Virus record (IMG/VR): IMGVR_UViG_3300020152_000005 | Coordinates: 1 to 56,521 of that record | Reading direction: 5' to 3' (one strand) | Length of the DNA stretch: 56,521 bases | Origin: a virus | Shown here: one piece after another, positions 1-56,521 of the stretch | How positions within the stretch are numbered: position 1 is the first letter of the stretch | Layout: every line of letters begins with the position of its first letter | Position numbers and translations under genes: made by a program | The notes under the pieces: generated by a model | Seen by the model: only the letters and a program-made list of their open reading frames with translations | What the model was told of the DNA's origin: nothing | Database searches by the model: none

Positions 1-127
1 GCGGCGGCGTACGGATCGAAGAGCTCGCCGCCGGTGCTTCTGCCCTCGAGCACGCGCACGGTTCTGCCGGGCAGCCACTGCCGCGCCTTCGCGGCCCATT
101 GCAGCTTCACGCTGGCCGGGCAGAGCA
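1..127. repeat. Left copy of 127-bp direct terminal repeat
   Basis: Bases 1-127 are identical to bases 56395-56521. Both copies lie inside one helicase reading frame that stays open across the join. The repeat therefore marks a circular assembly, or a circularly permuted phage genome closed by overlap, rather than a biological terminal repeat. The unique length is 56,394 bp. The odd length of 127 fits an assembler k-mer overlap (inference). Confidence 0.95.
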
Positions 128-899
128 CGACCGCGGGGAAAGCCTGCTCGAGCTGCAGGAACGCGAGCGCCTGCATCGTCTTGCCGAGGCCCTGCTCGTC
201 GGCGATAAACGTCCGCCGTGCGATCTGCGCGTAGCGTACGCCGGCGCGCTGAAACGGCATGAGCTCGCCGCCGAGGCCGGCGATCGGCTCGAGCGGGTAG
301 TCGAGCGCAGTGCTGAGCTCGAAGAGCTCGCGCTTGCCCTGCCGCTCGCGCTCGAAGACGCTCAGGCGCTCGAGCGCGGCCGCGGTCCACTCGAGGCCGT
401 GCTTCTCGGCGAACGCCTGCAGCGCGTCGACCGCCTCGAGCGCGGCGCGCACGAGGTTCAGCTTCCGCTGACCGTCCCAACGCCTGCCGGGAATGCGCCG
501 CACGTCAGCGACCGCGACCGGATCGAAAGGGGAAACGAGCTCGAAGCGATCTTCGGCCGGGTCGTAGCGCACTTCCTTGACCGGCGAGTAGCTCGGGGCG
601 GCAGCGATCGGGATGACCTGCGGGTCCGGCGGCTCTGGGATCTGCGAGTAGACGATGCCGTTCGCGAGCAGCTGCGCCTTGTATTTCCGCAGCAGCTTCC
701 AGACTGCGCGCTTCTGGCGCGGCGTCCAGTTGGCCTCGCCGAGCTCGGCCATCGCGCGGCCGAATGCAGCGTCGTACGCGTTGAAGCCGTGACCGTCGCG
801 CGCGTGCGCGCCATCGCACGCGGCCGCGAGCGCGGCGCACGCGTTGCCGAGCGTCGGCCTGATCGTGAAGCCGGCTGCAGCGAGCTCCTGCGGGTTCAC
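1..899 (-). CDS. SNF2-type DNA helicase, N-terminal part (continues at 56521-55170)
   Basis: N-terminal 300 residues of a superfamily 2 helicase of about 707 residues that is cut by the contig ends. The GTG start at 899 overlaps the TGA of the upstream gene (GTGA), the coupling used throughout this genome. An N-terminal region of about 210 residues precedes the ATPase core. Motif Q-like LMPFQRAGVRYA is followed by motif I, DEQGLGKT, near residues 234-241. This is the SNF2/SMARCAL1-like arrangement used to translocate on DNA. The rest of the frame lies at the other end of the window, and 1-127 repeats it. It is probably a replication or recombination helicase and is the last gene of the operon started at 2833-2861. 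The family is clear; its exact role is inferred. Confidence 0.93.
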   Translation of the reverse strand, partial: MNPQELAAAGFTIRPTLGNACAALAAACDGAHARDGHGFNAYDAAFGRAMAELGEANWTPRQKRAVWKLLRKYKAQLLANGIVYSQIPEPPDPQVIPIAAAPSYSPVKEVRYDPAEDRFELVSPFDPVAVADVRRIPGRRWDGQRKLNLVRAALEAVDALQAFAEKHGLEWTAAALERLSVFERERQGKRELFELSTALDYPLEPIAGLGGELMPFQRAGVRYAQIARRTFIADEQGLGKTMQALAFLQLEQAFPAVVLCPASVKLQWAAKARQWLPGRTVRVLEGRSTGGELFDPYAA

Positions 900-1516
900 C
901 TGCGCCGCGGCCGAGGCCCGACGAGCTCGGCCTCGCTCAGGTCCGCGATCGAGAGCTCGCCGCGCGCCATCTGACCGAGCAGCGAGCTCCCTGCCTGCTT
1001 TCCTGCTTCGTACGCTTCCTCGAGCGCGTCGAGGATCAGCTGATCGAGCGCACGAAACGCGGCCGCGGCTTCCGGCGTCATGATCGTCGCGAAAAGCTCG
1101 CCGCCCGGCACGGTGCCCCAATCCGTCAGGCCGTCGTACTTGGCAGTCGGCCGGCCGTGTTCGTTCAGCCGCTCGAGCAGCGGCTCGCTGTCAGGCTGTC
1201 GGTGCGTGCGCTCGCCGACGTTCTCGACGAGAAACGCGAACGCGTGACCGATCGCGCGCGTCGTTTCGGTGCTCAGGCCGTTGCGCCCGTAGTAGTGCGG
1301 GTTCCAGTGCGAATGCCGGACGCCGTTGTGCAGGTAGCTGCCAACCTGCGCGCGCCGGTCGCGTTCCTCGAGCACCTTCGCCGCACGCGCCATCTGATCG
1401 CGGCACTTCCTGCAGACCGCGCCCTTCGGATGCGCGCGCTCGTCGTCGCCGCACTCGCTGCAGGCGTCGTACGTGAAGCCTGCCGGTGCGCGGCGCGTAC
1501 GCTGTCTCGTGCTCAT
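896..1516 (-). CDS. Zinc-knuckle protein of unknown function
   Basis: 206 residues. The ATG at 1516 gives MSTRQRTRR and overlaps the stop of the gene before it. Near the N terminus is a Cys4 knuckle (CSEC then CRKC, about 16 residues apart), which probably binds zinc. A longer region rich in Gly, His and Tyr and an acidic alpha-helical C terminus follow. A start further upstream would add an Arg-rich, non-protein-like segment, so the inner ATG is preferred. It lies directly before the SNF2 helicase with a 4-base overlap, so the two are co-translated. I do not recognise the family. Confidence 0.8.
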   Translation of the reverse strand: MSTRQRTRRAPAGFTYDACSECGDDERAHPKGAVCRKCRDQMARAAKVLEERDRRAQVGSYLHNGVRHSHWNPHYYGRNGLSTETTRAIGHAFAFLVENVGERTHRQPDSEPLLERLNEHGRPTAKYDGLTDWGTVPGGELFATIMTPEAAAAFRALDQLILDALEEAYEAGKQAGSSLLGQMARGELSIADLSEAELVGPRPRRR

Positions 1517-1839
1517 CGGTCGCGGAAGTAAAGGGTGCACGTGTGGCCGGCGAGCGGGATCTCGCGCCAGCCGGGGGTAACGCTCTCGATCGGTCGCAGG
1601 TGCGGCAAGGCCGCGACCGGCAGCACGCCGAGCCTGCGCGTCGCCGGGTTCCACCGGCTGACCTCGATCCTGAGCTCGCCGCGGTCGGCGCTGAGCTCGC
1701 GGAACGCGTCGAAGGCGTCTTTCGCCGCGACGACGCCGATCAGGTGCTTAGGCCGCCAGCCCTGCAGGCTGAGCTCGAGCTCGTGCACCGCGTACGGCCG
1801 GTTGCTCGTGCGCTTCTTGTCGTGCCAGAGCATCGGCAT
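1513..1839 (-). CDS. Hypothetical protein, 108 aa
   Basis: The ATG at 1839 (MPMLWHDKKRTSN) overlaps the TGA of the upstream gene as ATGA. A second ATG two codons on could also serve. The protein is soluble and mixed in composition, with a beta-rich C terminus ending in TLYFRDR. No motif is recognised. It sits in a chain of seven coupled genes that runs from the promoter at 2833-2861 to the helicase. Confidence 0.75.
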   Translation of the reverse strand: MPMLWHDKKRTSNRPYAVHELELSLQGWRPKHLIGVVAAKDAFDAFRELSADRGELRIEVSRWNPATRRLGVLPVAALPHLRPIESVTPGWREIPLAGHTCTLYFRDR

Positions 1840-2060
1840 CAGCGCCTCGCGGGGAAGAAGGTCTGACGGACCGCCTCGTTTTCGTCCGGCGAGCTCTCGC
1901 CGGCGCACGCGATCGCGATCGCGACCTCGCGCCGAAACTGCAGCCGATCGAGCGCGTCGAGCGTCGGCCGCTCGAGCCTGATCCAAGCCTCGAGCACTTC
2001 GACGTCGACGTCGCTGCCGAGCTCGTCGCGAAGCTCGCCGATGATCGTGCCGTAGCTCAT
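1839..2060 (-). CDS. Hypothetical protein, 73 aa
   Basis: The ATG at 2060 gives MSYGTIIGELRDELG. The protein is acidic and mainly helical. The start overlaps the upstream stop by four bases and the stop overlaps the next start by one base. No domain is recognised. Its reality rests on the coupling pattern and a normal protein-like composition. Confidence 0.72.
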   Translation of the reverse strand: MSYGTIIGELRDELGSDVDVEVLEAWIRLERPTLDALDRLQFRREVAIAIACAGESSPDENEAVRQTFFPARR

Positions 2061-2296
2061 CGGACGTTCGCGCAGCAGGCGTGCACGTTGACGTCGGCGA
2101 CGGTCCAGTCGGTGTCTTCCGGCACGAGCGCCGCGGCCGCCTGCTGCGCGTTCTCTGCGTCGATCTTCCAGCTACCGCCGTCGTGCCGGTCGCAGTCGCG
2201 CGCGATGCCGCGGCAGTCGGGGTCGTGCACCGCGCCTAGCTGGAAACGCTCGCCGGCGCGGACGCTCTGATACTGAATCAGCAGGTAGGTCTTCAT
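2057..2296 (-). CDS. Hypothetical protein, 79 aa
   Basis: The ATG at 2296 gives MKTYLLIQYQSV. The frame runs further upstream, but the extra part is Arg-rich and shadows the preceding gene. A small beta-strand N terminus is followed by several Cys and His residues (DPDCRGIARDCDRHD and HACCANV), so metal binding is possible. It is coupled to both neighbours. No family is recognised. Confidence 0.72.
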   Translation of the reverse strand: MKTYLLIQYQSVRAGERFQLGAVHDPDCRGIARDCDRHDGGSWKIDAENAQQAAAALVPEDTDWTVADVNVHACCANVR

Positions 2297-2559
2297 GCGG
2301 CCCTCGCGGAAGTGATCGCGCCGCTCTCGAAGAGCTCGCGCAGCGCGTCGGTGACGTGCACGTAACCGGCGCGACGCCGGCACGTTGCGGAGTAGTAGCC
2401 GTCGCTGTCGGCGCTGTCGACGTCGAGCACGTAGTCGAAGCGGCCGAGCGCGGCCTCGGTCTGCTGCAGTGCAGGCCCGCAGGCGAGCACGCGGAAGCGC
2501 ACGATCGCGTCGGGATGCAGCTTTGCCGACGCGTCTGCGACGCGGACGCCGCGGCTCAC
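2293..2559 (-). CDS. Hypothetical protein, 88 aa
   Basis: The GTG at 2559 overlaps the upstream TGA as GTGA, and translation starts VSRGVRVADASAK. Earlier in-frame starts would overlap the upstream gene heavily with Arg-rich sequence. Two cysteines are present (LACGP and ATCRR). Coupled with both neighbours. Function unknown. Confidence 0.7.
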   Translation of the reverse strand: MSRGVRVADASAKLHPDAIVRFRVLACGPALQQTEAALGRFDYVLDVDSADSDGYYSATCRRRAGYVHVTDALRELFESGAITSARAA

Positions 2560-2792
2560 GCGAGCACCTTCAGTTGCTCGAGGCGGTACTCGTTGACCGC
2601 GTCCTGCAGGCGCTCGGTATCCTCGAGCAGCGCCTCGCCGGCGCTCGTATGGTCGCAGTCCTGCTCGAGGATGTACGCGACCTCGAGCACGCCCTGCTCG
2701 TCGGCGGTCAGGCTCAGGTGCACCTCTGCGAACGGCGCGCGGCGGCCGCACGCGAGGCAGGGGAAGCTCTGCTGAAAAGTGACCTTGCTCAC
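2556..2792 (-). CDS. Small zinc-binding protein, 78 aa; first gene after promoter
   Basis: The GTG at 2792 is chosen because GGAG lies about 8 bases upstream, while a longer frame would run through the promoter and terminator. The early CLAC motif with later Cys and His residues suggests a metal site. An acidic helical region fills the rest. It is the first gene of the operon from the promoter at 2833-2861. Function unknown. Confidence 0.72.
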   Translation of the reverse strand: MSKVTFQQSFPCLACGRRAPFAEVHLSLTADEQGVLEVAYILEQDCDHTSAGEALLEDTERLQDAVNEYRLEQLKVLA

Positions 2793-2814
2793 TGTCGGGC
2801 TCCGGTACGGGTCA

Positions 2815-2881
2815 GTGCTGCTCTCGAGGTACAAGGTAAGCCCTTCCGCTTGCGCCCGCAAGGGGCAAGAAAAAGCCCGGC
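2815..2881. repeat. Copy 1 of a 67-bp terminator/promoter module
   Basis: Matches 49676-49742 at 66 of 67 bases. The module spans the conserved downstream box, the -10, the spacer and -35 of a minus-strand promoter, and the T-rich arm of the preceding terminator. Two such copies about 9.5 kb apart across the circle point to duplication of a control cassette. Confidence 0.9.
2833..2861 (-). promoter_or_regulatory. Early promoter, class with CGAGAGCAGCAC box
   Basis: On the minus strand, TTGCGG (2861-2856), 17 bases, then TACCTT (2838-2833). Six bases further on is the conserved box CGAGAGCAGCAC (2826-2815), at about the expected start of transcription. It lies directly after a terminator and 41 bases before the GTG of the next gene. 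Confidence 0.75.
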
Positions 2882-2910
2882 GGGGACGGGTCCCGCCGGG
2901 CCGGGCTTTT
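2869..2910. terminator. Rho-independent terminator, probably bidirectional
   Basis: Arms 2871-2880 and 2901-2910 (AAAAGCCCGG / CCGGGCTTTT) are perfect complements. The loop between them has its own GGGAC/GTCCC hairpin, and T runs flank both sides. It closes the minus-strand unit ending at 2926 just before the next promoter. Confidence 0.85.
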
Positions 2911-2925
2911 GCCGACGTCGCGCTC

Positions 2926-3189
2926 CTAGACGAGGCTGCGACTGACGGTGTACGCCTTCGCCTTCTTCCCTGCGGCCGCACGCTCGGCGTCTCTCCGCTT
3001 CGCGGCGGCCGCGGCTTCGACCTTCGCCGTCAGCGCGCCGATCGCCGGCAGCGATGCCGGGCCGTTGAAGCCGCGGCGGTTGCCCTCGCGGTGCGCGACG
3101 CCCGCGGTTGAGATCCGCAGCACGTGCACGCCTTCGGCCGTCTCGACGCGCACTTCGATGACGCGTGCGCCGCTCACTCTGATTGCCAT
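2926..3189 (-). CDS. Hypothetical protein, 87 aa
   Basis: The ATG at 3189 has a strong CCGGAGAAC ribosome site. The N-terminal half is beta-rich (MAIRVSGARVIEVRVE). A Lys/Arg/Ala-rich helix makes up the C terminus. It is the last gene before the terminator at 2869-2910. It overlaps the end of the upstream gene by 16 bases. Function unknown. Confidence 0.78.
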   Translation of the reverse strand: MAIRVSGARVIEVRVETAEGVHVLRISTAGVAHREGNRRGFNGPASLPAIGALTAKVEAAAAAKRRDAERAAAGKKAKAYTVSRSLV

Positions 3190-3383
3190 GTTCCGTTCTC
3201 CGGTTCGGGTTGTCCGTGCTCTCTCTCGTATCGCTCTGCGCGCTGCGCGCGGTGCTGCGGGCAGTTGCAGAGGTGCGGCGCGTGCCGGTGCAGATGCGGC
3301 TCGTCGTTCTCGAGCTCCGGTGCTGCTGCCCGGTGAATCCGGGCAGCAGCCTCGAGTAGCCGCTTCGTCGCGCGCCGCTTCAC
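3174..3383 (-). CDS. Small basic Cys/His protein, 69 aa
   Basis: The GTG at 3383 overlaps the TGA of the gene before it. The protein is basic, with a cluster HLHRHAPHLCNCPQHR around residues 30-45 that could bind metal. Coupling and position support it; no family is recognised. Confidence 0.65.
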   Translation of the reverse strand: MKRRATKRLLEAAARIHRAAAPELENDEPHLHRHAPHLCNCPQHRAQRAERYEREHGQPEPENGTWQSE

Positions 3384-3694
3384 GACGCCGCGACCGCGGC
3401 GCGCAGGTAGATCGCGCTCATCGTCTGCAGGCCCTCGGCCTCGCTCGCGACCGTCACGTGCCCGAAGGGGTGATGCTTGACGACGCTCGCCTCGACGATC
3501 GTCTGCCCGCCGGTGCCGGGCTTTACGTACGTGACCTTGTCGCCGACCGCGAAGAGCGTCGAGCGCATCGCCGCCTGCTCGACGATGAGCTCGGGGCAGC
3601 GCATCGCAACGTGCGCGATCTCGCGCGCGTCGAGCTCGCGAAGCTGCTCGAGGATCTTGTCGGTCGCTTCCGTCTGCCGTGCGTGCATGTTCAT
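3380..3694 (-). CDS. Hypothetical protein with SH3/KOW-like C terminus, 104 aa
   Basis: The ATG at 3694 (MNMHARQTEATDK) follows CCTGAGAGC; the ATG two codons later is an alternative. The first 55 residues are helical. The rest (VGDKVTYVKPGTGG and following strands) looks like a small beta barrel of the SH3/KOW type, which often binds nucleic acid or protein (inference from pattern only). Confidence 0.72.
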   Translation of the reverse strand: MNMHARQTEATDKILEQLRELDAREIAHVAMRCPELIVEQAAMRSTLFAVGDKVTYVKPGTGGQTIVEASVVKHHPFGHVTVASEAEGLQTMSAIYLRAAVAAS

Positions 3695-3698
3695 GCTC

Positions 3699-3884
3699 TC
3701 AGGAAAGGGTTGAAGCAAGCGCCTCGGCGAGCTCTCGCTCGAGGTGCGGGTCGACGTCGCGCGAGCGCTCCTGCTCACGCGCGTCGTACTGCTGCTGCGC
3801 ACGCTCGATCGCGTGCTGCAGCGCGTCGGGCTGCTCGTGGAAGTAGCGACGCCCGCGGATCGTCAGCGGCAGGCGCGCCTTCAC
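3699..3884 (-). CDS. Hypothetical protein, 61 aa
   Basis: The GTG at 3884 overlaps the upstream TGA (GTGA). The N terminus is a short strand pair (LPLTIRGRRYF), followed by a charged helix rich in Glu, Arg and Gln. No family is recognised. Four bases separate its stop from the next start. Confidence 0.65.
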   Translation of the reverse strand: MKARLPLTIRGRRYFHEQPDALQHAIERAQQQYDAREQERSRDVDPHLERELAEALASTLS

Positions 3885-4141
3885 TGCTCGATCTCGCGGA
3901 CGTAGTCACGTACCGCGTTGAACGCCGCGGCGCTCAGGTGCGGCCGCGCGTCGACGAGGATCTCGCGAAGCTCGCGCGCCGCGTGCGTGCCGACGCCGCG
4001 CTCTGCGCCGCTGATCCAGTGAATCAGGCTGAACGCGACGCCGAGGTCGCCGCCGACGTTGCGAGCGACGAGCGCTTCGATCGCCTTACGCGCTGCCTGC
4101 TGCCGGTGCTCGTGCTGGCTGAGACGGTCACTGCGGGCCAT
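3881..4141 (-). CDS. Hypothetical protein, 86 aa; first gene of the strongest early promoter
   Basis: The ATG at 4141 (MARSDRLSQHEHRQ) lies 44 bases after the -10 of the promoter at 4185-4213. An open frame upstream of this ATG would run back through the promoter, so the inner start is chosen. The protein is helical with no motif I recognise. As the first gene behind a near-consensus promoter it is a candidate for very early, host-directed action (inference). Confidence 0.75.
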   Translation of the reverse strand: MARSDRLSQHEHRQQAARKAIEALVARNVGGDLGVAFSLIHWISGAERGVGTHAARELREILVDARPHLSAAAFNAVRDYVREIEQ

Positions 4142-4184
4142 GCGGCTGCTCCCTGCTCGAGGTTCGGTGCTGCTCTCGAGGGGA

Positions 4185-4213
4185 AGTATACTGCGCTTGC
4201 GCGCGCAAGTCAA
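4185..4213 (-). promoter_or_regulatory. Strong sigma70-type early promoter
   Basis: Minus strand TTGACT (4213-4208), 17-base spacer, TATACT (4190-4185). This is the closest match to consensus in the window. The conserved box CGAGAGCAGCAC (4178-4167) starts six bases after the -10, as in four other promoters. It is read away from the lysis genes into the early block. Confidence 0.9.
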
Positions 4214-4245
4214 TGCGCGCGGAAAGCCTTGTGCCGCAACGGGTG

Positions 4246-4890
4246 CTAGAAGAGGTCGAACGCGCGTTTCACATGAAACAACGCGCGCCGGTCGAGCGGG
4301 TGCAGCGTCGCGGCCGCGGTCCATCCACGCGCGCGGCCGGGGTCCCACGTCAGCTCGAGCGGGATCTCGAGACGTCGCTCGAGCGCGTCGTCTTCGTACG
4401 CGAGCAGCAGCGCCGGGCCGATCGAGATCCACGCGTGACCGAGACGCTGCTCGTCGCAGACGACGCCCGCGCCGGTGATCGTCAGGCGACCGCTGCAGCG
4501 CGACGCGTCGAAGCTCTCGCCGATCGGCGTATGCCCGCCGCTGTCGCTCGGCTCGGCGCGCGTCAGCTCGAGCTCGCCGCTGAACGGATCGAGCTCAGCC
4601 CAGAGCACGACGCGCACGGTGTCGACGCGGATGATCGTGTCGTAGACGATGCGCGGCTCGGCTGGCTCGAGCACGCTGACGCCGGCGAGGCGGTTGCGAG
4701 CTCGAGCCAGCAGGTCTACGTCGCGCGCACGCGCCTCGAGCTCGGCGATGCGCGCGGCCGCGCTGTCGAAGGCAGCGGCGCTTCCCTCGCGGATCGTGAT
4801 CGTCTTCGGCTCGGGTCGCAGCAGCCAGACGAGCAGCGCGCCGAGCAGCGCGCCGGCGACGACGAGCGCGGCGATCGTCTTCCAGCTCAT
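4246..4890 (-). CDS. Membrane-anchored protein, spanin-like position
   Basis: 214 residues from the ATG at 4890 (MSWKTIAALV), which overlaps the amidase stop as ATGA. One N-terminal membrane segment (about residues 5-24) is followed by a short coiled coil (residues 40-70) and a beta-rich domain. The type II membrane layout and its place right after the amidase match an inner-membrane spanin or another envelope-disrupting lysis protein. No lipoprotein partner is seen inside or beside it. The beta domain is unusual for Rz, so the role is tentative. Confidence 0.75.
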   Translation of the reverse strand: MSWKTIAALVVAGALLGALLVWLLRPEPKTITIREGSAAAFDSAAARIAELEARARDVDLLARARNRLAGVSVLEPAEPRIVYDTIIRVDTVRVVLWAELDPFSGELELTRAEPSDSGGHTPIGESFDASRCSGRLTITGAGVVCDEQRLGHAWISIGPALLLAYEDDALERRLEIPLELTWDPGRARGWTAAATLHPLDRRALFHVKRAFDLF

Positions 4891-5762
4891 CCGACGAGCT
4901 CGAGGTCGCACGCCTCGGCGAGCTCTTCCCACGGAAAGAGCGGATGCACGTCGCTCTTGTCGCTGCGGACGTGCGCGTGACCGAGCACGCCCTTGAACGT
5001 GCGCAGGTCAGCGTTGAAGGCCCACGGATCGCGCGGCATCCGGCGCGGCACGCTCGGGAAGCGATCGAGCAGCTCGCGCACGGTCGCGATGCACGTCTCG
5101 AGCTGCTTCGGGTTGTACGCGTCGAAGTAACGGTAGCCGCGCCACTCTCGGCCGAGGTCAACGTGCGGCTCGGTCGCCGGCTTGTAGCGTCCGGTCTTCG
5201 GATTCTTGAAGACGGTCACGATGCCGTTGTCGACCTTCAGCAGCGGCCCCTCGCTCGCGAGCTCGATCTGAATCGCGCGGCGGTCGTGCTCGTAGTTGTT
5301 GGCCGCGCCGCCGTTCGCGCCCGGACCGAGCGCCCACGCCCAATGCTCGAGCGGGAAGTGCAGGAAGCGCCGGCCGTCGCGCTCGAGGCCGATCGCGGTG
5401 CCGACGCGTTCCTTGTTTGCAAGCCACCATCCGACGCTCGAGGCCATCGAGCCGCCGACCGTGTGATGCAGCACGATCAGCGTCTTCTCCTGCGGCTCGT
5501 CGACGTACTGCGTCGGCGGCAGGGGCAGGCTCAGGTCCCACGCCGGCGCGAGGTGCACCGCGGGTGCCTCGATCGGGGCCGGTGCCGGCGCAGCCGGCCG
5601 AGCCTGCTCGACGTCGGGCTCGACGACGTCGACGGGCTGGCCGAGCGGCTGACCGGGCAGCTGCGGGTCCGCCGCAGGCGGCGTAGAAGGCTGCTGAGGC
5701 GGTCTGGCGGCCGCTAGGCGGGCCGCCAGAGCCCGCAGCGCCCGGATCAGCGCGGACAGCAT
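4887..5762 (-). CDS. Endolysin, N-acetylmuramoyl-L-alanine amidase (Amidase_2/PGRP fold)
   Basis: 291 residues. It should cleave the amide bond between MurNAc and L-alanine in peptidoglycan. The catalytic domain begins near residue 92 with LIVLHHTVGG, which carries the first zinc His (99/100). The other ligands are in GHAHVRSDKSDVHP near residues 261-274 (His and Asp). Residues 1-20 form an amphipathic Ala/Leu/Arg helix and residues 21-66 a Pro/Ala-rich linker, so the enzyme has an extended N terminus not needed for catalysis. The start ATG overlaps the holin-like gene (TGATG). Confidence 0.9.
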   Translation of the reverse strand: MLSALIRALRALAARLAAARPPQQPSTPPAADPQLPGQPLGQPVDVVEPDVEQARPAAPAPAPIEAPAVHLAPAWDLSLPLPPTQYVDEPQEKTLIVLHHTVGGSMASSVGWWLANKERVGTAIGLERDGRRFLHFPLEHWAWALGPGANGGAANNYEHDRRAIQIELASEGPLLKVDNGIVTVFKNPKTGRYKPATEPHVDLGREWRGYRYFDAYNPKQLETCIATVRELLDRFPSVPRRMPRDPWAFNADLRTFKGVLGHAHVRSDKSDVHPLFPWEELAEACDLELVG

Positions 5763-6097
5763 CAGGCGAGGCGCAGAACGACGAGGCCGAGCTCGAAGGC
5801 GAGCAGCAGCAGCATCGCAGGAATCAGGGCCAGCACGAGCAGCAGCGGCGGGGTGCCGGACGTAACGGTGCGCGTGGCGGACGGGTCGTTGCCGACCTGC
5901 ACCGGCTGCGTCGTCTTCAGGCGCAGCGCGATGTTCACGAAACCGAGCAGCGCGAGCGCGCGCTCATTCCACGGCGACGGAAGCAGGTTCTCGGTCGTCA
6001 CCGCCTCGATCAGCATCGCGATGATGCTCAGCAGGTTGACCCAGAACGTCCAGCTCTGCCAGAGCGGCTTTGCGGGTACATCGAGCGTGCGTGCCAT
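5762..6097 (-). CDS. Holin-like membrane protein
   Basis: 111 residues from the ATG at 6097 (MARTLDVPAK), which overlaps the upstream stop by one base. Two to three hydrophobic segments are visible: about 16-33, 43-60 and 84-106. Small size, several membrane helices and position directly before the amidase support a holin. No specific holin family is recognised. Confidence 0.72.
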   Translation of the reverse strand: MARTLDVPAKPLWQSWTFWVNLLSIIAMLIEAVTTENLLPSPWNERALALLGFVNIALRLKTTQPVQVGNDPSATRTVTSGTPPLLLVLALIPAMLLLLAFELGLVVLRLA

Positions 6098-6585
6098 CAG
6101 TGCCCCCTCTCTCTTTCGGTTTGACGCCTTTCGAGCGCCTCGAGACGTCGCGCGATCTCGGCGTTCGTTGCCGTGACCGCGGCGAGCGTTTCCCCCTGTT
6201 TCTGCATCTGCCGGCCGACCTCCTGCAACGTGTCCGCGATCGGCCGCCACTTCAGACGATCAGCCTGCTCGAGCTTCACGGTCCGCTCGCTGGTTTCGGC
6301 TGCCTTTTCCATCGCAGCCGCTGCGAGATGCGTCGCGCTCGACGCGATCCCGCTGACGCCCTGAATGTCTTTCAGAAGTGCCTCGTGCTCTCGCTCGGCG
6401 TCTTCCTTCGTCATGAACGTCTCGCGCAGGCTTTCGTTGCGCGCGTTCCGCAGCAGCTTCGCGAGGAATCCACTGCCGAGCAGACCGACGACGATCGAGA
6501 CGGTCGCTGCAATTGCCGCGATGCTCCAAACCGGCCGCTCCTGCTCCTGCTGCAGCAGTGCGACAATGACGGCACTCAGATCCAC
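6097..6585 (-). CDS. Membrane protein with coiled coil, lysis cassette
   Basis: 162 residues. The start is GTG at 6585 with the purine-rich site GGGGGAAAG just upstream. One membrane helix (about residues 19-44, WSIAAIAATVSIVVGLL) is followed by about 110 residues of charged helix, predicted coiled coil. This resembles holin-associated or spanin-like proteins. It is the first gene after the promoter at 6652-6680. Confidence 0.75.
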   Translation of the reverse strand: MDLSAVIVALLQQEQERPVWSIAAIAATVSIVVGLLGSGFLAKLLRNARNESLRETFMTKEDAEREHEALLKDIQGVSGIASSATHLAAAAMEKAAETSERTVKLEQADRLKWRPIADTLQEVGRQMQKQGETLAAVTATNAEIARRLEALERRQTERERGH

Positions 6586-6651
6586 CTTTCCCCCGGCTCC
6601 GGTGATCCTGTCAGCGATCAGAAGCCGGCGGCGATGCGCTCGGCTCTCGAA

Positions 6652-6680
6652 ACGTATCCGCGCTGCGCGGCCGACGACAA
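6652..6680 (-). promoter_or_regulatory. Lysis-cassette promoter
   Basis: Minus strand TTGTCG (6680-6675), 17 bases, ATACGT (6657-6652); read as GATACG the spacer is 16. A partial match to the early box (CGAGAGCC) follows. It lies in the roughly 100-base gap between the tail genes and the lysis genes. The architecture matches the promoter at 24671-24699. Confidence 0.6.
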
Positions 6681-6685
6681 GGCCC

Positions 6686-7057
6686 TTACTCTGCCGCCGC
6701 CGGGTCCTCGATCGACGTCCGCGCCGCGAGCTCTTCGTCGAGCTCCTGCGGTGTCAGCAGGCGCAGCTGCTTCCGCTGCGCCTTCGTGAATTTCGCGCGG
6801 CGCTCGAGCGTGACGTCGAAGCCTTGCGCGACGAGCTCGTCGCCGGTGCTCGGAAACTCCTGCATCGGCGCGTTCCTCGTGAAGATGAACGTGACGTGCA
6901 TCGCCGAGAGCCCTTCCCAACCGAGCTCCTGCTCGATCCGCCGCAGCTCCGCGTCCGGCGCGCTCAGCTTGACGATGCCGCCCGGCCGCATCTCGTGCAG
7001 CTGATTCTTCTGCACGACGGTCGTCGCCTTCACCTTCTGCGTCTTCTTCGGTGCCAT
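6686..7057 (-). CDS. Hypothetical protein after the tail hub, 123 aa
   Basis: ATG at 7057. The N terminus is Lys-rich (MAPKKTQKVKATTVVQK), followed by a mixed alpha/beta body. It lies directly behind the large tail hub/fibre gene and one other small gene, so it may be a tail accessory protein or chaperone (position only). No family is recognised. Confidence 0.75.
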   Translation of the reverse strand: MAPKKTQKVKATTVVQKNQLHEMRPGGIVKLSAPDAELRRIEQELGWEGLSAMHVTFIFTRNAPMQEFPSTGDELVAQGFDVTLERRAKFTKAQRKQLRLLTPQELDEELAARTSIEDPAAAE

Positions 7058-7060
7058 AAC

Positions 7061-7447
7061 CTACGCTCCCTCGATTGCCTTGTAGCCGTTGACGATGTCC
7101 GCTGACGCGCCGACCGCCTGAAAGACGCGCCACCGCTTGACGACGCCGAGCCGCACCGCGCGACCGAGGCAGCCGTCGCAAATGAAAACCGCTTCCACGT
7201 TCCGAATGCCCGCGCGCGTCAGGTAGTCGACGCGCGTCGCTCGTGCGATCGGCCGAATGTCGAGCAGGCAGTCCGCCGGCCGCGGCCGGTTGCAGCACGG
7301 CGCGTAGATCGTCGGGTTCGTTCCGTCGCCCTCGAGCGCGACGCGCACGCCGCGCCAGACGACCTCGAGCTCGTCATCGAGCCTGTCGCGGATGCGCTGC
7401 TTCTGCTCAGGCGTCGCATTCTGCCAGATCGTTTTTAGCGTGTTCAT
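7061..7447 (-). CDS. Zinc-binding protein of unknown function, 128 aa
   Basis: The ATG at 7447 overlaps the stop of the tail hub gene (ATGA), so both are made together. Cysteines occur as APCCN, ADCLL and CDGC, a probable zinc site. The helical N terminus is MNTLKTIWQNATPEQ. I do not recognise the family. A tail-associated role is possible from position. Confidence 0.75.
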   Translation of the reverse strand: MNTLKTIWQNATPEQKQRIRDRLDDELEVVWRGVRVALEGDGTNPTIYAPCCNRPRPADCLLDIRPIARATRVDYLTRAGIRNVEAVFICDGCLGRAVRLGVVKRWRVFQAVGASADIVNGYKAIEGA

Positions 7448-10400
7448 GCGCCGGGTGTCCCTGCCTCGAAAGCCGAATACTCTGCCTTGTCCGTCGCGTC
7501 GGGGAACATCGGCACGCGCTGCTCGGTTCCGGCCGACGTCGTAAACTCGAATTCGTTGGAATGAGTCGACGACGCCGTGACGCGTCGGTAGGTGTCGCCG
7601 ACGCCGTCCGTGCCGGTGCCCTCAGCTCGCTTTACTCGAATGCGAATGTACGCGCCGGTCGTCGCGAGCGCCGCGCTGATCTGCGCGTTCACGTTGTAGA
7701 CGTGGCTCCCGGCCATGCCTTCCATGTTGCCGCTGTAGGTGTACGACTGGCTCCAGCGCTCGGTCCACGGTCCGTCAGAATCCGGTGACGTATCGACGGC
7801 AACCTCGATCGTGCTCCAATACTGAATGTGAGGCTTGAAAGAATCGAAGCCCGACCCGACGCGCACGGTGAAGCGCACGGTGTACGTGCCGTCGTACGCG
7901 ACGCTCGGCGGTGCTGGCGTGAAGGTCGAAAGCGCTCCGCTGTCCTTTACGCCAGACGCGCCCGTTGACACTTCATTCAACGTAAACGTGCCGACGCTCT
8001 TGCCGTGCGTCGTCAGCGTCGTCGTCTTCTGATAGAGCTCAGCAAAAAGCCGAAAGCCGTCGAGATCGATGTCACGCGCGACGAGCCGCTGATAGACGCG
8101 CTTCGTCGCGTCGAATGCGCCCCAGAGCGCCGCTGGTACCTGCACCGCGCCGAGCTGCTCGGGCCGTACAACCGGCGCGACGTTGAACGGCTGATCGAAG
8201 ACGAGATCGATGCCGCCGACCGGGATCGGGCCGAAGCAGAAGCCCGTCTGCAGGCCCTTGTTCAGCAGCTTGCCGCCCTGCTTTACAGCTGGCGCGAGGT
8301 CGCCGGGAATCTCGGACAGATCCCCGCTGAACGCCTGCACGCTGAAGTTGTCGAACCACCATGCGCCGTTGCCGGAAGACGGCGTCGACAGATCAAGGCG
8401 CGCGAGCTCGGCGTCTGCAGGCACGACGACGTCGAGCCGCACCTGATTCCAGACGCCAGCGTTCGCCGCGAGCACGCTCGTCGTCGCGCTGTTGCCGACA
8501 CTCGTGCCGTCCGCTGCGTACCACCGGAAGTAGGCGAGCCCGGTGTAGTCAGGCAGCCCGCCGACCTTCCCGCGCATGTAGCCGACCGCGACGAGCCTCG
8601 ATCCGGGTCGTACCGGCATAAAATCCGAGAGCACGTCCGGCCCGCCGGTGCCGGTATACATCTGCAGGACGTAGCCGGTACCGCCGTGCGCGTCCGCGCC
8701 GGCGTTGACGATCGACGCGTTCGTCGCCTGTCCCCAACCGTCGAAGCCGCCCGTCTCGAAGCCGCCGTTCTTCAGCAGCCCGCCGCCGGCTGGCGCGTCC
8801 GCGATCGCCTGCAGCGCGCCCATCGGTCGACTGTTCACGGTCGCAGTCGGCTTGACCGTGCCGCCGAATCCGTCCGTCAGCAGGCCGCGCGTTTCCATCG
8901 TGTCTTCGGCTTCGTCGACAGCGAGCGCGCGCTTCGTGTCAGCGCCCGGCTCGGATTCGATCGTCGCGCCGTCGAAACGCTTGATTGCGCTCGGCAGGTT
9001 GCCCGCGGGAAGGTTCGCGGCTGTCTCTCGATCGACGCGGAACGGCGGCTGCTCGAAAGGCAGCGCGATCGGACCGCGGTTGAACATGAAGTAGCGCGCG
9101 TTGATCTGCACCGCTCCCGTCACGTTCTCAAACTGAACGCGCACGTGATCCGTACCGGCCGGCACTTCGACGTTTTCGATGACGTGCCGCGTGTAGCCGG
9201 TCGCCGCGCTCGCCGTCGACGTGTGCGTCGCGATCGTCGTACTGCTCGCGTTGCGGAAGTTGATGTAGAGCCGACCGCTGCCGCCGCCTGCAGTCGCTCG
9301 AATCTCAGCCGAGAATGAAACCTTGTCGCCGGCCGCCAGCGCGAGCGGCGTGATGCTGATCTGTTCCTTCAGCGTGACGCCCGCGGACGCTCGAGTAAGC
9401 ACCGCCTCTGCGCCCGGCCCCATCAGGTTCTGGCTCGGCGAGCCGACCTGCTTTTCGATCAGATCGAGCGCGCGGCCGTTCAGCGTAGCCGATCCCTTCA
9501 CCACGCCGCCGGGGCTCAGCGCGTCGAGCGCGCGGTCGGTGCCCTCGTTGACCGTCTCGCCGTCCAGATCGACGCCGAGCGTCGCGTCGCGCAGCTTGAT
9601 CGGGCGGAAGTTGACGTCGACGTGCGTCGGTGCGACAAAGGTCTTCGTCGCACCGCCGACGACGTCGTCGGCTGTCTCGCGGTTCGGCCGCAGCGGCGGT
9701 TCCTCGAAGGGGAGCGCGATCGGCCCGCGGTTCAGCATGACATTGCGCGCGTAGACCGTGTCGCCTGATCCCGGCGTCGAGACGACGCGGTAAAGGCGCA
9801 TGCGCACTGCGCCCGCGGGGATCGTTCGGCCCTCGAAGTAGACGCGCGTCGGCGTCGTCACGTTCGCGAGCGACGACGAGTTGACGAGGCCGCCGACCTG
9901 AGCACCTACCGCATCGAGAAACTGGACGCGCAGGTGCATGCCTGACGACGTTCCGAGCGTGCTCCAAATCTCACCGCTCCATGAAATCTCGTCGCCTTCC
10001 TTCAGGCCGAGCTTGCTGAGCAGGGTGCCGGCAATCCCATTGTCGTTAGGCAGATAGTAAGTCTGGCCGCCCGCCGCCTGCGGCCCGGCGTTCGGGCCGA
10101 GCAAGTTCTGCGACGGTGCGCTCGCCTGCTTCCGCAGCTTGTCTGCAGGAAGACCATCGACGAGCGCGGTCGACAGCACTTCCGTCTTCAGCTTGCCGTT
10201 CAGATCGAGGCCGGTCGCAGCCCGGTCGGTGTCGACCTTCAGCGTGTTCGCGTTCTTGCCGGCGATCGTCGCCGTCGTCTTCACGCTGCCGTCGAAGCCG
10301 TCGCTCTTCACGCCGCGCAGCTCCATCTCGTCGACCGATTCGTCGACCGCGAGGTCGGCCTTCGTCTGCGCGCCCGGAACGTCCTCGAGGTACGTGCCCT

Positions 10401-13400
10401 CGGACAGCTGGACGCCCTTCTTGACCTTCCCGAAATCGTCGAGCGATTCCGCCCACTGGCGCAGCACGAAACCGCGGACGCCGCTCGAGCGGCCGCCCGC
10501 GGTGACGAATTCGACGTAGACATACTTCGTCTCAGTCGGCCGGGATAGCACGTTCTGCATCGCAGTGTGCGTCGAGCTCGGCACGACGCGCAGGCCAGAT
10601 CCGGCCGCGATCGCGATCGACGCGTCGGGCGGGTCCGTCTCGGGATCGCGCGAGGCGTAGCCGCTCTTGTTGCTCCAAATCTTGAGCGTCCCGCCCTGCG
10701 TCGCGCCGCCGAGGTGCACCGCAAAGCTAGTCTGCCAGTTCGTGAGGCCCGGTATCTGTTTGAAGATGCCCGCGGTCGGCGCGACGACGTCGAGCTCTTC
10801 CTCGATGTCGCCTACCTCTTCGCCCCGGATCGCGTCGAGCGCGGCCTGCAGCGCCTCGCTGAAATCGCCGAGCTCGGTCTGATACGTCGCGAAGGCGCTG
10901 TCGACTGCGGCCGCCTCGACTGGCGTCGCTGCGCCGTCCGCGATCGCGGTCGTGATCGTGCTGACGAGCGAATCGTGCGCTGCGTCGAAAGCGCCGTACG
11001 CGCTCGTCAGGTCGGACGCCGGCGTGCCGATCAGCTTCGGGTTCGCGATGACGACCGCGTACGACGCGTCGATGCTGGCACGCTCGGCGTTCAGCTGTCG
11101 CAGGTTCGCGTTGATCGCGGTCGCCTCGGCCTCGCTGATGACTTGATCGTGAAAGGCGTTGTCGACGTACGCGTTCAGCGCCGCGAGCTCGTCGGTCAGG
11201 TCGTCGATATCCTGCGTCAGCGCAGCGTCGAGCGCTGCGATGTCGGCGTTCTTGATCGCGTTGACCGCGTTCTCGAAGGCAGTCGCGATTTCGCCGGTGC
11301 GCGTCCGGTACGTCGTGAAGGCGCTTTCGACCGTCGCGATCTCGCCCGGCGTCGCCTCGCCGTCTGCGATCGCGGTCGTGATCGCGTTGACGAGCGCAGT
11401 GTGCGCGCTGTTCAGGTTCGCCTTCGCGGTATTCAGCGCGGTCTTCGTCGTGCCCGTCAGCGACGCGTTGTTGTAGACCGCGGTGTAGCGCGCGTCGAGG
11501 TCAGCCTTCTCTGCGTTCAGTTGCCGCAGGTTCGCCTCGATCGCCGCGGCCTCGGCTGCGTTGATCAGGTTGTCGGCGAAAGCGCCGTCGACGTACGTCT
11601 CGAGGTCGCCGAGCTCGCCGGTCAGCGTCGCGATGTCGGCTTCAATCGCGGCGAGCTCAGCGTCGTAGTCGCGCGGGTTGCGGTACGTCGCCTCGAACGG
11701 CTCGCCCGGCACGCCGGACGCGTCGAGCGGCGTGATCTGGTAGTGCAGGTCGCTGTCGTCGGGGATCGTCAGCGCCGTGAAGGTGCCCTGCCGGTCGGTG
11801 ATCGTCTGCGTCGCAGCCGCGGGCCACGCGGCGACGATGTCCGTCTTCGTCCGCAGCTCGAGCGTCGCGACGAGCTCGTTGCCGAGCACGTCGAGGAAGA
11901 GCTCTTCGGTGTCCCTGACCCAATTCTCGCCGACCTGCAGCACGAGCGGCCGCACCGCGCCGAGGCGTCCGACGCTCTTCCTGCCGCCGCGGCGCTGCAC
12001 GCTCGGCCGCCAGACGTCCCAGATCCGCTCGCGCGCGTCGACCGCGATCGTGACCGACGTCGCCGAGGCGTCTAGCAGGTCCTCGCTGATCTCGACGATG
12101 CGCTGATCGACGTTGCCGAGGTCCGGGTGCCGCACGCGGACCGTGTCGCCGAGATCGAGCCGATCGAAGGGGAAAGCAGTCGGGTCCGCAGCGTTCAGGT
12201 CGGCGACGACGACGCGGTACTCTGCGCGCGCGTTCTTCGACCGCTGCAGCTCGGCCCACGTGTCCGCCCAGAGCGCGTGCGCGGCGTCGCCGGGGTAAAA
12301 CTCGCCGAGCGTCTCGCCGGTCGTCGGCGAGGCCATGACGGTGTCGAGGTAAAACTCCGCAGCCGCGCCGTGCGCGAGGATCTCGAGGTAGCCGGTACCG
12401 GCGGGCAGCGGCTGCGTCGAGACTGGCGTCGCGGCGAGCGTGATGTAGACGCCGACGCCCTCGCTGCCCTGCTGCTCGGTCAGCGGGTAGACCTTGCCGT
12501 TCGAATGGCGCAGCTGCAGCCGCACGCGGCCGCTGATGACGGTCAGGCCGGCAGCGATGCCGAGGTAGGGCCGATCGCTGTCGCCGGTCGGAATCGTGAA
12601 GCTCGGCGTGCGGATGCCCTGATCCTTCGCGGCCGCCTGCACGCGCGCGGCCGAGCCGCCTGTCTTCGCGTAGAGCGAGCTCGAGCTCTGCGTGATCGTC
12701 GGCGCACCGACCGCAGCGAAGCCAGTCGGCACCGCGCCGCCCCACGCGCTCAGCATCGGGTTGCTGATCAGGTTCTCGACGCGCGGAATGTCCGGCAGGT
12801 CTAGCGTGCCGACGCGCGGCCCGAAGAGCGCCGCGCCGCTCGGGCTCTGAATCCAGAGCGCGCGCGTGCCGATCGCATCCTCTGCGATCCAGCCCTTGTC
12901 GCCGACGACGAGCAGCGGCTTCGCGCTGTCGTTGACCGTGATCTCGGCGTCGACGTGATCGTGCGCCGTGATCGGGTAGGTGCCCTTGCCCGGCACGTGA
13001 AACCATAGGCCGACGAGCGCGTCCGCCTCGCCGTGCAGCGCGTCGTTGTGCAGGGAAATGACGCGAGCGCCGGCGACGCCGGCGACTGCGTCGACGTTCC
13101 AACGCGCGTCGCCGAGGTTCAGCCCATCCGCGCCCCACGCGTAGATACGCGTGACGACCTGCGTCTCGTCGACGACGCGCTCGACGCCGCGCAGGTTCTT
13201 CCGATAGCGCAGCTCCGCGCTGCCGGACGCGTTGCCGACGCGCACGAGCAGGTCGACGAGGTACGCCGTCCCTGCAGCGTTCAGGCGGAATTGCAGCTCG
13301 CCGCCGGTCTTTTCCTCGAGCAGCCGCAGCGCCTCGAGCGGGCTCGTGCGGTTGAAATCGAGGTCGACCGGGTCGACGAGCTCGACGGTGCCGGTGCTGA

Positions 13401-13854
13401 ACGTGATCCCGCTGCCGTCGAAGCCGGGCAGGATGTAGTCGGTGATCCACTGCGCCGGCGTCAGGCCGAGCAGGCCGAATTCCACGAAAGCCGCGCCGCC
13501 GGCCAGCTTCTGCAGCACCATCCCATGCCGCAGGTCCGTCCAGAGCGCCTCGGCGTGCACGACCGCGGCGCGCGCGCCGCTCTCATCCTGCCGGCGAGAC
13601 GGCTGCGCGACGCGCCAGAGCGAACGCGTCGCGACCGCGGGCAGGCTGCCGCTCGGCTTGACCGGCTCGACGAGCCGCAGGACCGCACCCTCGACGAGCG
13701 CGACCGCGGCCGGATCGTCGAGCGGCAGGCCGACCGTCAGCGTCTCTTCGCCGAGCAGCGTACGCGTACGCTGCAGCGACGCCGGGCCGCGCGCGACCGC
13801 GAGCAGCTGCGTGTTCGTGCTGTTCCAAATCTCGAGCTGGTACTTTCTCGGCAT
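7444..13854 (-). CDS. Tail hub / receptor-binding fibre, 2136 aa
   Basis: The largest gene in the window. The N-terminal ~350 residues have the beta-rich, hub-like character of siphovirus tail-tip (Tal/Gp37-like) proteins. Residues about 356-508 look like a CBM4_9-type jelly roll (starts ENLISNPML). Two tandem helical repeats of about 142 residues lie near 740-1040, each with YVD.AF and AN LRQLNAE motifs. Two further jelly-roll-like modules near 1246-1388 and 1473-1618 both begin PSQNL and end NRGPIALPFE. A third, more typical one (LLKNGGFETGGFDGW) lies at 1688-1841. The modules suggest binding to a surface polysaccharide. It follows the Dit gene by 9 bases. The hub role is well supported; the ligand is unknown. 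Confidence 0.85.
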   Translation of the reverse strand: MPRKYQLEIWNSTNTQLLAVARGPASLQRTRTLLGEETLTVGLPLDDPAAVALVEGAVLRLVEPVKPSGSLPAVATRSLWRVAQPSRRQDESGARAAVVHAEALWTDLRHGMVLQKLAGGAAFVEFGLLGLTPAQWITDYILPGFDGSGITFSTGTVELVDPVDLDFNRTSPLEALRLLEEKTGGELQFRLNAAGTAYLVDLLVRVGNASGSAELRYRKNLRGVERVVDETQVVTRIYAWGADGLNLGDARWNVDAVAGVAGARVISLHNDALHGEADALVGLWFHVPGKGTYPITAHDHVDAEITVNDSAKPLLVVGDKGWIAEDAIGTRALWIQSPSGAALFGPRVGTLDLPDIPRVENLISNPMLSAWGGAVPTGFAAVGAPTITQSSSSLYAKTGGSAARVQAAAKDQGIRTPSFTIPTGDSDRPYLGIAAGLTVISGRVRLQLRHSNGKVYPLTEQQGSEGVGVYITLAATPVSTQPLPAGTGYLEILAHGAAAEFYLDTVMASPTTGETLGEFYPGDAAHALWADTWAELQRSKNARAEYRVVVADLNAADPTAFPFDRLDLGDTVRVRHPDLGNVDQRIVEISEDLLDASATSVTIAVDARERIWDVWRPSVQRRGGRKSVGRLGAVRPLVLQVGENWVRDTEELFLDVLGNELVATLELRTKTDIVAAWPAAATQTITDRQGTFTALTIPDDSDLHYQITPLDASGVPGEPFEATYRNPRDYDAELAAIEADIATLTGELGDLETYVDGAFADNLINAAEAAAIEANLRQLNAEKADLDARYTAVYNNASLTGTTKTALNTAKANLNSAHTALVNAITTAIADGEATPGEIATVESAFTTYRTRTGEIATAFENAVNAIKNADIAALDAALTQDIDDLTDELAALNAYVDNAFHDQVISEAEATAINANLRQLNAERASIDASYAVVIANPKLIGTPASDLTSAYGAFDAAHDSLVSTITTAIADGAATPVEAAAVDSAFATYQTELGDFSEALQAALDAIRGEEVGDIEEELDVVAPTAGIFKQIPGLTNWQTSFAVHLGGATQGGTLKIWSNKSGYASRDPETDPPDASIAIAAGSGLRVVPSSTHTAMQNVLSRPTETKYVYVEFVTAGGRSSGVRGFVLRQWAESLDDFGKVKKGVQLSEGTYLEDVPGAQTKADLAVDESVDEMELRGVKSDGFDGSVKTTATIAGKNANTLKVDTDRAATGLDLNGKLKTEVLSTALVDGLPADKLRKQASAPSQNLLGPNAGPQAAGGQTYYLPNDNGIAGTLLSKLGLKEGDEISWSGEIWSTLGTSSGMHLRVQFLDAVGAQVGGLVNSSSLANVTTPTRVYFEGRTIPAGAVRMRLYRVVSTPGSGDTVYARNVMLNRGPIALPFEEPPLRPNRETADDVVGGATKTFVAPTHVDVNFRPIKLRDATLGVDLDGETVNEGTDRALDALSPGGVVKGSATLNGRALDLIEKQVGSPSQNLMGPGAEAVLTRASAGVTLKEQISITPLALAAGDKVSFSAEIRATAGGGSGRLYINFRNASSTTIATHTSTASAATGYTRHVIENVEVPAGTDHVRVQFENVTGAVQINARYFMFNRGPIALPFEQPPFRVDRETAANLPAGNLPSAIKRFDGATIESEPGADTKRALAVDEAEDTMETRGLLTDGFGGTVKPTATVNSRPMGALQAIADAPAGGGLLKNGGFETGGFDGWGQATNASIVNAGADAHGGTGYVLQMYTGTGGPDVLSDFMPVRPGSRLVAVGYMRGKVGGLPDYTGLAYFRWYAADGTSVGNSATTSVLAANAGVWNQVRLDVVVPADAELARLDLSTPSSGNGAWWFDNFSVQAFSGDLSEIPGDLAPAVKQGGKLLNKGLQTGFCFGPIPVGGIDLVFDQPFNVAPVVRPEQLGAVQVPAALWGAFDATKRVYQRLVARDIDLDGFRLFAELYQKTTTLTTHGKSVGTFTLNEVSTGASGVKDSGALSTFTPAPPSVAYDGTYTVRFTVRVGSGFDSFKPHIQYWSTIEVAVDTSPDSDGPWTERWSQSYTYSGNMEGMAGSHVYNVNAQISAALATTGAYIRIRVKRAEGTGTDGVGDTYRRVTASSTHSNEFEFTTSAGTEQRVPMFPDATDKAEYSAFEAGTPGA

Positions 13855-13863
13855 GCTCTGCGC

Positions 13864-14655
13864 TCAGAAGTAGCGGCGACGCCAGCGGGTCTGCAGCGTG
13901 CGCCCGGTGCCGCCCGTTACTGCGATCTCGAGGTAGTCGTCGCCCTCGCGCGGGTCCGCGATCGGAAACTCGCTCGCGCTCGTCAGGCCGCCGATCGCGT
14001 TCGCGCCGTTGTTCGTGACGCTGAACGTCTCGCTGTCGATAACGAGCGCCTGCGAGAGCGCGACGACGCCGTCCCATTGCAGCGTCCGCTTGATCGTACC
14101 TGCTGCGCCGCCGTCCCGCACGCGTACGACGACGCGCGTGATCGTGCTGGTCGCCGCGTTCGTGACCGTGATCCGAAACGGGTTCGGCGCGGTGCCGATG
14201 CCCGCGGTCAGCAGGTTGATCCCGCCGGAAGTGCTCGTCAGCTCGACGACGTCGCGTGCCGGGCCGAGCACCTGAAACTCGATCGAGAGCTCGGCGATCC
14301 GCTGCAGCCACTGCGGCGCGATCTCGAGCGCCCGCCCGCCCTGCTGCAGGTAGCCCTGCCACTCGCGCGCGGTGACGTCGCTCGGCCGAATGCTCAGCGG
14401 CGACGACGGCAGCGCGTTCAGCACCCCGGCGATCGCGTCGAGCTTCGTCTGCAGGTCCGCGTGCGACGTGCCCCGGACGTAGCCGTGAAACGCGAGCCGG
14501 TCAGAGACGTACGCGCCGCCCATCCGGCGCGGAAAGACGCTGCCCGGAATGTCGGTCACGACGCTGCGCTCGCCGCCGAGCCGCGGCAGCTCGCGGCTGC
14601 GGCCGATGACGCCGTACGTCGCGCCGCCGAGGTCCGTTCCGTTGACGACGAGCAT
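13864..14655 (-). CDS. Distal tail protein (Dit-like)
   Basis: 263 residues, ATG at 14655. The N terminus, MLVVNGTDLGGATYGVIGRS, and the following beta structure resemble the siphovirus distal tail (Dit) family, which joins the tube to the hub. Position between the tape measure gene and the hub gene is the standard Dit place. The C-terminal ~100 residues form a galectin-like beta domain (by pattern). It is separated by one base from the tape measure stop. Confidence 0.82.
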   Translation of the reverse strand: MLVVNGTDLGGATYGVIGRSRELPRLGGERSVVTDIPGSVFPRRMGGAYVSDRLAFHGYVRGTSHADLQTKLDAIAGVLNALPSSPLSIRPSDVTAREWQGYLQQGGRALEIAPQWLQRIAELSIEFQVLGPARDVVELTSTSGGINLLTAGIGTAPNPFRITVTNAATSTITRVVVRVRDGGAAGTIKRTLQWDGVVALSQALVIDSETFSVTNNGANAIGGLTSASEFPIADPREGDDYLEIAVTGGTGRTLQTRWRRRYF

Positions 14656-14656
14656 G

Positions 14657-17600
14657 CTACTTCTCCCCCTTCGTTCCCGGTCGGAAGAACGGCCGCCCGG
14701 TGCCGCCGGCGGCCCGGTGCCTCGAGCTGATCCTGCGGCTGAATTCCTCTGCCATCAGCGCGCCGGCCTTCGGCGCGGCCGCAACGAGGCTCTTGCCGTC
14801 GCCGCCCGGTGCTTCGACAGTGACCTGCAGGCTCTCGATCGTGATCCCGCCGCCCGCGCCGAGCGTCGCCGGCAGCGGTGCAGCGATCGAGGTCGGTTCC
14901 GGTGCCCTCGAGCCGCTCAGCAGCGCGTGAATCGCCGCGAGGTGATAGACCTGCGTCGAGCCTAGCGCGATCAGTTGCGAGCCCTGCGCTTCGGTCAGGT
15001 TCACGGCCAGCCGCGCGACGTTGTCGCCGCCGCCGCCGATGACGCCGCCGCCTTCCTCGAGCAGCCGCTGCGTCTCTTCGAGCACGCGCTGCGCCTGCTC
15101 GGCCGTCATGCCCTCGAAGATGCCGCCCGCAGCGAAGAGGCTCTGATCGCCGGACGCGAGACGCTCGACGAGCCCGTCGATAAACGCGTCCGCGCCGCCG
15201 GCCGCCATCGCCGCCTGCAGCGCCTGCCCGAACGCCTGAGCGCCCTTCGTGTTCAGCAGGATGTCGACGAGCTCCTGCAGCTGCGCAGCCGCGTCGCCCG
15301 CCTCGTCGCCGAGCAGGCCGAATTTCCAGTTGAGCCCGTCGATCCGGCCCTCGAGCGTGTCGCCGAAGACGCCGATGCCCATCTCTTCGAGCTTGTCGAG
15401 CGCCGCCTCGAATTCGGCGCGCATGACCTTGTTGCCGTCTTCGATAAACGTGATGCCGGTCGCTTCCTGCAGGCGCATGAGCTCGGCGAGCTCTTCGGCG
15501 TCGCGCACGCGCAGCGATCGAAACTCGAGGCCGAGCGGGTTCTCGTCGGCTGCGGCGAAACGCTCCTGCATTCGCTGGCCGGCCGCGAGCGCGCGCTCGC
15601 GCTCGCCCGCCGTCATGTCCGTCACGACTGCGCCGGTCAGCTCTTCGAGCGCACGAATGAGCTGAGCCTCTGACGTGATCCGCTCGTAGTGCCTGCGCCG
15701 TCGCTCGCGCTCTTCGTCCTTGTTGCTGAAGAGCGAGCCGACCGTCTGCGCGATGCCGCCGATCAGTCCGGGGATCGCGGTCACGTCGCCTGCCGCGACG
15801 CGCGCCGCGTTCGCGCCGACCTGAATCAGGCCCTCGATCGCCCGCGCCGCGTTCGAATCGATCAGGCCGAGCGCCTCAGCCAGTTGCAGCGCCGCGCGCG
15901 CGTTCTCTTCGATCGTCCGCGCCGTGTCGCGCAGGTTGTTGATCGTTTCCTGATTCGCGAGCGCCTGCATCTCGCGCCGCGCGTCCTTCGCCGCCTCGCT
16001 CTGTTCGTTCAGCGCGCCGGCGACGCTCTCCGCGCGCTCGTCGATTTCCTTCAGCAGCTGGCTCGCGTCCTCGTGCGCCGTCGTGCCTTCCTCGAGCGTC
16101 TCGATGTACCGCTCGAGGCTGCCGTAGAGCATCTGCAGCTCGTTGAGCGCGAAGTCGCTAACCTCGTCGCCGAGCTCTTCGAATGACCGCTGATACATCT
16201 CGAGCGCGCCCGTCGAGCTGATCTGCCGCTCGAGCGCCTCGAAGGCTGCCAGCACGTCGGCCGGGATCTCGCGGCCTGCTGCCTCGAAGGTTTCTTCAGC
16301 GTCGCGGCGAAGCTGCTCGAGCGCGTTGCGCAGGTCGTCGGTCGCGGTCGCGGTCAGGGCCGTAAGCCGGCCGATGATGTCGCGCTGCATCTCGTCGGCG
16401 CGATCGCGCGCCTTCTGCAGGCGCTCTTCGGCGTCCGCGTCGACCGTCTCTGCCGCCTCAGCGGTGCCGTCCGTGATCAGACCGAGCGCGCGCCTGATAC
16501 CGTCTGCCTCGGCCTCGAGCTGCGCGACGCGCGCGTTGCTCGCGACGCTCTGCACTTCGTTCAGTTGCAGGATCTCGGCTTCGATCTCTTCGAGGCGGCT
16601 GCGCTGCTCGCTGCGCGAAATCGCTTCCTCGAGCGCCTGCTCGTTTGCCGTCGTCGCTCGAATCAGCTGCGTACGACGTTCCTCGAGCGCGATGATCTCG
16701 CTGAGGTGCGCTAGGTACTCGGCCGCTGCCGTCGCTCGCATCGAATCGCCAGCACGCGTAGCCTCGGCGAGCTCTTCGTTTGCCTCGGCGCGCATTGCGC
16801 GCAGGCGGCTGAGGCTTACGTCGCCGACCGCTTCGCGGCCGCGTGCCCCGCCCCCGCTCATACCGCCTGCCGTCCTGCCGACCTGCTTCTCGCGCAGGAA
16901 TTCGATCTGCGTTGCGAGGTCTTCGGCTTCCTCTCGCGCCTCTTTCATGCGCTGCATCAGCTCGAGCGGCAGCACGTGCTCGGCAGCGACGCCAGCCTGC
17001 TGCAGCTTCACCGCGAGCTGCTCGAGCGGATCGAGAAATCGAGAGACGAGGCCGGTCAGCATGTCGACCGCGCTCGCGAGCGGACCCTCGAGCTTCTGCG
17101 CGAGGTTCACGGTCGCCGGGATCGTGTAAGCGCCGATCTCTTCGCGCGCCGCCTGCAGGCGGTTCCGCCAGCTCTGCAGCCCGCCGAGGTTGCCCTCGAG
17201 CTGCCTCTGATACTCGCCCTGCACGCGCGCACCGGCGGTGATGATCGCGTTGAGTAGCGCCTGCTTCTTCTCGAGGTCGCTCATCGAAGCTGCCGTCTTG
17301 CCGTTCGCCCGCGCCCACTCTTCGTAAATCTGGCTCGGGTTCATCTGCAGCAGCTTGTCCGTACCTTCGTCGAGCCCGCGCATCGTCTGCTCGAGCGCGA
17401 CGTTCACTTCGGCCGCGCTCATGCCCTGCGCAGCGCCGAGATCGAGCGCGCGCGTCAGCAGCTCCTGCGACCGGGTCGCGTCGCCGGCCTTCGACGCCAT
17501 CTTCGCGACCTGTACCGCGATTTCGTTCGCCGCGGTCGCGGTCATCTGAAACTCGCGGCGGCCGCGCTGCGCGAGCTCGATCAGTAGCTGCTGGTCGACG

Positions 17601-17950
17601 CCGAAGAGCTTTGCCGCCGAGCTCAGGCGCAGGTAGCTCCTGATCAGGTTCTCGGCGTGCGTGACCTGCGCGCCGAAGAAGCGCACGGCGGCCGCGGTGC
17701 CGCGTGCCATTGCGCCGACGATCTGCACGAGGAAGAAGCCCGCGATCGCTGCGCCGACCGCCTTGAAGAGGCCGTTCAGCTTGCCGAGGTTCTTCCGCCA
17801 GCCGGCGACGTGCTGATCGCTGGCTTCCTCGCCGGCCTTCTTCGCCCGCTTCTTCACGCCGTCGAGGTCGCGCTCGAGCTGATCCATGCGCGCGCTGACC
17901 CATACGGCGAGGTCGCCTGCGTTGATTGTCTCAGTCGGTCCGGCGGCCAT
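14657..17950 (-). CDS. Tail tape measure protein
   Basis: 1097 residues, ATG at 17950 behind the strong site GGAGAGAG. A basic N-terminal helical part is followed by a hydrophobic segment near residues 64-84 (AVGAAIAGFFLVQIVGAMA). Long coiled-coil stretches (about 330-640) and a C-terminal beta region follow. Length, repeated helices and a membrane-like segment are hallmarks of tape measure proteins, which set tail length and help DNA pass the inner membrane. From length and the usual ~0.15 nm per residue, a tail around 150-165 nm would be expected (inference). Confidence 0.9.
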   Translation of the reverse strand: MAAGPTETINAGDLAVWVSARMDQLERDLDGVKKRAKKAGEEASDQHVAGWRKNLGKLNGLFKAVGAAIAGFFLVQIVGAMARGTAAAVRFFGAQVTHAENLIRSYLRLSSAAKLFGVDQQLLIELAQRGRREFQMTATAANEIAVQVAKMASKAGDATRSQELLTRALDLGAAQGMSAAEVNVALEQTMRGLDEGTDKLLQMNPSQIYEEWARANGKTAASMSDLEKKQALLNAIITAGARVQGEYQRQLEGNLGGLQSWRNRLQAAREEIGAYTIPATVNLAQKLEGPLASAVDMLTGLVSRFLDPLEQLAVKLQQAGVAAEHVLPLELMQRMKEAREEAEDLATQIEFLREKQVGRTAGGMSGGGARGREAVGDVSLSRLRAMRAEANEELAEATRAGDSMRATAAAEYLAHLSEIIALEERRTQLIRATTANEQALEEAISRSEQRSRLEEIEAEILQLNEVQSVASNARVAQLEAEADGIRRALGLITDGTAEAAETVDADAEERLQKARDRADEMQRDIIGRLTALTATATDDLRNALEQLRRDAEETFEAAGREIPADVLAAFEALERQISSTGALEMYQRSFEELGDEVSDFALNELQMLYGSLERYIETLEEGTTAHEDASQLLKEIDERAESVAGALNEQSEAAKDARREMQALANQETINNLRDTARTIEENARAALQLAEALGLIDSNAARAIEGLIQVGANAARVAAGDVTAIPGLIGGIAQTVGSLFSNKDEERERRRRHYERITSEAQLIRALEELTGAVVTDMTAGERERALAAGQRMQERFAAADENPLGLEFRSLRVRDAEELAELMRLQEATGITFIEDGNKVMRAEFEAALDKLEEMGIGVFGDTLEGRIDGLNWKFGLLGDEAGDAAAQLQELVDILLNTKGAQAFGQALQAAMAAGGADAFIDGLVERLASGDQSLFAAGGIFEGMTAEQAQRVLEETQRLLEEGGGVIGGGGDNVARLAVNLTEAQGSQLIALGSTQVYHLAAIHALLSGSRAPEPTSIAAPLPATLGAGGGITIESLQVTVEAPGGDGKSLVAAAPKAGALMAEEFSRRISSRHRAAGGTGRPFFRPGTKGEK

Positions 17951-18089
17951 CTCGCTCTCTCCGCGTCGCTCGTCTGCGCCAGAGCCGCCGCTTCAGCTGC
18001 TCCGGTAGGTGTCGCTTCCAGCCTCGCTGCCAGCGCGCGTACGCGCGCGCGAGCTCGAGGTGCTGCCGGATCTCGCGCTCGAGGATCAT
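17931..18089 (-). CDS. Small basic protein between chaperone candidate and tape measure, 52 aa
   Basis: The ATG at 18089 overlaps the TGA of the upstream gene (ATGA), and the frame ends 20 bases inside the tape measure start. The product (MILEREIRQHLELARAYARW...) is strongly basic and helical. Many siphoviruses have a second, short tail-assembly chaperone frame here, often reached by frameshift. I see no slippery sequence, and the coupled ATG suggests separate initiation. The gene is supported by position and coupling only. Confidence 0.55.
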   Translation of the reverse strand: MILEREIRQHLELARAYARWQRGWKRHLPEQLKRRLWRRRATRRERDGRRTD

Positions 18090-18985
18090 TCGCGGACCGG
18101 CTCAGGCGGTGCGCCCGCGCGCGACCATGCGAGCAGGCGGTAGAGGTCGTCGTTGTAGAGCTGCGCCGGCTCCATGTTAGCACCTCGCTCGAGCCCGCTG
18201 AAGAACGACGCCCAACCGCCGATATCCGGGTCCTCGAATTCGACGTCGCTCTTGCGCTCAGGCGGAGCGCCGAGCCGCTGCAGCCGCTCAGGTCCCGCCT
18301 CGTGCACTGCGCGGAAGAGCGCCGCGTCCCAGATCGGATCGATCTCGTCGACCCATGCGGGTGCGTCAGCGAAGCTGCGCGCCGGCGCGCCGGTCGGCGT
18401 CAGCACGTGCGCGTAGATCGCTCGGCGGTGCAGCGACGCCTCGACGAGCAGCAGCCGGTAGACGTCGCCGATCCTGCGCAGGCGACGTCGCAGCTTGCCG
18501 CGGCCGCGTCGCCAGCGCGGCCAGTGCTCGAGCTCGGCGGCCGCGGCCGCGTGCAGCCGATCGGCCTGCTGCAGGTCGCGCTCGAGCTCGCGCAGCCGGC
18601 TCGCGTGCGCCGCGATCTCGGCGAGCGCGTTGTAGCTGCGGCCGGTCACTTCGACGATGCGCGCCCCCAGACGTACGCGTACCGGCTCGCGCCGCAGCAG
18701 CTGCCGCGCGGCTTCCTGCTTCTCTCCATCGCGGTCCTGCGCCGCGACGAGCCCTTCGTTCCTGACCCGGTAGCAGTGCTTCAGCAGCGCCCAACGCTTC
18801 AACGCTCGTGGAAGCGTAGAAGGCTCGAGGCTCGTCAGCTCCTTCTCGACGCGATCCTCGAGCCTTCCGTCCGGCTCCTGAAGCCGCAGCGTCTTCTCGA
18901 GCTTCGCGCACCACTTCTGCAGGTCCGCGAGGCTGACGCTTTCCGGGTCGGCGGGCTCCTGCTCCTGCCGCCCGATCTCGATCAC
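18086..18985 (-). CDS. Tail assembly protein candidate (chaperone position)
   Basis: 299 residues from the GTG at 18985, which overlaps the upstream TGA. It is helical and charged, with no family I recognise. The place between the tail tube gene and the tape measure is where tail assembly chaperones (gpG/gpGT-like) are encoded. It is larger than most gpG proteins. The residues near the end (YNDDLYRLLAWSRAGAPPEPVRE) lead straight into the overlapping 52-residue frame. Confidence 0.72.
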   Translation of the reverse strand: MIEIGRQEQEPADPESVSLADLQKWCAKLEKTLRLQEPDGRLEDRVEKELTSLEPSTLPRALKRWALLKHCYRVRNEGLVAAQDRDGEKQEAARQLLRREPVRVRLGARIVEVTGRSYNALAEIAAHASRLRELERDLQQADRLHAAAAAELEHWPRWRRGRGKLRRRLRRIGDVYRLLLVEASLHRRAIYAHVLTPTGAPARSFADAPAWVDEIDPIWDAALFRAVHEAGPERLQRLGAPPERKSDVEFEDPDIGGWASFFSGLERGANMEPAQLYNDDLYRLLAWSRAGAPPEPVRE

Positions 18986-19329
18986 TTGCTGCCGCTCTTA
19001 CCGCTCGTGCTCGGGGAGCTGGCAGCCAGCTCGGCGGCCGACGTCGGCGTGCCGGTCACGGCCGGCGCGTTCGTCGTCGCCGCCATCGCCTCGTCGGCCG
19101 CCTTCTGCGCGTCCGTCGCGGCGCTCGTGTAGATCGCGGTGCCCGCCTCGCGCGCGGCCGCCTCTTCGTCGGCGCTCAGGATCTGCACCTTCGGCGGCTT
19201 CGTCGCGGCGAGCTCTTTCGCCTTGCCCGCGTCCACTTCGGCGAGGTCGCCGGGGAAGAGCCGGCGGTAGTGCCCGGCGATCTTCGTGATCCTCAGCGCT
19301 CGCACGACCTTCATGCCCTTCGTTGCCAT
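18982..19329 (-). CDS. Hypothetical tail-region protein, 115 aa
   Basis: ATG at 19329. The first 50 residues form a compact basic unit (MATKGMKVVRALRITKIAGHY...) that looks SH3-like. The rest is Ala/Thr/Ser-rich and probably disordered. It lies between the tube protein and the chaperone candidate. The role is unknown. Confidence 0.72.
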   Translation of the reverse strand: MATKGMKVVRALRITKIAGHYRRLFPGDLAEVDAGKAKELAATKPPKVQILSADEEAAAREAGTAIYTSAATDAQKAADEAMAATTNAPAVTGTPTSAAELAASSPSTSGKSGSK

Positions 19330-19460
19330 CGCTCGTCTGCTCCCGGTCGGGGTCCACTGCTCAGAACGGCCGCCAGCGGCCGCCGCTTGCGTCCTGCGCG
19401 TTACGGGGAGCTCGAGACGGCTACCGGGTCAGGCAGCCGCCTCGAGGCTCCTGCGGCCGC
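19330..19460. other. 131-base gap after the tail tube gene
   Basis: No open frame with a ribosome site is seen. On the minus strand there are imperfect inverted repeats (CGAGGCGGCT with AGCCGTCTCG, and GCGGCCGCTGGCGGCCG) but no T run. It may hold an attenuator or an mRNA-stabilising hairpin behind the highly expressed tube gene. This is only a possibility. Confidence 0.3.
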
Positions 19461-19982
19461 CTAGATCGCGTCCGTGATCGTGACCGCCGCCCCGGACGAC
19501 GGCCGCAGCGCGGCCCACGTCGCCTCGAGGATGACGTGCCCGTCCTTCTGGACGTCGATCGAGAGGCCCGCGCGCAGCTTCGTGCGCGCGAAATCGTAGC
19601 GCCGGTCGCCCGCCGGTCCCGGCGATTCGACGTAGAGCGCGTCCTCGCGCTGGCCGAGCGCGTTCTCGGCGATCGCGAGCACCTCGGGCGTCGGGACGGC
19701 TTCCTGCAGGTCGCCGGTCAGCGCGCTGTCCGGCAGGCCGAGCGCTTCCTTCATGTTCAGCAGGTCCGCGTAGATCAGCCGGACCGTGATGTCGACCCGG
19801 TCGGCCGTGCGGAAGATGTCTTCGAGCCAGTTGCTCTGACCGCTGTCGACCTCGTGATCGGTACCGCTGAACGCGATCGTCACGCCGTTCGGTGCGGTCC
19901 GCCCGAAAGGCACGTCGACGGTCGCGCGGATCGCGCCGACCTCGCTGATGCCCTGAATGACTGTCTTCCGTTCGTTCGCCAT
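19461..19982 (-). CDS. Major tail (tube) protein
   Basis: 173 residues, ATG at 19982 (MANERKTVIQGISEVG). The beta-rich sequence has a middle helix. Size and place between the tail completion protein and the chaperone/tape measure genes fit the siphovirus tube protein, which polymerises around the tape measure. Isolation between two gaps (36 and 131 bases) fits separate high expression. No sequence motif proves it, so the call leans on context. Confidence 0.75.
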   Translation of the reverse strand: MANERKTVIQGISEVGAIRATVDVPFGRTAPNGVTIAFSGTDHEVDSGQSNWLEDIFRTADRVDITVRLIYADLLNMKEALGLPDSALTGDLQEAVPTPEVLAIAENALGQREDALYVESPGPAGDRRYDFARTKLRAGLSIDVQKDGHVILEATWAALRPSSGAAVTITDAI

Positions 19983-20018
19983 CGCTGCTTCTCCTTTCGG
20001 TGCCGCTCAGCGCGGCGG

Positions 20019-20438
20019 TCAGTCTACCTTGATCAGGTAGTCTCGCGATCGCCTGAGCGGCGGTGTCGCGTCCTCGTCGCGCGCGCCGAGCGCGCGGCTG
20101 TAGAACCTCTGCCCTGCGTACGTCCAGACCTTCTCGTCGAAGAGCTCGAGCAGCCGTGCGTCGATCGCCTCGAGCGCCGCGTCGTTCAGCCAGACGAAAA
20201 TATCGACCTGCACGCGGATCTCGCCGACCGGCCCCGCGATCACCTCGTCAGCCGGGAACGTCAGCGCAACCCTCGGAAAGTAGTCTTCCTTCGGCTGCTC
20301 GGATAGCAGATCGTCCGTCCAGCCGCGCTCGACGCGCGGCCGCGTGTTCGCCGGCGGGTCCTCGAAGCCGACGAGCAGCAGCAGCGCGGCGTCGCTCGCG
20401 GCGCGCTGGTAGAATCCGCGCTTCGCGTCTGCGTTCAT
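20019..20438 (-). CDS. Tail completion/terminator protein
   Basis: 139 residues, ATG at 20438, coupled to the upstream neck gene by ATGA. An N-terminal helix is followed by beta strands and a loop region typical of tail terminator proteins (gpU/DUF3168-like), with the pattern ...RVALTFPADE and VQVDIFVW. It probably caps the tail tube and contacts the neck. The call is based on size, pattern and the canonical order connector, stopper, neck, terminator, tube. Confidence 0.65.
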   Translation of the reverse strand: MNADAKRGFYQRAASDAALLLLVGFEDPPANTRPRVERGWTDDLLSEQPKEDYFPRVALTFPADEVIAGPVGEIRVQVDIFVWLNDAALEAIDARLLELFDEKVWTYAGQRFYSRALGARDEDATPPLRRSRDYLIKVD

Positions 20439-20872
20439 CCGGTCCTCAGAATCCGCTTCACCTTCGGCTTCGCCTTCGTCATCGCCGGTCGCACGTGCGG
20501 CCGCGGCGCGAGCCCTCGCTTCGTGCCGTACTCGAGCAGCTCGCCGAGCGAATGCGCGCCGACGCGCCGGTTCGTGAAGGCGGCCGCCATGACTGCGTTG
20601 CCGAGCTCGACGGCCGGCGTGCCGTGCCAGCTCGAGACGTAGAGGCCCTCGCGGATCGCCGGCGGCTCGCCCGGTGCGCTGGCGCGGTACGTCGCGCCGG
20701 TGCCGGGGATGCGGTACGTGCGCCCGGTCGGGTCGCTGTCGTTGATCGTCGTCACGATCTCGTCGCGCACGACGAGCGCGGCCGCCTCGAGCCGCGGCTT
20801 CAGCAGATCCTTCAGCCGTTCGATCGCGGCGTCGCTCTTGTCGACGTACGTCACCTTCGGGCTGCTGCTCAT
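20435..20872 (-). CDS. Neck protein, HK97 gp10-like
   Basis: 145 residues, ATG at 20872 (MSSSPKVTYVDK); the longer open frame upstream is a shadow of its neighbour. The C-terminal motif LGELLEYGTKRGLAPRPHVRPAM (about 115-137) is the typical signature of the HK97 gp10 / minor capsid neck family. The protein sits at the head-tail joint. Confidence 0.78.
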   Translation of the reverse strand: MSSSPKVTYVDKSDAAIERLKDLLKPRLEAAALVVRDEIVTTINDSDPTGRTYRIPGTGATYRASAPGEPPAIREGLYVSSWHGTPAVELGNAVMAAAFTNRRVGAHSLGELLEYGTKRGLAPRPHVRPAMTKAKPKVKRILRTG

Positions 20873-21273
20873 TCGAGCGCGATCTCCGCTTCGCTCAGGT
20901 CCGCCTCGAGGCCCATGCCCCAATCCCAGACGCGGCCGACCGCGAAGCGCTCTCGGCTGCGCGGCCCGCTCGTGATCTTCAGGTAGTCACCTTCCCGCAC
21001 GTCGACGCCGCTCTCGAAGACCGCCGCGAGCTCGCTGACACTCTCCTGCCCGGCCGCCGTCGCGCGCGTCATGGCGCTTCGCAGGCCGATCGAGCAGGGT
21101 AGGCCCTCGCGCACGACGACCGGCTTCCTCGTGTCGCTCTGGACGTCGCCGCCGCCGCCCTCGCGCCCGAAGCTCGAGCGGGCTTCCTCGCCGCCGCCTG
21201 CGCCCGCGCCCGCCGGTGCAGCGATCGAGCTGCGCCGGTAGACCGTCACGTGATGCAGCGCGCCGCCGCTCAT
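20869..21273 (-). CDS. Head-tail stopper/joining protein
   Basis: 134 residues, ATG at 21273, coupled on both sides. A long Gly/Ala/Glu loop (about 20-45) interrupts a beta-barrel-like protein with motifs REGLPCSIG and DYLKITSG, like phage head closure (stopper) proteins. The order adaptor, stopper, neck, terminator supports the call. Confidence 0.62.
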   Translation of the reverse strand: MSGGALHHVTVYRRSSIAAPAGAGAGGGEEARSSFGREGGGGDVQSDTRKPVVVREGLPCSIGLRSAMTRATAAGQESVSELAAVFESGVDVREGDYLKITSGPRSRERFAVGRVWDWGMGLEADLSEAEIALE

Positions 21274-21632
21274 CCTCGTACGCTGCGCACGTTCGCGTAG
21301 CGGTCGCCGCCAGCCGCCGCGGTGATCAGCAGCTGAGCGCCTCGGTAGGCGAGCGCGTCGATCGGCAGCACGCCCTCGCGAAAGCTCTTCGAGAACGGTC
21401 CGCGGCTCTCGCTGTAGATCGTGCTCAGGTCGTGCGGGCTCGCGACGAGCAAGTTGACCTGCCGCGCGACGTAGCGATTCGCCGCCTCGAGCTCGTCGCC
21501 GGCGAGCGTCGCGTCGAGCTCGCGCAGCTCGAGCGCGTCGATCGCGAGCTTCTGCAACGCCTCGAGCTCAGGCGCGCTCTTCGCCTTCGCCTGCTCGCTC
21601 AGCAGCGCGTGTGCGGTGACGTCGATCGGCAT
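21270..21632 (-). CDS. Head-tail adaptor (gp6-like connector)
   Basis: 120 residues, ATG at 21632. A helical N-terminal two-thirds (LSEQAKAKSAPELEALQKLAIDALELRE) is followed by Tyr-containing helices and a short C terminus, as in HK97 gp6-type adaptors that bind the portal ring. It is preceded by a 143-base gap after the unknown gene at 21776-22246. The family call is tentative. Confidence 0.6.
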   Translation of the reverse strand: MPIDVTAHALLSEQAKAKSAPELEALQKLAIDALELRELDATLAGDELEAANRYVARQVNLLVASPHDLSTIYSESRGPFSKSFREGVLPIDALAYRGAQLLITAAAGGDRYANVRSVRG

Positions 21633-21775
21633 CCGTGCCCTCGTCTCAGGTTGAGGCGCGGGTCGGGAGCTGAGCGGTCAGCGGGTGCGAGGCGCTGCCG
21701 CTCAAACTCCCTTCCCTCGGCCGGTGCTCGGGCTGCATGGCTCAGCCCTGCGCGCGGCCTTCTCCGCTGCTCCGC

Positions 21776-22246
21776 TTACTCGCCGCCGCCGCCCGCGGCG
21801 TCGCCGATCGCCTCGAGACGCGCGTCGTAGATCCGCTGCGCGCCCGCGCGGCTGTCGCGGCTCTTGACCGCGAGCACCTGCTCGGCGCTCAGGCCCGCGA
21901 CCGCGTCCTCGAGGCCGTTGCGGATCGGCAGCTTCGCGATCGCGTCGGCGTCGAAGGTCCCGTCGCCGGCAGGCGTGCCGCCGGTGACCGCCGGGCCGGT
22001 CCGCGCCGCGCCCGGTGCGACCGCCGCGCCCGGTGCGACCTGCACCGTGCCGCGATCGCCGTCGCCGCCGAGCGCGCGCAGCGGCTCGACGTCGTCGCCG
22101 GCAGGCGTGAACGCGCCCTGCTTCGTCAGGTGCTCGAGCTGCGAGCTCGTCATGACCTCTTCCAGCTCGTCTTCCTGACCCGGCAGGTACGTCCGATCGC
22201 CGATCGAAACGGCCTGCCGCAGTGCCTGCTGCTTCTTCCTCGCCAT
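21776..22246 (-). CDS. Hypothetical head-region protein, 156 aa
   Basis: ATG at 22246. A Lys-rich N terminus, an acidic helical part (GQEDELEEVMTSSQLEHL), a Gly/Ala/Pro linker (about 60-95) and a C-terminal helical domain make up the protein. It lies between the major capsid gene and the adaptor. Phages often encode a small head or neck accessory protein here. No family is recognised. Confidence 0.72.
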   Translation of the reverse strand: MARKKQQALRQAVSIGDRTYLPGQEDELEEVMTSSQLEHLTKQGAFTPAGDDVEPLRALGGDGDRGTVQVAPGAAVAPGAARTGPAVTGGTPAGDGTFDADAIAKLPIRNGLEDAVAGLSAEQVLAVKSRDSRAGAQRIYDARLEAIGDAAGGGGE

Positions 22247-22273
22247 CTGAATTGCTCCTGCGTTCGGTCCGTG

Positions 22274-22313
22274 AAAGAAACCGGGCGGAAGGCGGTCTGC
22301 CCGCCCCCGCCCG
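22274..22313 (-). terminator. Terminator or attenuator after major capsid gene
   Basis: On the minus strand CCGGGCGG pairs with CCGCCCGG (22313-22306 with 22288-22281) and is followed by TTTCTTT. It lies 40 bases after the capsid stop. A partial terminator here would lower expression of connector genes relative to capsid. Confidence 0.7.
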
Positions 22314-22352
22314 GAATCGTCTTCTGCGCTACGCTGCCCCTCGCGTGCTTCG

Positions 22353-23393
22353 TTAGAAGCCCGCGTTGACGACGTAGACGGCCTGCTCGATCGGCATCGG
22401 GATCGCGTTCAGCTGCGCCTCTTCCTCGAGCGTCTTCCCGTTGTTCTGCGGGTTGAGGAAGAGAGCCACGTCGTTGCGATTCACGCGCCGGTCCTTCGAC
22501 GCGTACTCGAATGCCCGCGCGACCGGCGCGAAGTGCGTCGCACCGACGACGCCCGAAGGCGGCTGGAAGAGCACGCGCCCGGTCGGCACGTACTTCGTCG
22601 GGGACGTGACGAGCGGGTTCGTCGTCGGCTTGTCGTACGTGCGCTCATCGATGATGACGCGCACCTCGCCGTAGCCTTCCTGCTCGAGAACCTGCTCGAT
22701 GTTGCCGGCGGTCACGCGCGGAATCGCGGTGCTCGTCGGCGCGGTCGCGACGACCGTATTCAGCGTCGCGCGGCGCATCCGAATCGCACCCACGCCGCCG
22801 AGCATGTCCTGCGCAGCGTCGAGGTGATAGACGAGACGCGCGTACGCGCCGCCGGTGACGACGTTCCACGCCTCGCCCTCGGCGACGTACCGCGCCGCGT
22901 CCAGACCGAGCGAGACGACGGTCGCTTCCTTCGTGACCGGATCGAGCACCGTGATCTGACCGAGCGCCCACGCCTCGAAGGCGTCGACCTCGATCTGCCG
23001 GTACGCCGCTCCGGCGAGGATGCTCGCCCACTCGTCGACGTCCTTCATGATGATCCCTGCCGCGACGCTGTCGACGCCTTCCGTGCGCTCCGTCAGAAGC
23101 TGCAGGTAGTGCTCGTCGAACGTGTGCTTCGGGTTGATCGGGATCATCTCGAAGTCCCGGCGAGGCGGCAGCACATCCGGGATCTCGTGGCCCTGCGCGT
23201 TCCACTCGCGCCGCAGACCGATCGGGCGGAATTCCCGCTGCGTGATCTCGCTGATGCGAATCGACCGCGTCTCGCGACGCGGGAAAATCGCCTGCCAGCG
23301 CAGCTGGTCCGGGTTGCTCGCGAGCCTCGTCTGCTCGCGCAGCGTGAGGTTCCGCCCCTGCAGCGCCTCGAGCGCGGGGAGCTGGTATCGCAT
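22353..23393 (-). CDS. Major capsid protein
   Basis: 346 residues, ATG at 23393. Size, position after scaffold and decoration genes, and features typical of the lambda gpE-like branch of the HK97 fold support the call. These include an N-terminal RRETRSIRISEITQ region, a central P-domain-like helix region and the C-terminal SKDRRVNRNDVALFLNPQNN segment. It forms the head shell. No protease gene is seen, and a separate scaffold is encoded instead. Confidence 0.88.
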   Translation of the reverse strand: MRYQLPALEALQGRNLTLREQTRLASNPDQLRWQAIFPRRETRSIRISEITQREFRPIGLRREWNAQGHEIPDVLPPRRDFEMIPINPKHTFDEHYLQLLTERTEGVDSVAAGIIMKDVDEWASILAGAAYRQIEVDAFEAWALGQITVLDPVTKEATVVSLGLDAARYVAEGEAWNVVTGGAYARLVYHLDAAQDMLGGVGAIRMRRATLNTVVATAPTSTAIPRVTAGNIEQVLEQEGYGEVRVIIDERTYDKPTTNPLVTSPTKYVPTGRVLFQPPSGVVGATHFAPVARAFEYASKDRRVNRNDVALFLNPQNNGKTLEEEAQLNAIPMPIEQAVYVVNAGF

Positions 23394-23417
23394 GTTGGCT
23401 CTCTCCTGAGCTCGAGG

Positions 23418-23798
23418 TTAGATGAGGCGCAGGCCCGGCGTCGCCGCGATGCTGGCGAGCTCGTCTGCGGTGAGTACGCGACCGAGATTCGCCTCGATCG
23501 CCTGCCGGCTGAAGACGCCGGCGAAAAAGGCGTTGACCGTGTGATCGGCCGCACCGATTCGCACCGGCTCCGGTCCGACGAGCACGACGTCGCCCTGTCC
23601 TGCGCCGGTGATCGGCGCGCCGATCGCGCCCGTCGTGCGCAGCGGCGTACCCGGCTTCAGGTACCCGTCTGCATCGACGTTCGCGCCGAGCTCGCTGATG
23701 TCGGCCTTGATCTGGTGCACGGTGAAGTCGCCGCCACCGACGCGAATGTCGATGTAGCTCTTGTCTCCCGCCGTGCTCGATACGCGAAGCGGTGCCAT
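23418..23798 (-). CDS. Head decoration protein (gpD-like)
   Basis: 126 residues, ATG at 23798. Gly- and beta-rich, with the pattern ADGYLKPGTPLRTTG and a short C-terminal part after VVLVGPEPVRIGAADHTVNAFFAGVF, as in lambda gpD-like decoration proteins. It should bind the three-fold positions of the capsid and stabilise it. It lies directly before the capsid gene, as in lambda (D then E). Confidence 0.8.
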   Translation of the reverse strand: MAPLRVSSTAGDKSYIDIRVGGGDFTVHQIKADISELGANVDADGYLKPGTPLRTTGAIGAPITGAGQGDVVLVGPEPVRIGAADHTVNAFFAGVFSRQAIEANLGRVLTADELASIAATPGLRLI

Positions 23799-23841
23799 CG
23801 CGTTGCTCCTAGAGGTTCCGGTCTACTGTTTCGCGCGCCTG

Positions 23842-24564
23842 CTACCTGAACGCGAGATCGCTGTCGGCGTTCTTCTTCTGCGCCTCGGCGCGCGCCTGTC
23901 CGTCCTTGACCGGGTCGTACCCGCCTGCGCCGCCGCTTGCCGCGTTCGTCGCGCCTGCGCCTCGATCGCCGTTCGACGTCTTGAAGTTCGCCGGAGTAGC
24001 GCCGGCCAGCTCCTGCACGAAAGCGTCGAGCGCGTCCGTGCCGTCTTCGGCAGCGATCGGGATGTCCTTCCCGGCCTGCAGGATCGAGAGCTTCCCGTCC
24101 TTGTCCAGCTTCAGACGGTCGCGGTTCGCCTGTCGCTCGAGCAGCACCTCGGCGTAGGCCGGATCGACGTCCGCTGCGACGAGCTTCGCGATCGCCTTCT
24201 CGCGATACGTCTGCAGTTGCACGTCGACGACCTTCGTCTCGAGCGCCTTCTTCTCGAGCTTGTGCTTCTCCTTCAGGTCCGCGATCTCCTGCTGAAACTG
24301 CTCAGTGACCTTCGCGACGTCCGGCGAGCCCTCTTCGAGCTTCTTCGCCTTCGCTTCCGCCTTCGTCGCCTTCTCTTCGGCTGCCTCGAGCTGCGCCTCG
24401 ACTGCTTCCTTCTCGGCCGTCAGCTTCTCGGTCGCCTGAGAATGCCCGCGGTTGAAAATCTCCTGATAGATCGGCTGCGCGTGCTTCTGCAGAGCCTTCG
24501 CTACCGTCTTCGCGTCCGCGGTGCTCGGGTCCTTCAACGCCTCGAGCAGTTGCTCTCTGTCCAT
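23842..24564 (-). CDS. Scaffolding protein
   Basis: 240 residues, ATG at 24564 with AAGAGGAAG upstream. Almost the whole protein is charged coiled coil (Lys/Glu/Ala-rich, about 40-140) with a flexible Gly/Asn-rich C-terminal region. This composition and the place before the decoration and capsid genes are typical for scaffold proteins. It is the first gene after the promoter at 24671-24699. Confidence 0.83.
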   Translation of the reverse strand: MDREQLLEALKDPSTADAKTVAKALQKHAQPIYQEIFNRGHSQATEKLTAEKEAVEAQLEAAEEKATKAEAKAKKLEEGSPDVAKVTEQFQQEIADLKEKHKLEKKALETKVVDVQLQTYREKAIAKLVAADVDPAYAEVLLERQANRDRLKLDKDGKLSILQAGKDIPIAAEDGTDALDAFVQELAGATPANFKTSNGDRGAGATNAASGGAGGYDPVKDGQARAEAQKKNADSDLAFR

Positions 24565-24670
24565 GCTTCCTCTTTAGCGGCTGGAGCTCCGGTGCGCTGC
24601 CGTCGAGCGCCGGCTCATTGACTACTTCGGCGAGCCGTGGAAACCGAAAACTGACGGCCTATGCACGTAA

Positions 24671-24699
24671 CGGTATCAGCAAGCCTCGCGCGCGCACAA
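24671..24699 (-). promoter_or_regulatory. Promoter for scaffold/decoration/capsid genes
   Basis: Minus strand TTGTGC (24699-24694), 17 bases, ATACCG (24676-24671); GATACC with 16 bases is equivalent. It resembles the lysis promoter at 6652-6680, so the two may be late promoters. The leader of about 100 bases before the scaffold ATG can form a small GCCGT/ACGGC hairpin. Confidence 0.55.
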
Positions 24700-24709
24700 G
24701 AGCCGCGCG

Positions 24710-24973
24710 TCAGGGCTGCTCGGTCGGCCGGGTCCTGAGCCCGTCGAGCTCGTCGCCGAGATCGATCGCTTCCTGCAGGTCCGCGATCTGATCGTCGGTC
24801 GCTTTCTCGTACCCCTGCCAGCTCTCGTCTTCCTCGTCTCGAGCCCAGAGCAGCGGGTCGTCGTCGGTTACGATGCCGACGTAGACGCCGTCGCCGTACT
24901 CGGCGCGCATCGCCTCGAGCTCGAGGCGCAGGTGCTCGCGCTGCTCTGCGTTCAGCGGGTCGCGTCCGCTCAT
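24710..24973 (-). CDS. Acidic hypothetical protein, 87 aa
   Basis: The ATG at 24973 (MSGRDPLNAEQREH) overlaps the stop of the giant MuF protein as ATGA. It is very acidic (ATDDQIADLQEAIDLGDE), with a Trp/Tyr patch. Being coupled to a likely toxin-bearing head protein and acidic, it could be a partner or immunity-type factor for that protein. This is inference from position only; no family is recognised. Confidence 0.75.
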   Translation of the reverse strand: MSGRDPLNAEQREHLRLELEAMRAEYGDGVYVGIVTDDDPLLWARDEEDESWQGYEKATDDQIADLQEAIDLGDELDGLRTRPTEQP

Positions 24974-27900
24974 CTCGCCCTCTCGACCTTCATGACCTTG
25001 TCGAAGCCGAAGACCCACCACTCGTGCTCGTGCTCGTACCCGCCCGCGTGCCACCAGTACGAGCGCATGACGTCGTCCCAATCGAATTCAGCTTCGAATT
25101 CGTGCGAGCCGCCGTAGCTGCCGCGCACCGACGTCCATCCGGTTACGCCGTTGTGCCTGAAGACGCCGACCGTGCCGCTCGCCGGCTCTGGGATCTGCTG
25201 ATGCTGGAAGTAGTGCGAGACGCGCCGCCAGAGCTTCACCTTCGGCACCTGCAGCACCTCTTCGCCCATCGCTCGGTTGAAAGCGCGCTCAGCGCGCAGC
25301 GCGGTGATGACGTCCTCTTCCTTGAAGCGCCCGCCGCCCGTCAGCGCGTTGCGACCTGCCGCGAGAAACTGCTGCTGCTTGACCGGATCGAGGTTGATGT
25401 AGCCATTCCAGTACGTGTTGACCGCGCCGGCGTCGACGACGCCGAAAAACTTGAGGCCCATCGCCGCGTCGCTCTGCGCGCTGCCCTGCCAGCTGCGGTA
25501 CATGGCTTCGATGTGCTGCTCGATCGCGCGCGCCGTCGAGTTCTTCACGCCGCGCGCCTCGAGCTCGGCGATGACGAAACGCTGCCGCACGTCGCTCGCT
25601 CGCTTGCGTGCCGCCATCGCGTTCCGCGCGCCGTGGCCCTTCCCCTGCGCGATCGCCGCCTTCAGCTCGGTGACGTCGGACGCGACGAGCGTCTGCTGCA
25701 CGTGCGCGACCGCGCGCGCGACCTGCGCCTTCTCTTCCGGCGTACGCGCGGCCGCGCGCTTCAGCTTCGTCTTCTCGAGCAGATCCTTCATCTCGCGCTC
25801 GAGCCGGATCTTCTCAGCCGCGTAGTTGCGGATGTCGTCGCGCTTCTTCGCGAGCAGTTTCGACCGCGCCGCGAGCATGTCGACGATCTTCTTCCGGTCG
25901 GCGACGTCCCACTCTGGGAAGCTGCCGCGCACGTACGCGTCCCAACCGCCGAGCGCCTTCTCGAGCGCGAGGATCTGATCGATCTGCGCGATCAGGCGGT
26001 CGCCCATGTCGCCCGGCGTCAGGCCCGCCTTGCTGAAGACCGAGCTGTACGCCGGGTTCTTCGACATGAACGCGTCGTACTCGGTCAGCTGCTGCAGCAG
26101 GCTCTCCTGCTTCCGCCCGGCCTTCGCGCGCATCAGGAACGTGCCGCCCTGATCGATGCGCGCGATCCTGCCGTTCGCGAGCACGACGACGTTGTCGAGG
26201 CTCATGCCGACCGCGTCCCAATTCGCGGTAAGCATGTCGGCACCGAAGCCGTCGAGGATCTTGTCGGCGAGATCCTTCGTCAGGCCGAGGTCTTTCACGG
26301 TGCCCTTCACGTCGAGCAGCGGCGTCGCGTGCGCCCATTTGCCGTTGTGCTCGAAGACGACGCTCTCGGGTGCCTCGAGGCCGAGCCGGCGGTAGAGATC
26401 GTTCGCGAGCGCCTCGCCTCGAGCCTGCGCCGGGTCGTCGTAAAACTTTACGTACCGCCGAACGCCGTCCGTGCCCTCGTAGATCCCGCCGGGGTTCGAT
26501 CCGCTCTGGGGTCCGACCTGCTTTCCGAGGATCGTCTTCGCGTCGCCGGCGACGATCGGCCGCGGTGCGCCCGCGTCGACGGCGGCCGCCTTCACCTTCT
26601 TGCCCTTCACCTTCTGCACGGTCGCCTGCGCAGCGTTGACGCCCGCCGCCTGCGCTGGCGTCTGCGCGACATTCTGCGCGACGGCCGCCTTCAGGCCCGC
26701 CGGCGTCTGCGCGGCCTGCACGAGCAGTTGCACTTCCTGATCGAATACGCTCTTCGCCGCGAGCTCGGCCGCCGCGACGTCGCCGGTGTCGTCGAGCGTC
26801 TTCAGGTATGCCGCGTACTGCTTCTCGAGCGCGCTCTTGATGACCTGCACGCGCTCGTCATGCGTGAGCGTCTTCAGGTGCTTCGCCACTTCCGGCCCGA
26901 ACGTCTTGCCGGGCAGCGTCTTGCTCTTCGCGATCTTCTCGGCTTCCTGCAGCGCGAGGTCGAGCTTCTTCTTCGCTGCAAACTTCGCCGATGCCTTCTT
27001 GTTCGCGCCCTGCTTCGCAGCGATCGCCTTCTCGACGTTCGCGATCAGCGTCGCGATCGCCGCGTCGTACGTGTTCCCGCCGAGCTGCAGGTCTACCTCG
27101 AGCACCGCGCCCTGCTGCAGGTCTTCCAGCTTCGCGAGCATCGCCTTCAGCTCGGGCAGGCTGTTCTTCGCTGCAGCGATCTTCGACGCGTCGGCGATGT
27201 CCGCGGCCTGCGCGATCGCCGCGGTGCCCTTCTCTTTCAGCAGGTGCTCGAGCGTGTGCTTCGTGTCGTTGTACGACTGCAGCAGCTTCTGCGACCGCTG
27301 CTGCAGCAGCAGGCTGCCGCTCTTCGCCGTCTCGACGATCGCCTGCGACCATTTCGGGTCGCTCTTGAGCAGCTTCAGCTCGTTGAGGTCGCTCGCGTTG
27401 ACGACCTTCTGCTCGAGCTCGTCGAGCAGCTGCGCCGCGAGCTTCGCGGCCGCGGTCTTCTCGGCAATGACAGCCTGCAGCGACGTCTTTGCCGTCGTCA
27501 GCTTCGCGATCAGGTCGTCGAGGCCCGCCTTCTTCGCGAGCGCGATCGCGTCGTCGAGCTCGAGGCCGAACGCGTCCGCCTCGTCGATCGAGCCGACGAG
27601 CACCTTGCCCGCCTGCTCGAGCAGGCCCTTCGCCTTCGCCTGCGCGGCTTCCTTCGCGGCCGCCAGCGCCTTAGCCGCGGCGCTGTTCTTCGCGGAAAAC
27701 TTCTGCGATGCCGCCTTATTCGCGGCGCGGCGTGCGGCGAGGTTCTTCGTCGCGAGCTCGAGCGCTTCCTCGGCGACGTGCTGCGCGCCGGTCGCACCGG
27801 CCGCCTTCGCCTTGTCGATCGCGGCCTGAGCCTGCGCGATCGCGGCCTTCATCTTCGCGATGACGAGCTTCTCGGCCGCGGCCGCCTCGAGCGCCGCCTG

Positions 27901-29031
27901 CGCGGCCGCCATCGCTTCTTGCTGCTGCGCGAGCTGCGCGGCCGCGAGGCCCGCCAGCGGGTCAGGGCCGACCGCGCCCGGTGCCTTCCTGACGCGCGCG
28001 ACAGCCATCGCCCGGTTCAGCTGCACGAGCTGGCTCGGCGAGAGGTTGAAGAGCTCCTGCACGTGCCCCGGCGACCATTGCACCTTCGGCGGCCGCGGCA
28101 GATCCTGCCCCCACTCTTCCTCGGGTCGCAGGACGTGCACGTGCGGGCAGAGGCAGCGCGGGTGCGGCCGCGGCGGCACGCGGCGCTTGTCGAAGACGCC
28201 CGGACCGAGGCCGTGATGATCCGCCTTCGCGAAGACGTCGCAGACGTCGGTACGCGGGTGCCGGTTGCTCAGCAGCCAGCGGATCGCCGAGACGACCGGG
28301 CTCGCCTCGGCCGCGGCGATCGCGGCCTCGTGCTCGGCGTTCGCCATCTCGGTCCGCGCGATCAGTTGCGCGGCGTTCGCGACGCGTCCGGCGCGGGTGC
28401 GGAAGTGCCGCAGGTTCGCCGGCGTCGGGTCGACGCCGAGCTTCTCGAGCGCCGCCTTCGTGATCCGCCGGCGATCGAGCAGCAGCTCGTCGGGAATGTC
28501 CTCGCTGCCGACGACGGTCAGGCGCAGCTGCCGCGCGAGGTCCGTGCTCGAGGTGCCGGTCGCGGCCGCGTTGATCAGGGTGCGGTCGACGTCGCGCACG
28601 AGGTCGCCGCGGATCGTCTTGAACGCCGCGCTCAGCTCCGGGCGGCTCAGCATCGCCTGCGCGGCCGCCACGTCGACGCCAGCGAAGACGCCGGCGACGC
28701 TCAGGCCGCTGCCGACGTCCTGCAGCAGCCGGGCGGTCGCGAGCGCGTGCTTCTCAACGACGGCGCGCGCGGTGATCCCGATGCCCGTCGCGACGCTCTG
28801 CTCGAGCTCCTGCGTCAGCTCGGCGATCAGCCCGCGCGCGAGGCCCCGGAACGCCTCGGCGCGGTTGAACGTGCCCGGCTTGATCCGGGCCGTCATGTCG
28901 TCGAGGAAGTCCTGCAGGCTCAGCAGCAGCTTGCGCGTCTGCGCCTCGCCCATCGCGAGGCCGATGCGCCGCGCGCCCGCGAGCTCGCGCGCGTAGCGGC
29001 TGCGCCCGCGGCCCTGCGGCTCAGCAGGCAC
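24970..29031 (-). CDS. Giant MuF-type minor head protein with kinase-like and ADP-ribosyltransferase-like modules
   Basis: 1353 residues; GTG start at 29031, with GAGGAA in the portal end as ribosome site (an ATG 26 codons later is an alternative). Residues about 1-300 are SPP1 gp7/Mu gpF-like: IARTEMANAEHEA near 215-230, then NRHPRTDVCD and PHPRCLC. An Ala/Lys coiled-coil region spans roughly 330-800. Near 827-965 is a kinase-like unit: GGIYEGTDGVRRYVKFY, GEALANDLYRRLG, TANWDAVGMSLDN and RIDQGG, comparable to the Lys, Glu, Asp/Asn and Asp positions of HipA/PI3K-like kinases. Near 1265-1344, LWRRVS, GWTS and GYEHEHEW match the R, S-T-S and ExE motifs of ADP-ribosyltransferases. Coupled to portal and to a small acidic gene. 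Head role firm; enzyme modules inferred. Confidence 0.85.
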   Translation of the reverse strand: MPAEPQGRGRSRYARELAGARRIGLAMGEAQTRKLLLSLQDFLDDMTARIKPGTFNRAEAFRGLARGLIAELTQELEQSVATGIGITARAVVEKHALATARLLQDVGSGLSVAGVFAGVDVAAAQAMLSRPELSAAFKTIRGDLVRDVDRTLINAAATGTSSTDLARQLRLTVVGSEDIPDELLLDRRRITKAALEKLGVDPTPANLRHFRTRAGRVANAAQLIARTEMANAEHEAAIAAAEASPVVSAIRWLLSNRHPRTDVCDVFAKADHHGLGPGVFDKRRVPPRPHPRCLCPHVHVLRPEEEWGQDLPRPPKVQWSPGHVQELFNLSPSQLVQLNRAMAVARVRKAPGAVGPDPLAGLAAAQLAQQQEAMAAAQAALEAAAAEKLVIAKMKAAIAQAQAAIDKAKAAGATGAQHVAEEALELATKNLAARRAANKAASQKFSAKNSAAAKALAAAKEAAQAKAKGLLEQAGKVLVGSIDEADAFGLELDDAIALAKKAGLDDLIAKLTTAKTSLQAVIAEKTAAAKLAAQLLDELEQKVVNASDLNELKLLKSDPKWSQAIVETAKSGSLLLQQRSQKLLQSYNDTKHTLEHLLKEKGTAAIAQAADIADASKIAAAKNSLPELKAMLAKLEDLQQGAVLEVDLQLGGNTYDAAIATLIANVEKAIAAKQGANKKASAKFAAKKKLDLALQEAEKIAKSKTLPGKTFGPEVAKHLKTLTHDERVQVIKSALEKQYAAYLKTLDDTGDVAAAELAAKSVFDQEVQLLVQAAQTPAGLKAAVAQNVAQTPAQAAGVNAAQATVQKVKGKKVKAAAVDAGAPRPIVAGDAKTILGKQVGPQSGSNPGGIYEGTDGVRRYVKFYDDPAQARGEALANDLYRRLGLEAPESVVFEHNGKWAHATPLLDVKGTVKDLGLTKDLADKILDGFGADMLTANWDAVGMSLDNVVVLANGRIARIDQGGTFLMRAKAGRKQESLLQQLTEYDAFMSKNPAYSSVFSKAGLTPGDMGDRLIAQIDQILALEKALGGWDAYVRGSFPEWDVADRKKIVDMLAARSKLLAKKRDDIRNYAAEKIRLEREMKDLLEKTKLKRAAARTPEEKAQVARAVAHVQQTLVASDVTELKAAIAQGKGHGARNAMAARKRASDVRQRFVIAELEARGVKNSTARAIEQHIEAMYRSWQGSAQSDAAMGLKFFGVVDAGAVNTYWNGYINLDPVKQQQFLAAGRNALTGGGRFKEEDVITALRAERAFNRAMGEEVLQVPKVKLWRRVSHYFQHQQIPEPASGTVGVFRHNGVTGWTSVRGSYGGSHEFEAEFDWDDVMRSYWWHAGGYEHEHEWWVFGFDKVMKVERAR

Positions 29032-29037
29032 GCGCCG

Positions 29038-30825
29038 CTATTCCTCGATCTCGCCGGTCGGGTCGCCGCCCTCGCCCTTCCTCAGCGCGTCCTGCGCGGC
29101 CTGCCGCTCGGCCTCTTCCTGCTCTTTCTCGAGGTCGTTCGCCTCGACGGCATCGAGGTACTCGTCTTCGACCTTCTCGAGCTCGGCGTCGTCGGTGATG
29201 ACGCGCTTCTCGCGTGCGAGCAGCTTCAGCGCGCGCGCGGTCGCGGTCGGCGACGAGACGCCGGACGTCATCTGCGCCTCGAGGAACGCGACGAGGTCGT
29301 CGGCGACCGGCACGAGGTCAAACTCGCGCGGCCAGCGCGCCGAGCCGCTCGGCTGGCCGCTCTTCACGGTGCCGAATCGCAGCTCGAGGAAGTAGATCGC
29401 CGTGTTCTGGGCTTCCTCGAGGTTCGCCGCCATCAGCGCGAGCCGCGGGCTCTTCGCCTCGCTGAAGCCGGCTTCCTTCGACGCGCCGGAGCTGTCCGGC
29501 GTCGAGCTCGCTTCGTTCATCATGACGCGCTCGACGACGTCGAGCTTCGACGCGAGCCGGCGGTCGAAGACGTCGGCCGTCACTGCGCCGGTGCTGCCGT
29601 CCTGAATGCTGACGCTGTCCGTGCTCGCGCCGCCGAGCTTCGCCTGACCGCTCGACGGCACCGGGATGTAGCGGTTGCCGCCGGCGACCTTCGCCATCGC
29701 CGTGTTGAACGCTTCCGGGTCGACGCCGACGAGCCACGTGATCGACGTCGCCGCGTCCCACGCGTCGAAGTCGGCCGCGCTGTCGAGGTTCATGTAGCTG
29801 ACCGCGATCTGCCCCATCTCGGTCAGGCCCGGCCTCGAGATCGCGGGCCGTTCCTTCGTGCCCTTGTCGCGCTCGTAGAAGAGCGGAAAGAGCGGGATCT
29901 GCCCGCGCGTCTTCGTCCAGTCGCCGAAGCCGATCAGCTCCTTCTCGGCGGTAAACTTGTACCAGCCGCCGCGCGGGATCAGTGGCTGGAATCCGCGGTA
30001 GCTGTCGGCGACGAGCAGCAGGAAGCCGTCTTCGCTCGCGTTGCCGACGAGCTTGCCGTCGACGAGGCGCGGGTTGCGAATCGGCACGCGCACGATCGCG
30101 AACGCGAGCTGACCGTTCTCGTAGTGCCAGTTGATGACGTCGAGCGGCGAGAATTCGACGAGGTACGGCCGCAGGCCCCTCAGCTCGTCGGCGAACGTCC
30201 GCGGCTGCGCCTCGGGTGCGTCGACGAAAATCCAGCGGTGCCCGGTCGCAGCTGCGCGCTTCGTGACGTCGGCCCAGAACGCGTCCCACTGGCTGCCGTC
30301 CTGCCCGGTGCCGGTCGCGTTGTAGTAGACGAGCTCGGCGCGCGTCGGCTCCGCGCCCGCGCGATCGCGTCGCACCTCGCCGAGCGTGCCGAAGCTCAGG
30401 CCCTTGCCGGGCTGCGGTGCCTCGCGGAAGAGGTGCCCGACGAGCGTCGACGCAAACTGCTCGGGGAAGTTGACGTAGCTCGCCTGCGCCTGCCGCGCAC
30501 GGTACGCGGCCCCGGTCGCACGTTCCCAATCGAACGGCCGCAGCTCGTCGAGCACTTCGTCGCCGCCGCGCAGCCGGCGCTCGTTGCGCTGCCACGCGCT
30601 GAATTCCGCCTGCGCGAAGATGCTGCCGACGAGCGCGAGCTCGCCGAGCGGTGACGTGTCGCCGTCGAGGCGGTTGCCCTCTCGCGTCGCCGGCGCGCTG
30701 TCCTCGGCCCATGCGACGTAGACCGGGTGCTTCTCGTCGAGGAACGCGAGCTGCTCCTTCGACACTGTGGGCCGACCGCTCTCTGCGTTCTCGGCGTCGC
30801 CTGCGTACGTGACCGTCTCTGCCAT
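29038..30825 (-). CDS. Portal protein (DUF4055-like)
   Basis: 595 residues, ATG at 30825 behind AGGAGAGCACC. It forms the dodecameric ring at the head vertex through which DNA passes. Recognised by size, its place between the large terminase and the MuF protein, and sequence features of the DUF4055-type portals: N-terminal RATGAAYRARQAQASYVNFPE, YNATGTGQDGSQWDAFWADV, and an acidic, helical C terminus rich in Glu and Gln. Confidence 0.85.
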   Translation of the reverse strand: MAETVTYAGDAENAESGRPTVSKEQLAFLDEKHPVYVAWAEDSAPATREGNRLDGDTSPLGELALVGSIFAQAEFSAWQRNERRLRGGDEVLDELRPFDWERATGAAYRARQAQASYVNFPEQFASTLVGHLFREAPQPGKGLSFGTLGEVRRDRAGAEPTRAELVYYNATGTGQDGSQWDAFWADVTKRAAATGHRWIFVDAPEAQPRTFADELRGLRPYLVEFSPLDVINWHYENGQLAFAIVRVPIRNPRLVDGKLVGNASEDGFLLLVADSYRGFQPLIPRGGWYKFTAEKELIGFGDWTKTRGQIPLFPLFYERDKGTKERPAISRPGLTEMGQIAVSYMNLDSAADFDAWDAATSITWLVGVDPEAFNTAMAKVAGGNRYIPVPSSGQAKLGGASTDSVSIQDGSTGAVTADVFDRRLASKLDVVERVMMNEASSTPDSSGASKEAGFSEAKSPRLALMAANLEEAQNTAIYFLELRFGTVKSGQPSGSARWPREFDLVPVADDLVAFLEAQMTSGVSSPTATARALKLLAREKRVITDDAELEKVEDEYLDAVEANDLEKEQEEAERQAAQDALRKGEGGDPTGEIEE

Positions 30826-30835
30826 CGGTGCTCTC

Positions 30836-32242
30836 CTATCGCCTGCTGTCCGCGTACGCGTCCGGGTCCGCGACCGGCACGCCGTTCAACCGAATGAGCG
30901 CCTGCGTCATGCTGTCGACCTGATCGTCGTGCTGCCCGTTCGGGAACGCTGCAGCCTCAGCGACGAAATCGTGAATCCACGGTGCGAGCTCTGGGCTCGG
31001 CAGGAAGATGTTGCCGCTCTCCTGCAGCGGGCTGACCGCTCGAGCTCGTGCAACCTTATCGCCCATCGGGTTGACTGGCACGAGGCCCGGTACGCTGCGC
31101 GCGAGCTCAGCGATGATCGCCGGCCCGTTCGCCTTGTCCTCGACGAGCTTCAGCGCCGCGTACGGATGCTTCGCGCTGAACGTGCGGACGGTGAGCTTCG
31201 TTGCCGGGAAGTTTAGCTGAGCGCGAACCTGATCAACAAGATAGAAGTCGCCGCCGAGCTTCCCCCAGACCTGACCGACGACGTAGCTCGGGTCCTTGCC
31301 TTTGTCGTCGAAACTCATGTCCCACGAGACGACGAATAGCTCGAAGCGGAAGAGGTCAGGCAGCTTCGAGTAGAAGCGCCACGCGTCGCGCTTGAAGATG
31401 TCGCCGCTCTCCGGTGCAGGCCGCTCCTGAAAGAGCGCGTCGAAGTAGTAGCTGCCGATCGCGGTCTTGATGTTCAGCAGCTGCTCTTCGCTGCGGCGTT
31501 CAGGCCAGAGCGCCTCGCCGATCCTGCGGCCGAGCGGGTCGTCGACGTCGTCGGCGAGCGCCGGCAGCCTGATGACGTGCCACGGTTCGCCGCCCTCGTC
31601 GCCGAAGCGCTCGAGCCGGCCGGCGAGGTCGTCCTCGTGCCATCGCGCCATCGTCAGCAGCGCGACGCCTTCGCGGCCGTCTCGGAAGGGTTCGATGCGC
31701 GTGTACGCGGTCGACTGCCACCACTCCCAGACCTTGTCGCGGTAGAGCTGGCTGTTCGCCTGATCCGCGTTCTTGAAGGGGTCGTCGATCAGGAAGAGGT
31801 TTGCGCCCCATCCGGTGATCGGTCCGCCGACGCCGGCGGTCAGCATGCCGCCGCCGGCGGTCGTGTCCCACTGATTCGCCGCCGAGCTCTTCCTCGAGAC
31901 GCGCACGTTCAGCTCGCGGCCGTTCGTCTGAATCGTGTCGCGCACGGTGCGGCCCCAACGCGACGCGAAGCGCGCTTCGTACGACGTCAGGATGATGCGC
32001 ATCCACGGCCAGAGCTCGAGCGCCCAGACCGGCAGCCAGTGCGATGCGAGCTCGCTCTTTCCGTGTCGGGGCGGCACGCTGAGGATGACGCGCTTGTGCC
32101 GGCCGACGAGCAGCGCGACGAGCACCTGCGCAATGAAAAGCAGGTGACGTGCGGGAATCCAGCGGCCGCGGCTGAGCCGCTGCGCGAGCGTCGCCGGCGT
32201 CGCGCGCCAGAGCAGCTCGGGCCTAACGACCGCGGGCAGCAT
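30836..32242 (-). CDS. terL: Terminase large subunit
   Basis: 468 residues, ATG at 32242. It is the packaging motor ATPase and nuclease. Walker A is VPPRHGKSE (about 56-64) and Walker B is LFLIDDPF (149-156). A coupling motif LLTMARWHEDD follows. The RNase H-like nuclease starts at SWDMSFDDKG (about 320) and ends at the GQHDDQVDS acidic site. Its start overlaps the small subunit by 20 bases. Length is normal for the family. Confidence 0.95.
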   Translation of the reverse strand: MLPAVVRPELLWRATPATLAQRLSRGRWIPARHLLFIAQVLVALLVGRHKRVILSVPPRHGKSELASHWLPVWALELWPWMRIILTSYEARFASRWGRTVRDTIQTNGRELNVRVSRKSSAANQWDTTAGGGMLTAGVGGPITGWGANLFLIDDPFKNADQANSQLYRDKVWEWWQSTAYTRIEPFRDGREGVALLTMARWHEDDLAGRLERFGDEGGEPWHVIRLPALADDVDDPLGRRIGEALWPERRSEEQLLNIKTAIGSYYFDALFQERPAPESGDIFKRDAWRFYSKLPDLFRFELFVVSWDMSFDDKGKDPSYVVGQVWGKLGGDFYLVDQVRAQLNFPATKLTVRTFSAKHPYAALKLVEDKANGPAIIAELARSVPGLVPVNPMGDKVARARAVSPLQESGNIFLPSPELAPWIHDFVAEAAAFPNGQHDDQVDSMTQALIRLNGVPVADPDAYADSRR

Positions 32243-32882
32243 TCAGCTTCAGCGCGAGCTCCTGCGCCATCTCGAGCGCTTCCGGGTCCTCGAGCAGCGC
32301 GCGCAGTGCCGGGTCTTCGTCATGCCCGGCCGAGCCGCCGCCGTCGCGCAGGTCGACGATCGTCTCAGGTTCGCCGCGGTTCAGGCGCTCGAGCTTCGAG
32401 CCCTCGACGATCGCGCGGATCATGGCGTGCGGGCTGATCTTCTCCGGTGACGTGCGCAGCACGTTCAGCACGTTCGCGCCGAGCGTCTGCAGCGCGGTCG
32501 CGAGGCCGATCTGCCGGCGCGCCATCTCCTGCACCTCTTCCTTCTCGGCTTCCTCGCGCCAGCGCCTGCGCTGCTCGTCGACGTGACCGTCCCACGCGGC
32601 CGCGCGTTCGGGCCATCCGTTCTTCGAGCTCCAACGCCCGAAGTAGCCGGGTGCGCGCTCGCCTCGAGGCAGCTTCCGCCCGGTCGCAACCTCGTACGCC
32701 TTGTCGATCGAGCGGTCCTGCGGCAGCAGGTCGCGGTAGGCGACGAATCCGACGAATTGCTGAGCCGTCTCGCCGGGCTGCAGCTCCCACGGCTGCGCGA
32801 CGCGCGGCGTCGCCTTCGGCGCGGCCTTCTTCACGCGCGCCTTCTTCGTGCTCGTCGCCTTCGCCCTCTTCGGCTTCGTCAT
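32223..32882 (-). CDS. terS: Terminase small subunit
   Basis: 219 residues, ATG at 32882. A Lys-rich N terminus is followed by a DNA-binding helical region with YFGRWSSKNGWPERAAAWD (about 81-99), typical of small terminase subunits of the phBC6A51-like type. A coiled-coil oligomerisation region and a C-terminal acidic tail that would contact TerL follow. Its stop lies 20 bases inside TerL. It recognises the packaging site, whose position cannot be read from the sequence. Confidence 0.82.
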   Translation of the reverse strand: MTKPKRAKATSTKKARVKKAAPKATPRVAQPWELQPGETAQQFVGFVAYRDLLPQDRSIDKAYEVATGRKLPRGERAPGYFGRWSSKNGWPERAAAWDGHVDEQRRRWREEAEKEEVQEMARRQIGLATALQTLGANVLNVLRTSPEKISPHAMIRAIVEGSKLERLNRGEPETIVDLRDGGGSAGHDEDPALRALLEDPEALEMAQELALKLNAARGR

Positions 32883-34363
32883 CGGCGCGCCTTCTTCTTC
32901 CGAGGCTTCGCGTCCTCGAGCTCAGGCTCGAGGCCGAGGCGCTCGAGCTGCTCGAGCGTCGCTGCGACCGCGCCCGGTGCGTAGTCGATCGAGCAGCTGA
33001 GCCGTCCGGTCTGCTCCGCTGCGACCGCAACAAAGCCGCCGCCGGCGAAGAGATCGAGCACGACGTCGCCCGGTGCGGTGCTGTTCACGATGCCTCGAGC
33101 GGCGAGCGCTGCAGGCTTCTGCGTCGGGTGCAGGTAGTCGTCGCGCGGGTCGCGCTGAATCTCCCAGAGGTCAGACGTGCCGGGGTTCGGGATCAGCAGC
33201 AGGCTGCCCTTCTCGGGGAACGTCACGCGGCGGATCTTCGCCTTGTCAGGGACCTTCGCGCTCAGGAAAACCTCGACGCCCTCGTCGAGCAGGACCGCGA
33301 GCCCTGCGATGTTGTCGAGCGCGATCGGCGTCGTCGCGCCCTTGCCGCGGCGCGGCGTGATGCGCCAGACCGTCGACTGTGTCCGGTCGCCGTAGTGCTT
33401 CGGCGAGACGCCCGCGCGGCCGCCGTAGAATGCCGCCTCGTGCTGATAGTGGAACGTCGACCGACCGAGCACGAAACTCTCTTTCGCCCAGATCAGGTAC
33501 TGACGCTCCTGAAAGCCTGCGTTCTCGAGCGCGCGCTCGAAGGCGCGGCGGCCGTCCTTGTCAGCGTGCCAGACGTAGACGGCAGCGTCCTGCGCGAGGT
33601 GCGGGCTACCGGCGCGCAGCGCGAGCTCGAGCAGCTCCTGCAGCGCTCGGCCGTGCAGGTCGTCGTTCTGGACGCGCTTGTGCTTCGGGCTCGCCTCGTA
33701 CTCGACGCCGTACGGCGGGTCGGTGAAGAGCAGCTGCGCCGTCGTGCCGTTCATGACGCGCGCGACGAGCTCCGGGTCGCGGCTGTCGCCGCAGCCGATG
33801 CGGTGCGCGGCTCCCGGCGTCGTGATGCTCGGGACCGTCCAGAGCTGGCCGCGGTCGGTGCCCCACTTCTGCACGAGCCGGTCGGCGACGGCTTCCCACG
33901 GATCGTCGCTTACCTCGCTGACGTCCGCGGTGAAGCTGCTCAGGTCGGCGAGCAGTTGATCGAGGTCGTCAGCGTCGTAGCCGGTGCCGCTGAGGCTGCT
34001 CGTCTGCTCGAGGATCTCGGCGAGCACCTGCGCGAGGCGCTCGTCGCTGTACGTGCCGAGGTCGGCGATCCGGTTGTCGGCGATCAGAATCCTGAGCGCG
34101 GTCGCGTCGTCGACGTCGAGGATCTCGGCAGGCACTGAGCTCTCGCCGCGGTGCGCGGCCGCGAGGTAGCGGTGATTGCCGGCGAGGATGTATCCGGTCC
34201 GCTTCTGCACGAGGATGCGACCGTACCATCCGTTGACGTCGATCGATTCGACGATCGCGCCGACGTCGCCCTGCTTCGGGTTCTTCGGGTGCGGCCGCAC
34301 TTCGTCGAGCGCGACGTCGCGCAGCTCGCTCTTCACGCGTCGCATGTTGCCGGTCTTCGTCAT
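32879..34363 (-). CDS. ParB-domain / DNA methyltransferase fusion
   Basis: 494 residues, ATG at 34363. The first 130 residues form a ParB/sulfiredoxin-like domain (VRPHPKNPKQ, ILAGNHRYLAA, ADNRIADL). A permuted amino-methyltransferase follows. Its catalytic TDPPYG is near 213-218, and the AdoMet-binding LDLFAGGG near 435-442 comes after it, as in the beta class. HPTQKP precedes the AdoMet motif. It probably methylates adenine N6 or cytosine N4 in DNA; the ParB part may find or open the target. The tail is Lys/Arg-rich. It lies directly before the terminase genes, so methylation may be linked to packaging or defence evasion (inference). Confidence 0.92.
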   Translation of the reverse strand: MTKTGNMRRVKSELRDVALDEVRPHPKNPKQGDVGAIVESIDVNGWYGRILVQKRTGYILAGNHRYLAAAHRGESSVPAEILDVDDATALRILIADNRIADLGTYSDERLAQVLAEILEQTSSLSGTGYDADDLDQLLADLSSFTADVSEVSDDPWEAVADRLVQKWGTDRGQLWTVPSITTPGAAHRIGCGDSRDPELVARVMNGTTAQLLFTDPPYGVEYEASPKHKRVQNDDLHGRALQELLELALRAGSPHLAQDAAVYVWHADKDGRRAFERALENAGFQERQYLIWAKESFVLGRSTFHYQHEAAFYGGRAGVSPKHYGDRTQSTVWRITPRRGKGATTPIALDNIAGLAVLLDEGVEVFLSAKVPDKAKIRRVTFPEKGSLLLIPNPGTSDLWEIQRDPRDDYLHPTQKPAALAARGIVNSTAPGDVVLDLFAGGGFVAVAAEQTGRLSCSIDYAPGAVAATLEQLERLGLEPELEDAKPRKKKARR

Positions 34364-34593
34364 CCCTGCTGCTCTGCTCGGTAGCGTTCGATCTTCGCTT
34401 CAGCGTCCGGGTCGCCGGTCCACCTGAGCACCATCGCGTTGAGCTCGACGTCGCACGGTATGCAGATCGGCCGCCAGACGTTCCCGTCCGCGCAAATCTG
34501 CCACTGATGCCGCGCGCGGTTCTTCCTGCAGCGGTAGCACTTCAGCCGCGTGATGCCCGCCGACGTGTACGGCTTCCTGCGCGGCCGCGTCAT
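34360..34593 (-). CDS. Cys4 zinc protein, 77 aa
   Basis: The ATG at 34593 (MTRPRRKPYTSAG) overlaps the upstream stop. It contains CYRC, QWQIC, then CIPC with conserved-looking QWQICADGNVWRPIC, a zinc-finger pattern I associate with small phage proteins of unknown role. The C terminus carries DPDAEAKIERYR. It lies right before the methyltransferase. Confidence 0.8.
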   Translation of the reverse strand: MTRPRRKPYTSAGITRLKCYRCRKNRARHQWQICADGNVWRPICIPCDVELNAMVLRWTGDPDAEAKIERYRAEQQG

Positions 34594-35033
34594 CGGATCT
34601 CGATCGTCCAGTTGTCGCGCGCGAGCACGGCCGCGGTGCTCGTGCCCATGCGCTCGAGCAGCGCGTCGAGGTGCGGCTGCAGGAAGCGCTCGAGCGTCTC
34701 GCTGCGGCCGCCGACCGTCAGCGCCAGCTTCGGCGCGTCGAGCTCGTCGCAGACAAACGTAACGCCGAGCGCAGTCGCGATCGCCTCGAGCAGGTCGTTG
34801 CCGATCCTGTCGAGCTCGCAGCGCACGCTCGAGCTGCGGTGCACTTCGACCGTGCCCTCGCCGTCCGAGATCGTCGCTCGATCGACCTGCAGGCGCTGAC
34901 GCGTCTCGTCGCGGCAGCCGTCCGCGCAGCGCTTGTCCGGCGTCGGGCTCTCGCGGCCGCAGGTGCGGCAGAGGAAAAGCTGCTTCCCGCTCGGCGTCGT
35001 GCGCTCGAGCCTGATCCACCTGCTCGCCGTCAT
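34590..35033 (-). CDS. Hypothetical protein with N-terminal zinc knuckle, 147 aa
   Basis: ATG at 35033. An N-terminal Cys4 motif (CRTC and CADGC, residues about 22-40) is followed by a beta/alpha domain of about 100 residues. No family is recognised. It is coupled on both sides within the long early/middle operon. Confidence 0.75.
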   Translation of the reverse strand: MTASRWIRLERTTPSGKQLFLCRTCGRESPTPDKRCADGCRDETRQRLQVDRATISDGEGTVEVHRSSSVRCELDRIGNDLLEAIATALGVTFVCDELDAPKLALTVGGRSETLERFLQPHLDALLERMGTSTAAVLARDNWTIEIR

Positions 35034-35239
35034 CGCTGCTTCCTCGGCTTCCGGCCCTTCGCTCGGTTCGGCTTCTTCTTCGGCGCGGTGCGCGCGCTGT
35101 ACGGCTTCCCGCCGCGGCGTCGCTCGCGGTGCGGCGGCTGCGGTGCGATGTCCACCTCGAGCGGCACGTGCACGTCCGGCCCGCCGATCGCCAGCACTGC
35201 CAGAGACGCGAGCAGGTGCCCGCGCGGTCTGAAGCTCAT
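35030..35239 (-). CDS. Small basic protein with hydrophobic N terminus, 69 aa
   Basis: ATG at 35239. Residues 9-20 are hydrophobic (LLASLAVLAIGG). The second half is extremely Arg/Lys-rich (KPYSARTAPKKKPNRAKGRK). It could be membrane-associated or nucleic-acid-binding. Evidence is the coupling and an unbroken frame. Confidence 0.6.
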   Translation of the reverse strand: MSFRPRGHLLASLAVLAIGGPDVHVPLEVDIAPQPPHRERRRGGKPYSARTAPKKKPNRAKGRKPRKQR

Positions 35240-35508
35240 TTCGGAATCCAGTGCTCGAGGATGACGCGCTCTTCGTCGTCGCGCGCGTAGATGACAGTCG
35301 CGAGCAGCTTCTTCGGCGCGACCGCGTTGCTGAGGTCCCGGTGCAGCTGCACGGCCGAGCGCAGCCCGCCCTCGCTCTCGATCGTGACGGTCTGGCCCGC
35401 CTTCAGCTTCGTGACGAGGCGCGTGAATCCCGGCCCGCGCTGCTCTGCGGGGTCGTGGCAGTCTTCGCTCATGATCGTGCAGCGGCAGAAGGGGTGCGGC
35501 CGTCTCAT
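35236..35508 (-). CDS. Small Cys-containing protein, 90 aa
   Basis: The ATG at 35508 (MRRPHPFCRCTIMSEDCHD) overlaps the stop of the nuclease gene. Three cysteines and two histidines in the first 20 residues suggest metal binding. The remainder is beta-rich (GQTVTIESEGGLRSAVQL). Function unknown. Confidence 0.7.
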   Translation of the reverse strand: MRRPHPFCRCTIMSEDCHDPAEQRGPGFTRLVTKLKAGQTVTIESEGGLRSAVQLHRDLSNAVAPKKLLATVIYARDDEERVILEHWIPK

Positions 35509-36068
35509 CGCAGGCCCGGCTCTTCGGCGGTGCGCGGCAGGCGGCCCTCGAGGTAGTCGATCAGGATCGCCTCGAGCTCTTCGAGGTTGTGATAGACGCG
35601 GCAGCAGTAGCCCTGCTCGCGCACGCGCTGCTGCCAGTCGCGCTGCGCCGGCGTCAGGCTCGTCTTCACCATGCGGACCTTCCCGCCGACCGGCCGCCGC
35701 TCGTGAATCTTCGTCTCGAGGTAGAGCCCGGCGAAGCCGCAGCGCGGCACCGGCAGAAAGAGGTCCCAGACGCCCGCCTTCAGGCCCTCGGCGAGCAGAC
35801 GGCCGCGCTCGCGCTTCGTCCGGCGTGCGGCGTTCGGGATCGCGTGCAGCAGCTCGAGCTCGGGGTAGCGGCCGGTGCGCAACGCGACCCACTGAATCGC
35901 GAGGCACTGCAGCTGATGCTCGGGGTCGTCACGCCGGCGTCGAGGCTTCGCGGCGTCGCGCTTCGCGTCGGCCTCGAGCTGCATCGCCCGCAGGGCCGTC
36001 TGCAGCCGCTCGGCCGCCGGGCTGGCGGGTCGGCCTCGTCGCCGCCCGCCGGTCCGGTCGCCGGTCAC
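35505..36068 (-). CDS. VRR-NUC nuclease
   Basis: 187 residues, GTG at 36068 in a GTGA overlap. A basic N terminus is followed by a VRR-NUC domain of the PD-(D/E)XK superfamily: HAIPNAARRT, the metal site GVWDLFLPVPRCGFAGLYLETK (about 98-119, Asp then ExK) and SLTPAQRDWQQRVREQGY. In phages it usually acts as a Holliday-junction or structure-specific nuclease. The family is clear. Confidence 0.9.
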   Translation of the reverse strand: MTGDRTGGRRRGRPASPAAERLQTALRAMQLEADAKRDAAKPRRRRDDPEHQLQCLAIQWVALRTGRYPELELLHAIPNAARRTKRERGRLLAEGLKAGVWDLFLPVPRCGFAGLYLETKIHERRPVGGKVRMVKTSLTPAQRDWQQRVREQGYCCRVYHNLEELEAILIDYLEGRLPRTAEEPGLR

Positions 36069-36484
36069 GCTGCCTTGCGCTTCATGGTGCCCTCGCGTCG
36101 GGTTCGCCCTGCAGGTCGCTGAATCCTACGCCCCTGCCCTGACGCGTGTCGAGGCCCCTTTCTTCGTCCTGCGCGATTCTGGGCCTGTTTCTGGGCCTTC
36201 CTGCGTGCCCGGTCGCGTGCGTTTCTCCGGTCCTTCCGGGCTCGCTCGAGCTCGGCCCGCGCCTTCCGGGTCGCGGCCGCCTTCCGCCGAGCCTCGGCGA
36301 GGCGCGCCTTCTTCGCCTCGGCCTCGGTCAGCAGGGACGCCCGGACGTCGCCGGGTCCGTCGCCTCGAGCCCGGTCCGCCTCGATCGAGCGCCAGCCGGG
36401 GAAGCCAGAGCAGGCGAGCCTGAGCTCGTCGAGGTCGTCGGGTCCGTCAACCGGCTCGAGGTCCGGGTCCCATCGGTACGACAT
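36065..36484 (-). CDS. Basic coiled-coil protein, 139 aa
   Basis: The ATG at 36484 (MSYRWDPDLEPVDG) is preferred; the GTG one codon before also fits the coupling. The short acidic N terminus is followed by a long Arg/Lys/Ala helix and a basic tail, so it may bind nucleic acid. No family is recognised. Confidence 0.68.
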   Translation of the reverse strand: MSYRWDPDLEPVDGPDDLDELRLACSGFPGWRSIEADRARGDGPGDVRASLLTEAEAKKARLAEARRKAAATRKARAELERARKDRRNARDRARRKAQKQAQNRAGRRKGPRHASGQGRRIQRPAGRTRREGTMKRKAA

Positions 36485-37305
36485 CACTCGAGCTCGAGCT
36501 CGAGCAGCAGCGGCCGGTGCTCGAGGAAGGCCGCGACGTCGTCGAGCACGCTATCGACCTTCCCCGGCTGCGGCATGACCGTGTCGTCAGGCTGCGGTAC
36601 GCCCGCGGCGATGGCAGCCGCACGGTGCGCGAACGGCCGCCGGATCTTGTCGAGCGCCTCGATTGCGCCGCCGGCGGTGATCCGCTCGCCGTTGTGCTGC
36701 CAGACCGCGAACGGTCGACGTCCGGTGCCGCCGCAATCCGTGCACGTCAGGAAGTGCCAGCCGTCGCACTTGCCGGGGATGCCGACGTCGTCGGCCGCCT
36801 CGCAGCTCTCGCGGTGCGCGCGCTTCCACGCGTCGAGCACGTCGCCGCCGGCTTCGATCGCGGCGTCGTAGCTGACCGGCACGACGCCCATGCCCTCGCA
36901 CTGGCCCTTGCAGACGGTCGCCAGCCGCGGCCGCGGCCGCCCGGTCGCGCTGTAGCGATCGACGAATTCGATGCCGTCGCCGCCGAGCTCGACGCGCGGC
37001 TGCTCGCTGAACGCCCTCGGGTGCGCGAGGTCGTCGGTCTTCTCGAGGCCGAGCTTCTCGCCGAGCTCGTCGAGGCTGTTCACCTGCAGCGTCGTGCCGA
37101 GCAGCTCGAGGCCCTCGGCTTCGTCCGGCGTCAGCTCGCGCTTCGGGGCGAGCTCGTCGTCGATCGCTCGGTTCGCGTCGATCAGCTTCTCGGTCCCTTC
37201 CTTCAGGCCCTGCGTCGCGCGACGGATCGCCTCAGCCGCCTCGTGCTGCGGTCCGCGTCCGTGCTCGAGCCTGCTCGTCTCGTACGTCTCGCTCCGGTCG
37301 ATCAT
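36484..37305 (-). CDS. Protein with DnaJ-like zinc knuckles, 273 aa
   Basis: ATG at 37305. The helical N-terminal half is followed by cysteine repeats of the DnaJ type: CKGQCEGMG near 132-140 and CTDCGGTG near 187-194, with HFLTC between. Such knuckles bind two zincs. No J domain is present. The C terminus is acidic and Leu-rich. Function unknown, perhaps a chaperone-like or regulatory adaptor. Confidence 0.82.
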   Translation of the reverse strand: MIDRSETYETSRLEHGRGPQHEAAEAIRRATQGLKEGTEKLIDANRAIDDELAPKRELTPDEAEGLELLGTTLQVNSLDELGEKLGLEKTDDLAHPRAFSEQPRVELGGDGIEFVDRYSATGRPRPRLATVCKGQCEGMGVVPVSYDAAIEAGGDVLDAWKRAHRESCEAADDVGIPGKCDGWHFLTCTDCGGTGRRPFAVWQHNGERITAGGAIEALDKIRRPFAHRAAAIAAGVPQPDDTVMPQPGKVDSVLDDVAAFLEHRPLLLELELE

Positions 37306-37499
37306 GGTGCCGCTCTCTCGGTTCGGGTGATCTCAGCGCCGCACTTGCAGCGCGTGCCTACCGTGCCGGCCTTCAGTCTCTTGAAGCAGAACGGGCAGCG
37401 CCATGCCACCTGTCGCCCTGTCACGAGGTCTGCGCCCTGCTCGGAATCGTTGCGCCGCAGTATCGGCCGCGGCAGTCCGTGCGTGTTGCTAGTGCCCAT
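37302..37499 (-). CDS. Zinc-ribbon protein, 65 aa
   Basis: ATG at 37499, 11-base overlap with the upstream gene and ATGA overlap with the downstream one. The C-terminal half is a zinc ribbon (CPFC and CKCG). Function unknown. Confidence 0.75.
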   Translation of the reverse strand: MGTSNTHGLPRPILRRNDSEQGADLVTGRQVAWRCPFCFKRLKAGTVGTRCKCGAEITRTERAAP

Positions 37500-37710
37500 C
37501 CGCGTCGCCCTCTCGTCGATCGACTGCTGCCGCGAGCTCGCGTATCGTGCGCGCCTGCCACGCGAGCGCTGCAGCGCAGCTTCTGTCGTAGTCGTCTCGG
37601 TCCCGCTCTTCCGGGTACTTGTGCTTCCTCGGCGGCGGCAGCAGCAGCGCGAGCGTCTGCACTTCCACCATGCGCACCTCGAGCTCGTCGAGGATCTTCT
37701 GCGTGTCCAT
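37489..37710 (-). CDS. Hypothetical protein, 73 aa
   Basis: The ATG at 37710 (MDTQKILDELEVRMVE) forms a TGATG overlap. The protein is all helical, with a Pro-rich turn and an acidic middle. No family is recognised. Confidence 0.7.
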   Translation of the reverse strand: MDTQKILDELEVRMVEVQTLALLLPPPRKHKYPEERDRDDYDRSCAAALAWQARTIRELAAAVDRREGDADGH

Positions 37711-38009
37711 CAGCCCTCTTCGCGTAGCAGTTTCGCGATCAGACGTCCGAGCTCGTTGTCGCCGCTCGTCGACGTCGGCTCGCGTAGCTCGAGCACGGCC
37801 TGCCTGAGCCATGCGAGCTCGTCTGGGGTCAGCGCCTCGAGCGCGGCGCGATCGGCCGCGGCGATCCCGGCGTGAAAAGACCGCTCGAGCCGGTTGATCA
37901 GGTACCGCGTCGGGTCGCGGGTGCCGAGCGTGCGCGCCTCGCTGCAGCTCTGCCCTTCCGGGCTCTGCAGCCACTTCCGCCACGCGACGACGATCTCGCG
38001 CCGGGTCAC
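37710..38009 (-). CDS. Hypothetical protein, 99 aa
   Basis: The GTG at 38009 (VTRREIVVAWRKWLQ) overlaps the upstream stop as GTGA. Helical, soluble. The pattern WRKWLQSPEG...RYLINRLERSFHAGI looks conserved but I cannot name it. Confidence 0.7.
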   Translation of the reverse strand: MTRREIVVAWRKWLQSPEGQSCSEARTLGTRDPTRYLINRLERSFHAGIAAADRAALEALTPDELAWLRQAVLELREPTSTSGDNELGRLIAKLLREEG

Positions 38010-38548
38010 AGCGCCTCGAGCGCCGCGGTGCGCGGCAGGTAGAGCGGGTGCCGCGGGTTGCCGCCGTTCGTCGGCGGGCCGAGCCTCATCGGCCGGAAGC
38101 CGCCGCGCTTCTTCAGCAGCGCGAGCACGTCGCGGCCGCGGAAGTGCAGCGCGCCGCCGGTGCCCCACGCGCAGATGACGGTGCCGTCGCCTCGAGCGGC
38201 CGCGGCGAGGATCTGCTCGTCGTTCCCCGGCCCGATCGGGTCGTCAGCGTCGAGCAGCGCGGTCGGGTCCGTCGAGCGCAGCGCGAAGAGGTTGACGACG
38301 ATCAGGCCGCCGTAGCCGAGCGTCTGCGCGAAGCCGCGGCACCTGCGGATCGTCGGGTCGTCCTGCGACGCGTCCGCGGTGCTCGGGTTCAGCATGCAGA
38401 AAACGGCCGGCACCTTCGACGGGTCCCAGATGCGCTCGAGCGTGTAGCGGTACCGGCCGTCGTCGCTGATCGCGGCCGCCTTCGCCTCGCCGGGCGGCCG
38501 CAGGCTGTCGACGAGCGCGGCCATCAGGTCTAGCTGCTCGCGCGCCAT
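38006..38548 (-). CDS. DUF1643 family protein
   Basis: 180 residues, ATG at 38548. The family signatures are present: VFCMLNPSTADASQDDPTI (about 49-67), GGLIVVNLFALRSTDP and VICAWGTGG. DUF1643 proteins are common in phages and mobile elements; their biochemical role is not established. The conserved Asn/Ser/Thr and Trp-Gly patches suggest an enzyme. Confidence 0.9.
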   Translation of the reverse strand: MAREQLDLMAALVDSLRPPGEAKAAAISDDGRYRYTLERIWDPSKVPAVFCMLNPSTADASQDDPTIRRCRGFAQTLGYGGLIVVNLFALRSTDPTALLDADDPIGPGNDEQILAAAARGDGTVICAWGTGGALHFRGRDVLALLKKRGGFRPMRLGPPTNGGNPRHPLYLPRTAALEAL

Positions 38549-38796
38549 CAGACGCCGACGCGCTCGAGCAGGACGTCGACGCGCTCTGCCGGCGATCCGT
38601 CGCGGTCGCTGACGCGCACGTAGTCGAGCAGGTGATCGCGCACGCTCTGCTCGCGGTCGGCCGGGTCGCTCGGCAGGTTCTCCGGGTCGGCGTCGAGGAT
38701 CAGCTGCGTAGCCTCGTCGTAGATCGCGTCTTCCTGCGCCGTCAGCTCGTCGAGCCGGGTGTAGAGCTCGATCAGGCGTGCTCTCGGGTTGCTCAT
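38548..38796 (-). CDS. Acidic hypothetical protein, 82 aa
   Basis: ATG at 38796 (MSNPRARLIELYTRLDE). Acidic and helical; it overlaps its neighbours at both ends. No family is recognised. Confidence 0.7.
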   Translation of the reverse strand: MSNPRARLIELYTRLDELTAQEDAIYDEATQLILDADPENLPSDPADREQSVRDHLLDYVRVSDRDGSPAERVDVLLERVGV

Positions 38797-39059
38797 TCGT
38801 CGTCTAGCTCCGGTGTCGGGTTCTCGCCGGCGTCGCAAAGCGCCCACGCGATCGCGCTGCGCTCGCGCCTCGAGCGGCCGAGGTAGCGTGCGATCGCGCC
38901 AGCCTCAGACGCCTTCAGGTGCCGGTCGCCGTTCTCTGTCTCAGTGATCCGCGGTCGCGCGAGCCCGATCGCGTCGCCGAGCTCTTCCTGCGTCAGTCCG
39001 TGTTCCTCGCGTAGCTCGCGCAGCGCGCGACCGATCGCCCGCCTCGTCGACCTGTTCAT
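38793..39059 (-). CDS. XRE-type transcription regulator
   Basis: 88 residues, ATG at 39059. The helix-turn-helix LTQEELGDAIGLARPRITETENG (about 23-45) is a clear Cro/CI-type (XRE) domain with few residues beyond it. It binds DNA, probably as a dimer. It is embedded mid-operon with no divergent partner, so it looks like a Cro-like or middle-gene regulator rather than a lysogeny repressor. Its targets may be the repeated promoter boxes (inference). Confidence 0.88.
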   Translation of the reverse strand: MNRSTRRAIGRALRELREEHGLTQEELGDAIGLARPRITETENGDRHLKASEAGAIARYLGRSRRERSAIAWALCDAGENPTPELDDE

Positions 39060-39367
39060 GAGATCCGCACCCATGCGCGGTAGTGCCCGCACCGCGGGCA
39101 GGGTTCGTCGCTCGGTCGGTTCTTCGCCTCGAAAACGCGGCCGCAATCGAAGCAGTAGCCGCTTTCCGGCCCGGCCTCGACGATCGCCTCGATCTGACCG
39201 ACCGCGCTCTGGGCCTCGTCGGCGGTGCGCACGATCGACCGGATCGCCTCGAGCGCGTTCTGCCGGTGCCTCAGCGCGCGAGCGTCGGCCTGCAGTCGCT
39301 CGCGGTACTCGACGAGCGCGTTGTTGATCCGCCGCGCGCTCGAGGCTGCTTCGCTCGTGTTGCTCAT
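39056..39367 (-). CDS. Zinc-ribbon protein, 103 aa
   Basis: ATG at 39367. A helical N-terminal coiled coil (about 10-65) precedes a C-terminal zinc ribbon: YCFDCGRVF and CPRCGHYRAWV. Function unknown. Confidence 0.75.
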   Translation of the reverse strand: MSNTSEAASSARRINNALVEYRERLQADARALRHRQNALEAIRSIVRTADEAQSAVGQIEAIVEAGPESGYCFDCGRVFEAKNRPSDEPCPRCGHYRAWVRIS

Positions 39368-39576
39368 GCTCCCTCGTCGTCTTTCGGCCGCAGGCCGAGG
39401 TGAAAGCGTCCGGCCTTCTGCGGGCAGGGCCAGAGCTCGTACTTACGCGTCGCCGAGCTGCGCAGCAGCCGCGCGTGAATCCGCGTCGCGACGTCTTCGG
39501 GCAGCGCGAGCTTGCCGCACGGCTCGCAACGCGTGCCGATCATCTTCGTGCCCTTCTTCCGCCGCTTGCCGCTCAT
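39364..39576 (-). CDS. Zinc-binding protein, 70 aa
   Basis: The ATG at 39576 (MSGKRRKKGTKMIG) overlaps the upstream stop. Basic, with CEPC and a later Cys plus His that could complete a zinc site. Function unknown. Confidence 0.7.
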   Translation of the reverse strand: MSGKRRKKGTKMIGTRCEPCGKLALPEDVATRIHARLLRSSATRKYELWPCPQKAGRFHLGLRPKDDEGA

Positions 39577-40631
39577 CCGTGCCTGCCGCCGCGCAGCCCT
39601 CGAGGCTTCTCGGCGAGCCAGCGCGCCTGCAGCTCTACGCGATCGGGTCGCGTCTCGGCGGGCCAGATCGGCACGCCGCACGCCTGCGGCTCATTCGGGT
39701 CGGCCGGGTAGAGGAAGAGCGCCTGCGTCGGCTTCAGGTGCTCGAGCTGGCGCACGTTCTCGATCCGGCTAATGCGGCGATCGCGTGACCAGTCGAGGTG
39801 CGCGAGCACCGGCCCGCTGAGCTCGTAGCCGCCGCGGTTGTACGGTGGCTCTGCCGGCTTCGGTGCAGGCTGGCACCGCGGGCAGGCCATCGCAATAAAC
39901 GGCACCGGCAGGATCTTGCGCCCGCTCGGCGTGATCCAGTTGCGCTCGGTCGCGTTCTTCACGTCGACGCCGGGGCGACGCGGCCCCTCGCATCCGTCCT
40001 CGAGCAGGAAAGTGAGCTCGAAGCCGCACGACGGCTGCACCGGCGGCGGCGCGGGCTCTTCCGGCGCAGGCTTCCGCACCTCTCGCTGCTCGCCGGTGCA
40101 GCGGTAGACCATCTCGTAGTAGAACGTGCGGACGTCCGCGCCTTCCGGCAGCGCCGGCGCGCGCAGGCCGAGCAGGTCGTAGCGCACCTTCTGCAGGAAC
40201 GCCTCGAGCAGCGCGTAGTGCGTGCCGATCGCGGCGTGCTCGATCCGCTCGCCGACGCTGTTCCTGCAGGCGTGAATGAGCACGTCGAGCTCGGTCAGTA
40301 GACGCTGCTGCTGCCGCAGGTCGGTGCGCTGCGTAACCGTGTCGAGGCTGTCGGGCATCCTCATCGGCCGGCTCGCGAAGTAGCAGCAGCCCGGACCGTC
40401 GACCTTCGAGACTGCGCTCAGGTTCGTGCCCTGCGGGTACGCCTGCGCGAGCTCGCTCATAAACATCTGCGTCAGCATGACGGTCGCGAGGATGCCGTTC
40501 ACGTCGGGATCGGCCGCGACGCGCCGCTGCCAGTGCTGCTGACACCAAAGCTCGAGCGGCTGCCCCTGCTGACCGTCGATCATCGGTCCCTTCTTCTCGC
40601 GCTCAGCGCGCCTTCTGTCTCTCCGGTTCAC
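39573..40631 (-). CDS. Hypothetical protein, 352 aa
   Basis: The GTG at 40631 (VNRRDRRRAEREKKG) overlaps the upstream TGA and has GAGAGCACC in front; the ATG at 40583 is the alternative. A helical body is followed by scattered Cys residues (ACPRC, SCGFE, GCEG, PGCCYF) and a Pro-rich linker near 215-230. No family is recognised. It is one of the larger unknown genes of this region. Confidence 0.75.
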   Translation of the reverse strand: MNRRDRRRAEREKKGPMIDGQQGQPLELWCQQHWQRRVAADPDVNGILATVMLTQMFMSELAQAYPQGTNLSAVSKVDGPGCCYFASRPMRMPDSLDTVTQRTDLRQQQRLLTELDVLIHACRNSVGERIEHAAIGTHYALLEAFLQKVRYDLLGLRAPALPEGADVRTFYYEMVYRCTGEQREVRKPAPEEPAPPPVQPSCGFELTFLLEDGCEGPRRPGVDVKNATERNWITPSGRKILPVPFIAMACPRCQPAPKPAEPPYNRGGYELSGPVLAHLDWSRDRRISRIENVRQLEHLKPTQALFLYPADPNEPQACGVPIWPAETRPDRVELQARWLAEKPRGLRGGRHG

Positions 40632-41125
40632 GGTGCTCTCATCCTCAGTGTGCGCTGGCGGTCTTTCGCGGCGCGGACGCGCTCGCGGACCTGCGCAGCG
40701 GTTCGTTCGTCGAGCGTGAAGAGGCCCTGCCTGCCGCGACACCATACGGGCTCGATCAGGACCGCGTCGCTCATCCGCCAGCCGAAGCGGCCGGGCTCAA
40801 AGTTGCCGAAGGCGCGTTCGCGCTTCGTCAGCAACGCCCTGCTCTTCATCAGTACCTCGGTCGGGTCTACGCGCTCGAGGAACGCGTAGCCGACGATCGA
40901 GCCACGGTGCAGCTGCAGCGGCGGACGCCCGCCGGCGTTCAGCAGCAGCAGCGTGCTGTAGAACGGTTCCGTCCGGGTCAGCGCCTCGAGCTCGCCGTCC
41001 CACTTTTGCGCGGCGTGAATCGCGATCGGCCCGCGGTGATACGTCTGCCAGCCTCGCGTTTCGTATTCCTTCATGCCGCTCGCGAGCAACGTCGCCCACG
41101 GCTGCCAGAGGCTGAGCGCTTTCAT
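40628..41125 (-). CDS. ASCH-domain protein
   Basis: 165 residues, ATG at 41125. The ASCH signature begins at the N terminus: MKALSLWQPWATLLASGMKEYETR and GPIAIHAAQ. ASCH proteins bind RNA or modified nucleotides; several cleave or deacylate them. The rest matches the family length. In a phage it may process RNA or modified bases (inference). Confidence 0.88.
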   Translation of the reverse strand: MKALSLWQPWATLLASGMKEYETRGWQTYHRGPIAIHAAQKWDGELEALTRTEPFYSTLLLLNAGGRPPLQLHRGSIVGYAFLERVDPTEVLMKSRALLTKRERAFGNFEPGRFGWRMSDAVLIEPVWCRGRQGLFTLDERTAAQVRERVRAAKDRQRTLRMRAP

Positions 41126-41316
41126 CCGCGCGTCTCGGTCGCGAGCATGTTCTCGTACTTACGCGTCACGTCGAGCGGGTTCTCGGTCGTCACCTTATAC
41201 GGCAACTGCAGCGCTCGAGCGCCAGCGACGAGCACGAGCACGTCGTCGTCGTCGTGCACGAGCCACTGCTGCTTCTTGCCGTCTGCCTGCGTGATCTCAA
41301 CGGTCGTCGTGCTCAT
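41122..41316 (-). CDS. Hypothetical protein, 64 aa
   Basis: ATG at 41316 (MSTTTVEITQADGKKQQW) with a TGATG overlap. A small beta-rich protein with an acidic run (HDDDDVLVLV). No family is recognised. Confidence 0.7.
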   Translation of the reverse strand: MSTTTVEITQADGKKQQWLVHDDDDVLVLVAGARALQLPYKVTTENPLDVTRKYENMLATETRG

Positions 41317-41756
41317 CAGTCCGTCTCCCATCGAAGTTTGTTCTGCAGCGGGTGCGCGTCGACGCGCGGCCGCGTTGCCGTGTCCCAGCTCCTGCCCTTC
41401 ACCTCGCCGACGATCCGCCAGCCTGCAGCGCGCAGCGACGTGCCGGGCTCGCTGGCGAGCGTGTACGTGATGCACTTCCGGTAGCCCATCGCCTTCGCCG
41501 CCCGCCACGCCGCGCCGTAGAGCATGCTGCAGGCGTTCCTCGAGCCGTCCGTCGCGACGCGCGTCACTTCGGCCGTAAAGCCGTCGTCGAGGCCCCGCGC
41601 GACCGGCCTGCCGACGACGGCCACGCCGACGAGCTCGCTGCCGCGCGCGACGCCGATCGCGAATTTGCCGCCGCGGCTCGGCTTGTGGTGCCGGTGCAGC
41701 CGTTCGATAAACGCGTGCGCGTCGCGCAGCGTGACCGGCACGAGCTCGAGGCTCAT
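41316..41756 (-). CDS. XF1762-like GNAT-fold protein
   Basis: 146 residues, ATG at 41756 (MSLELVPVTLRDAHAF). The conserved run HRHHKP, VAVVGRPVARGLDDG, EVTRV, ACSMLYGAA and TLASEPGTSLRAAGW matches a phage family often listed as XF1762. It has the outline of an N-acetyltransferase (GNAT) fold. Such proteins could acetylate host proteins, tRNA or modified DNA bases, but the substrate is unknown. It lies next to the Dam-like methylase and is coupled to it. Confidence 0.82.
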   Translation of the reverse strand: MSLELVPVTLRDAHAFIERLHRHHKPSRGGKFAIGVARGSELVGVAVVGRPVARGLDDGFTAEVTRVATDGSRNACSMLYGAAWRAAKAMGYRKCITYTLASEPGTSLRAAGWRIVGEVKGRSWDTATRPRVDAHPLQNKLRWETD

Positions 41757-42676
41757 CCGTGCTCGCCTGCGAAGAGCGTCAGCGTACCGCCGCGCGCGGC
41801 CGCGGTCGGGCTGATCCAGAGCACCTCGGTACGCCACGGCCCCGCGACGCTGTCCGACGACTGCCGGCGCGCGTCTGCGTACGCCTTCCTCGTGACGCGC
41901 TTCCAGTCGGGGTAGAGCTCTTCGTCGTAGAGCTCGCTCGCGTAGCCTGAGATGACGACCGCCGCCTCTGTCGATCGAGCCCACGCCGCGAGCTCGCGGT
42001 GATCGTCGTCGCTCATCTCGTGACGGTAGCCGTTGCGGTCCGCTGAGGTGCGCGTCGAATGCACGTACGGCGGATCGAGGTAGAAGAGCGTGTCGGGCTT
42101 GTCGAAGAGCCTGATGACGTCGAGCGCCGGCCTGCACTCGATCGCGACGCCGCGAAGGCGAGCCACGAAAGCCGGCACCTGCTCAGGCCACTTCGACCAG
42201 TCGCGCGCCGGGTGCGCGCCGTTCTGATTCCGGTTCAGGCGGAAGCCGGTCGTGCCCGCGTGCTTCTCGCGATTCGTCGAGACGGCCAGCCGCATGCCAC
42301 GCGGGCCGGGCCGGTGCACCGCGTCTGAGCCGAATCCCATGTACGCCTTGACGAGCGTCCTGCGCGCCTGTTCGACCGGGTCCGGGCTCGGCTCGAATGC
42401 GAGCTCGAGCTCGCGCCGCGCGAACGGCGTCAGCTCGAGCAGCTCGCGCAGCTGCGCCGCTGTCGTCGGATCGCGCAGCACGCGGAAGAAGGCGACGATC
42501 TCTTCGTCGACGTCGTTGTAGACCTCGGCGAAGCTGCGCGGCTTCTGCAGCAGAACGGACGCCGCGCCGCCGTACGGCTCGACGTAGATCCGGTGCGGCG
42601 GGAAGTGCGCGGCGATCCAGTCAGCCGCGCGAAACTTCCCGCCGTGATACCTGAGCGCCGGTCGCGTCGGCTTCAT
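41753..42676 (-). CDS. Dam-like DNA adenine methyltransferase
   Basis: 307 residues, ATG at 42676. Motif I region LRYHGGKFRAADWI is at the N terminus (about 8-22). The catalytic LDPPY is near 198-202. The order, FxGG-type motif first (VEPYGGAASVLL) and DPPY later, is the alpha-class Dam (D12) type. It would methylate adenine N6 in a short target, perhaps GATC. Likely roles are protection against restriction or marking for replication and packaging. Confidence 0.93.
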   Translation of the reverse strand: MKPTRPALRYHGGKFRAADWIAAHFPPHRIYVEPYGGAASVLLQKPRSFAEVYNDVDEEIVAFFRVLRDPTTAAQLRELLELTPFARRELELAFEPSPDPVEQARRTLVKAYMGFGSDAVHRPGPRGMRLAVSTNREKHAGTTGFRLNRNQNGAHPARDWSKWPEQVPAFVARLRGVAIECRPALDVIRLFDKPDTLFYLDPPYVHSTRTSADRNGYRHEMSDDDHRELAAWARSTEAAVVISGYASELYDEELYPDWKRVTRKAYADARRQSSDSVAGPWRTEVLWISPTAAARGGTLTLFAGEHG

Positions 42677-43563
42677 CAGTCGACGTCGATCAGCGGGTCG
42701 GTCCGCTCGTCGAGCGCCGGCGGGTTGCCGGGGTCGCCGTCGCCCTGCGCCTGCGCCGGGAACGTGCGGCCGCGATCGCGCGCCTGCGCCTCGTGCAGCT
42801 TCACCATCGCGCGCTTCACGGCCGGGTTGTCGCCTTCCTCGAGGCCGTGCTCCTGCAGGTGCTTCCGCCGGCGCTCGATCCGGTCGATCTCGGCCGCGAC
42901 CATCGCGCCGGCCTTCTGCAGGTTCCTGAGCGGGTCGTCGCTCGGCTTCCACCAATCGAGGCCCCACGCGCTCGGCCAGAGCTCGGCGACCATGCCCTGC
43001 AGTCGGGTCGTGTCCTCGAGGCCCAGACGTCCGCCGACGCGCTCCTGCTCGCGCGCGAAAGCCACGTACGCGGCCGCGGCCGCGGCGAGCTCGCCGTTCT
43101 CGTGCAGGTCGTCGTGCTCAGGCGTCCAGCCTTCCTCGGTCAGCTGCCGCGAGCGTTCCTGCGCGATCGCCACGACGCCCGGCCGCAGCGCGTCCGGCAT
43201 GAGCTCGAGGATGCAGTGCTCGCGCACGTGACCCTCGAGGCTGCGCAGCGCCTGCAGCGTCAGGGCCGGCTCGAGCGCGTTCAGCAGAAGCTCGCACTCC
43301 TGCCGCGTCCGCGCGTTCAGGATGCGCGCGCGGATCTGCTCGGCGGTCGCGTTCGGCGGCAGGTCGTCGACGAGCTCGAGCTGCCGATCGTCGCGCTTGA
43401 GCGGCACCGGCGGCGGCTCGGCCGCGCGGCGCTGCTCGTCGAGCACCTGCAGCGTGATCGTCTTCGCTCGGAATTCGACCGCCTCGAGGATCGCGGCGGC
43501 GATCTGCTCGGCGTTCGCGCGCGGGTTGTCGAGCGCCGCGATCATTCTCTGTCTCGGGTCCAT
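42676..43563 (-). CDS. MazG-like phage protein
   Basis: 295 residues, ATG at 43563. The central part, RQLTEEGWTPEHDDLHENGELA (about 139-160) and WWKPSDDPLRNLQKAGAMVAAEI, resembles phage proteins of the all-alpha NTP pyrophosphatase (MazG-like) group with Glu/Asp metal ligands. The N-terminal ~130 residues are helical and unassigned. Such enzymes remove NTPs or alarmones. The family is likely; activity is inferred. Confidence 0.7.
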   Translation of the reverse strand: MDPRQRMIAALDNPRANAEQIAAAILEAVEFRAKTITLQVLDEQRRAAEPPPVPLKRDDRQLELVDDLPPNATAEQIRARILNARTRQECELLLNALEPALTLQALRSLEGHVREHCILELMPDALRPGVVAIAQERSRQLTEEGWTPEHDDLHENGELAAAAAAYVAFAREQERVGGRLGLEDTTRLQGMVAELWPSAWGLDWWKPSDDPLRNLQKAGAMVAAEIDRIERRRKHLQEHGLEEGDNPAVKRAMVKLHEAQARDRGRTFPAQAQGDGDPGNPPALDERTDPLIDVD

Positions 43564-43572
43564 GTTTTCCTC

Positions 43573-45009
43573 TCAGCCGCCGAAGGAAGCGTCGGCACTC
43601 GGCCCGGCCGCGATCGGCTCGAGCGGTGCGATCGGTGTAGAGCTCGCGAGCGCGTAGACCTCGGCGTCGTGCCCCGGACCGTCGTCGAGCAGGCGCAGGG
43701 GCATGACGAGCGCGTAGTGCAGATCCTGCGGCGCGTCCGTCTCAGTGATCTGCGGCTCGAGGCGAATCGCGCGCTCCGGTGTCGTCGCCTGCAGTCGCAC
43801 GCGCGGCGTCGGCAGCAGCCGCAGCAGCGCGCTGATGTACGTCAGGTTCAGGCCGAAGACGATCGGGTTGCCCTCGCGCTCGCACTCGATCGACGACGTC
43901 GCCGCAGCCTCGAAGCTCGAGCACGCGAGCACGATGCGCTTCTCTTCAATCCTGACCGCTGTCCGGTACGTGTTGTCGTTCGCCGCCGGCGCGATCTGGC
44001 GCAGCCGCTCGAGCGCTGCCTGCTTATCGAAGTAGACGACCGACGCTTCACTGCTCGGCAGGTTCTTCGGCAGCACCTGCTCGTATGCCGGGTACGGTCC
44101 CTCGATCGCGTCGCACGAGATCGACGCGCCCGGTCCGTCGATCCTGATCCGCGGCCGCGCGCGCGTCAGCACCTCGCGCTCGATCTGCGGCGGCTGCGCC
44201 TCGCCGGGCTGCCCTTCCTTCGGCGGCACCTTCGTACGCGGCAGCGGCTCCCTATCGCTCGGGCTCGCGTAGAAGCGCAGCGGCGTGCCCGGCTCGCGCC
44301 AGATGGAGAGCGCCGCCTTGATCAGGTCCGGCGGTACAATGAGCTCCTGCTGCTCGGGTACGCTCAGGTCGGCCGTCTCGACGAGATAGAGCCGGTGCCC
44401 ATTCGTGCCGCAGATCGCCGCGAGCCCGACGCCGGTGCGCTTCAGGCAGACGCCGTTCAGGATCGGCCGGCTGATCTCATCGCTCGCGCACGAGATCGGC
44501 CCGGCGAAGACCTGCGCGAGGCGGTTGCGCGAGATCCGGGTATCGATGCCGCCTTTCTCCGGTACCGTCGCCGTCCACTTCTCGTACTGCTCGGCGACGT
44601 CCTGCCCCGCTGTCATCTCGGCGAGCGCGATCGCGGACGTCGAGCTGCGCAGCACGAGGAACGGCCGGTGCTCGCTCGTGCCGAGCTTCAGGTCGCCGCG
44701 CTCGAGCTCGAGCTCGTCGTCGCTCTGGCTCTTCACTGCTGCCTCGAGCTCGGCGAGGCCGATCAGCGCGCGGCCCGGCGTCGTCGTCTTGACCGTGTCG
44801 AGCTCGACGCTGATGCCGGCGCACCACCTGCCGAGGTTGAAGCCGCGCAGCTCGAGGTATTCCCTGTCGCCGGTCGCGGTCGCGCGTACGCGCGTCGTGA
44901 CCTGCAGCGTGCGCTCCATCGGCAGCGTCAGCCGAGCCGGTGTCTTGATCAGCGTGCGAAGCTGCCGCAGCGCCTCGCGTAGCGCTTTCCTGTTGACGGT
45001 GATCTGCAT
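43573..45009 (-). CDS. dnaN: Sliding clamp (DNA polymerase III beta-like)
   Basis: 478 residues, ATG at 45009. The protein starts MQITVNRKALREALRQL and shows the beta-clamp pattern: TDPVxx-like start of domain 2 near ISRNRLAQVFAG, DEISRPILNGVCLKRT and TNGHRLYLVE near 205-215, and a third domain ending in LVMPLRLL. It should form the ring that tethers polymerase to DNA. At 478 residues it is longer than the usual ~370; a Pro/Glu-rich insertion lies around 255-280 and a disordered tail after 455. No polymerase gene is seen, so it may recruit or replace parts of the host replicase. Confidence 0.82.
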   Translation of the reverse strand: MQITVNRKALREALRQLRTLIKTPARLTLPMERTLQVTTRVRATATGDREYLELRGFNLGRWCAGISVELDTVKTTTPGRALIGLAELEAAVKSQSDDELELERGDLKLGTSEHRPFLVLRSSTSAIALAEMTAGQDVAEQYEKWTATVPEKGGIDTRISRNRLAQVFAGPISCASDEISRPILNGVCLKRTGVGLAAICGTNGHRLYLVETADLSVPEQQELIVPPDLIKAALSIWREPGTPLRFYASPSDREPLPRTKVPPKEGQPGEAQPPQIEREVLTRARPRIRIDGPGASISCDAIEGPYPAYEQVLPKNLPSSEASVVYFDKQAALERLRQIAPAANDNTYRTAVRIEEKRIVLACSSFEAAATSSIECEREGNPIVFGLNLTYISALLRLLPTPRVRLQATTPERAIRLEPQITETDAPQDLHYALVMPLRLLDDGPGHDAEVYALASSTPIAPLEPIAAGPSADASFGG

Positions 45010-45033
45010 TGCGTGCTCTCTCGTGCTCTCGGG

Positions 45034-45321
45034 TTAGTGCTTCGGTACGTGCGGGTAGTCGGCTGCAACCGGGAATCGCAGCATGCCTTCGACCGGCAGC
45101 CAGCGGCCGCGGCGAGCCCAACGCTTGCGCGTCGGGTCCCAGAGCGTGACGAATCCCTCAGTGCCTCGCCACGTGCGCACGGTGCTGCCTGCGCCGGCGT
45201 GTCTGACCGCGGCGAGCCGCGGCGGTGTCACGACGACGCCCCAGACGCCGCTGCGTCGCTTCGGGATCGTGACGATGACAAGCTGCTGATCGTTCAGCGC
45301 CTCGAATTCCTTTCGCGTCAT
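45034..45321 (-). CDS. Hypothetical protein, 95 aa
   Basis: ATG at 45321 (MTRKEFEALNDQQLV). A small beta-rich, basic protein with several Trp residues. It is coupled upstream and lies 24 bases before the clamp gene, with two GAGAGCAC-type ribosome sites in the gap. No family is recognised. Confidence 0.75.
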   Translation of the reverse strand: MTRKEFEALNDQQLVIVTIPKRRSGVWGVVVTPPRLAAVRHAGAGSTVRTWRGTEGFVTLWDPTRKRWARRGRWLPVEGMLRFPVAADYPHVPKH

Positions 45322-45497
45322 GTTCTCTCCGGTTGAATGCTCAGCCAGCCGACGTCGCGAGCGTCGCCGACCGGCAACGGCTGCTGCTCGAGCCGAGCGC
45401 GCAGCTGCTCGCGCGCGACGCCCGCAAGCTGCTCGCGCCCTTCCTTCGTCGACGGCTCTTCGTGCGTGTGCAGCGTGACGATCAGCTCTACGCGCAT
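45318..45497 (-). CDS. Hypothetical protein, 59 aa
   Basis: The ATG at 45497 (MRVELIVTLHTHEEPS) shares one base with the upstream stop. Short strand, then helix. No family is recognised; supported by coupling. Confidence 0.65.
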   Translation of the reverse strand: MRVELIVTLHTHEEPSTKEGREQLAGVAREQLRARLEQQPLPVGDARDVGWLSIQPERT

Positions 45498-45754
45498 CAG
45501 GCTTCCACCTTCGCCGGCTGCTTCAGTCGAAAGAGCCAGAGCCCGCCGGCAAACTGCTCGCTCTCGTGCTCGATCCCCTGCGCCTTCAGGTCGTGCAGCC
45601 GCGCGCTGTAGCGCCAGCCGCCGAGCTCCTGCAGGACGGTGCTCGGGACCCATCCGTCTTTGATCTCGTGAATGACGCCCTTCACGCGCACGCGGTACGT
45701 GCGGCCGCGCGCCGCGCGCTTGAGCTCGAGGTGAATCCGCTCGGCCTTCGTCAT
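45497..45754 (-). CDS. Winged-helix-like small protein, 85 aa
   Basis: ATG at 45754 (MTKAERIHLELKRA). Helix, strands, then a helix-turn-helix-like stretch (VLQELGGWRYSARLHDLKAQGI) and LWLFRLKQP. This resembles a small winged helix; DNA binding is possible but not shown. Confidence 0.7.
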   Translation of the reverse strand: MTKAERIHLELKRAARGRTYRVRVKGVIHEIKDGWVPSTVLQELGGWRYSARLHDLKAQGIEHESEQFAGGLWLFRLKQPAKVEA

Positions 45755-46023
45755 CGATTCTCCGGGTTCGCGTTGCCCTCTGCGCGCCGCGCCTCGAGCT
45801 CGGCCTGACGCGCGCGTTCCTTCGGTAGCTCTGCCTGCCACGCCTCGAGGTGCGCACGCGTCGCGCGGTCGATCCTGATCCGCGCCGCGAGCCTGCTGTC
45901 GAGGTTGTTCGCCGGGTACGGCTGCTCGAGCAGCTGCGCGTACGCTCGCGTCGCCTGCTGGAATTCCCAGAGCGTCGTATCCGGGTGCGGCGGTGCCGGC
46001 TTCGCCGGCGTGCGCTTCTTCAT
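45751..46023 (-). CDS. Hypothetical protein, 90 aa
   Basis: ATG at 46023 (MKKRTPAKPAPPHPDT). A Lys/Pro-rich N terminus is followed by a charged helical body. The start overlaps the stop of the 32-residue frame upstream. No family is recognised. Confidence 0.72.
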   Translation of the reverse strand: MKKRTPAKPAPPHPDTTLWEFQQATRAYAQLLEQPYPANNLDSRLAARIRIDRATRAHLEAWQAELPKERARQAELEARRAEGNANPENR

Positions 46024-46118
46024 CGCCGGCGCAGCCGCCTGAGCAGCCGGGTGATCAGGTCTGCCGACAACGCGCCGACGAATCCGGCAGCGAACGCGCC
46101 CCAGAGCGTGCAGGTCAT
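46020..46118 (-). CDS. 32-residue membrane microprotein
   Basis: The ATG at 46118 overlaps the upstream TGA (ATGA), and its TGA overlaps the next ATG (TGATG). The product (MTCTLWGAFAAGFVGALS..., ending in LLRRLRRR) is one hydrophobic segment with a basic C terminus, a typical tiny membrane peptide. It fills exactly the gap between two coupled genes, which argues that it is real. Confidence 0.68.
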   Translation of the reverse strand: MTCTLWGAFAAGFVGALSADLITRLLRRLRRR

Positions 46119-46261
46119 CGGATCGCGTCGACGAAAAGCAGCAGACCGAGCACGAGCCAGCCGACCGGCTCGCCCCAGAGGTGCCCCGCCGCGATCGACG
46201 CGATCGCGATCCCTGCGACGCCGCTGCAGCCGCTGGCGTCCACCTTTGGCCGCTCGCTCAT
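46115..46261 (-). CDS. Small membrane protein, 48 aa
   Basis: ATG at 46261 (MSERPKVDASG), coupled on both sides. After a polar start, two short hydrophobic stretches (VAGIAIASIAAG and PVGWLVLGLLLFVDAI) could form one or two membrane helices. It forms a pair with the 32-residue microprotein downstream. Confidence 0.7.
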   Translation of the reverse strand: MSERPKVDASGCSGVAGIAIASIAAGHLWGEPVGWLVLGLLLFVDAIR

Positions 46262-46761
46262 CGCGTCGTCGGCGTTGGCACGCCGTAGCCCATCTGCTGC
46301 GCGCGCTCTCCGTCCATGCGCCACTGCGCCTCGAGCTGCGGGTCGTTGACCTGCCAGAGGTGAAGGCAGAACGGGTGCAGGCTCAGCCACCACGCGCGCG
46401 GCGGGTGCGGGATGCAGAGCACGACGTCAGCCGGCAGCAGCGCGTCGCGCACGGCTCGGATCTCATCCCAGAGCGGCAGCCGGGTCGGGTGCGAAATGCT
46501 CAAGTGCCAGCGGCGCTCGCCGCGGCCGAGCTCGAGCGGCTCGAAGGCGCGGATCGCCTTCAGGTTACTCTTCGCCGGTGCCCATGTCTCGTACGGTGCG
46601 ACGTCGTTCGGCATCGCCGTACGCGCCGGCTGCAGGCCGCGCAGCGCGAGCCGCGCGTCGAGCGTGTTGCCGTTGACGACGATCCAGCCCGCCTCGAGTA
46701 GCTCGCGCACGGTCGGCGTGCCCTCGGGAAACTGCAGCGGCTTCTTCGCCCTCGAGCTCAT
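46258..46761 (-). CDS. Conserved phage protein (DUF7694-like), 167 aa
   Basis: ATG at 46761. The segment RRWHLSISHPTRLPLWDEI then LHPFCLHLWQV (about 84-140) matches a phage family of unknown function I recall as DUF7694. The N-terminal part is helical. It is coupled to the next unknown phage protein, a pair I associate with other tailed phages. Confidence 0.78.
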   Translation of the reverse strand: MSSRAKKPLQFPEGTPTVRELLEAGWIVVNGNTLDARLALRGLQPARTAMPNDVAPYETWAPAKSNLKAIRAFEPLELGRGERRWHLSISHPTRLPLWDEIRAVRDALLPADVVLCIPHPPRAWWLSLHPFCLHLWQVNDPQLEAQWRMDGERAQQMGYGVPTPTTR

Positions 46762-47186
46762 TCCATCTCCAGATCCAGAAGTGAAACGTCGACCGCGCTC
46801 AGCGGCGGGTCGTGATCGAAGAAGCCCGGCGGCGGATCGAAGTTGTATCTGCTCGGGTTCTCGTGACGATGCTGTAGCCGCAGCATCGCGCCCCAGACGT
46901 CGAGGTAGGCGTCGTGCCGGTCCTGCGCCTGCACGCTCGCCTTGAAGTTGTCGTAGTCGATCCGGTCGACCGCGCGCAGCATCGCGGCCGCGAGCCTCGA
47001 GCGCGTGACCGTTGCGCGGAAGAGGTAGTCAGCCTGCGGCGTCTTCCGCGCACGGATGCGCGGCCCGCGCGTGCCCGCGAAGGCGCGTTCGATATCGCCC
47101 TTCACGCGAGCGCGCACGAGCAGCTTCTCGCTGTCGTCGCGGTCCGCGACGATCGAGATCATCGCGTCGTTCAGGAAAACCCACAT
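46758..47186 (-). CDS. Conserved phage protein, 142 aa
   Basis: ATG at 47186 (MWVFLNDAMISIVADRD). The pattern LVRARVKGDIERAF, ADYLFRATV, IDYDNFKASV and RHDAYLDVWGAMLRLQ is one I associate with a phage family without assigned function. It ends with an acidic tail. Coupled on both sides. Confidence 0.78.
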   Translation of the reverse strand: MWVFLNDAMISIVADRDDSEKLLVRARVKGDIERAFAGTRGPRIRARKTPQADYLFRATVTRSRLAAAMLRAVDRIDYDNFKASVQAQDRHDAYLDVWGAMLRLQHRHENPSRYNFDPPPGFFDHDPPLSAVDVSLLDLEME

Positions 47187-48028
47187 CAGAGCGCCTCGGG
47201 TGAAAAGGTGCTGACGACCATCCGGTCTTCGGCGACGTCGCCGCTGCTCGGAATGTCGGCGTCGAGCAGCACGAGCTGCTCGAGGATCATCGTCAGGTCG
47301 CCGGCGAATTCGTCGTAGCCGGGTCCGGCCGCGCTGAGCTCGTTGCGCGCGAGCGCCAGCAGCTGCCGCGCTCGAGCTCCGGGCCGCTGGCTGATGTCGA
47401 TCAGGCCCTCGGGTACGGGCTCCGGTTCGCGCGCGAGCTCGCGCACGTGCGCCGCGGTGATCGACGCCTGCTGCTCGCGTGCAAGCTGCTGCTGCTTCCG
47501 CTTCGGCAGGCGCGCCGCCTTGAACGCTACGCCCGGTGCCATCAGGCCGGTCGCGAGCCTGAAGCGCAGATCCTCGACGAGCCCGGTCAGGCGCAGCAGC
47601 TTCTTCAGGCGCTTGCCGTCGACGCCTAGCTGCTCGCCGATGTCGCGCAGCGTGATGCCCGGCACCTTCAGCAGGCGCTCGGCCGCCTCGAGCTCGTCGA
47701 CGATGTTCCTCTCACGCGTCAGGTTCTCGCTCATTGCGATCGCCTTCGCGACGTCGTCGCTCGTGCCCGGCGGCAGCACGAGCGACGGCACGGCCTTCCA
47801 GCCGAGCTCGCGCGCGCAGCGAATGCGGTGCTTCCCTGCGTCGATCCGGTAGCCGCCCTCGCGCTCGGTCAGCACGACGTTCTGCAGCATGATCCCGGTC
47901 GACTGCAGGTTGCGCAGCAGCGACGCGCGCAGGTCGACGTGATCCGTCGACGCGATCAGATCGAGCGGTACGTCGCGGCGCTCGCCGGCGATCGGCCCTT
48001 CAGCGAAGAGCAGCGTCTGCTCGCTCAT
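47186..48028 (-). CDS. ParB/KorB-like protein
   Basis: 280 residues, ATG at 48028 (MSEQTLLFAEGPIAG). The ParB N-terminal domain is marked by GYRIDAGKHRIRCAREL (about 69-85) and AIAMSENLTRERN. A helix-turn-helix (ITLRDIGEQLGVDGKRLKKLL) follows, and a helical C terminus. ParB-like phage proteins may regulate genes, nick DNA or bind CTP. No parA is present, so partition is unlikely. Confidence 0.88.
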   Translation of the reverse strand: MSEQTLLFAEGPIAGERRDVPLDLIASTDHVDLRASLLRNLQSTGIMLQNVVLTEREGGYRIDAGKHRIRCARELGWKAVPSLVLPPGTSDDVAKAIAMSENLTRERNIVDELEAAERLLKVPGITLRDIGEQLGVDGKRLKKLLRLTGLVEDLRFRLATGLMAPGVAFKAARLPKRKQQQLAREQQASITAAHVRELAREPEPVPEGLIDISQRPGARARQLLALARNELSAAGPGYDEFAGDLTMILEQLVLLDADIPSSGDVAEDRMVVSTFSPEAL

Positions 48029-48255
48029 CGCGGGTCCCGCAGGCTCTCGGTTGGTGCGACCGGCGGCGTCCATGCTTCGTAGCCGGCGCGCTCGATCGAG
48101 AGGCCCGCCTTCGTCGCGTCGTTCAGCCGGGCCGTGTGCGTCGCGACCGGACGCCCGGTGCCGACCGAGCTCTTGCACTGCTCGCCGATGGCTGCGCCGC
48201 AGCGCCTGCAGGCGACGGGGAAGGCTCGACGGTACTCGAGGCTGCTGCTGCTCAT
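48025..48255 (-). CDS. Zinc-finger protein, 76 aa
   Basis: ATG at 48255. CRRCGAAIGEQCKSS then THTARL (about 17-44) is a CCCH-type zinc knuckle common in small phage and actinobacterial proteins. Function unknown. Confidence 0.75.
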   Translation of the reverse strand: MSSSSLEYRRAFPVACRRCGAAIGEQCKSSVGTGRPVATHTARLNDATKAGLSIERAGYEAWTPPVAPTESLRDPR

Positions 48256-48464
48256 GCGTCTCGCTCCTGCGCGAAGAGCTCGCGCGCTGCAGTGATCGCC
48301 GAGCCCTCGACGACGAGACGGTGCCCGCCGCGGTCGGTCGGCTCAGTGCGGTAGTCGATACCGTGCGCAGCCAGTTGCTGCGCGACGCGCTCGCGCGCGG
48401 CGAGATCGCCGACGACGCCGAGCGCGAGGTACGTCGGTCGCGCGATCGGGGTGCCGTCGATCAT
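48252..48464 (-). CDS. Hypothetical protein, 70 aa
   Basis: ATG at 48464 (MIDGTPIARPTYLALGVV). A small alpha/beta protein (GDLAARERVAQQLAAHGIDY, RLVVEGSAITAARELF) that could be an ACT-like or RNA-binding fold. Not recognised. Confidence 0.72.
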   Translation of the reverse strand: MIDGTPIARPTYLALGVVGDLAARERVAQQLAAHGIDYRTEPTDRGGHRLVVEGSAITAARELFAQERDA

Positions 48465-48643
48465 CGCAGCCTGTCCTGCTCGCGGTGATCCGCGGCGTAC
48501 CGGCGCACCGCGCCGATGCTCGAGCAGCCGGCGTTCAGGTGCTGCGCGAGCTCGTGCGCGTCAGCCTCGGTCGGCTGGCGCTTGAAGACCGCGAGGAAGA
48601 GCTCGCGCGTGCTGCTGTCGAGGTAGCTCGCCGCGGTCGTCAT
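48461..48643 (-). CDS. Hypothetical protein, 60 aa
   Basis: ATG at 48643 (MTTAASYLDSSTREL). Helical and small. Coupled to both neighbours; no family is recognised. Confidence 0.68.
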   Translation of the reverse strand: MTTAASYLDSSTRELFLAVFKRQPTEADAHELAQHLNAGCSSIGAVRRYAADHREQDRLR

Positions 48644-49023
48644 ACGCCCTGCGAGAGCAGCGACGGCTGCTTCGTGACGCGCGCAGCAAGCTCAGCCGCG
48701 ATCGTATCGACCGCGCCCGCGAGCTCGTCGGTCTGCGTCATCAGGTTGACGTACCAGCTTTTCACTTGGCGCACCTTCTTGTCGGCGGTGCGCAGCTTTA
48801 GCTCAGCGGTTGCCTGCTGGAAGTTGTAGCTGAGCGTCAGCGTCGCCGCGATCGCCGGCACGCCGGTCGTGCCGCGCGCGCCCGCCTTGATCTCGTGAAA
48901 GAAGAGCGTGCCGATGTTGCTGGCGCTGCGGCTGTCGCTCGCCGCGAAGCCAGCGTCGCGCGCGCGGTCGACGATCGCGTCGAGCACGTGCTCCTGCAGG
49001 GACGGAATCGAGGTCTTGGGCAT
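48640..49023 (-). CDS. Hypothetical protein, 127 aa; first gene of the long operon
   Basis: ATG at 49023 with an ACCGGAGAACCTCAG ribosome site. It follows the terminator/promoter at 49060-49099. Alpha/beta protein with several strands (TLTLSYNFQQATAELKL). No family is recognised. From here to about 32.9 kb the genes are almost all coupled. Confidence 0.78.
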   Translation of the reverse strand: MPKTSIPSLQEHVLDAIVDRARDAGFAASDSRSASNIGTLFFHEIKAGARGTTGVPAIAATLTLSYNFQQATAELKLRTADKKVRQVKSWYVNLMTQTDELAGAVDTIAAELAARVTKQPSLLSQGV

Positions 49024-49059
49024 CTGAGGTTCTCCGGTTCGGTGCTGCTCTCGGGTACG

Positions 49060-49088
49060 AAAATGCGACCGACCGGGCTCGAAAGCAA
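49060..49088 (-). promoter_or_regulatory. Early promoter overlapping a terminator
   Basis: Minus strand TTGCTT (49088-49083), 17 bases, CATTTT (49065-49060). The box CGAGAGCAGCAC (49053-49042) is six bases downstream. The -35 lies in the loop of the hairpin at 49064-49099 and the -10 is its T tract. Confidence 0.7.
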
Positions 49089-49099
49089 GCCCGGTCGGT
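49064..49099 (-). terminator. Rho-independent terminator
   Basis: Perfect 12-base arms 49068-49079 and 49088-49099 (ACCGACCGGGCT / AGCCCGGTCGGT), an 8-base loop, then on the minus strand GC and four T. It ends the single-gene unit that stops at 49108. It shares bases with the next promoter. Confidence 0.82.
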
Positions 49100-49107
49100 T
49101 CGGGGGT

Positions 49108-49650
49108 TCAGAAGCTCGGGTTCCGCTCGTCGCGGCGGCCGCGCACGAGGCCCCACGTGCGACCGTAGAGCCACGCGCCAGACTTCCGGCGACGCCAGAA
49201 GACGACCGTCTTGCCCTGCGCGTCCTGCGCTTCGATCCGGCGGTAGCTGTCGCTGATCTTCGTGATGCGACCCGCCGGGTAGTAGTCGCCGTTGAAGCCG
49301 TAGCTGACCTCGTCGCCGACCTGCGGCGCTTCGATGACGTCGAAGCGCGGCGAGCGGCCCTGCGTGTCCGTCGCGAGGTAGCGGACCGGCACGTCTTCCG
49401 GCGTCGGCGTCGCGGCTGCCGTGCGGATCAGGTCGAGCGTGCTCGGGCGGTACGTCCAGTCGATCTCGGCCGCCATGACGCGAGCGTAGAGCTCGTCGGC
49501 CTGCTTCGCGAGCTCCTGCGCCTGCTCGAGCGTCTTCAGGTCGTTGCGCGTGACGACGGTCGCGCCGAGCGCCGCCGCGATGTCACGAGCCTCGGTGTAG
49601 TCGGTCGTCGTGTGGTCGACGCGGTTGCTGCGGGTCAGGAAGTAGGTCAT
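49108..49650 (-). CDS. Solo early gene of unknown function, 180 aa
   Basis: ATG at 49650 (MTYFLTRSNRVDH) with ACCGGAGAACGGCAA in front. Transcribed alone between the promoter at 49694 and the terminator at 49099. The N-terminal 90 residues are helical; from about 115 on there is a beta barrel-like part (VGDEVSYGFNGDYYPAGRITKI) and a basic C terminus. No family is recognised. A dedicated early promoter marks it as a candidate host-takeover or anti-defence protein (inference). Confidence 0.78.
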   Translation of the reverse strand: MTYFLTRSNRVDHTTTDYTEARDIAAALGATVVTRNDLKTLEQAQELAKQADELYARVMAAEIDWTYRPSTLDLIRTAAATPTPEDVPVRYLATDTQGRSPRFDVIEAPQVGDEVSYGFNGDYYPAGRITKISDSYRRIEAQDAQGKTVVFWRRRKSGAWLYGRTWGLVRGRRDERNPSF

Positions 49651-49675
49651 TTGCCGTTCTCCGGTTCGGGGTTCC

Positions 49676-49742
49676 GTGCTGCTCTCGAGGTACAAGGTAA
49701 ACCCTTCCGCTTGCGCCCGCAAGGGGCAAGAAAAAGCCCGGC
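49676..49742. repeat. Copy 2 of the 67-bp terminator/promoter module
   Basis: 66 of 67 bases identical to 2815-2881. The single difference is in the promoter spacer next to the -10. Confidence 0.9.
49694..49722 (-). promoter_or_regulatory. Early promoter, class with CGAGAGCAGCAC box
   Basis: Minus strand TTGCGG (49722-49717), 17 bases, TACCTT (49699-49694), then six bases and the box CGAGAGCAGCAC (49687-49676). It drives the solo gene at 49108-49650. Confidence 0.75.
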
Positions 49743-49754
49743 CGAGGCCGGGCT
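49731..49754 (-). terminator. Rho-independent terminator after the lipoprotein
   Basis: Arms AGCCCGGCC (49735-49743) and GGCCGGGCT (49746-49754) pair fully; on the minus strand a run of T (TTTTTCTT) follows. It ends the lipoprotein transcript, whose gene stops at 49787. Confidence 0.85.
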
Positions 49755-49786
49755 CTCTCTCCCCGCTTTGGCCCGCCGCGCCGGGG

Positions 49787-50869
49787 TTACGGCCGAGCGG
49801 CGAGCCGGAAGACGTCGCCCTGCCGATACGAGCCATTGCAGAGCGGGCCGCTCGAGACGTACGCCTGCTCGGCCTCGAGCCACTCGAGCACGTGCCCGGC
49901 CGAGCTCAGTCGGTCCGGCACAAGCTGCCGGCCGCTCTCGAGCTCGTGAGACTCGAAGGGGATCGTCGCCGTGTCGCCCGCTTCCCACGTAAGCGCGGTC
50001 AGGTTCTGCACGAATTTGATGTCGCGATCGGGCAACGCGGACGGGCTCGGCGACGCCCAATACTCGACGGTAACGGTGCCGGTGACGTAGATCGAATCAG
50101 CAGCCGACGCGCGCACCGCGTCGAAGCAGCGATACGCGACGTCGAAGGTGATCGCGCTCAGGTCGCGGTACGAGCTCGCCGGCACCTGCCGCTGCACACT
50201 GCCGACCGTCACGACGATGCGGCCGGTGTCTTCCGTCGCGACGTCGAGCGTGCCCGCGTCGATCGAGACGGTGAAGCTGTCCAGAGCGTTGCCGTGCTCG
50301 TCGCGTACGTTCGTGACGAGGCTCGCGAGCGTGCTCGGATCGGTGCCCGCGACGACGTCGACGCGCGCCGGGAAATCGAACGTCGCCGGCGCGCCCGGCA
50401 GCGCGGTCGCGAAGAACGTGTCGAAGACCATCGGCGCACCTGTCTCGGGATCGACCGCGCGCGCTTCCATGCGGCACTCTCCCGCGCGGCCGCCGAGCTC
50501 CCAGAGATCCTTCGCGCGCCCGATCGTGTCGGTCACTGCAGAGCCGGCGAACGGACGGCCGCAGCCTTCCTCGACGACGACGAAATTCACGACGACGCCG
50601 GGGACCGGGTCTTCGTTCACCATCAGGCTCGCCTGCGGGCCGACCATGCGCAGCGCGCCGGTGATCTCATTCTGCACGACCTGCACGCCGAGCGGGTCCG
50701 GCAGCGTCGTCTCGACGTAGCCGATCTGGCCCTGCCCTTCGATGATCGACATGCTGAGCACGCCGTCGACGGGCTCGACGGGCGGCTCGGTCGGGCCACC
50801 CTCGCCGCAGGCGCTCAGCGCCAGCACGAGCAGGACGGCCGCGGTGCGGCGGGTGTAGGTGCGCGTCAT
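49787..50869 (-). CDS. Phage-encoded lipoprotein with Ig-like domain
   Basis: 360 residues, ATG at 50869 with GGAGAGAGAAG. The signal peptide (basic n-region, then VLLVLALSAC) has a lipobox LSAC, so Cys21 would be lipidated; Gly follows, which fits outer-membrane sorting. Residues about 35-160 have the Big/invasin-like Ig pattern (LPDPLGVQVV, VPGVVVNFVVVEEG, TDTIGRAKDLWELG, ATALPGAPA) and further beta domains follow, with several Cys. This style is abundant in Gemmatimonadota lipoproteins. It is a single transcription unit. A role in surface alteration or superinfection exclusion is inferred; host origin is likely. Confidence 0.88.
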   Translation of the reverse strand: MTRTYTRRTAAVLLVLALSACGEGGPTEPPVEPVDGVLSMSIIEGQGQIGYVETTLPDPLGVQVVQNEITGALRMVGPQASLMVNEDPVPGVVVNFVVVEEGCGRPFAGSAVTDTIGRAKDLWELGGRAGECRMEARAVDPETGAPMVFDTFFATALPGAPATFDFPARVDVVAGTDPSTLASLVTNVRDEHGNALDSFTVSIDAGTLDVATEDTGRIVVTVGSVQRQVPASSYRDLSAITFDVAYRCFDAVRASAADSIYVTGTVTVEYWASPSPSALPDRDIKFVQNLTALTWEAGDTATIPFESHELESGRQLVPDRLSSAGHVLEWLEAEQAYVSSGPLCNGSYRQGDVFRLAARP

Positions 50870-50916
50870 CTTCTCTCTCTCCGGGCTCTCAGGTAGTCGG
50901 GTACTGCGCGTTCTCG

Positions 50917-50945
50917 ACCATCGCCTATTCCACTTTCCAGCGCAA
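50917..50945 (-). promoter_or_regulatory. Promoter of the lipoprotein gene
   Basis: Minus strand TTGCGC (50945-50940), 17 bases, GATGGT (50922-50917), followed by CGAGAACGCGCAG, a partial match to the early box. It lies in the 81-base gap before the lipoprotein ATG. Weaker than the other promoters. Confidence 0.5.
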
Positions 50946-50950
50946 GGCCC

Positions 50951-51967
50951 TTACTGCAGGCGCAAGCGGCGGTCCGGGCCAGTCAGCTCGACGAGCTGCG
51001 CGTTCTTCGCCAGCCTCGAGAGCACGCGGTCGATCGCCCATCCGGCTTCGCTGTCCTGCAGCGCCTGCTCGCGCAGCTCGGCGAGCCTGAAGTTGCTCGT
51101 GACGACGGTCGCGCGACCGGCGCGCTCTTCGGCGATCGTCGCCATCGTCTCGATCGTGAATTCGGTCCAGCGCGTTGTACCGAGGTCGTCGAGCACGAGC
51201 ACGTCGGGTGCGGTGCAGCGGCGCACGATGTCAAGCGCGCTCTCGTCGCTGCTGTCGCTGAACGTCGCGCGGATCTCGAGCAGCAGCTTCGGCGCGTAGA
51301 CGTAGCGCACGTCGCGACCGGGCTCGAGGCCGTCGAGCAGCAGCTGCCGCACGATCGATACTGCGAGGTGCGTCTTGCCGTTGCCCGGCGCGATCCGCTG
51401 GCCGGGTCGCCGGCTGCTCAGGTAGAGCCGGCGGTTACGATCGCCGGACCTGATCGCGTTGACGAATGCGACCGCGGCGTCGTACGCGTGCCGGTCGTGC
51501 TCGAGGCTGAAGCTCTCGAAGGCTGCGCTGCCGTACTCGTCGACGTTCACGCCGGCGAGCTCGAGCAGCTCGAGGATGCGCGCGGGTCGATTCGCAAGGT
51601 GCGCGCGGCGTTCCTGCTCGGCTTCCTCGCGCGCGAGCTGCTCGAGCTCGCGACGCTCGGCGACGATCTCGCGCTGGCACTCGTCGCACGGATGCGCCGC
51701 GTGCAGCTTGCCGTCGATCAGGTACGCGCCGACCGTGTTCGGTCGCTCGCGTTTCCGCAGCTCGCACTGCGGGCAGGTTACGCGGCCGTCGCACGTGTTC
51801 GGCTCGCGCGGCCCGATCTCAGCCTTTGCCTGCTCCTGCAGCGCCGGCGGAAGGTCCGCCAGTGTCGACGCTGAGCTCGTCGAAGGGGCTGCTCCCGCCT
51901 CGCGTCCTGTTCGTTCCCTGTAGCGTCGCGCCAGCTCGGCGACGTCGACCTTCTCCGGTTCGCTCAT
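50951..51967 (-). CDS. Helicase loader, DnaC/IstB-like AAA+ ATPase
   Basis: 338 residues, ATG at 51967 (MSEPEKVDVAELARRY) behind AGGAGAGAGCACGG. The N-terminal part has a zinc-finger pattern (CPQC ... HPCDEC near 65-100). The AAA+ domain has Walker A APGNGKTHLA near 188-197 and Walker B VLVLDDLGTTRW near 252-263. It probably loads the host DnaB helicase at the phage origin. The gene overlaps the initiator by 149 bases, unusual here. The start is supported by its ribosome site. Confidence 0.9.
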   Translation of the reverse strand: MSEPEKVDVAELARRYRERTGREAGAAPSTSSASTLADLPPALQEQAKAEIGPREPNTCDGRVTCPQCELRKRERPNTVGAYLIDGKLHAAHPCDECQREIVAERRELEQLAREEAEQERRAHLANRPARILELLELAGVNVDEYGSAAFESFSLEHDRHAYDAAVAFVNAIRSGDRNRRLYLSSRRPGQRIAPGNGKTHLAVSIVRQLLLDGLEPGRDVRYVYAPKLLLEIRATFSDSSDESALDIVRRCTAPDVLVLDDLGTTRWTEFTIETMATIAEERAGRATVVTSNFRLAELREQALQDSEAGWAIDRVLSRLAKNAQLVELTGPDRRLRLQ

Positions 51968-52673
51968 CCGTGCTCTCTCCTGTTGCATCGCGTGCGGCCG
52001 TCTCGACGAATCGCCGGAAGAATCGGCCGTTGTAGTCGTGCCCTTCAGCTGCGTACCTCTGCAGCGCGGTCGCCATCGCCTGCGGTCGCTTTTCAGCCGG
52101 CAGGCTGCCCCACGCTCGCGCGTCGGTGCCGTTCGGTCCGTAGAGGCCATGCAGCCCGACGAGCGTCGTGTCGCTCGCGCCGCAGGCCGTCGTGAAGAGC
52201 TCGAGCGCCGCCCGGCCATCCTCGCCGAGCCACGTCTCGAAAGCCCTCGCGCGGTCTGATGCGCTGATCGGTTCCGTTCGGGTTCCCTTACGGTTCATGG
52301 GGTCCCGCTGCGGGACGGCAGGGGTCCCGGCGCGGGACGGTAGGGGTCCCGCTGCGGGACGGGGGGGTCCCGCTCTGGGACCCTCGTCGGTCACGAGCTC
52401 GAGCTGCTCGAGCGCCGTGATCGTGTAGCTCGTCGACGTCTGCTGCCCGCCGTCGCGGAAGCGCTGCTGCCGAGCGATGACGCCGTCGCGCTCGAGCTCG
52501 TCGAGGTAGCGGAGTATCGTCGACCGGCCGAGGCAGGTCATCTTCTGCAGCCGGCGCAGGCTCGGCCAGCAGACGTGATCGTGATTCGCTGCGTCTGCGA
52601 GCGCGACGAGCAGCAGCTTCTTCCCGCTCGGAAGCTCCTGCTCGAAGGCCCACGTTATCGCTTGAAGGCTCAT
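51819..52673 (-). CDS. Replication initiator (lambda O-like) with iterons in its gene
   Basis: 284 residues, ATG at 52673 (MSLQAITWAFEQEL). The N terminus is a winged helix of the phage replisome-organiser type: SGKKLLLVALADAANHDHVCWPSLRRLQKMTCLGRSTILRYLDELERDGVI. A Pro/Gly-rich linker near 97-125 is encoded by four iterons. The C-terminal domain (about 135-235) should bind the loader or helicase. The arrangement, an N-terminal origin-binding domain, iteron-encoded linker, C-terminal domain, then a loader gene, is that of lambda O/P. The last ~50 codons overlap the loader. Confidence 0.86.
   Translation of the reverse strand: MSLQAITWAFEQELPSGKKLLLVALADAANHDHVCWPSLRRLQKMTCLGRSTILRYLDELERDGVIARQQRFRDGGQQTSTSYTITALEQLELVTDEGPRAGPPRPAAGPLPSRAGTPAVPQRDPMNRKGTRTEPISASDRARAFETWLGEDGRAALELFTTACGASDTTLVGLHGLYGPNGTDARAWGSLPAEKRPQAMATALQRYAAEGHDYNGRFFRRFVETAARDATGESTDERTGEGRRRRAGATLQGTNRTRGGSSPFDELSVDTGGPSAGAAGAGKG
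52302..52381. repeat. Four iterons, probable origin of replication
   Basis: Four 15-bp inverted repeats starting at 52302, 52324, 52346 and 52367 (spacing 22, 22, 21). The type sequence is GTCCCGCTGCGGGAC; the second has GGC and the fourth TCT near the centre. Each is preceded by GGGG or GG. They lie in the linker part of the initiator gene. An initiator dimer would bind each. AT-rich DNA for opening is not obvious nearby. Confidence 0.8.
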
Positions 52674-52897
52674 GCTCTCGGGGTAGTGCTCTCGGTTGCT
52701 GCGGCGGCTTGCGCAGCTGCGCCGTCGAACGCGCGCAGCGACTGCTCGAGCCGCTTCTCAGCATCGCGCGCCTCGTGTACGACGGCAAGCGCCGCCGCGC
52801 CGAAGCCTACTGCGGCCGCGATCGCGGCCGTGATCGCCCAGAAGCCGGCACCGATCAGCACGGCTTCCCAGAGCGCGTAGCACCTGTCAGGCTCCAT
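52670..52897 (-). CDS. Small membrane protein, 75 aa
   Basis: ATG at 52897 (MEPDRCYALWEAVLIG). One long hydrophobic segment (about 10-41, AGFWAITAAIAAAVGFGAAALAVV) is followed by a charged helix. Coupled to the initiator by ATGA, so it is made with it. It could anchor replication to the membrane or act in exclusion (speculative). Confidence 0.75.
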   Translation of the reverse strand: MEPDRCYALWEAVLIGAGFWAITAAIAAAVGFGAAALAVVHEARDAEKRLEQSLRAFDGAAAQAAAATESTTPRA

Positions 52898-52990
52898 CGC
52901 CTCTCTTCTCTTGCGTCGGGGATCTGGCGGTCCTATCCTTTCACCTCAGCCGCAGTACCGCTCTCCGGCGGTAGGTGCGTGCTCTCCTGA

Positions 52991-53023
52991 ACGGCCTGCG
53001 GCGCTTCGGCGTCCGCAGGCCGT
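52991..53023 (-). other. Hairpin after Gp157 gene
   Basis: Perfect 11-base arms (ACGGCCTGCGG with CCGCAGGCCGT) and an 11-base loop; the minus strand then reads TCAGG without a T run. It lies in the 139-base gap between the Gp157 gene and the membrane protein. It may attenuate transcription or protect mRNA ends. No convincing promoter is seen in this gap. Confidence 0.55.
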
Positions 53024-53036
53024 CTCAGTTTCTGCC

Positions 53037-53720
53037 CTACTTGATCGAGAGCCGCACGCCGCGGTCGTTCAGCTTCGCGAACGGCAGAACCTCGCCGGCC
53101 TCGAGCGCGGCGCGCACGCGCGCCTTGTCGATCTCCTGCTCGACTGCGTACGCCTCGCACGCCGGCGCGACGTAGCTCTCGACGATGTCGAGCAGCGTCG
53201 CGTTCGGTGCGGAGATCGTGATCGTGACCTTGCGGAAGCGCAGCGGGACGTCGGTCGCCGCCGTGCCCTCGACGATCTCGAGCGGCTGCTTCCCGCCGTT
53301 GCCGACGACGCTCGTGCGGTAGCGCAGGCCCTCGATCGTCTTCTTGCCGAATGCCTGCATGAAGACGAGCAGCCGCTCGGTCAGCTTCTTCGCGGCGTTC
53401 TCGTCGACGCGCGCGCGGTCGGCGATCCGCTGCGCTTCGTTCGCGCGCACCGCTGCTCGAGCTCGCAGCTCCTGAATCAGCGACGCGTAGCGATCGACCT
53501 TCTCGCTCAGGTCGCCCTGCGTGTCGCGCAGCCAGCCGTCGAGGATCGTCTCGATCTGCTCGTCGGTGACGTCGCCGCCCTGCTCGACGAGCAGATCCTC
53601 GAGCGCGAGCAGATCCTCGCCGATCTCGAAGAGCGTGCGGTTGCGCGGCCGCGCGGCGAGCTCTTCCGCCGTCGCAGCGGGTACGCCGGCGGTGCCGGTC
53701 TTCGTCGTCGTCTTCGTCAT
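53037..53720 (-). CDS. Siphovirus Gp157-family protein
   Basis: 227 residues, ATG at 53720. It has the family pattern: LFEIGEDLLALEDLL then an acidic stretch, WLRDTQGDLSEKVDRYASLIQELRA (about 64-88), EAQRIADRARVDENAAKKLTERLLVFMQAFGKKTIE, and a short beta tail. Gp157 proteins sit in phage recombination clusters beside ERF or RecT annealing proteins and are long coiled coils; a role in recombination or nuclease modulation is suspected. The context here is the same. Confidence 0.9.
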   Translation of the reverse strand: MTKTTTKTGTAGVPAATAEELAARPRNRTLFEIGEDLLALEDLLVEQGGDVTDEQIETILDGWLRDTQGDLSEKVDRYASLIQELRARAAVRANEAQRIADRARVDENAAKKLTERLLVFMQAFGKKTIEGLRYRTSVVGNGGKQPLEIVEGTAATDVPLRFRKVTITISAPNATLLDIVESYVAPACEAYAVEQEIDKARVRAALEAGEVLPFAKLNDRGVRLSIK

Positions 53721-54007
53721 GCCTCTCTCCGTTGTGGTGCTCTCGTCGGCTCGTCGAAAAGGCGAGCGTGCGGAATGCCGATCGCCTTCGCTACCGCGCG
53801 CTCGAGCCGGTCACTGCGCGCGGTCCCTCTGATCACCTGCCGTACGGCCTGCGGGCTGACGCCCTCGCGGTCGGCGAGCGCGGCCGCGTTCAGCTTCGCG
53901 AGCTTCACGATCGCGATGCGCTTGTCGGCGAGCGTTAGGCCCTCGGCGTCGAGGATCGCCTGCACGGACGCGTCCGGCAGCCGGTGCTTCTTCGGTCTGG
54001 GGCTCAT
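53717..54007 (-). CDS. Small HTH DNA-binding protein
   Basis: 96 residues, ATG at 54007 (MSPRPKKHRLPDAS). The helix-turn-helix is ALADREGVSPQAVRQVIRG (about 52-70). It resembles Ner/Cro-like or HTH proteins with short helical flanks. It lies between the ERF and Gp157 genes, and TGATG couples it to the former. Probably a regulator of the early promoters. Confidence 0.82.
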   Translation of the reverse strand: MSPRPKKHRLPDASVQAILDAEGLTLADKRIAIVKLAKLNAAALADREGVSPQAVRQVIRGTARSDRLERAVAKAIGIPHARLFDEPTRAPQRREA

Positions 54008-55110
54008 CAGTCGATCCCTTCGTCGTAGTCTCGGTCGTCGCCTAGCGTCTCTTCCGCTTCGGCGTTGTAGCGCTCGGCGAGCTCGCGGTTCTCGAGCTTC
54101 TGCACGAGCTCGTCGTAGAGGTCCCGCGGCACGTCTCGCGAATGCGCGATCGGCGGCTGCGCCTCGCTCAGAAGCAGCTTGACCGCGTCGTGCGTCCATC
54201 CGGCCTTCGTCGCGATGGCCCAGAGCCGCTTCTCCTGCGCCGGGCTGATCGGCCGCTCGTCGCCGCCGCGGCCCTGCGGCTCGCCGCGGCCGCGGGGCTG
54301 CGGCTGCCCGCCCGGACCGGCGTTCGCGCGTCCTGCGCGATCCTGCGAGCTCTGGCGGCCCTTCTCGCCGCCCGCCTGACCCTGTCGAGCCTGCAGAGCG
54401 TCGTAGAGCGCCTTCGCGGCGTCGCGCGCGTAGTCCTCGAAGCTGTTGCTCTTCTTCCGGGTCGTCTCGTCGGCGAAGAAGCGCGTCGCCTTCCACCGGC
54501 GGCCGCGGAATTCGAGCTCGAGGTCGTCGGGGAAGCCGGCATTGACGAGCGGGCTCAGGTAGTCGAGCGCCTTCTGATGCGCCGGGCTGCGCTGCTTCTG
54601 TCCGCCGCCGCTCGAGCGCTGCTGCCCGCCGCCGCCCTGCCGGCGCTGTTGCTGCCCGCCGCCACCACCGCCGCCACCGCTCGAGCGCTCCGGGTCGTCG
54701 CCGGTCGAGATCAGCAGGTTCTTCAGGTAGAAGTATTTGATCCCGCCGGTCATCGCCTTGTAGACGCCCTTGTCCTGCCCATCCTGCCCCTGACCGAGCC
54801 AGCTGCCCTGCAGCTCGAATCCCGTCTCGAGGTCGATCAGCCGCCAGCCGAGCTCGAGCGTCGTGATGCCGCTCTCGCCGTTCTTGCCGGCGGGTCGATA
54901 GCTCTCGCTGCGCGCTTCCCAGATCATCGCGAGGCCGTACTGCGCGAGCTTCGAGCGCAGGTGCGTGACGAGGTCTTCCTCTTTCACGTAGTTGTAGCGG
55001 AAGTGCTCGTTGTAGCCGGCCTTTGCGATCGGCTCGAGGCTGTCGATCAGGTTTGAAAACTTCGTCGCGAGCTGCTGTCGCAGCTCGAGCTCTGTCGCCT
55101 GCGCGGTCAT
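54007..55110 (-). CDS. erf: ERF-family single-strand annealing protein
   Basis: 367 residues, ATG at 55110. Residues about 1-140 carry the ERF pattern: IAKAGYNEHFRYNYVKEEDLVTHLRSKL, TLELGWRLIDLETG and DKGVYKAMTGGIKYFYLKNLL. It should anneal homologous single strands during phage recombination and circularisation. The middle (about 150-185) is a Gly/Gln/Arg low-complexity linker, as in some SSB-type proteins. The C-terminal region has ERPISPAQEKRLWAIATKAGW. First gene after the promoter at 55158-55186. Confidence 0.92.
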   Translation of the reverse strand: MTAQATELELRQQLATKFSNLIDSLEPIAKAGYNEHFRYNYVKEEDLVTHLRSKLAQYGLAMIWEARSESYRPAGKNGESGITTLELGWRLIDLETGFELQGSWLGQGQDGQDKGVYKAMTGGIKYFYLKNLLISTGDDPERSSGGGGGGGGQQQRRQGGGGQQRSSGGGQKQRSPAHQKALDYLSPLVNAGFPDDLELEFRGRRWKATRFFADETTRKKSNSFEDYARDAAKALYDALQARQGQAGGEKGRQSSQDRAGRANAGPGGQPQPRGRGEPQGRGGDERPISPAQEKRLWAIATKAGWTHDAVKLLLSEAQPPIAHSRDVPRDLYDELVQKLENRELAERYNAEAEETLGDDRDYDEGID

Positions 55111-55157
55111 CTGGGGTGCTCTCCGGGGTGCAAGGTTCGGTGCTGCTCTCGGGTGCT

Positions 55158-55186
55158 ACTATCGCGGGCTCAGCTTTCGCCCGCAA
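55158..55186 (-). promoter_or_regulatory. Early promoter of the recombination/replication block
   Basis: Minus strand TTGCGG (55186-55181), 17 bases, GATAGT (55163-55158), then six bases and CGAGAGCAGCAC (55151-55140). The -35 and spacer lie inside the last codons of the helicase gene. It drives ERF and the genes below. Confidence 0.75.
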
Positions 55187-56521
55187 GCCCATACTTTGCG
55201 ACGAGCCGGTCGGCGAGCGCGTTCAGGATGCTGACGTTCGCCGTCACCTCGCGGCCGTCCAGTGTCGCCGCGCTGATCGCGCGCTTGCTCTCGATCAGCT
55301 CGACGAGCTCTTCGTCGATCGTGCCGCTCGCGAGCATGTACCACGCGGTCACGCTGTCGGCCTGTCCGATCCGGTGCAGACGGTCTTCCGCCTGATCGTG
55401 CGTCGCCGGGTTCCACGCGAGCTCGAGGAAGAGGCTGTTGCTCGCCGCGCCCTGCAGGCCGTCAACGCCAGTGCCGCCGCTCTTGATGTTCGCGACGAGG
55501 ATGCGCGCGCTCTCGTCGCGGTTGAAGCGCTCGACGGCAGCGACGCGGTCTTTCAGGCTGACGTCGCCGTAGATCAGCGGCGCGTTGTCGAACGTCGACG
55601 CGATCGCCGTCACGATCTCCTGATGCCACGCGAAGACGACGAGCTTCTCGGCCGCGACGAAATCGCGAATCCACGCCTTCGCCTGCGCCAGCTTTCCCCG
55701 CGCCGCGAGCTTCTTCAGCGCGTTGAACCTGACGAGCTGCTCAGCGGCGCGCGCTCTCATCTCGGCGCTCATCGCGCGCTCGCGCTTGCGCTGCTCCTGC
55801 TCGTCTGCCGGCAGGCCCGCGATCTCGAGCAGGAAGGCGCGGTCGGCGGCCGCCTGCTCGCCGCACCATCTCGCGACGTCGGCCTCGGCGCGGTCGTACT
55901 CGTCGCGGTTGTCGATCTCGACGCTGAACGGCTCGCGCACCTTCGCCGGCAGCTGCGGCATCGCGTCGGCCTTCAGACGCCGCACGTAGCACCGCTCGCG
56001 CAGTAGCGCGTTCAGCTCGAGCAGGCGCTTGTTGCCCTCGGCCTTCGCGACGTACGCGTACCGGCCCTTGAATTCCGAGCGGCCGCCGAAATCGTCGATC
56101 CGACCGAGAAACTCGAGCTGCGTCGCGAGGTCGGCGACGCGGTTCACGAGCACGGTGCCGCTGAGGCCGAGCCTGAGCTCGACGGGCTCGCCGATCGTTC
56201 GGGCAACCTCGCCCTCGCCCTTCTTCTTCGGCTCGAGCACGCCGCTCGCGAGCGCCAGCGCGTACCGCGTGCGCAGCGTCTTCGGGTTGCCGATGTTGTG
56301 AATCTCGTCAGCGACGATCGCGCGCAGCTTGACGCGCGACGCGATCGCCTCGGCGTGTGCGTAGACGATGTCCCAATTCAGCACGAGCAGGTCGGCGGCG
56401 GCGTACGGATCGAAGAGCTCGCCGCCGGTGCTTCTGCCCTCGAGCACGCGCACGGTTCTGCCGGGCAGCCACTGCCGCGCCTTCGCGGCCCATTGCAGCT
56501 TCACGCTGGCCGGGCAGAGCA
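55170..56521 (-). CDS. SNF2-type DNA helicase, C-terminal part (N-terminal part at 899-1)
   Basis: The frame is open to the window end, overlaps the 127-bp repeat and joins the N-terminal part at 1-899. Motif II is AIVADEIHNIG (DEIH, about 328-331 of the joined protein). Motif III-like LGLSGTVLVNRVADL follows, then the second RecA-like domain: KLVVFAWHQEI, ILVANIKSGGTGVDG (motif V) and QAEDRLHRIGQ (motif VI, near 631). All SNF2 family marks are present, so the ATPase should be active. DEIH in place of DEAH is a small variation. It ends at 55170 with a promoter lying in its 3' end. Confidence 0.93.
   Translation of the reverse strand, partial: LCPASVKLQWAAKARQWLPGRTVRVLEGRSTGGELFDPYAAADLLVLNWDIVYAHAEAIASRVKLRAIVADEIHNIGNPKTLRTRYALALASGVLEPKKKGEGEVARTIGEPVELRLGLSGTVLVNRVADLATQLEFLGRIDDFGGRSEFKGRYAYVAKAEGNKRLLELNALLRERCYVRRLKADAMPQLPAKVREPFSVEIDNRDEYDRAEADVARWCGEQAAADRAFLLEIAGLPADEQEQRKRERAMSAEMRARAAEQLVRFNALKKLAARGKLAQAKAWIRDFVAAEKLVVFAWHQEIVTAIASTFDNAPLIYGDVSLKDRVAAVERFNRDESARILVANIKSGGTGVDGLQGAASNSLFLELAWNPATHDQAEDRLHRIGQADSVTAWYMLASGTIDEELVELIESKRAISAATLDGREVTANVSILNALADRLVAKYGLAGES
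56395..56521. repeat. Right copy of 127-bp direct terminal repeat
   Basis: Identical to 1-127. Joining the two copies restores one uninterrupted helicase frame, which shows that the genome closes to a circle of 56,394 bp. Confidence 0.95.

What the first reader, a model, noticed from the sequence alone, without database searches (positions are those of the whole stretch)
24970..29031. Giant MuF head protein carrying kinase-like and ADP-ribosyltransferase-like modules: possible injected dual effector
Seen: a 1353-residue protein with a normal gp7/MuF N terminus. A unit near 827-965 has ordered motifs that could be kinase ATP-Lys (YVKFY), alphaC Glu (GEALAND), catalytic Asp/Asn (NWDAVG...DN) and metal Asp (RIDQGG). 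A C-terminal unit has LWRRVS, GWTS and GYEHEHEW, like the R-STS-ExE motifs of ADP-ribosyltransferases. Known: MuF proteins are bound to head or portal, some carry C-terminal toxin domains, and T4 packages the ART Alt. Inference: this protein may enter the cell with the DNA and modify host proteins by two chemistries. The combination of both modules in one head protein is the most novel candidate in the window.
Basis: partly seen in the sequence, partly recalled or inferred. Interest (0 to 1): 0.86.

Follow-up and report, generated by a model that had tools for sequence, protein, structure and literature searches.

The report
Phage head protein carrying a kinase
A virus of bacteria makes an unusually long head protein that contains a kinase-fold enzyme, and possibly a second enzyme at its end, which may travel in the virus particle and enter the infected cell with the DNA.

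Summary
The gene is real: 1353 codons on the minus strand (24970-29031), directly after portal and terminase. Residues 1-315 are a head-morphogenesis (MuF/gp7-type) protein; in two portal relatives this protein has only 311 or 391 aa, so about 1,000 residues are extra here. The kinase half of the reading is well supported. Residues 827-1072 belong to a large phage family that no Pfam or PHROG model matches in this protein. Asp939, Asn947 and Asp960 are kept in 147 of 147 sequences, Lys862 in 146 (one gap). The predicted fold is confident and matches CtkA (Z 18.1), CotH and HipA. The ART half is not shown: the C terminus has ordered R/WTS/EHE motifs, but no profile match and no confident model. 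In 68 of 137 relatives a recognisable ART follows the kinase, and 11 of 111 complete proteins carry MuF, kinase and ART together, so the architecture recurs. One relative is annotated as particle-associated. Injection is inferred. A HipA-like kinase between portal and capsid genes was reported before in 'Gratiaviridae' phages. I judge this a new variant of a known kind (MuF/polyvalent virion effectors).

The parts
24970..29031 (-). whole gene: 1353-aa head protein with added kinase and C-terminal module
   Evidence: ORF and translation; phrog_1657
28087..29031 (-). residues 1-315: head-morphogenesis (MuF/gp7-type) core
   Evidence: phrog_1657 2.2e-20; BLASTP 30% over residues 9-314 with the 391-aa protein after the portal gene in L090, E 7e-26; PF04233 not matched
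26554..28086 (-). residues 316-826: Ala/Lys-rich spacer, probably helical (inference from composition)
   Evidence: no Pfam match below E 0.3 and one PHROG match at E 0.0085 to a tail collar fiber family; no match at E 0.05 among the other proteins then held
25816..26553 (-). residues 827-1072: HipA/CtkA-fold kinase domain
   Evidence: tblastn to 17 phages, 458 relatives in IMG/VR, 58 in GTDB genomes, AF2 model, fold matches, profile match to HipA
26446..26448 (-). Lys862, expected ATP lysine
   Evidence: 146 of 147, one gap; lies in the stretch that hhalign aligns with HipA
26215..26217 (-). Asp939 of NWD, expected catalytic aspartate
   Evidence: 147 of 147 (position partly selected by the fetching pattern); opposite the NxD of HipA only when the whole profile alignment is forced
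26191..26193 (-). Asn947, expected metal-binding asparagine
   Evidence: 147 of 147
26152..26154 (-). Asp960 of RxDxGG, expected metal aspartate
   Evidence: 147 of 147
25552..25815 (-). residues 1073-1160: helical linker
   Evidence: predicted helices, pLDDT block means falling from about 90 to 61-65
24973..25539 (-). residues 1165-1353: C-terminal module, possible divergent ART (R1269/R1270, W1299-T1300-S1301, E1335/E1337)
   Evidence: position and ordered motifs only; no profile match; model unusable
24710..24973 (-). 87-aa acidic ORF whose ATG overlaps the stop codon (ATGA); unknown, possibly a coupled partner
   Evidence: best PHROG E 0.093
29038..30825 (-). portal protein
   Evidence: phrog_145 E 1e-31
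30836..32242 (-). terminase large subunit
   Evidence: phrog_38 E 3e-97
22353..23393 (-). major head protein
   Evidence: phrog_29 E 7e-10

Best explanation
A portal-neighbouring head-morphogenesis protein has been lengthened by about 1,000 residues that carry a HipA/CtkA-fold kinase and a C-terminal module that may be a divergent ADP-ribosyltransferase. The protein is built into the head through its N-terminal part, is carried by the virion, and its enzymatic part reaches the cytoplasm with the DNA, where the kinase transfers phosphate (or another part of ATP) to a host target early in infection. Shown here: gene position, head-family N terminus, conserved kinase-type active site, predicted kinase fold, recurrence of head + kinase + ART proteins in other phages. 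Inferred: packaging in this phage, entry into the cell, activity, any target, and the ART identity of the C terminus.
For: Head module next to portal and terminase. Active-site residues kept in all or nearly all of 147 domains. AF2 of residues 826-1353: kinase part with block-mean pLDDT 72-98, mostly above 84; Foldseek PDB best E 2.6e-5 CtkA; VIA-align CtkA Z 18.1, 225 residues, 3.5 A; CotH 14.7; HipA 13.3; HipT 13.1; actin-fragmin kinase 12.4; PI3K-type about 11. Profile-profile score to 14 HipA proteins 38.9 against at most 25.0 in 100 column-shuffled controls. ART in 68 of 138 C-terminal parts by own profile (window among the 70 without), PF03496 in 21 of 46 proteins, PF04233 in 17 of 46. 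Relative in Yersinia phage fHe-Yen8-01 annotated 'ADP-ribosyltransferase toxin' and 'phage particle associated protein'. Short head proteins in two portal relatives.
Against: No direct evidence of packaging, entry or activity in this phage. Pfam's MuF model does not match. ART unproven. Kinase profiles find no kinase chain in the PDB by sequence; the HipA profile match has hhalign probability of only 49% and covers 42 columns. 69 of 137 relatives lack an ART by profile, 9 of them cut off at the 3' side, and MuF and ART co-occur no more often than their separate frequencies predict (11 seen, 11.2 expected from 54 and 23 of 111). Most relatives were fetched with a pattern around NWD, so that motif is partly selected.
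Confidence: 0.6

Rival explanations
1. Kinase effector only: the C-terminal module is not an ART but another, unrecognised domain. The 'dual effector' is then a single-chemistry effector.
For: No ART profile, hhalign or family match; the strict STS form of the motif is not met; 69 of 137 kinase relatives have no ART by profile.
Against: Ordered R/WTS/ExE-like motifs at the usual C-terminal place (xTS pattern met by 39 of 68 ARTs, 2 of 66 other C termini, 60 of 5000 shuffles; pattern chosen after seeing the window).
Confidence: 0.45
2. The kinase acts late, inside the producing cell, for example to exclude other phages or to phosphorylate virion proteins during assembly, and is not injected. 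Superinfection immunity is the role proposed in print for the HipA-like kinase of 'Gratiaviridae' phages (PMC8008677).
For: Gene lies among the head genes; a published HipA-like kinase lies between portal and capsid genes and was read as late-acting immunity (PMC8008677, passages).
Against: Here it is fused to the head protein itself; PF04233 in 17 of 46 and PF06152 in 4 of 46 relatives; one relative annotated as particle-associated.
Confidence: 0.2
3. Polymorphic-toxin use: the C-terminal part is a toxin against rival bacteria or unlysogenised cells, with the 87-aa overlapping ORF as immunity protein.
For: MuF toxins of temperate phages are described (PMC5576092, passages); ATGA-overlapping small acidic ORF.
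Against: The small ORF has no family match and no BLASTP match (E limit 0.01) to the genes after the kinase gene in six named phages; toxicity untested.
Confidence: 0.15
4. Structural role only: the domain is a degenerate kinase used as a spacer or scaffold part.
For: Large Ala/Lys-rich spacer, as in structural fillers (sequence; inference).
Against: Catalytic-type residues kept across 147 domains from very different phages and bacterial genomes.
Confidence: 0.08

Closest known systems
MuF polymorphic toxins of phages (PMC5576092; EFV toxin of an Enterococcus faecalis prophage is a MuF-ART)
   Same: head-protein N terminus, C-terminal enzymatic extension, ART as a frequent payload, proposed delivery with DNA (passages read)
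   Different: a kinase of HipA/CtkA fold sits between head part and C terminus; the whole word 'kinase' occurs 0 times in that paper's main text
Polyvalent proteins of phages and conjugative elements (PMC5512222)
   Same: several effector enzymes in one virion- or element-borne protein, including ARTs and kinases (passages)
   Different: the kinases described there are said to have lost the C-terminal subdomain and to carry an insert between a conserved His and Asp, mainly in Verrucomicrobia-Chlamydia and Bacteroidetes elements; here the motifs are NWD..N..DxGG and 225 residues superpose on CtkA. Their alignment was not available, so overlap (some of our relatives are from Verrucomicrobia) is unlikely but not excluded
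HipA-family kinase of 'Gratiaviridae' gut phages (PMC8008677)
   Same: HipA-like kinase encoded between portal and major capsid genes (passages)
   Different: seen in five phages, in the passages read not described as fused to a head protein or an ART, and read as superinfection immunity; not compared by sequence here
HipA / HipT / CtkA / CotH kinases
   Same: fold (Z 18.1 CtkA, 14.7 CotH, 13.3 HipA, 13.1 HipT) and a weak profile match
   Different: phage-borne, embedded in head proteins; eight residues from catalytic Asp to Asn in the window against five in the HipA proteins; a HipB partner was not searched for
T4 Alt (ART packaged in the head and injected)
   Same: delivery principle and ART chemistry proposed for relatives (Alt as described in PMC5512222)
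   Different: no kinase part in Alt (recalled); ART not proven in this window

Membership tests
MuF/gp7-type head morphogenesis protein | N-terminal match to a head-morphogenesis family | tested here: met
   phrog_1657 E 2.2e-20, residues 214-312; six more head families below 1e-4
MuF/gp7-type head morphogenesis protein | match to Pfam PF04233 | tested here: not met
   no match at E 1e-3, not listed up to E 1; hence 'MuF/gp7-type', not PF04233 member
MuF/gp7-type head morphogenesis protein | gene next to portal, between portal and capsid genes | tested here: met
   portal 29038-30825, major head protein 22353-23393; a related protein follows the portal gene in L089 and L090
HipA/CtkA-like kinase superfamily | kinase fold closest to CtkA/HipA/CotH | tested here: met
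   predicted model
HipA/CtkA-like kinase superfamily | ATP Lys, catalytic Asp, metal Asn and Asp conserved | tested here: met
   K862 146 of 147, D939, N947, D960 147 of 147; their equivalence with HipA residues rests on a partly forced profile alignment and recalled HipA biochemistry, not on superposed coordinates
Pfam HipA_C (PF07804) | score over the curated cut-off | tested here: not met
   window: none; 3 of 46 relatives at E down to 6e-4, 16.1 and 19.1 bits against cut-off 30.5 in the two seen
HipBA toxin-antitoxin system | HipB-type DNA-binding partner beside the kinase | not tested
   neighbouring ORFs were not searched for HipB
ADP-ribosyltransferase (ADPrib_exo_Tox / ART) | family or profile match | tested here: not met
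   for the window; met in 21 (PF03496) and 8 (PF01129) of 46 relatives
ADP-ribosyltransferase (ADPrib_exo_Tox / ART) | R - STS - ExE motif triad | tested here: inconclusive
   R1269/1270, WTS, EHE present in order, but the strict STS form is not met and chance is not excluded
ADP-ribosyltransferase (ADPrib_exo_Tox / ART) | ART fold | tested here: inconclusive
   AF2 pLDDT 34.8 alone, below 50 in most of this part of the joint model
Virion-packaged, injected effector | present in virion and enters the cell | not testable with these tools
   only an annotation of a relative

The most novel reading that the evidence does not exclude
A widespread but undescribed class of phage head-borne effectors: a HipA/CtkA-fold kinase is the constant hub, mounted on head proteins and combined with ADP-ribose chemistry (ART C termini, Nudix enzymes fused or encoded two genes downstream), so that one packaged particle delivers phosphorylation and ADP-ribosylation together in the first minutes of infection; the late-acting 'immunity' reading of HipA-like kinases in gut phages would then be wrong.
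Probability: 0.35. Interest if true: 0.8.

Novelty: new variant of a known kind. Interest (0 to 1): 0.62.

Why it matters
If right, hundreds of phages carry a protein kinase in the particle that is not named by Pfam at its cut-offs; in the named phages opened here it is filed as 'hypothetical protein' or simply 'ADP-ribosyltransferase'. It gives a testable question: which host proteins are phosphorylated before any phage gene is expressed, and does the kinase work with, or regulate, the ART and Nudix enzymes that accompany it? It also offers another reading of the published HipA-like kinases between portal and capsid genes.

Tried and rejected

ART tests that failed for the window: iterated ART profile, phmmer against 58 other C termini (best E 0.019), hhalign of the last 178 residues against that profile and against a Verrucomicrobia-type group (scores 14.0 and 14.7, within the range of 100 shuffles), profiles of that group, pairwise alignment Z (best 4.7 from an Ala-rich stretch, rejected as composition), MAFFT with that group (the arginine motif did not line up), strict STS pattern. 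phrog_16625 'Bxa ADP-ribosyl transferase' (E 0.028) covers residues 199-307, the head part, and is no ART evidence.

Rejected: the +strand ORF 25024-30654 (1876 aa) as a gene, since it lies antisense to head and portal genes with clear families in a 69% GC record. The first translation was of the wrong strand. The C-terminal model was not used for a fold search because its confidence is too low, though its unreliable secondary structure (helices, then strands) would suit an ART. Absence from the VIA list was not used as evidence. HipA_C in three genomes of relatives: none.

Rows left out: alignment A5 has 96 of the 101 references printed (I left out L101, L122, L131, L136, L140); the recount has them all. 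A3 has 57 of the 63 possible (window plus 62; L036, L051, L065, L077, L086, L120 left out). A2 holds 46 of 59 eligible proteins because of the residue limit. Only the best 80 of 458 IMG/VR relatives were fetched, with some near-identical contigs among them. Of 17 records, 8 were opened.
Full report
WHAT IS THERE. The window is a virus record of 56,521 bases, about 69% GC, without tRNAs. The gene is on the minus strand: 24970-29031, GTG start, 1353 aa. Order on that strand: terminase large subunit 30836-32242, portal 29038-30825, this gene, a small ORF, a 240-aa protein of scaffold type (inference; no PHROG match), a 126-aa ORF, and the major head protein 22353-23393. The stop codon overlaps the ATG of an 87-aa acidic ORF (ATGA).

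N-TERMINAL PART. PHROGs puts residues 214-312 in a head-morphogenesis family (phrog_1657, 2.2e-20) with six related head families below 1e-4. Pfam's own MuF model does not match. The portal protein finds two relatives in IMG/VR (L089, L090; 43% and 42%). In these the protein after the portal gene has 311 and 391 aa, and the window protein aligns with the second over residues 9-314 at 30% identity, E 7e-26. So the head part ends near residue 315 and about 1,000 residues are extra in this phage.

KINASE PART. tblastn of the whole protein against 50,697 phage records gives 17 records, and all matches fall in residues 837-1075. Some are annotated as ADP-ribosyltransferase: Aeromonas phage ST4, Pseudomonas phages Dolphis and Jeremy, Yersinia phage fHe-Yen8-01. 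With that alignment 458 of 473 pattern-matching stretches in IMG/VR encode a relative, the best 80 kept, and 58 of 64 in GTDB genomes. In 79 unique sequences, and again in 96, Lys862, Asn937, Trp938, Asp939, Asn947, Asp960, Gly962 and Gly963 do not vary. In all 147 domains held, Asp939, Asn947 and Asp960 are 147 of 147, Lys862 146 and Glu873 145, the exceptions being a gap and, for Glu873, also one Asp; Asp946 is 135. The fetching pattern was drawn around NWD, so for those letters conservation is partly built in; Lys862, Glu873, Asn947 and Asp960 are free of that. The loop between Asp939 and Asn947 varies in length (shorter in Gordonia and Gastranaerophilales members) while both ends stay. The window's kinase part matches no Pfam or PHROG family; of nine members scanned one matches HipA_2 at E 0.0077, and ten PHROG families, most without a description, match one member each, best phrog_3162 at 3.9e-4.

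FOLD. AlphaFold2 on residues 826-1353 with 57 sequences gives the kinase part confidently (block-mean pLDDT 72-98 over the first 250 residues, mostly above 84), and nothing usable for residues 1182-1237 and 1258-1353. Foldseek against the PDB: CtkA at E 2.6e-5, then many protein kinases. VIA-align: CtkA Z 18.1 (225 residues, 3.5 A, 16% identity), CotH 14.7, HipA 13.3, HipT 13.1, actin-fragmin kinase 12.4, Fam20C 12.1, PI3K-type about 11. In the viral structure library the best hit is a 1220-aa phage protein named ADP ribosyltransferase (E 1.4e-15), and the third is named a portal protein. Sequence searches with the kinase profiles find no kinase chain in the PDB, and Pfam HipA_C reaches only 6e-4 in 3 of 46 relatives. 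So: same predicted fold and active-site pattern, a separate family.

C-TERMINAL PART. In relatives an ART often follows the kinase. Pfam finds PF03496 in 21 and PF01129 in 8 of 46 proteins, PF04233 in 17 and PF06152 in 4; single proteins with head domain, kinase and ART are listed (for example L014, L030, L047, L105, L106). With own profiles, 68 of 138 C-terminal parts hold an ART (the window is one of the 70 without; 63 of 131 after removing identical ones). Of 111 complete unique proteins, window included, 54 have ART, 23 MuF and 11 both (the MuF profile misses the window's own type, so this is an undercount, and 11 is what independence predicts). For the window itself the same ART profile gives no match, hhalign is at shuffle level, and the single-sequence model is worthless (mean pLDDT 34.8). 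What remains is motif order: the strict R-STS-ExE pattern is not met by the window (met by 35 of 68 ARTs, 1 of 66 other C termini, 12 of 5000 shuffles); an xTS pattern fitted to the window is met by 39 of 68, 2 of 66 and 60 of 5000; a looser one, met by the window, by 61 of 68, 17 of 66 and 701 of 5000. I put the chance of an ART here at about one half.

COMPANY. In Gordonia phage Forza the kinase protein (gp78) follows the portal, and an annotated ART (gp80) is two genes on: the pair can be split. In five of six named phages compared (ST4, Dolphis, phiT5282EW, fHe-Yen8-01, Mecenats66; not DSL-LC01) the kinase gene is followed by a ~160-aa gene and then a Nudix-like gene; by BLASTP at E 0.01, 9 of 10 pairs match for the first and 10 of 10 for the second, and PHROGs calls the second nudix hydrolase in the two tested. 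In fHe-Yen8-01 all three products are annotated as particle associated. No paper in the library holds that phage's name; a Klebsiella phage paper on a phage named in the same style, fHe-Kpn01, uses 'phage particle associated proteins' for proteins found in particles by LC-MS/MS (PMC7291057, one passage), so that meaning is an inference for fHe-Yen8-01. A strict Nudix-box pattern occurs inside the kinase ORF in 7 of 146 loci (two of them near-duplicates, L084 and L085), once beside it, and nowhere else in 2,019 kb; the pattern is too strict, since it misses L107, where Pfam finds NUDIX, and four of the five cassette genes. Pfam NUDIX is in 3 of 46 relatives.

KNOWN WORK. MuF toxins and ART payloads are described (PMC5576092, passages), as are polyvalent proteins with a kinase group described as different (PMC5512222, passages), and many phage ARTs fused to MuF (PMC9503650, passages). 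A HipA-like kinase between portal and capsid genes is described for five 'Gratiaviridae' phages and read as late immunity (PMC8008677, passages). Ten paper searches listed no paper that I recognised as describing a HipA/CtkA-like kinase fused to a MuF protein or to an ART; I judged most by title and abstract start only, and the library lacks most subscription journals and all bioRxiv preprints, so this is a limited negative.

VERDICT. Packaging and entry remain inference.

Noticed in passing
window 25024-30654 (+): 1876-aa ORF antisense to the head and portal genes; taken as a by-product of high GC, not a gene.
   Followed up: partly
window 24710-24973 (-): 87-aa acidic ORF whose start overlaps the stop of the head-kinase gene (ATGA); no family match; possible partner or immunity protein.
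   Followed up: partly
window 14657-17950 (-): 1097-aa ORF without any PHROG match at E 1e-3.
   Followed up: no
window 32879-34363 (-): 494-aa protein combining ParB-like and DNA methyltransferase families, upstream of terminase.
   Followed up: no
L007 5662-7866 and 8141-11194 (Gordonia phage Forza): Kinase protein and annotated ADP-ribosyltransferase are separate genes close after portal, with a separate 'MuF-like minor capsid protein' before it.
   Followed up: partly
L001, L002, L003, L004, L006: Conserved cassette: kinase-ART gene, ~160-aa gene, Nudix-like gene (five named phages).
   Followed up: yes
L084 and L085: Proteins near 4,970 aa (5' end open) with two matches to the kinase domain; L076 also shows a second match.
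   Followed up: no
L107 and plasmid NZ_CP091089.1 (Pseudomonas): Kinase with a Nudix domain in the same protein (Pfam NUDIX in L107; plasmid feature name).
   Followed up: partly
L095: Kinase-ART protein whose N terminus is a 2'-5' RNA ligase-like domain, with no head domain found.
   Followed up: no
L115, L119, L121, L123, L124, L126, L141: A second kind of kinase C terminus, not matched by the ART profile, with a conserved ENE motif; possibly another ART branch.
   Followed up: partly

Follow-up and report, generated by a model that had tools for sequence, protein, structure and literature searches.

Palindromes in the linker of an HTH_36 initiator gene: a putative lambda-like replication origin in a viral genome record and a half-site that varies with the recognition helix

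What is the role of four perfect palindromes placed inside a protein-coding gene of a virus? We address this question for a stretch of 56,521 nucleotides (the window), which comprises positions 1 to 56,521 of the IMG/VR virus record IMGVR_UViG_3300020152_000005 and carries genes for terminase, portal and head. For most uncultured phages, to our knowledge, no replication origin has been mapped. The array (52302-52381) consists of four GTCCC-N5-GGGAC palindromes spaced 22, 22 and 21 bp: GTCCCGCTGCGGGAC at 52302-52316 and again at 52346-52360, GTCCCGGCGCGGGAC at 52324-52338 and GTCCCGCTCTGGGAC at 52367-52381, all exact and given without strand. Dinucleotide shuffling predicts 0.001 exact copies per initiator gene where four are seen, and none of 3000 shuffles of the linker region gave four equal palindromes of whatever half-site. 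A scan with 5-bp arms revealed no second array of this kind in the 56.5 kb window. GC skew does not switch at 52.3 kb in this linear record and gives no information on the position of an origin. A lone near-match to the iteron, GTCCCAGAGCGTGAC, is found away from the putative origin at 45136-45150 (+) and is no more than expected by chance.

The palindromes are contained in an open reading frame (ORF) of 284 amino acids (51819-52673, minus strand) that resembles replication initiators. It matches the HTH_36 domain (PF13730, E 1.2e-9) with 38.2 bits, above the curated cut-off of 25; a match to MarR stays below its cut-off, so that HTH_36 alone exceeds its own. Several PHROG families of replication initiators match the same ORF, including phrog_1032 'replication initiation protein' (E 2.7e-18), and no match to Phage_rep_O (PF04492) was found for the N-terminal domain. 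In an AlphaFold model, residues 1-95 fold with confidence into a winged helix, residues ~96-137 form a linker devoid of secondary structure and residues 138-230 make up a helical C-terminal part. The four palindromes span codons 98-124, within the unstructured linker, which is rich in Pro, Gly and Arg. The recognition helix of the model covers residues 50-62 and starts with GRSTILR; codons 50-56 (52506-52526, minus strand) encode its N terminus, the columns that covary with the half-site (see below). The adjoining gene (50951-51967, minus strand) encodes a DnaC-like helicase loader (phrog_50, E 9e-42; PF01695, IstB-like ATPase, E 3e-12). A preliminary description, made from the letters alone, had reported four 15-bp inverted repeats in the linker of a winged-helix gene followed by a DnaC-like loader. 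The repeats, their spacing and their coordinates proved exact, the AlphaFold model places them in the linker, and both profile matches confirm the loader.

Close relatives of this initiator were not found in phages by tblastn at 1e-5, nor by a viral scan. A sequence search of the PDB gave no convincing match, and a fold search returned generic winged helices, including the DnaD N-terminal domain, with marginal E-values. Six diverse domains aligned as a scan query showed too little conservation.

The initiator belongs to an operon with the order Erf-like gene, Gp157-like gene, small ORF, initiator and loader, headed by a start-associated, promoter-like element (55134-55150, minus strand; a repeated element with a putative role). 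Transcription from this element would cross the array. Copies of the element, GAGAGCAGCAC[CGT]GAACC, are located at 55134-55150, 49670-49686, 49036-49052, 4161-4177 and 2809-2825, all on the minus strand; four are exact and one has 1 mismatch, and with up to 3 mismatches allowed 6 are found versus 1.05 expected. They follow a stretch resembling -35 and -10 boxes, often with the inverted repeat CTTGCGGGCGCAAG, and have start codons shortly downstream, so these copies are probably a family of early promoters or leaders. Elsewhere in the window, an ORF at 32879-34363 (minus strand) is ParB-like in its N-terminal part and also has a DNA methyltransferase part; it matches phrog_498 (E 2e-94) and several ParB PHROGs (lowest E 2.5e-35). 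Another ParB-like ORF lies at 47186-48178.

We next asked whether the layout recurs. IMG/VR was scanned for contigs carrying two GTCCC-N5-GGGAC palindromes 4-9 bp apart. This search identified 59 contigs, and for 42 of them the array lies 3' of a profile-detected winged-helix domain in the same ORF. A Pfam scan of 47 array ORFs assigned 29 to Phage_rep_O and 11 to HTH_36. Among bacterial genomes, 15 of 80 loci with the pattern are winged-helix initiators by profile, the others being intergenic or in other ORFs, and the palindrome pattern alone is therefore no proof of an origin. Three sets of bacterial loci with the pattern were observed besides. Pseudomonas chromosomes (L078, L106, L111, L114, L115, L118, L127, L145, L149, L154) have GTCCC-N5-GGGAC palindromes exactly 21 bp apart, mostly without an overlapping ORF; these are a repeat element and not phage initiators. 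Bacteroidaceae/Prevotella genomes (L079, L089, L096, L098, L105, L108, L129, L138, L144, L155) contain several such arrays each, mostly with period 22 and mostly with no ORF over them, and represent a different repeat family. Five Streptomyces loci (L110, L122, L125, L130, L153) have three copies at an exact 24-bp spacing, and no winged-helix gene was detected there.

Selection by protein gives a sample that is independent of the motif. More specifically, phage and plasmid records and about 1,700 bacterial genomes were searched for HTH_36 proteins, yielding 156 non-redundant genes; loci L194-L215, whose genomes had been picked for GTCCC arrays, were excluded from these unbiased counts. As an array we counted at least three palindromes that share half-site and spacing and lie in the 250 bp that follow the domain on its 3' side, a rule that is proposed here and is no established criterion. 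Arrays of this type are found in 49 of the 156 genes, where shuffles predict 0.2. Among 173 other ORFs taken from these loci, 2 contain one (Fisher p 7e-16), and the same search found no array in the winged-helix or C-terminal regions of HTH_36 initiator genes. The window initiator, with four equal palindromes directly 3' of its HTH_36 domain, has the same arrangement. The half-sites of HTH_36 arrays include GGTG(C/A)A, CGGA(A/C), GGCA, GTACC, TGCG and others. Judged from these sequences, the layout is general and the half-site specific to the lineage. Two observations count against the reading of the arrays as origins. An array is present in just about one third of the HTH_36 genes selected by protein, and many of the others may hold their origin elsewhere or use sites that the search missed. 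In addition, for most other HTH_36 genes with GTCCC arrays, no obvious loader-like ATPase was found within 2.5 kb.

An AT-richer stretch accompanies the arrays at a constant position. In the protein-selected array genes, the 40 nt 3' of the arrays have a GC content of 0.498 versus 0.619 for the gene (lower in 41 of 47, p 1e-10); the HTH_36 GTCCC class gives 0.484 versus 0.631 (18 of 19) and Phage_rep_O genes 0.336 versus 0.597. The window also shows a drop in GC, to 0.60 versus 0.69; the local minimum, 55% at 52259-52298 (no strand assigned), falls 3' of the array in the sense direction and is the candidate melting tract. This tract is among the lowest 5% of 40-bp stretches across the window (mean 69%, sd 6.5, 5th percentile 57.5%). 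The dip is real but weak. The earlier statement that no clear AT-rich element adjoins the repeats is to be corrected in that a dip does exist at the expected 3' place.

Half-sites were also compared with the encoded domain. GTCCC genes are most clearly set apart from other array genes (15 versus 26 genes) by columns at the N terminus of the recognition helix, namely +2, +5 and 0. Using 55 array genes below 60% identity, we compared the similarity of seven helix residues with that of the half-site in a Mantel test and obtained r 0.51, with a partial r of 0.50 (p 2e-4) once the remainder of the domain is accounted for. That remainder hardly correlates with the half-site (r 0.06, p 0.08). When 53 windows of seven columns are ranked by their correlation with the half-site, the helix start comes first, and after removal of the GTCC class the partial correlation between half-site and helix is 0.33 (p 2e-4). 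Post hoc, three helix classes can be described: GRST[VI]xR with GTCCC, xxR[ST]VR with CGGA(A/C) and xxR[AST]VQ with GGTG(C/A)A; the GRSTILR of the window initiator fits the GTCCC class. Likewise post hoc, Arg at helix +5 goes with GGA in 7 of 10 cases (0 of 9 for Gln) and Gln at +5 with GTG or TGCA in 7 of 9 (0 of 10 for Arg).

One clade found by protein alone illustrates the trend: GTCC[C/A] arrays are present at the five loci whose helix reads GRSTVI[RK] and absent from the six loci with an altered helix, one of the six having TGCA-N5-TGCA four times instead. The five include a near-identical pair, and the motif scan had already yielded four of them, so the clade is more an illustration than a proof. 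On a tree built without the helix columns, there are three supported independent pairs and none in the opposite direction, a number with which the independent-pairs test cannot reach significance; shared ancestry behind the covariation is not fully excluded. As a predictor out of sample, a loose GTCCC helix signature performs poorly (GTCCC arrays in 1 of 13, not significant), and a strict one gives 1 of 2 versus 0 of 154 (p 0.013), numbers too small to rely on. From these sequence comparisons it is very likely that, in each case, the in-gene array is bound by the initiator that the gene encodes. That HTH_36 initiators as a class carry their own sites beside their own helix, making each gene a labelled example of a recognition code, we regard as likely.

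The repeat could also arise from the protein, with Pro/Gly-rich linker repeats such as VPQRD yielding a DNA repeat as a by-product. The composition of the linker would suit such an origin, as would the Phage_rep_O genes, where a single frame prevails (72 of 97 copies). Nonetheless, the four copies of the window are translated as GPRAGP, RPAAGP, PSRAGT and VPQRDP (frames 1, 1, 2 and 0), different peptides in three frames. In the HTH_36 GTCCC class the frames are near-even (36/33/26) and the spacings cluster at 21-23 bp, 73 of 94 not being divisible by 3. Copies in all three frames argue that selection acts on the DNA, an argument that is weaker for Phage_rep_O, given its prevailing frame. A protein would moreover have no reason for palindromy, and the half-sites track the recognition helix. 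This explanation is already contradicted and we give it very little credence. The origin reading of the preliminary description was to fall if relatives had lost the repeats while keeping the linker protein; the comparison shows the opposite, a DNA repeat that is retained although the linker is translated from every frame. Selection for hairpins in the mRNA, acting on translation pausing, processing or termination, is an equally remote explanation. A hairpin with a 5-bp GC stem and a 5-nt loop is conceivable for each palindrome, but pairing does not account for a half-site sequence that is common to lineages and tracks a DNA-recognition helix, nor for spacings clustered at 21-24 bp and an AT-rich tract after the arrays.

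A more serious contender, though still improbable, is that the array is an autoregulatory operator only, a roadblock or repressor site of its own operon, and that replication starts elsewhere. The initiator domain also resembles MarR-type repressors, and the covariation equally implies a protein that binds its own gene. Yet the array lies ~300 nt inside the gene and far from the nearest promoter-like element found (55150), the homologues are filed by PHROGs as replication initiators, and the AT-rich dip after the arrays is not needed by an operator. Operator and origin functions could coexist, and autoregulation through the same palindromes is possible in addition to replication.

We therefore favour, with high though not full confidence, the reading that the palindromes are iterons of their own initiator and that, together with the AT-richer stretch on their 3' side, they form the replication origin of the phage. 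It is based on the chance tests, the position-specific enrichment in relatives, the 3' AT dip and the helix covariation; the same four lines support the lambda O/P plan put forward in the preliminary description, with a site array in the gene, the loader next and a melting tract on the 3' side. Each 15-bp palindrome would be contacted by a winged-helix dimer from the N-terminal part of the initiator, through the recognition helix, and with a spacing of nearly two turns the dimers would line up on roughly the same side of the DNA in an O-some-like complex. The DNA beside the array would then melt, at 52259-52298, and the C-terminal part of the initiator would recruit the DnaC-like loader of the adjoining gene, which would bring the host helicase. 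Binding, dimer stoichiometry, melting at this tract, loader contact and firing are what we infer for the window, and one dimer per palindrome, a nucleoprotein complex, melting and helicase loading are drawn by analogy from lambda (PMC7466680).

Comparison with lambda and the Stx phages P27 and 933W (PMC7466680) shows about four sites in the middle of the initiator gene at a spacing of 20-24, an AT-rich tract on the same 3' side, the loader gene next and a TCCC/GGGA half-site. The lambda site is TCCC-N9-GGGA, whereas the half-sites of the window are 4 bp closer (N5), its recognition helix is unlike that of lambda, its candidate melting tract is only weakly AT-rich and its loader is of the DnaC/IstB type. 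The initiator is an HTH_36 protein without a Phage_rep_O match and, on its profile matches, is not a member of the lambda O family. The iteron sequence had earlier been called different from that of lambda; this holds for the spacing between half-sites (N5 versus N9) but not for TCCC/GGGA, common to lambda and many Phage_rep_O genes. Since many of the latter use N5, the N9 geometry is not general to Phage_rep_O. The Phage_rep_O array genes (e.g., L002, L013, L045) share GTCCC-N5-GGGAC, its placement in the gene and an AT tract directly 3'; after most of them comes an ORF that contains a Walker A motif and is DnaB-like or DnaC-like. They differ in belonging to another winged-helix family, in a helix of the type [APST]RQHVTT and in an AT-rich palindrome centre (GAATC, AAATC; members in L002-L060), the HTH_36 centre being GC-richer. 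GTCCC-N5-GGGAC may be common to both families by convergence or by ancient sharing. Paracoccus plasmids (pAES1, pAES7, pMARC3, pMOS2) have Rep proteins with the same Pfam domain and iteron-like repeats, but their oriV is predicted near or upstream of rep, and the accessible part of that report describes no in-coding array (PMC3832669). Stx phages with HTH_36 proteins lack O/P, and no origin or iterons are described for them in the accessible part of the source (PMC8951638). Pseudomonas phage MD8 has repeats within an O-like gene (PMC8508860).

In the open-access literature, to which our comparison was confined, neither a rule of in-gene arrays for HTH_36 initiators nor an initiator recognition code came to light; the proposed code, for which each gene supplies its own label, is the novel point, although its priority is not certain. 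The HTH_36 initiators are a large and little-studied family, and several bacterial phyla have them in their phages, plasmids and prophages. Where a winged helix, equal palindromes about 22 bp apart, an AT-richer tract and a C-terminal domain occur in this order, an origin could be proposed from sequence, and if the recognition code is true, the sites of an initiator would be predictable from its own sequence. With each putative site located in the gene for its own binder, many pairs of helix and site already exist in nature, and these pairs open winged-helix recognition and the joint evolution of initiator and origin to direct tests.
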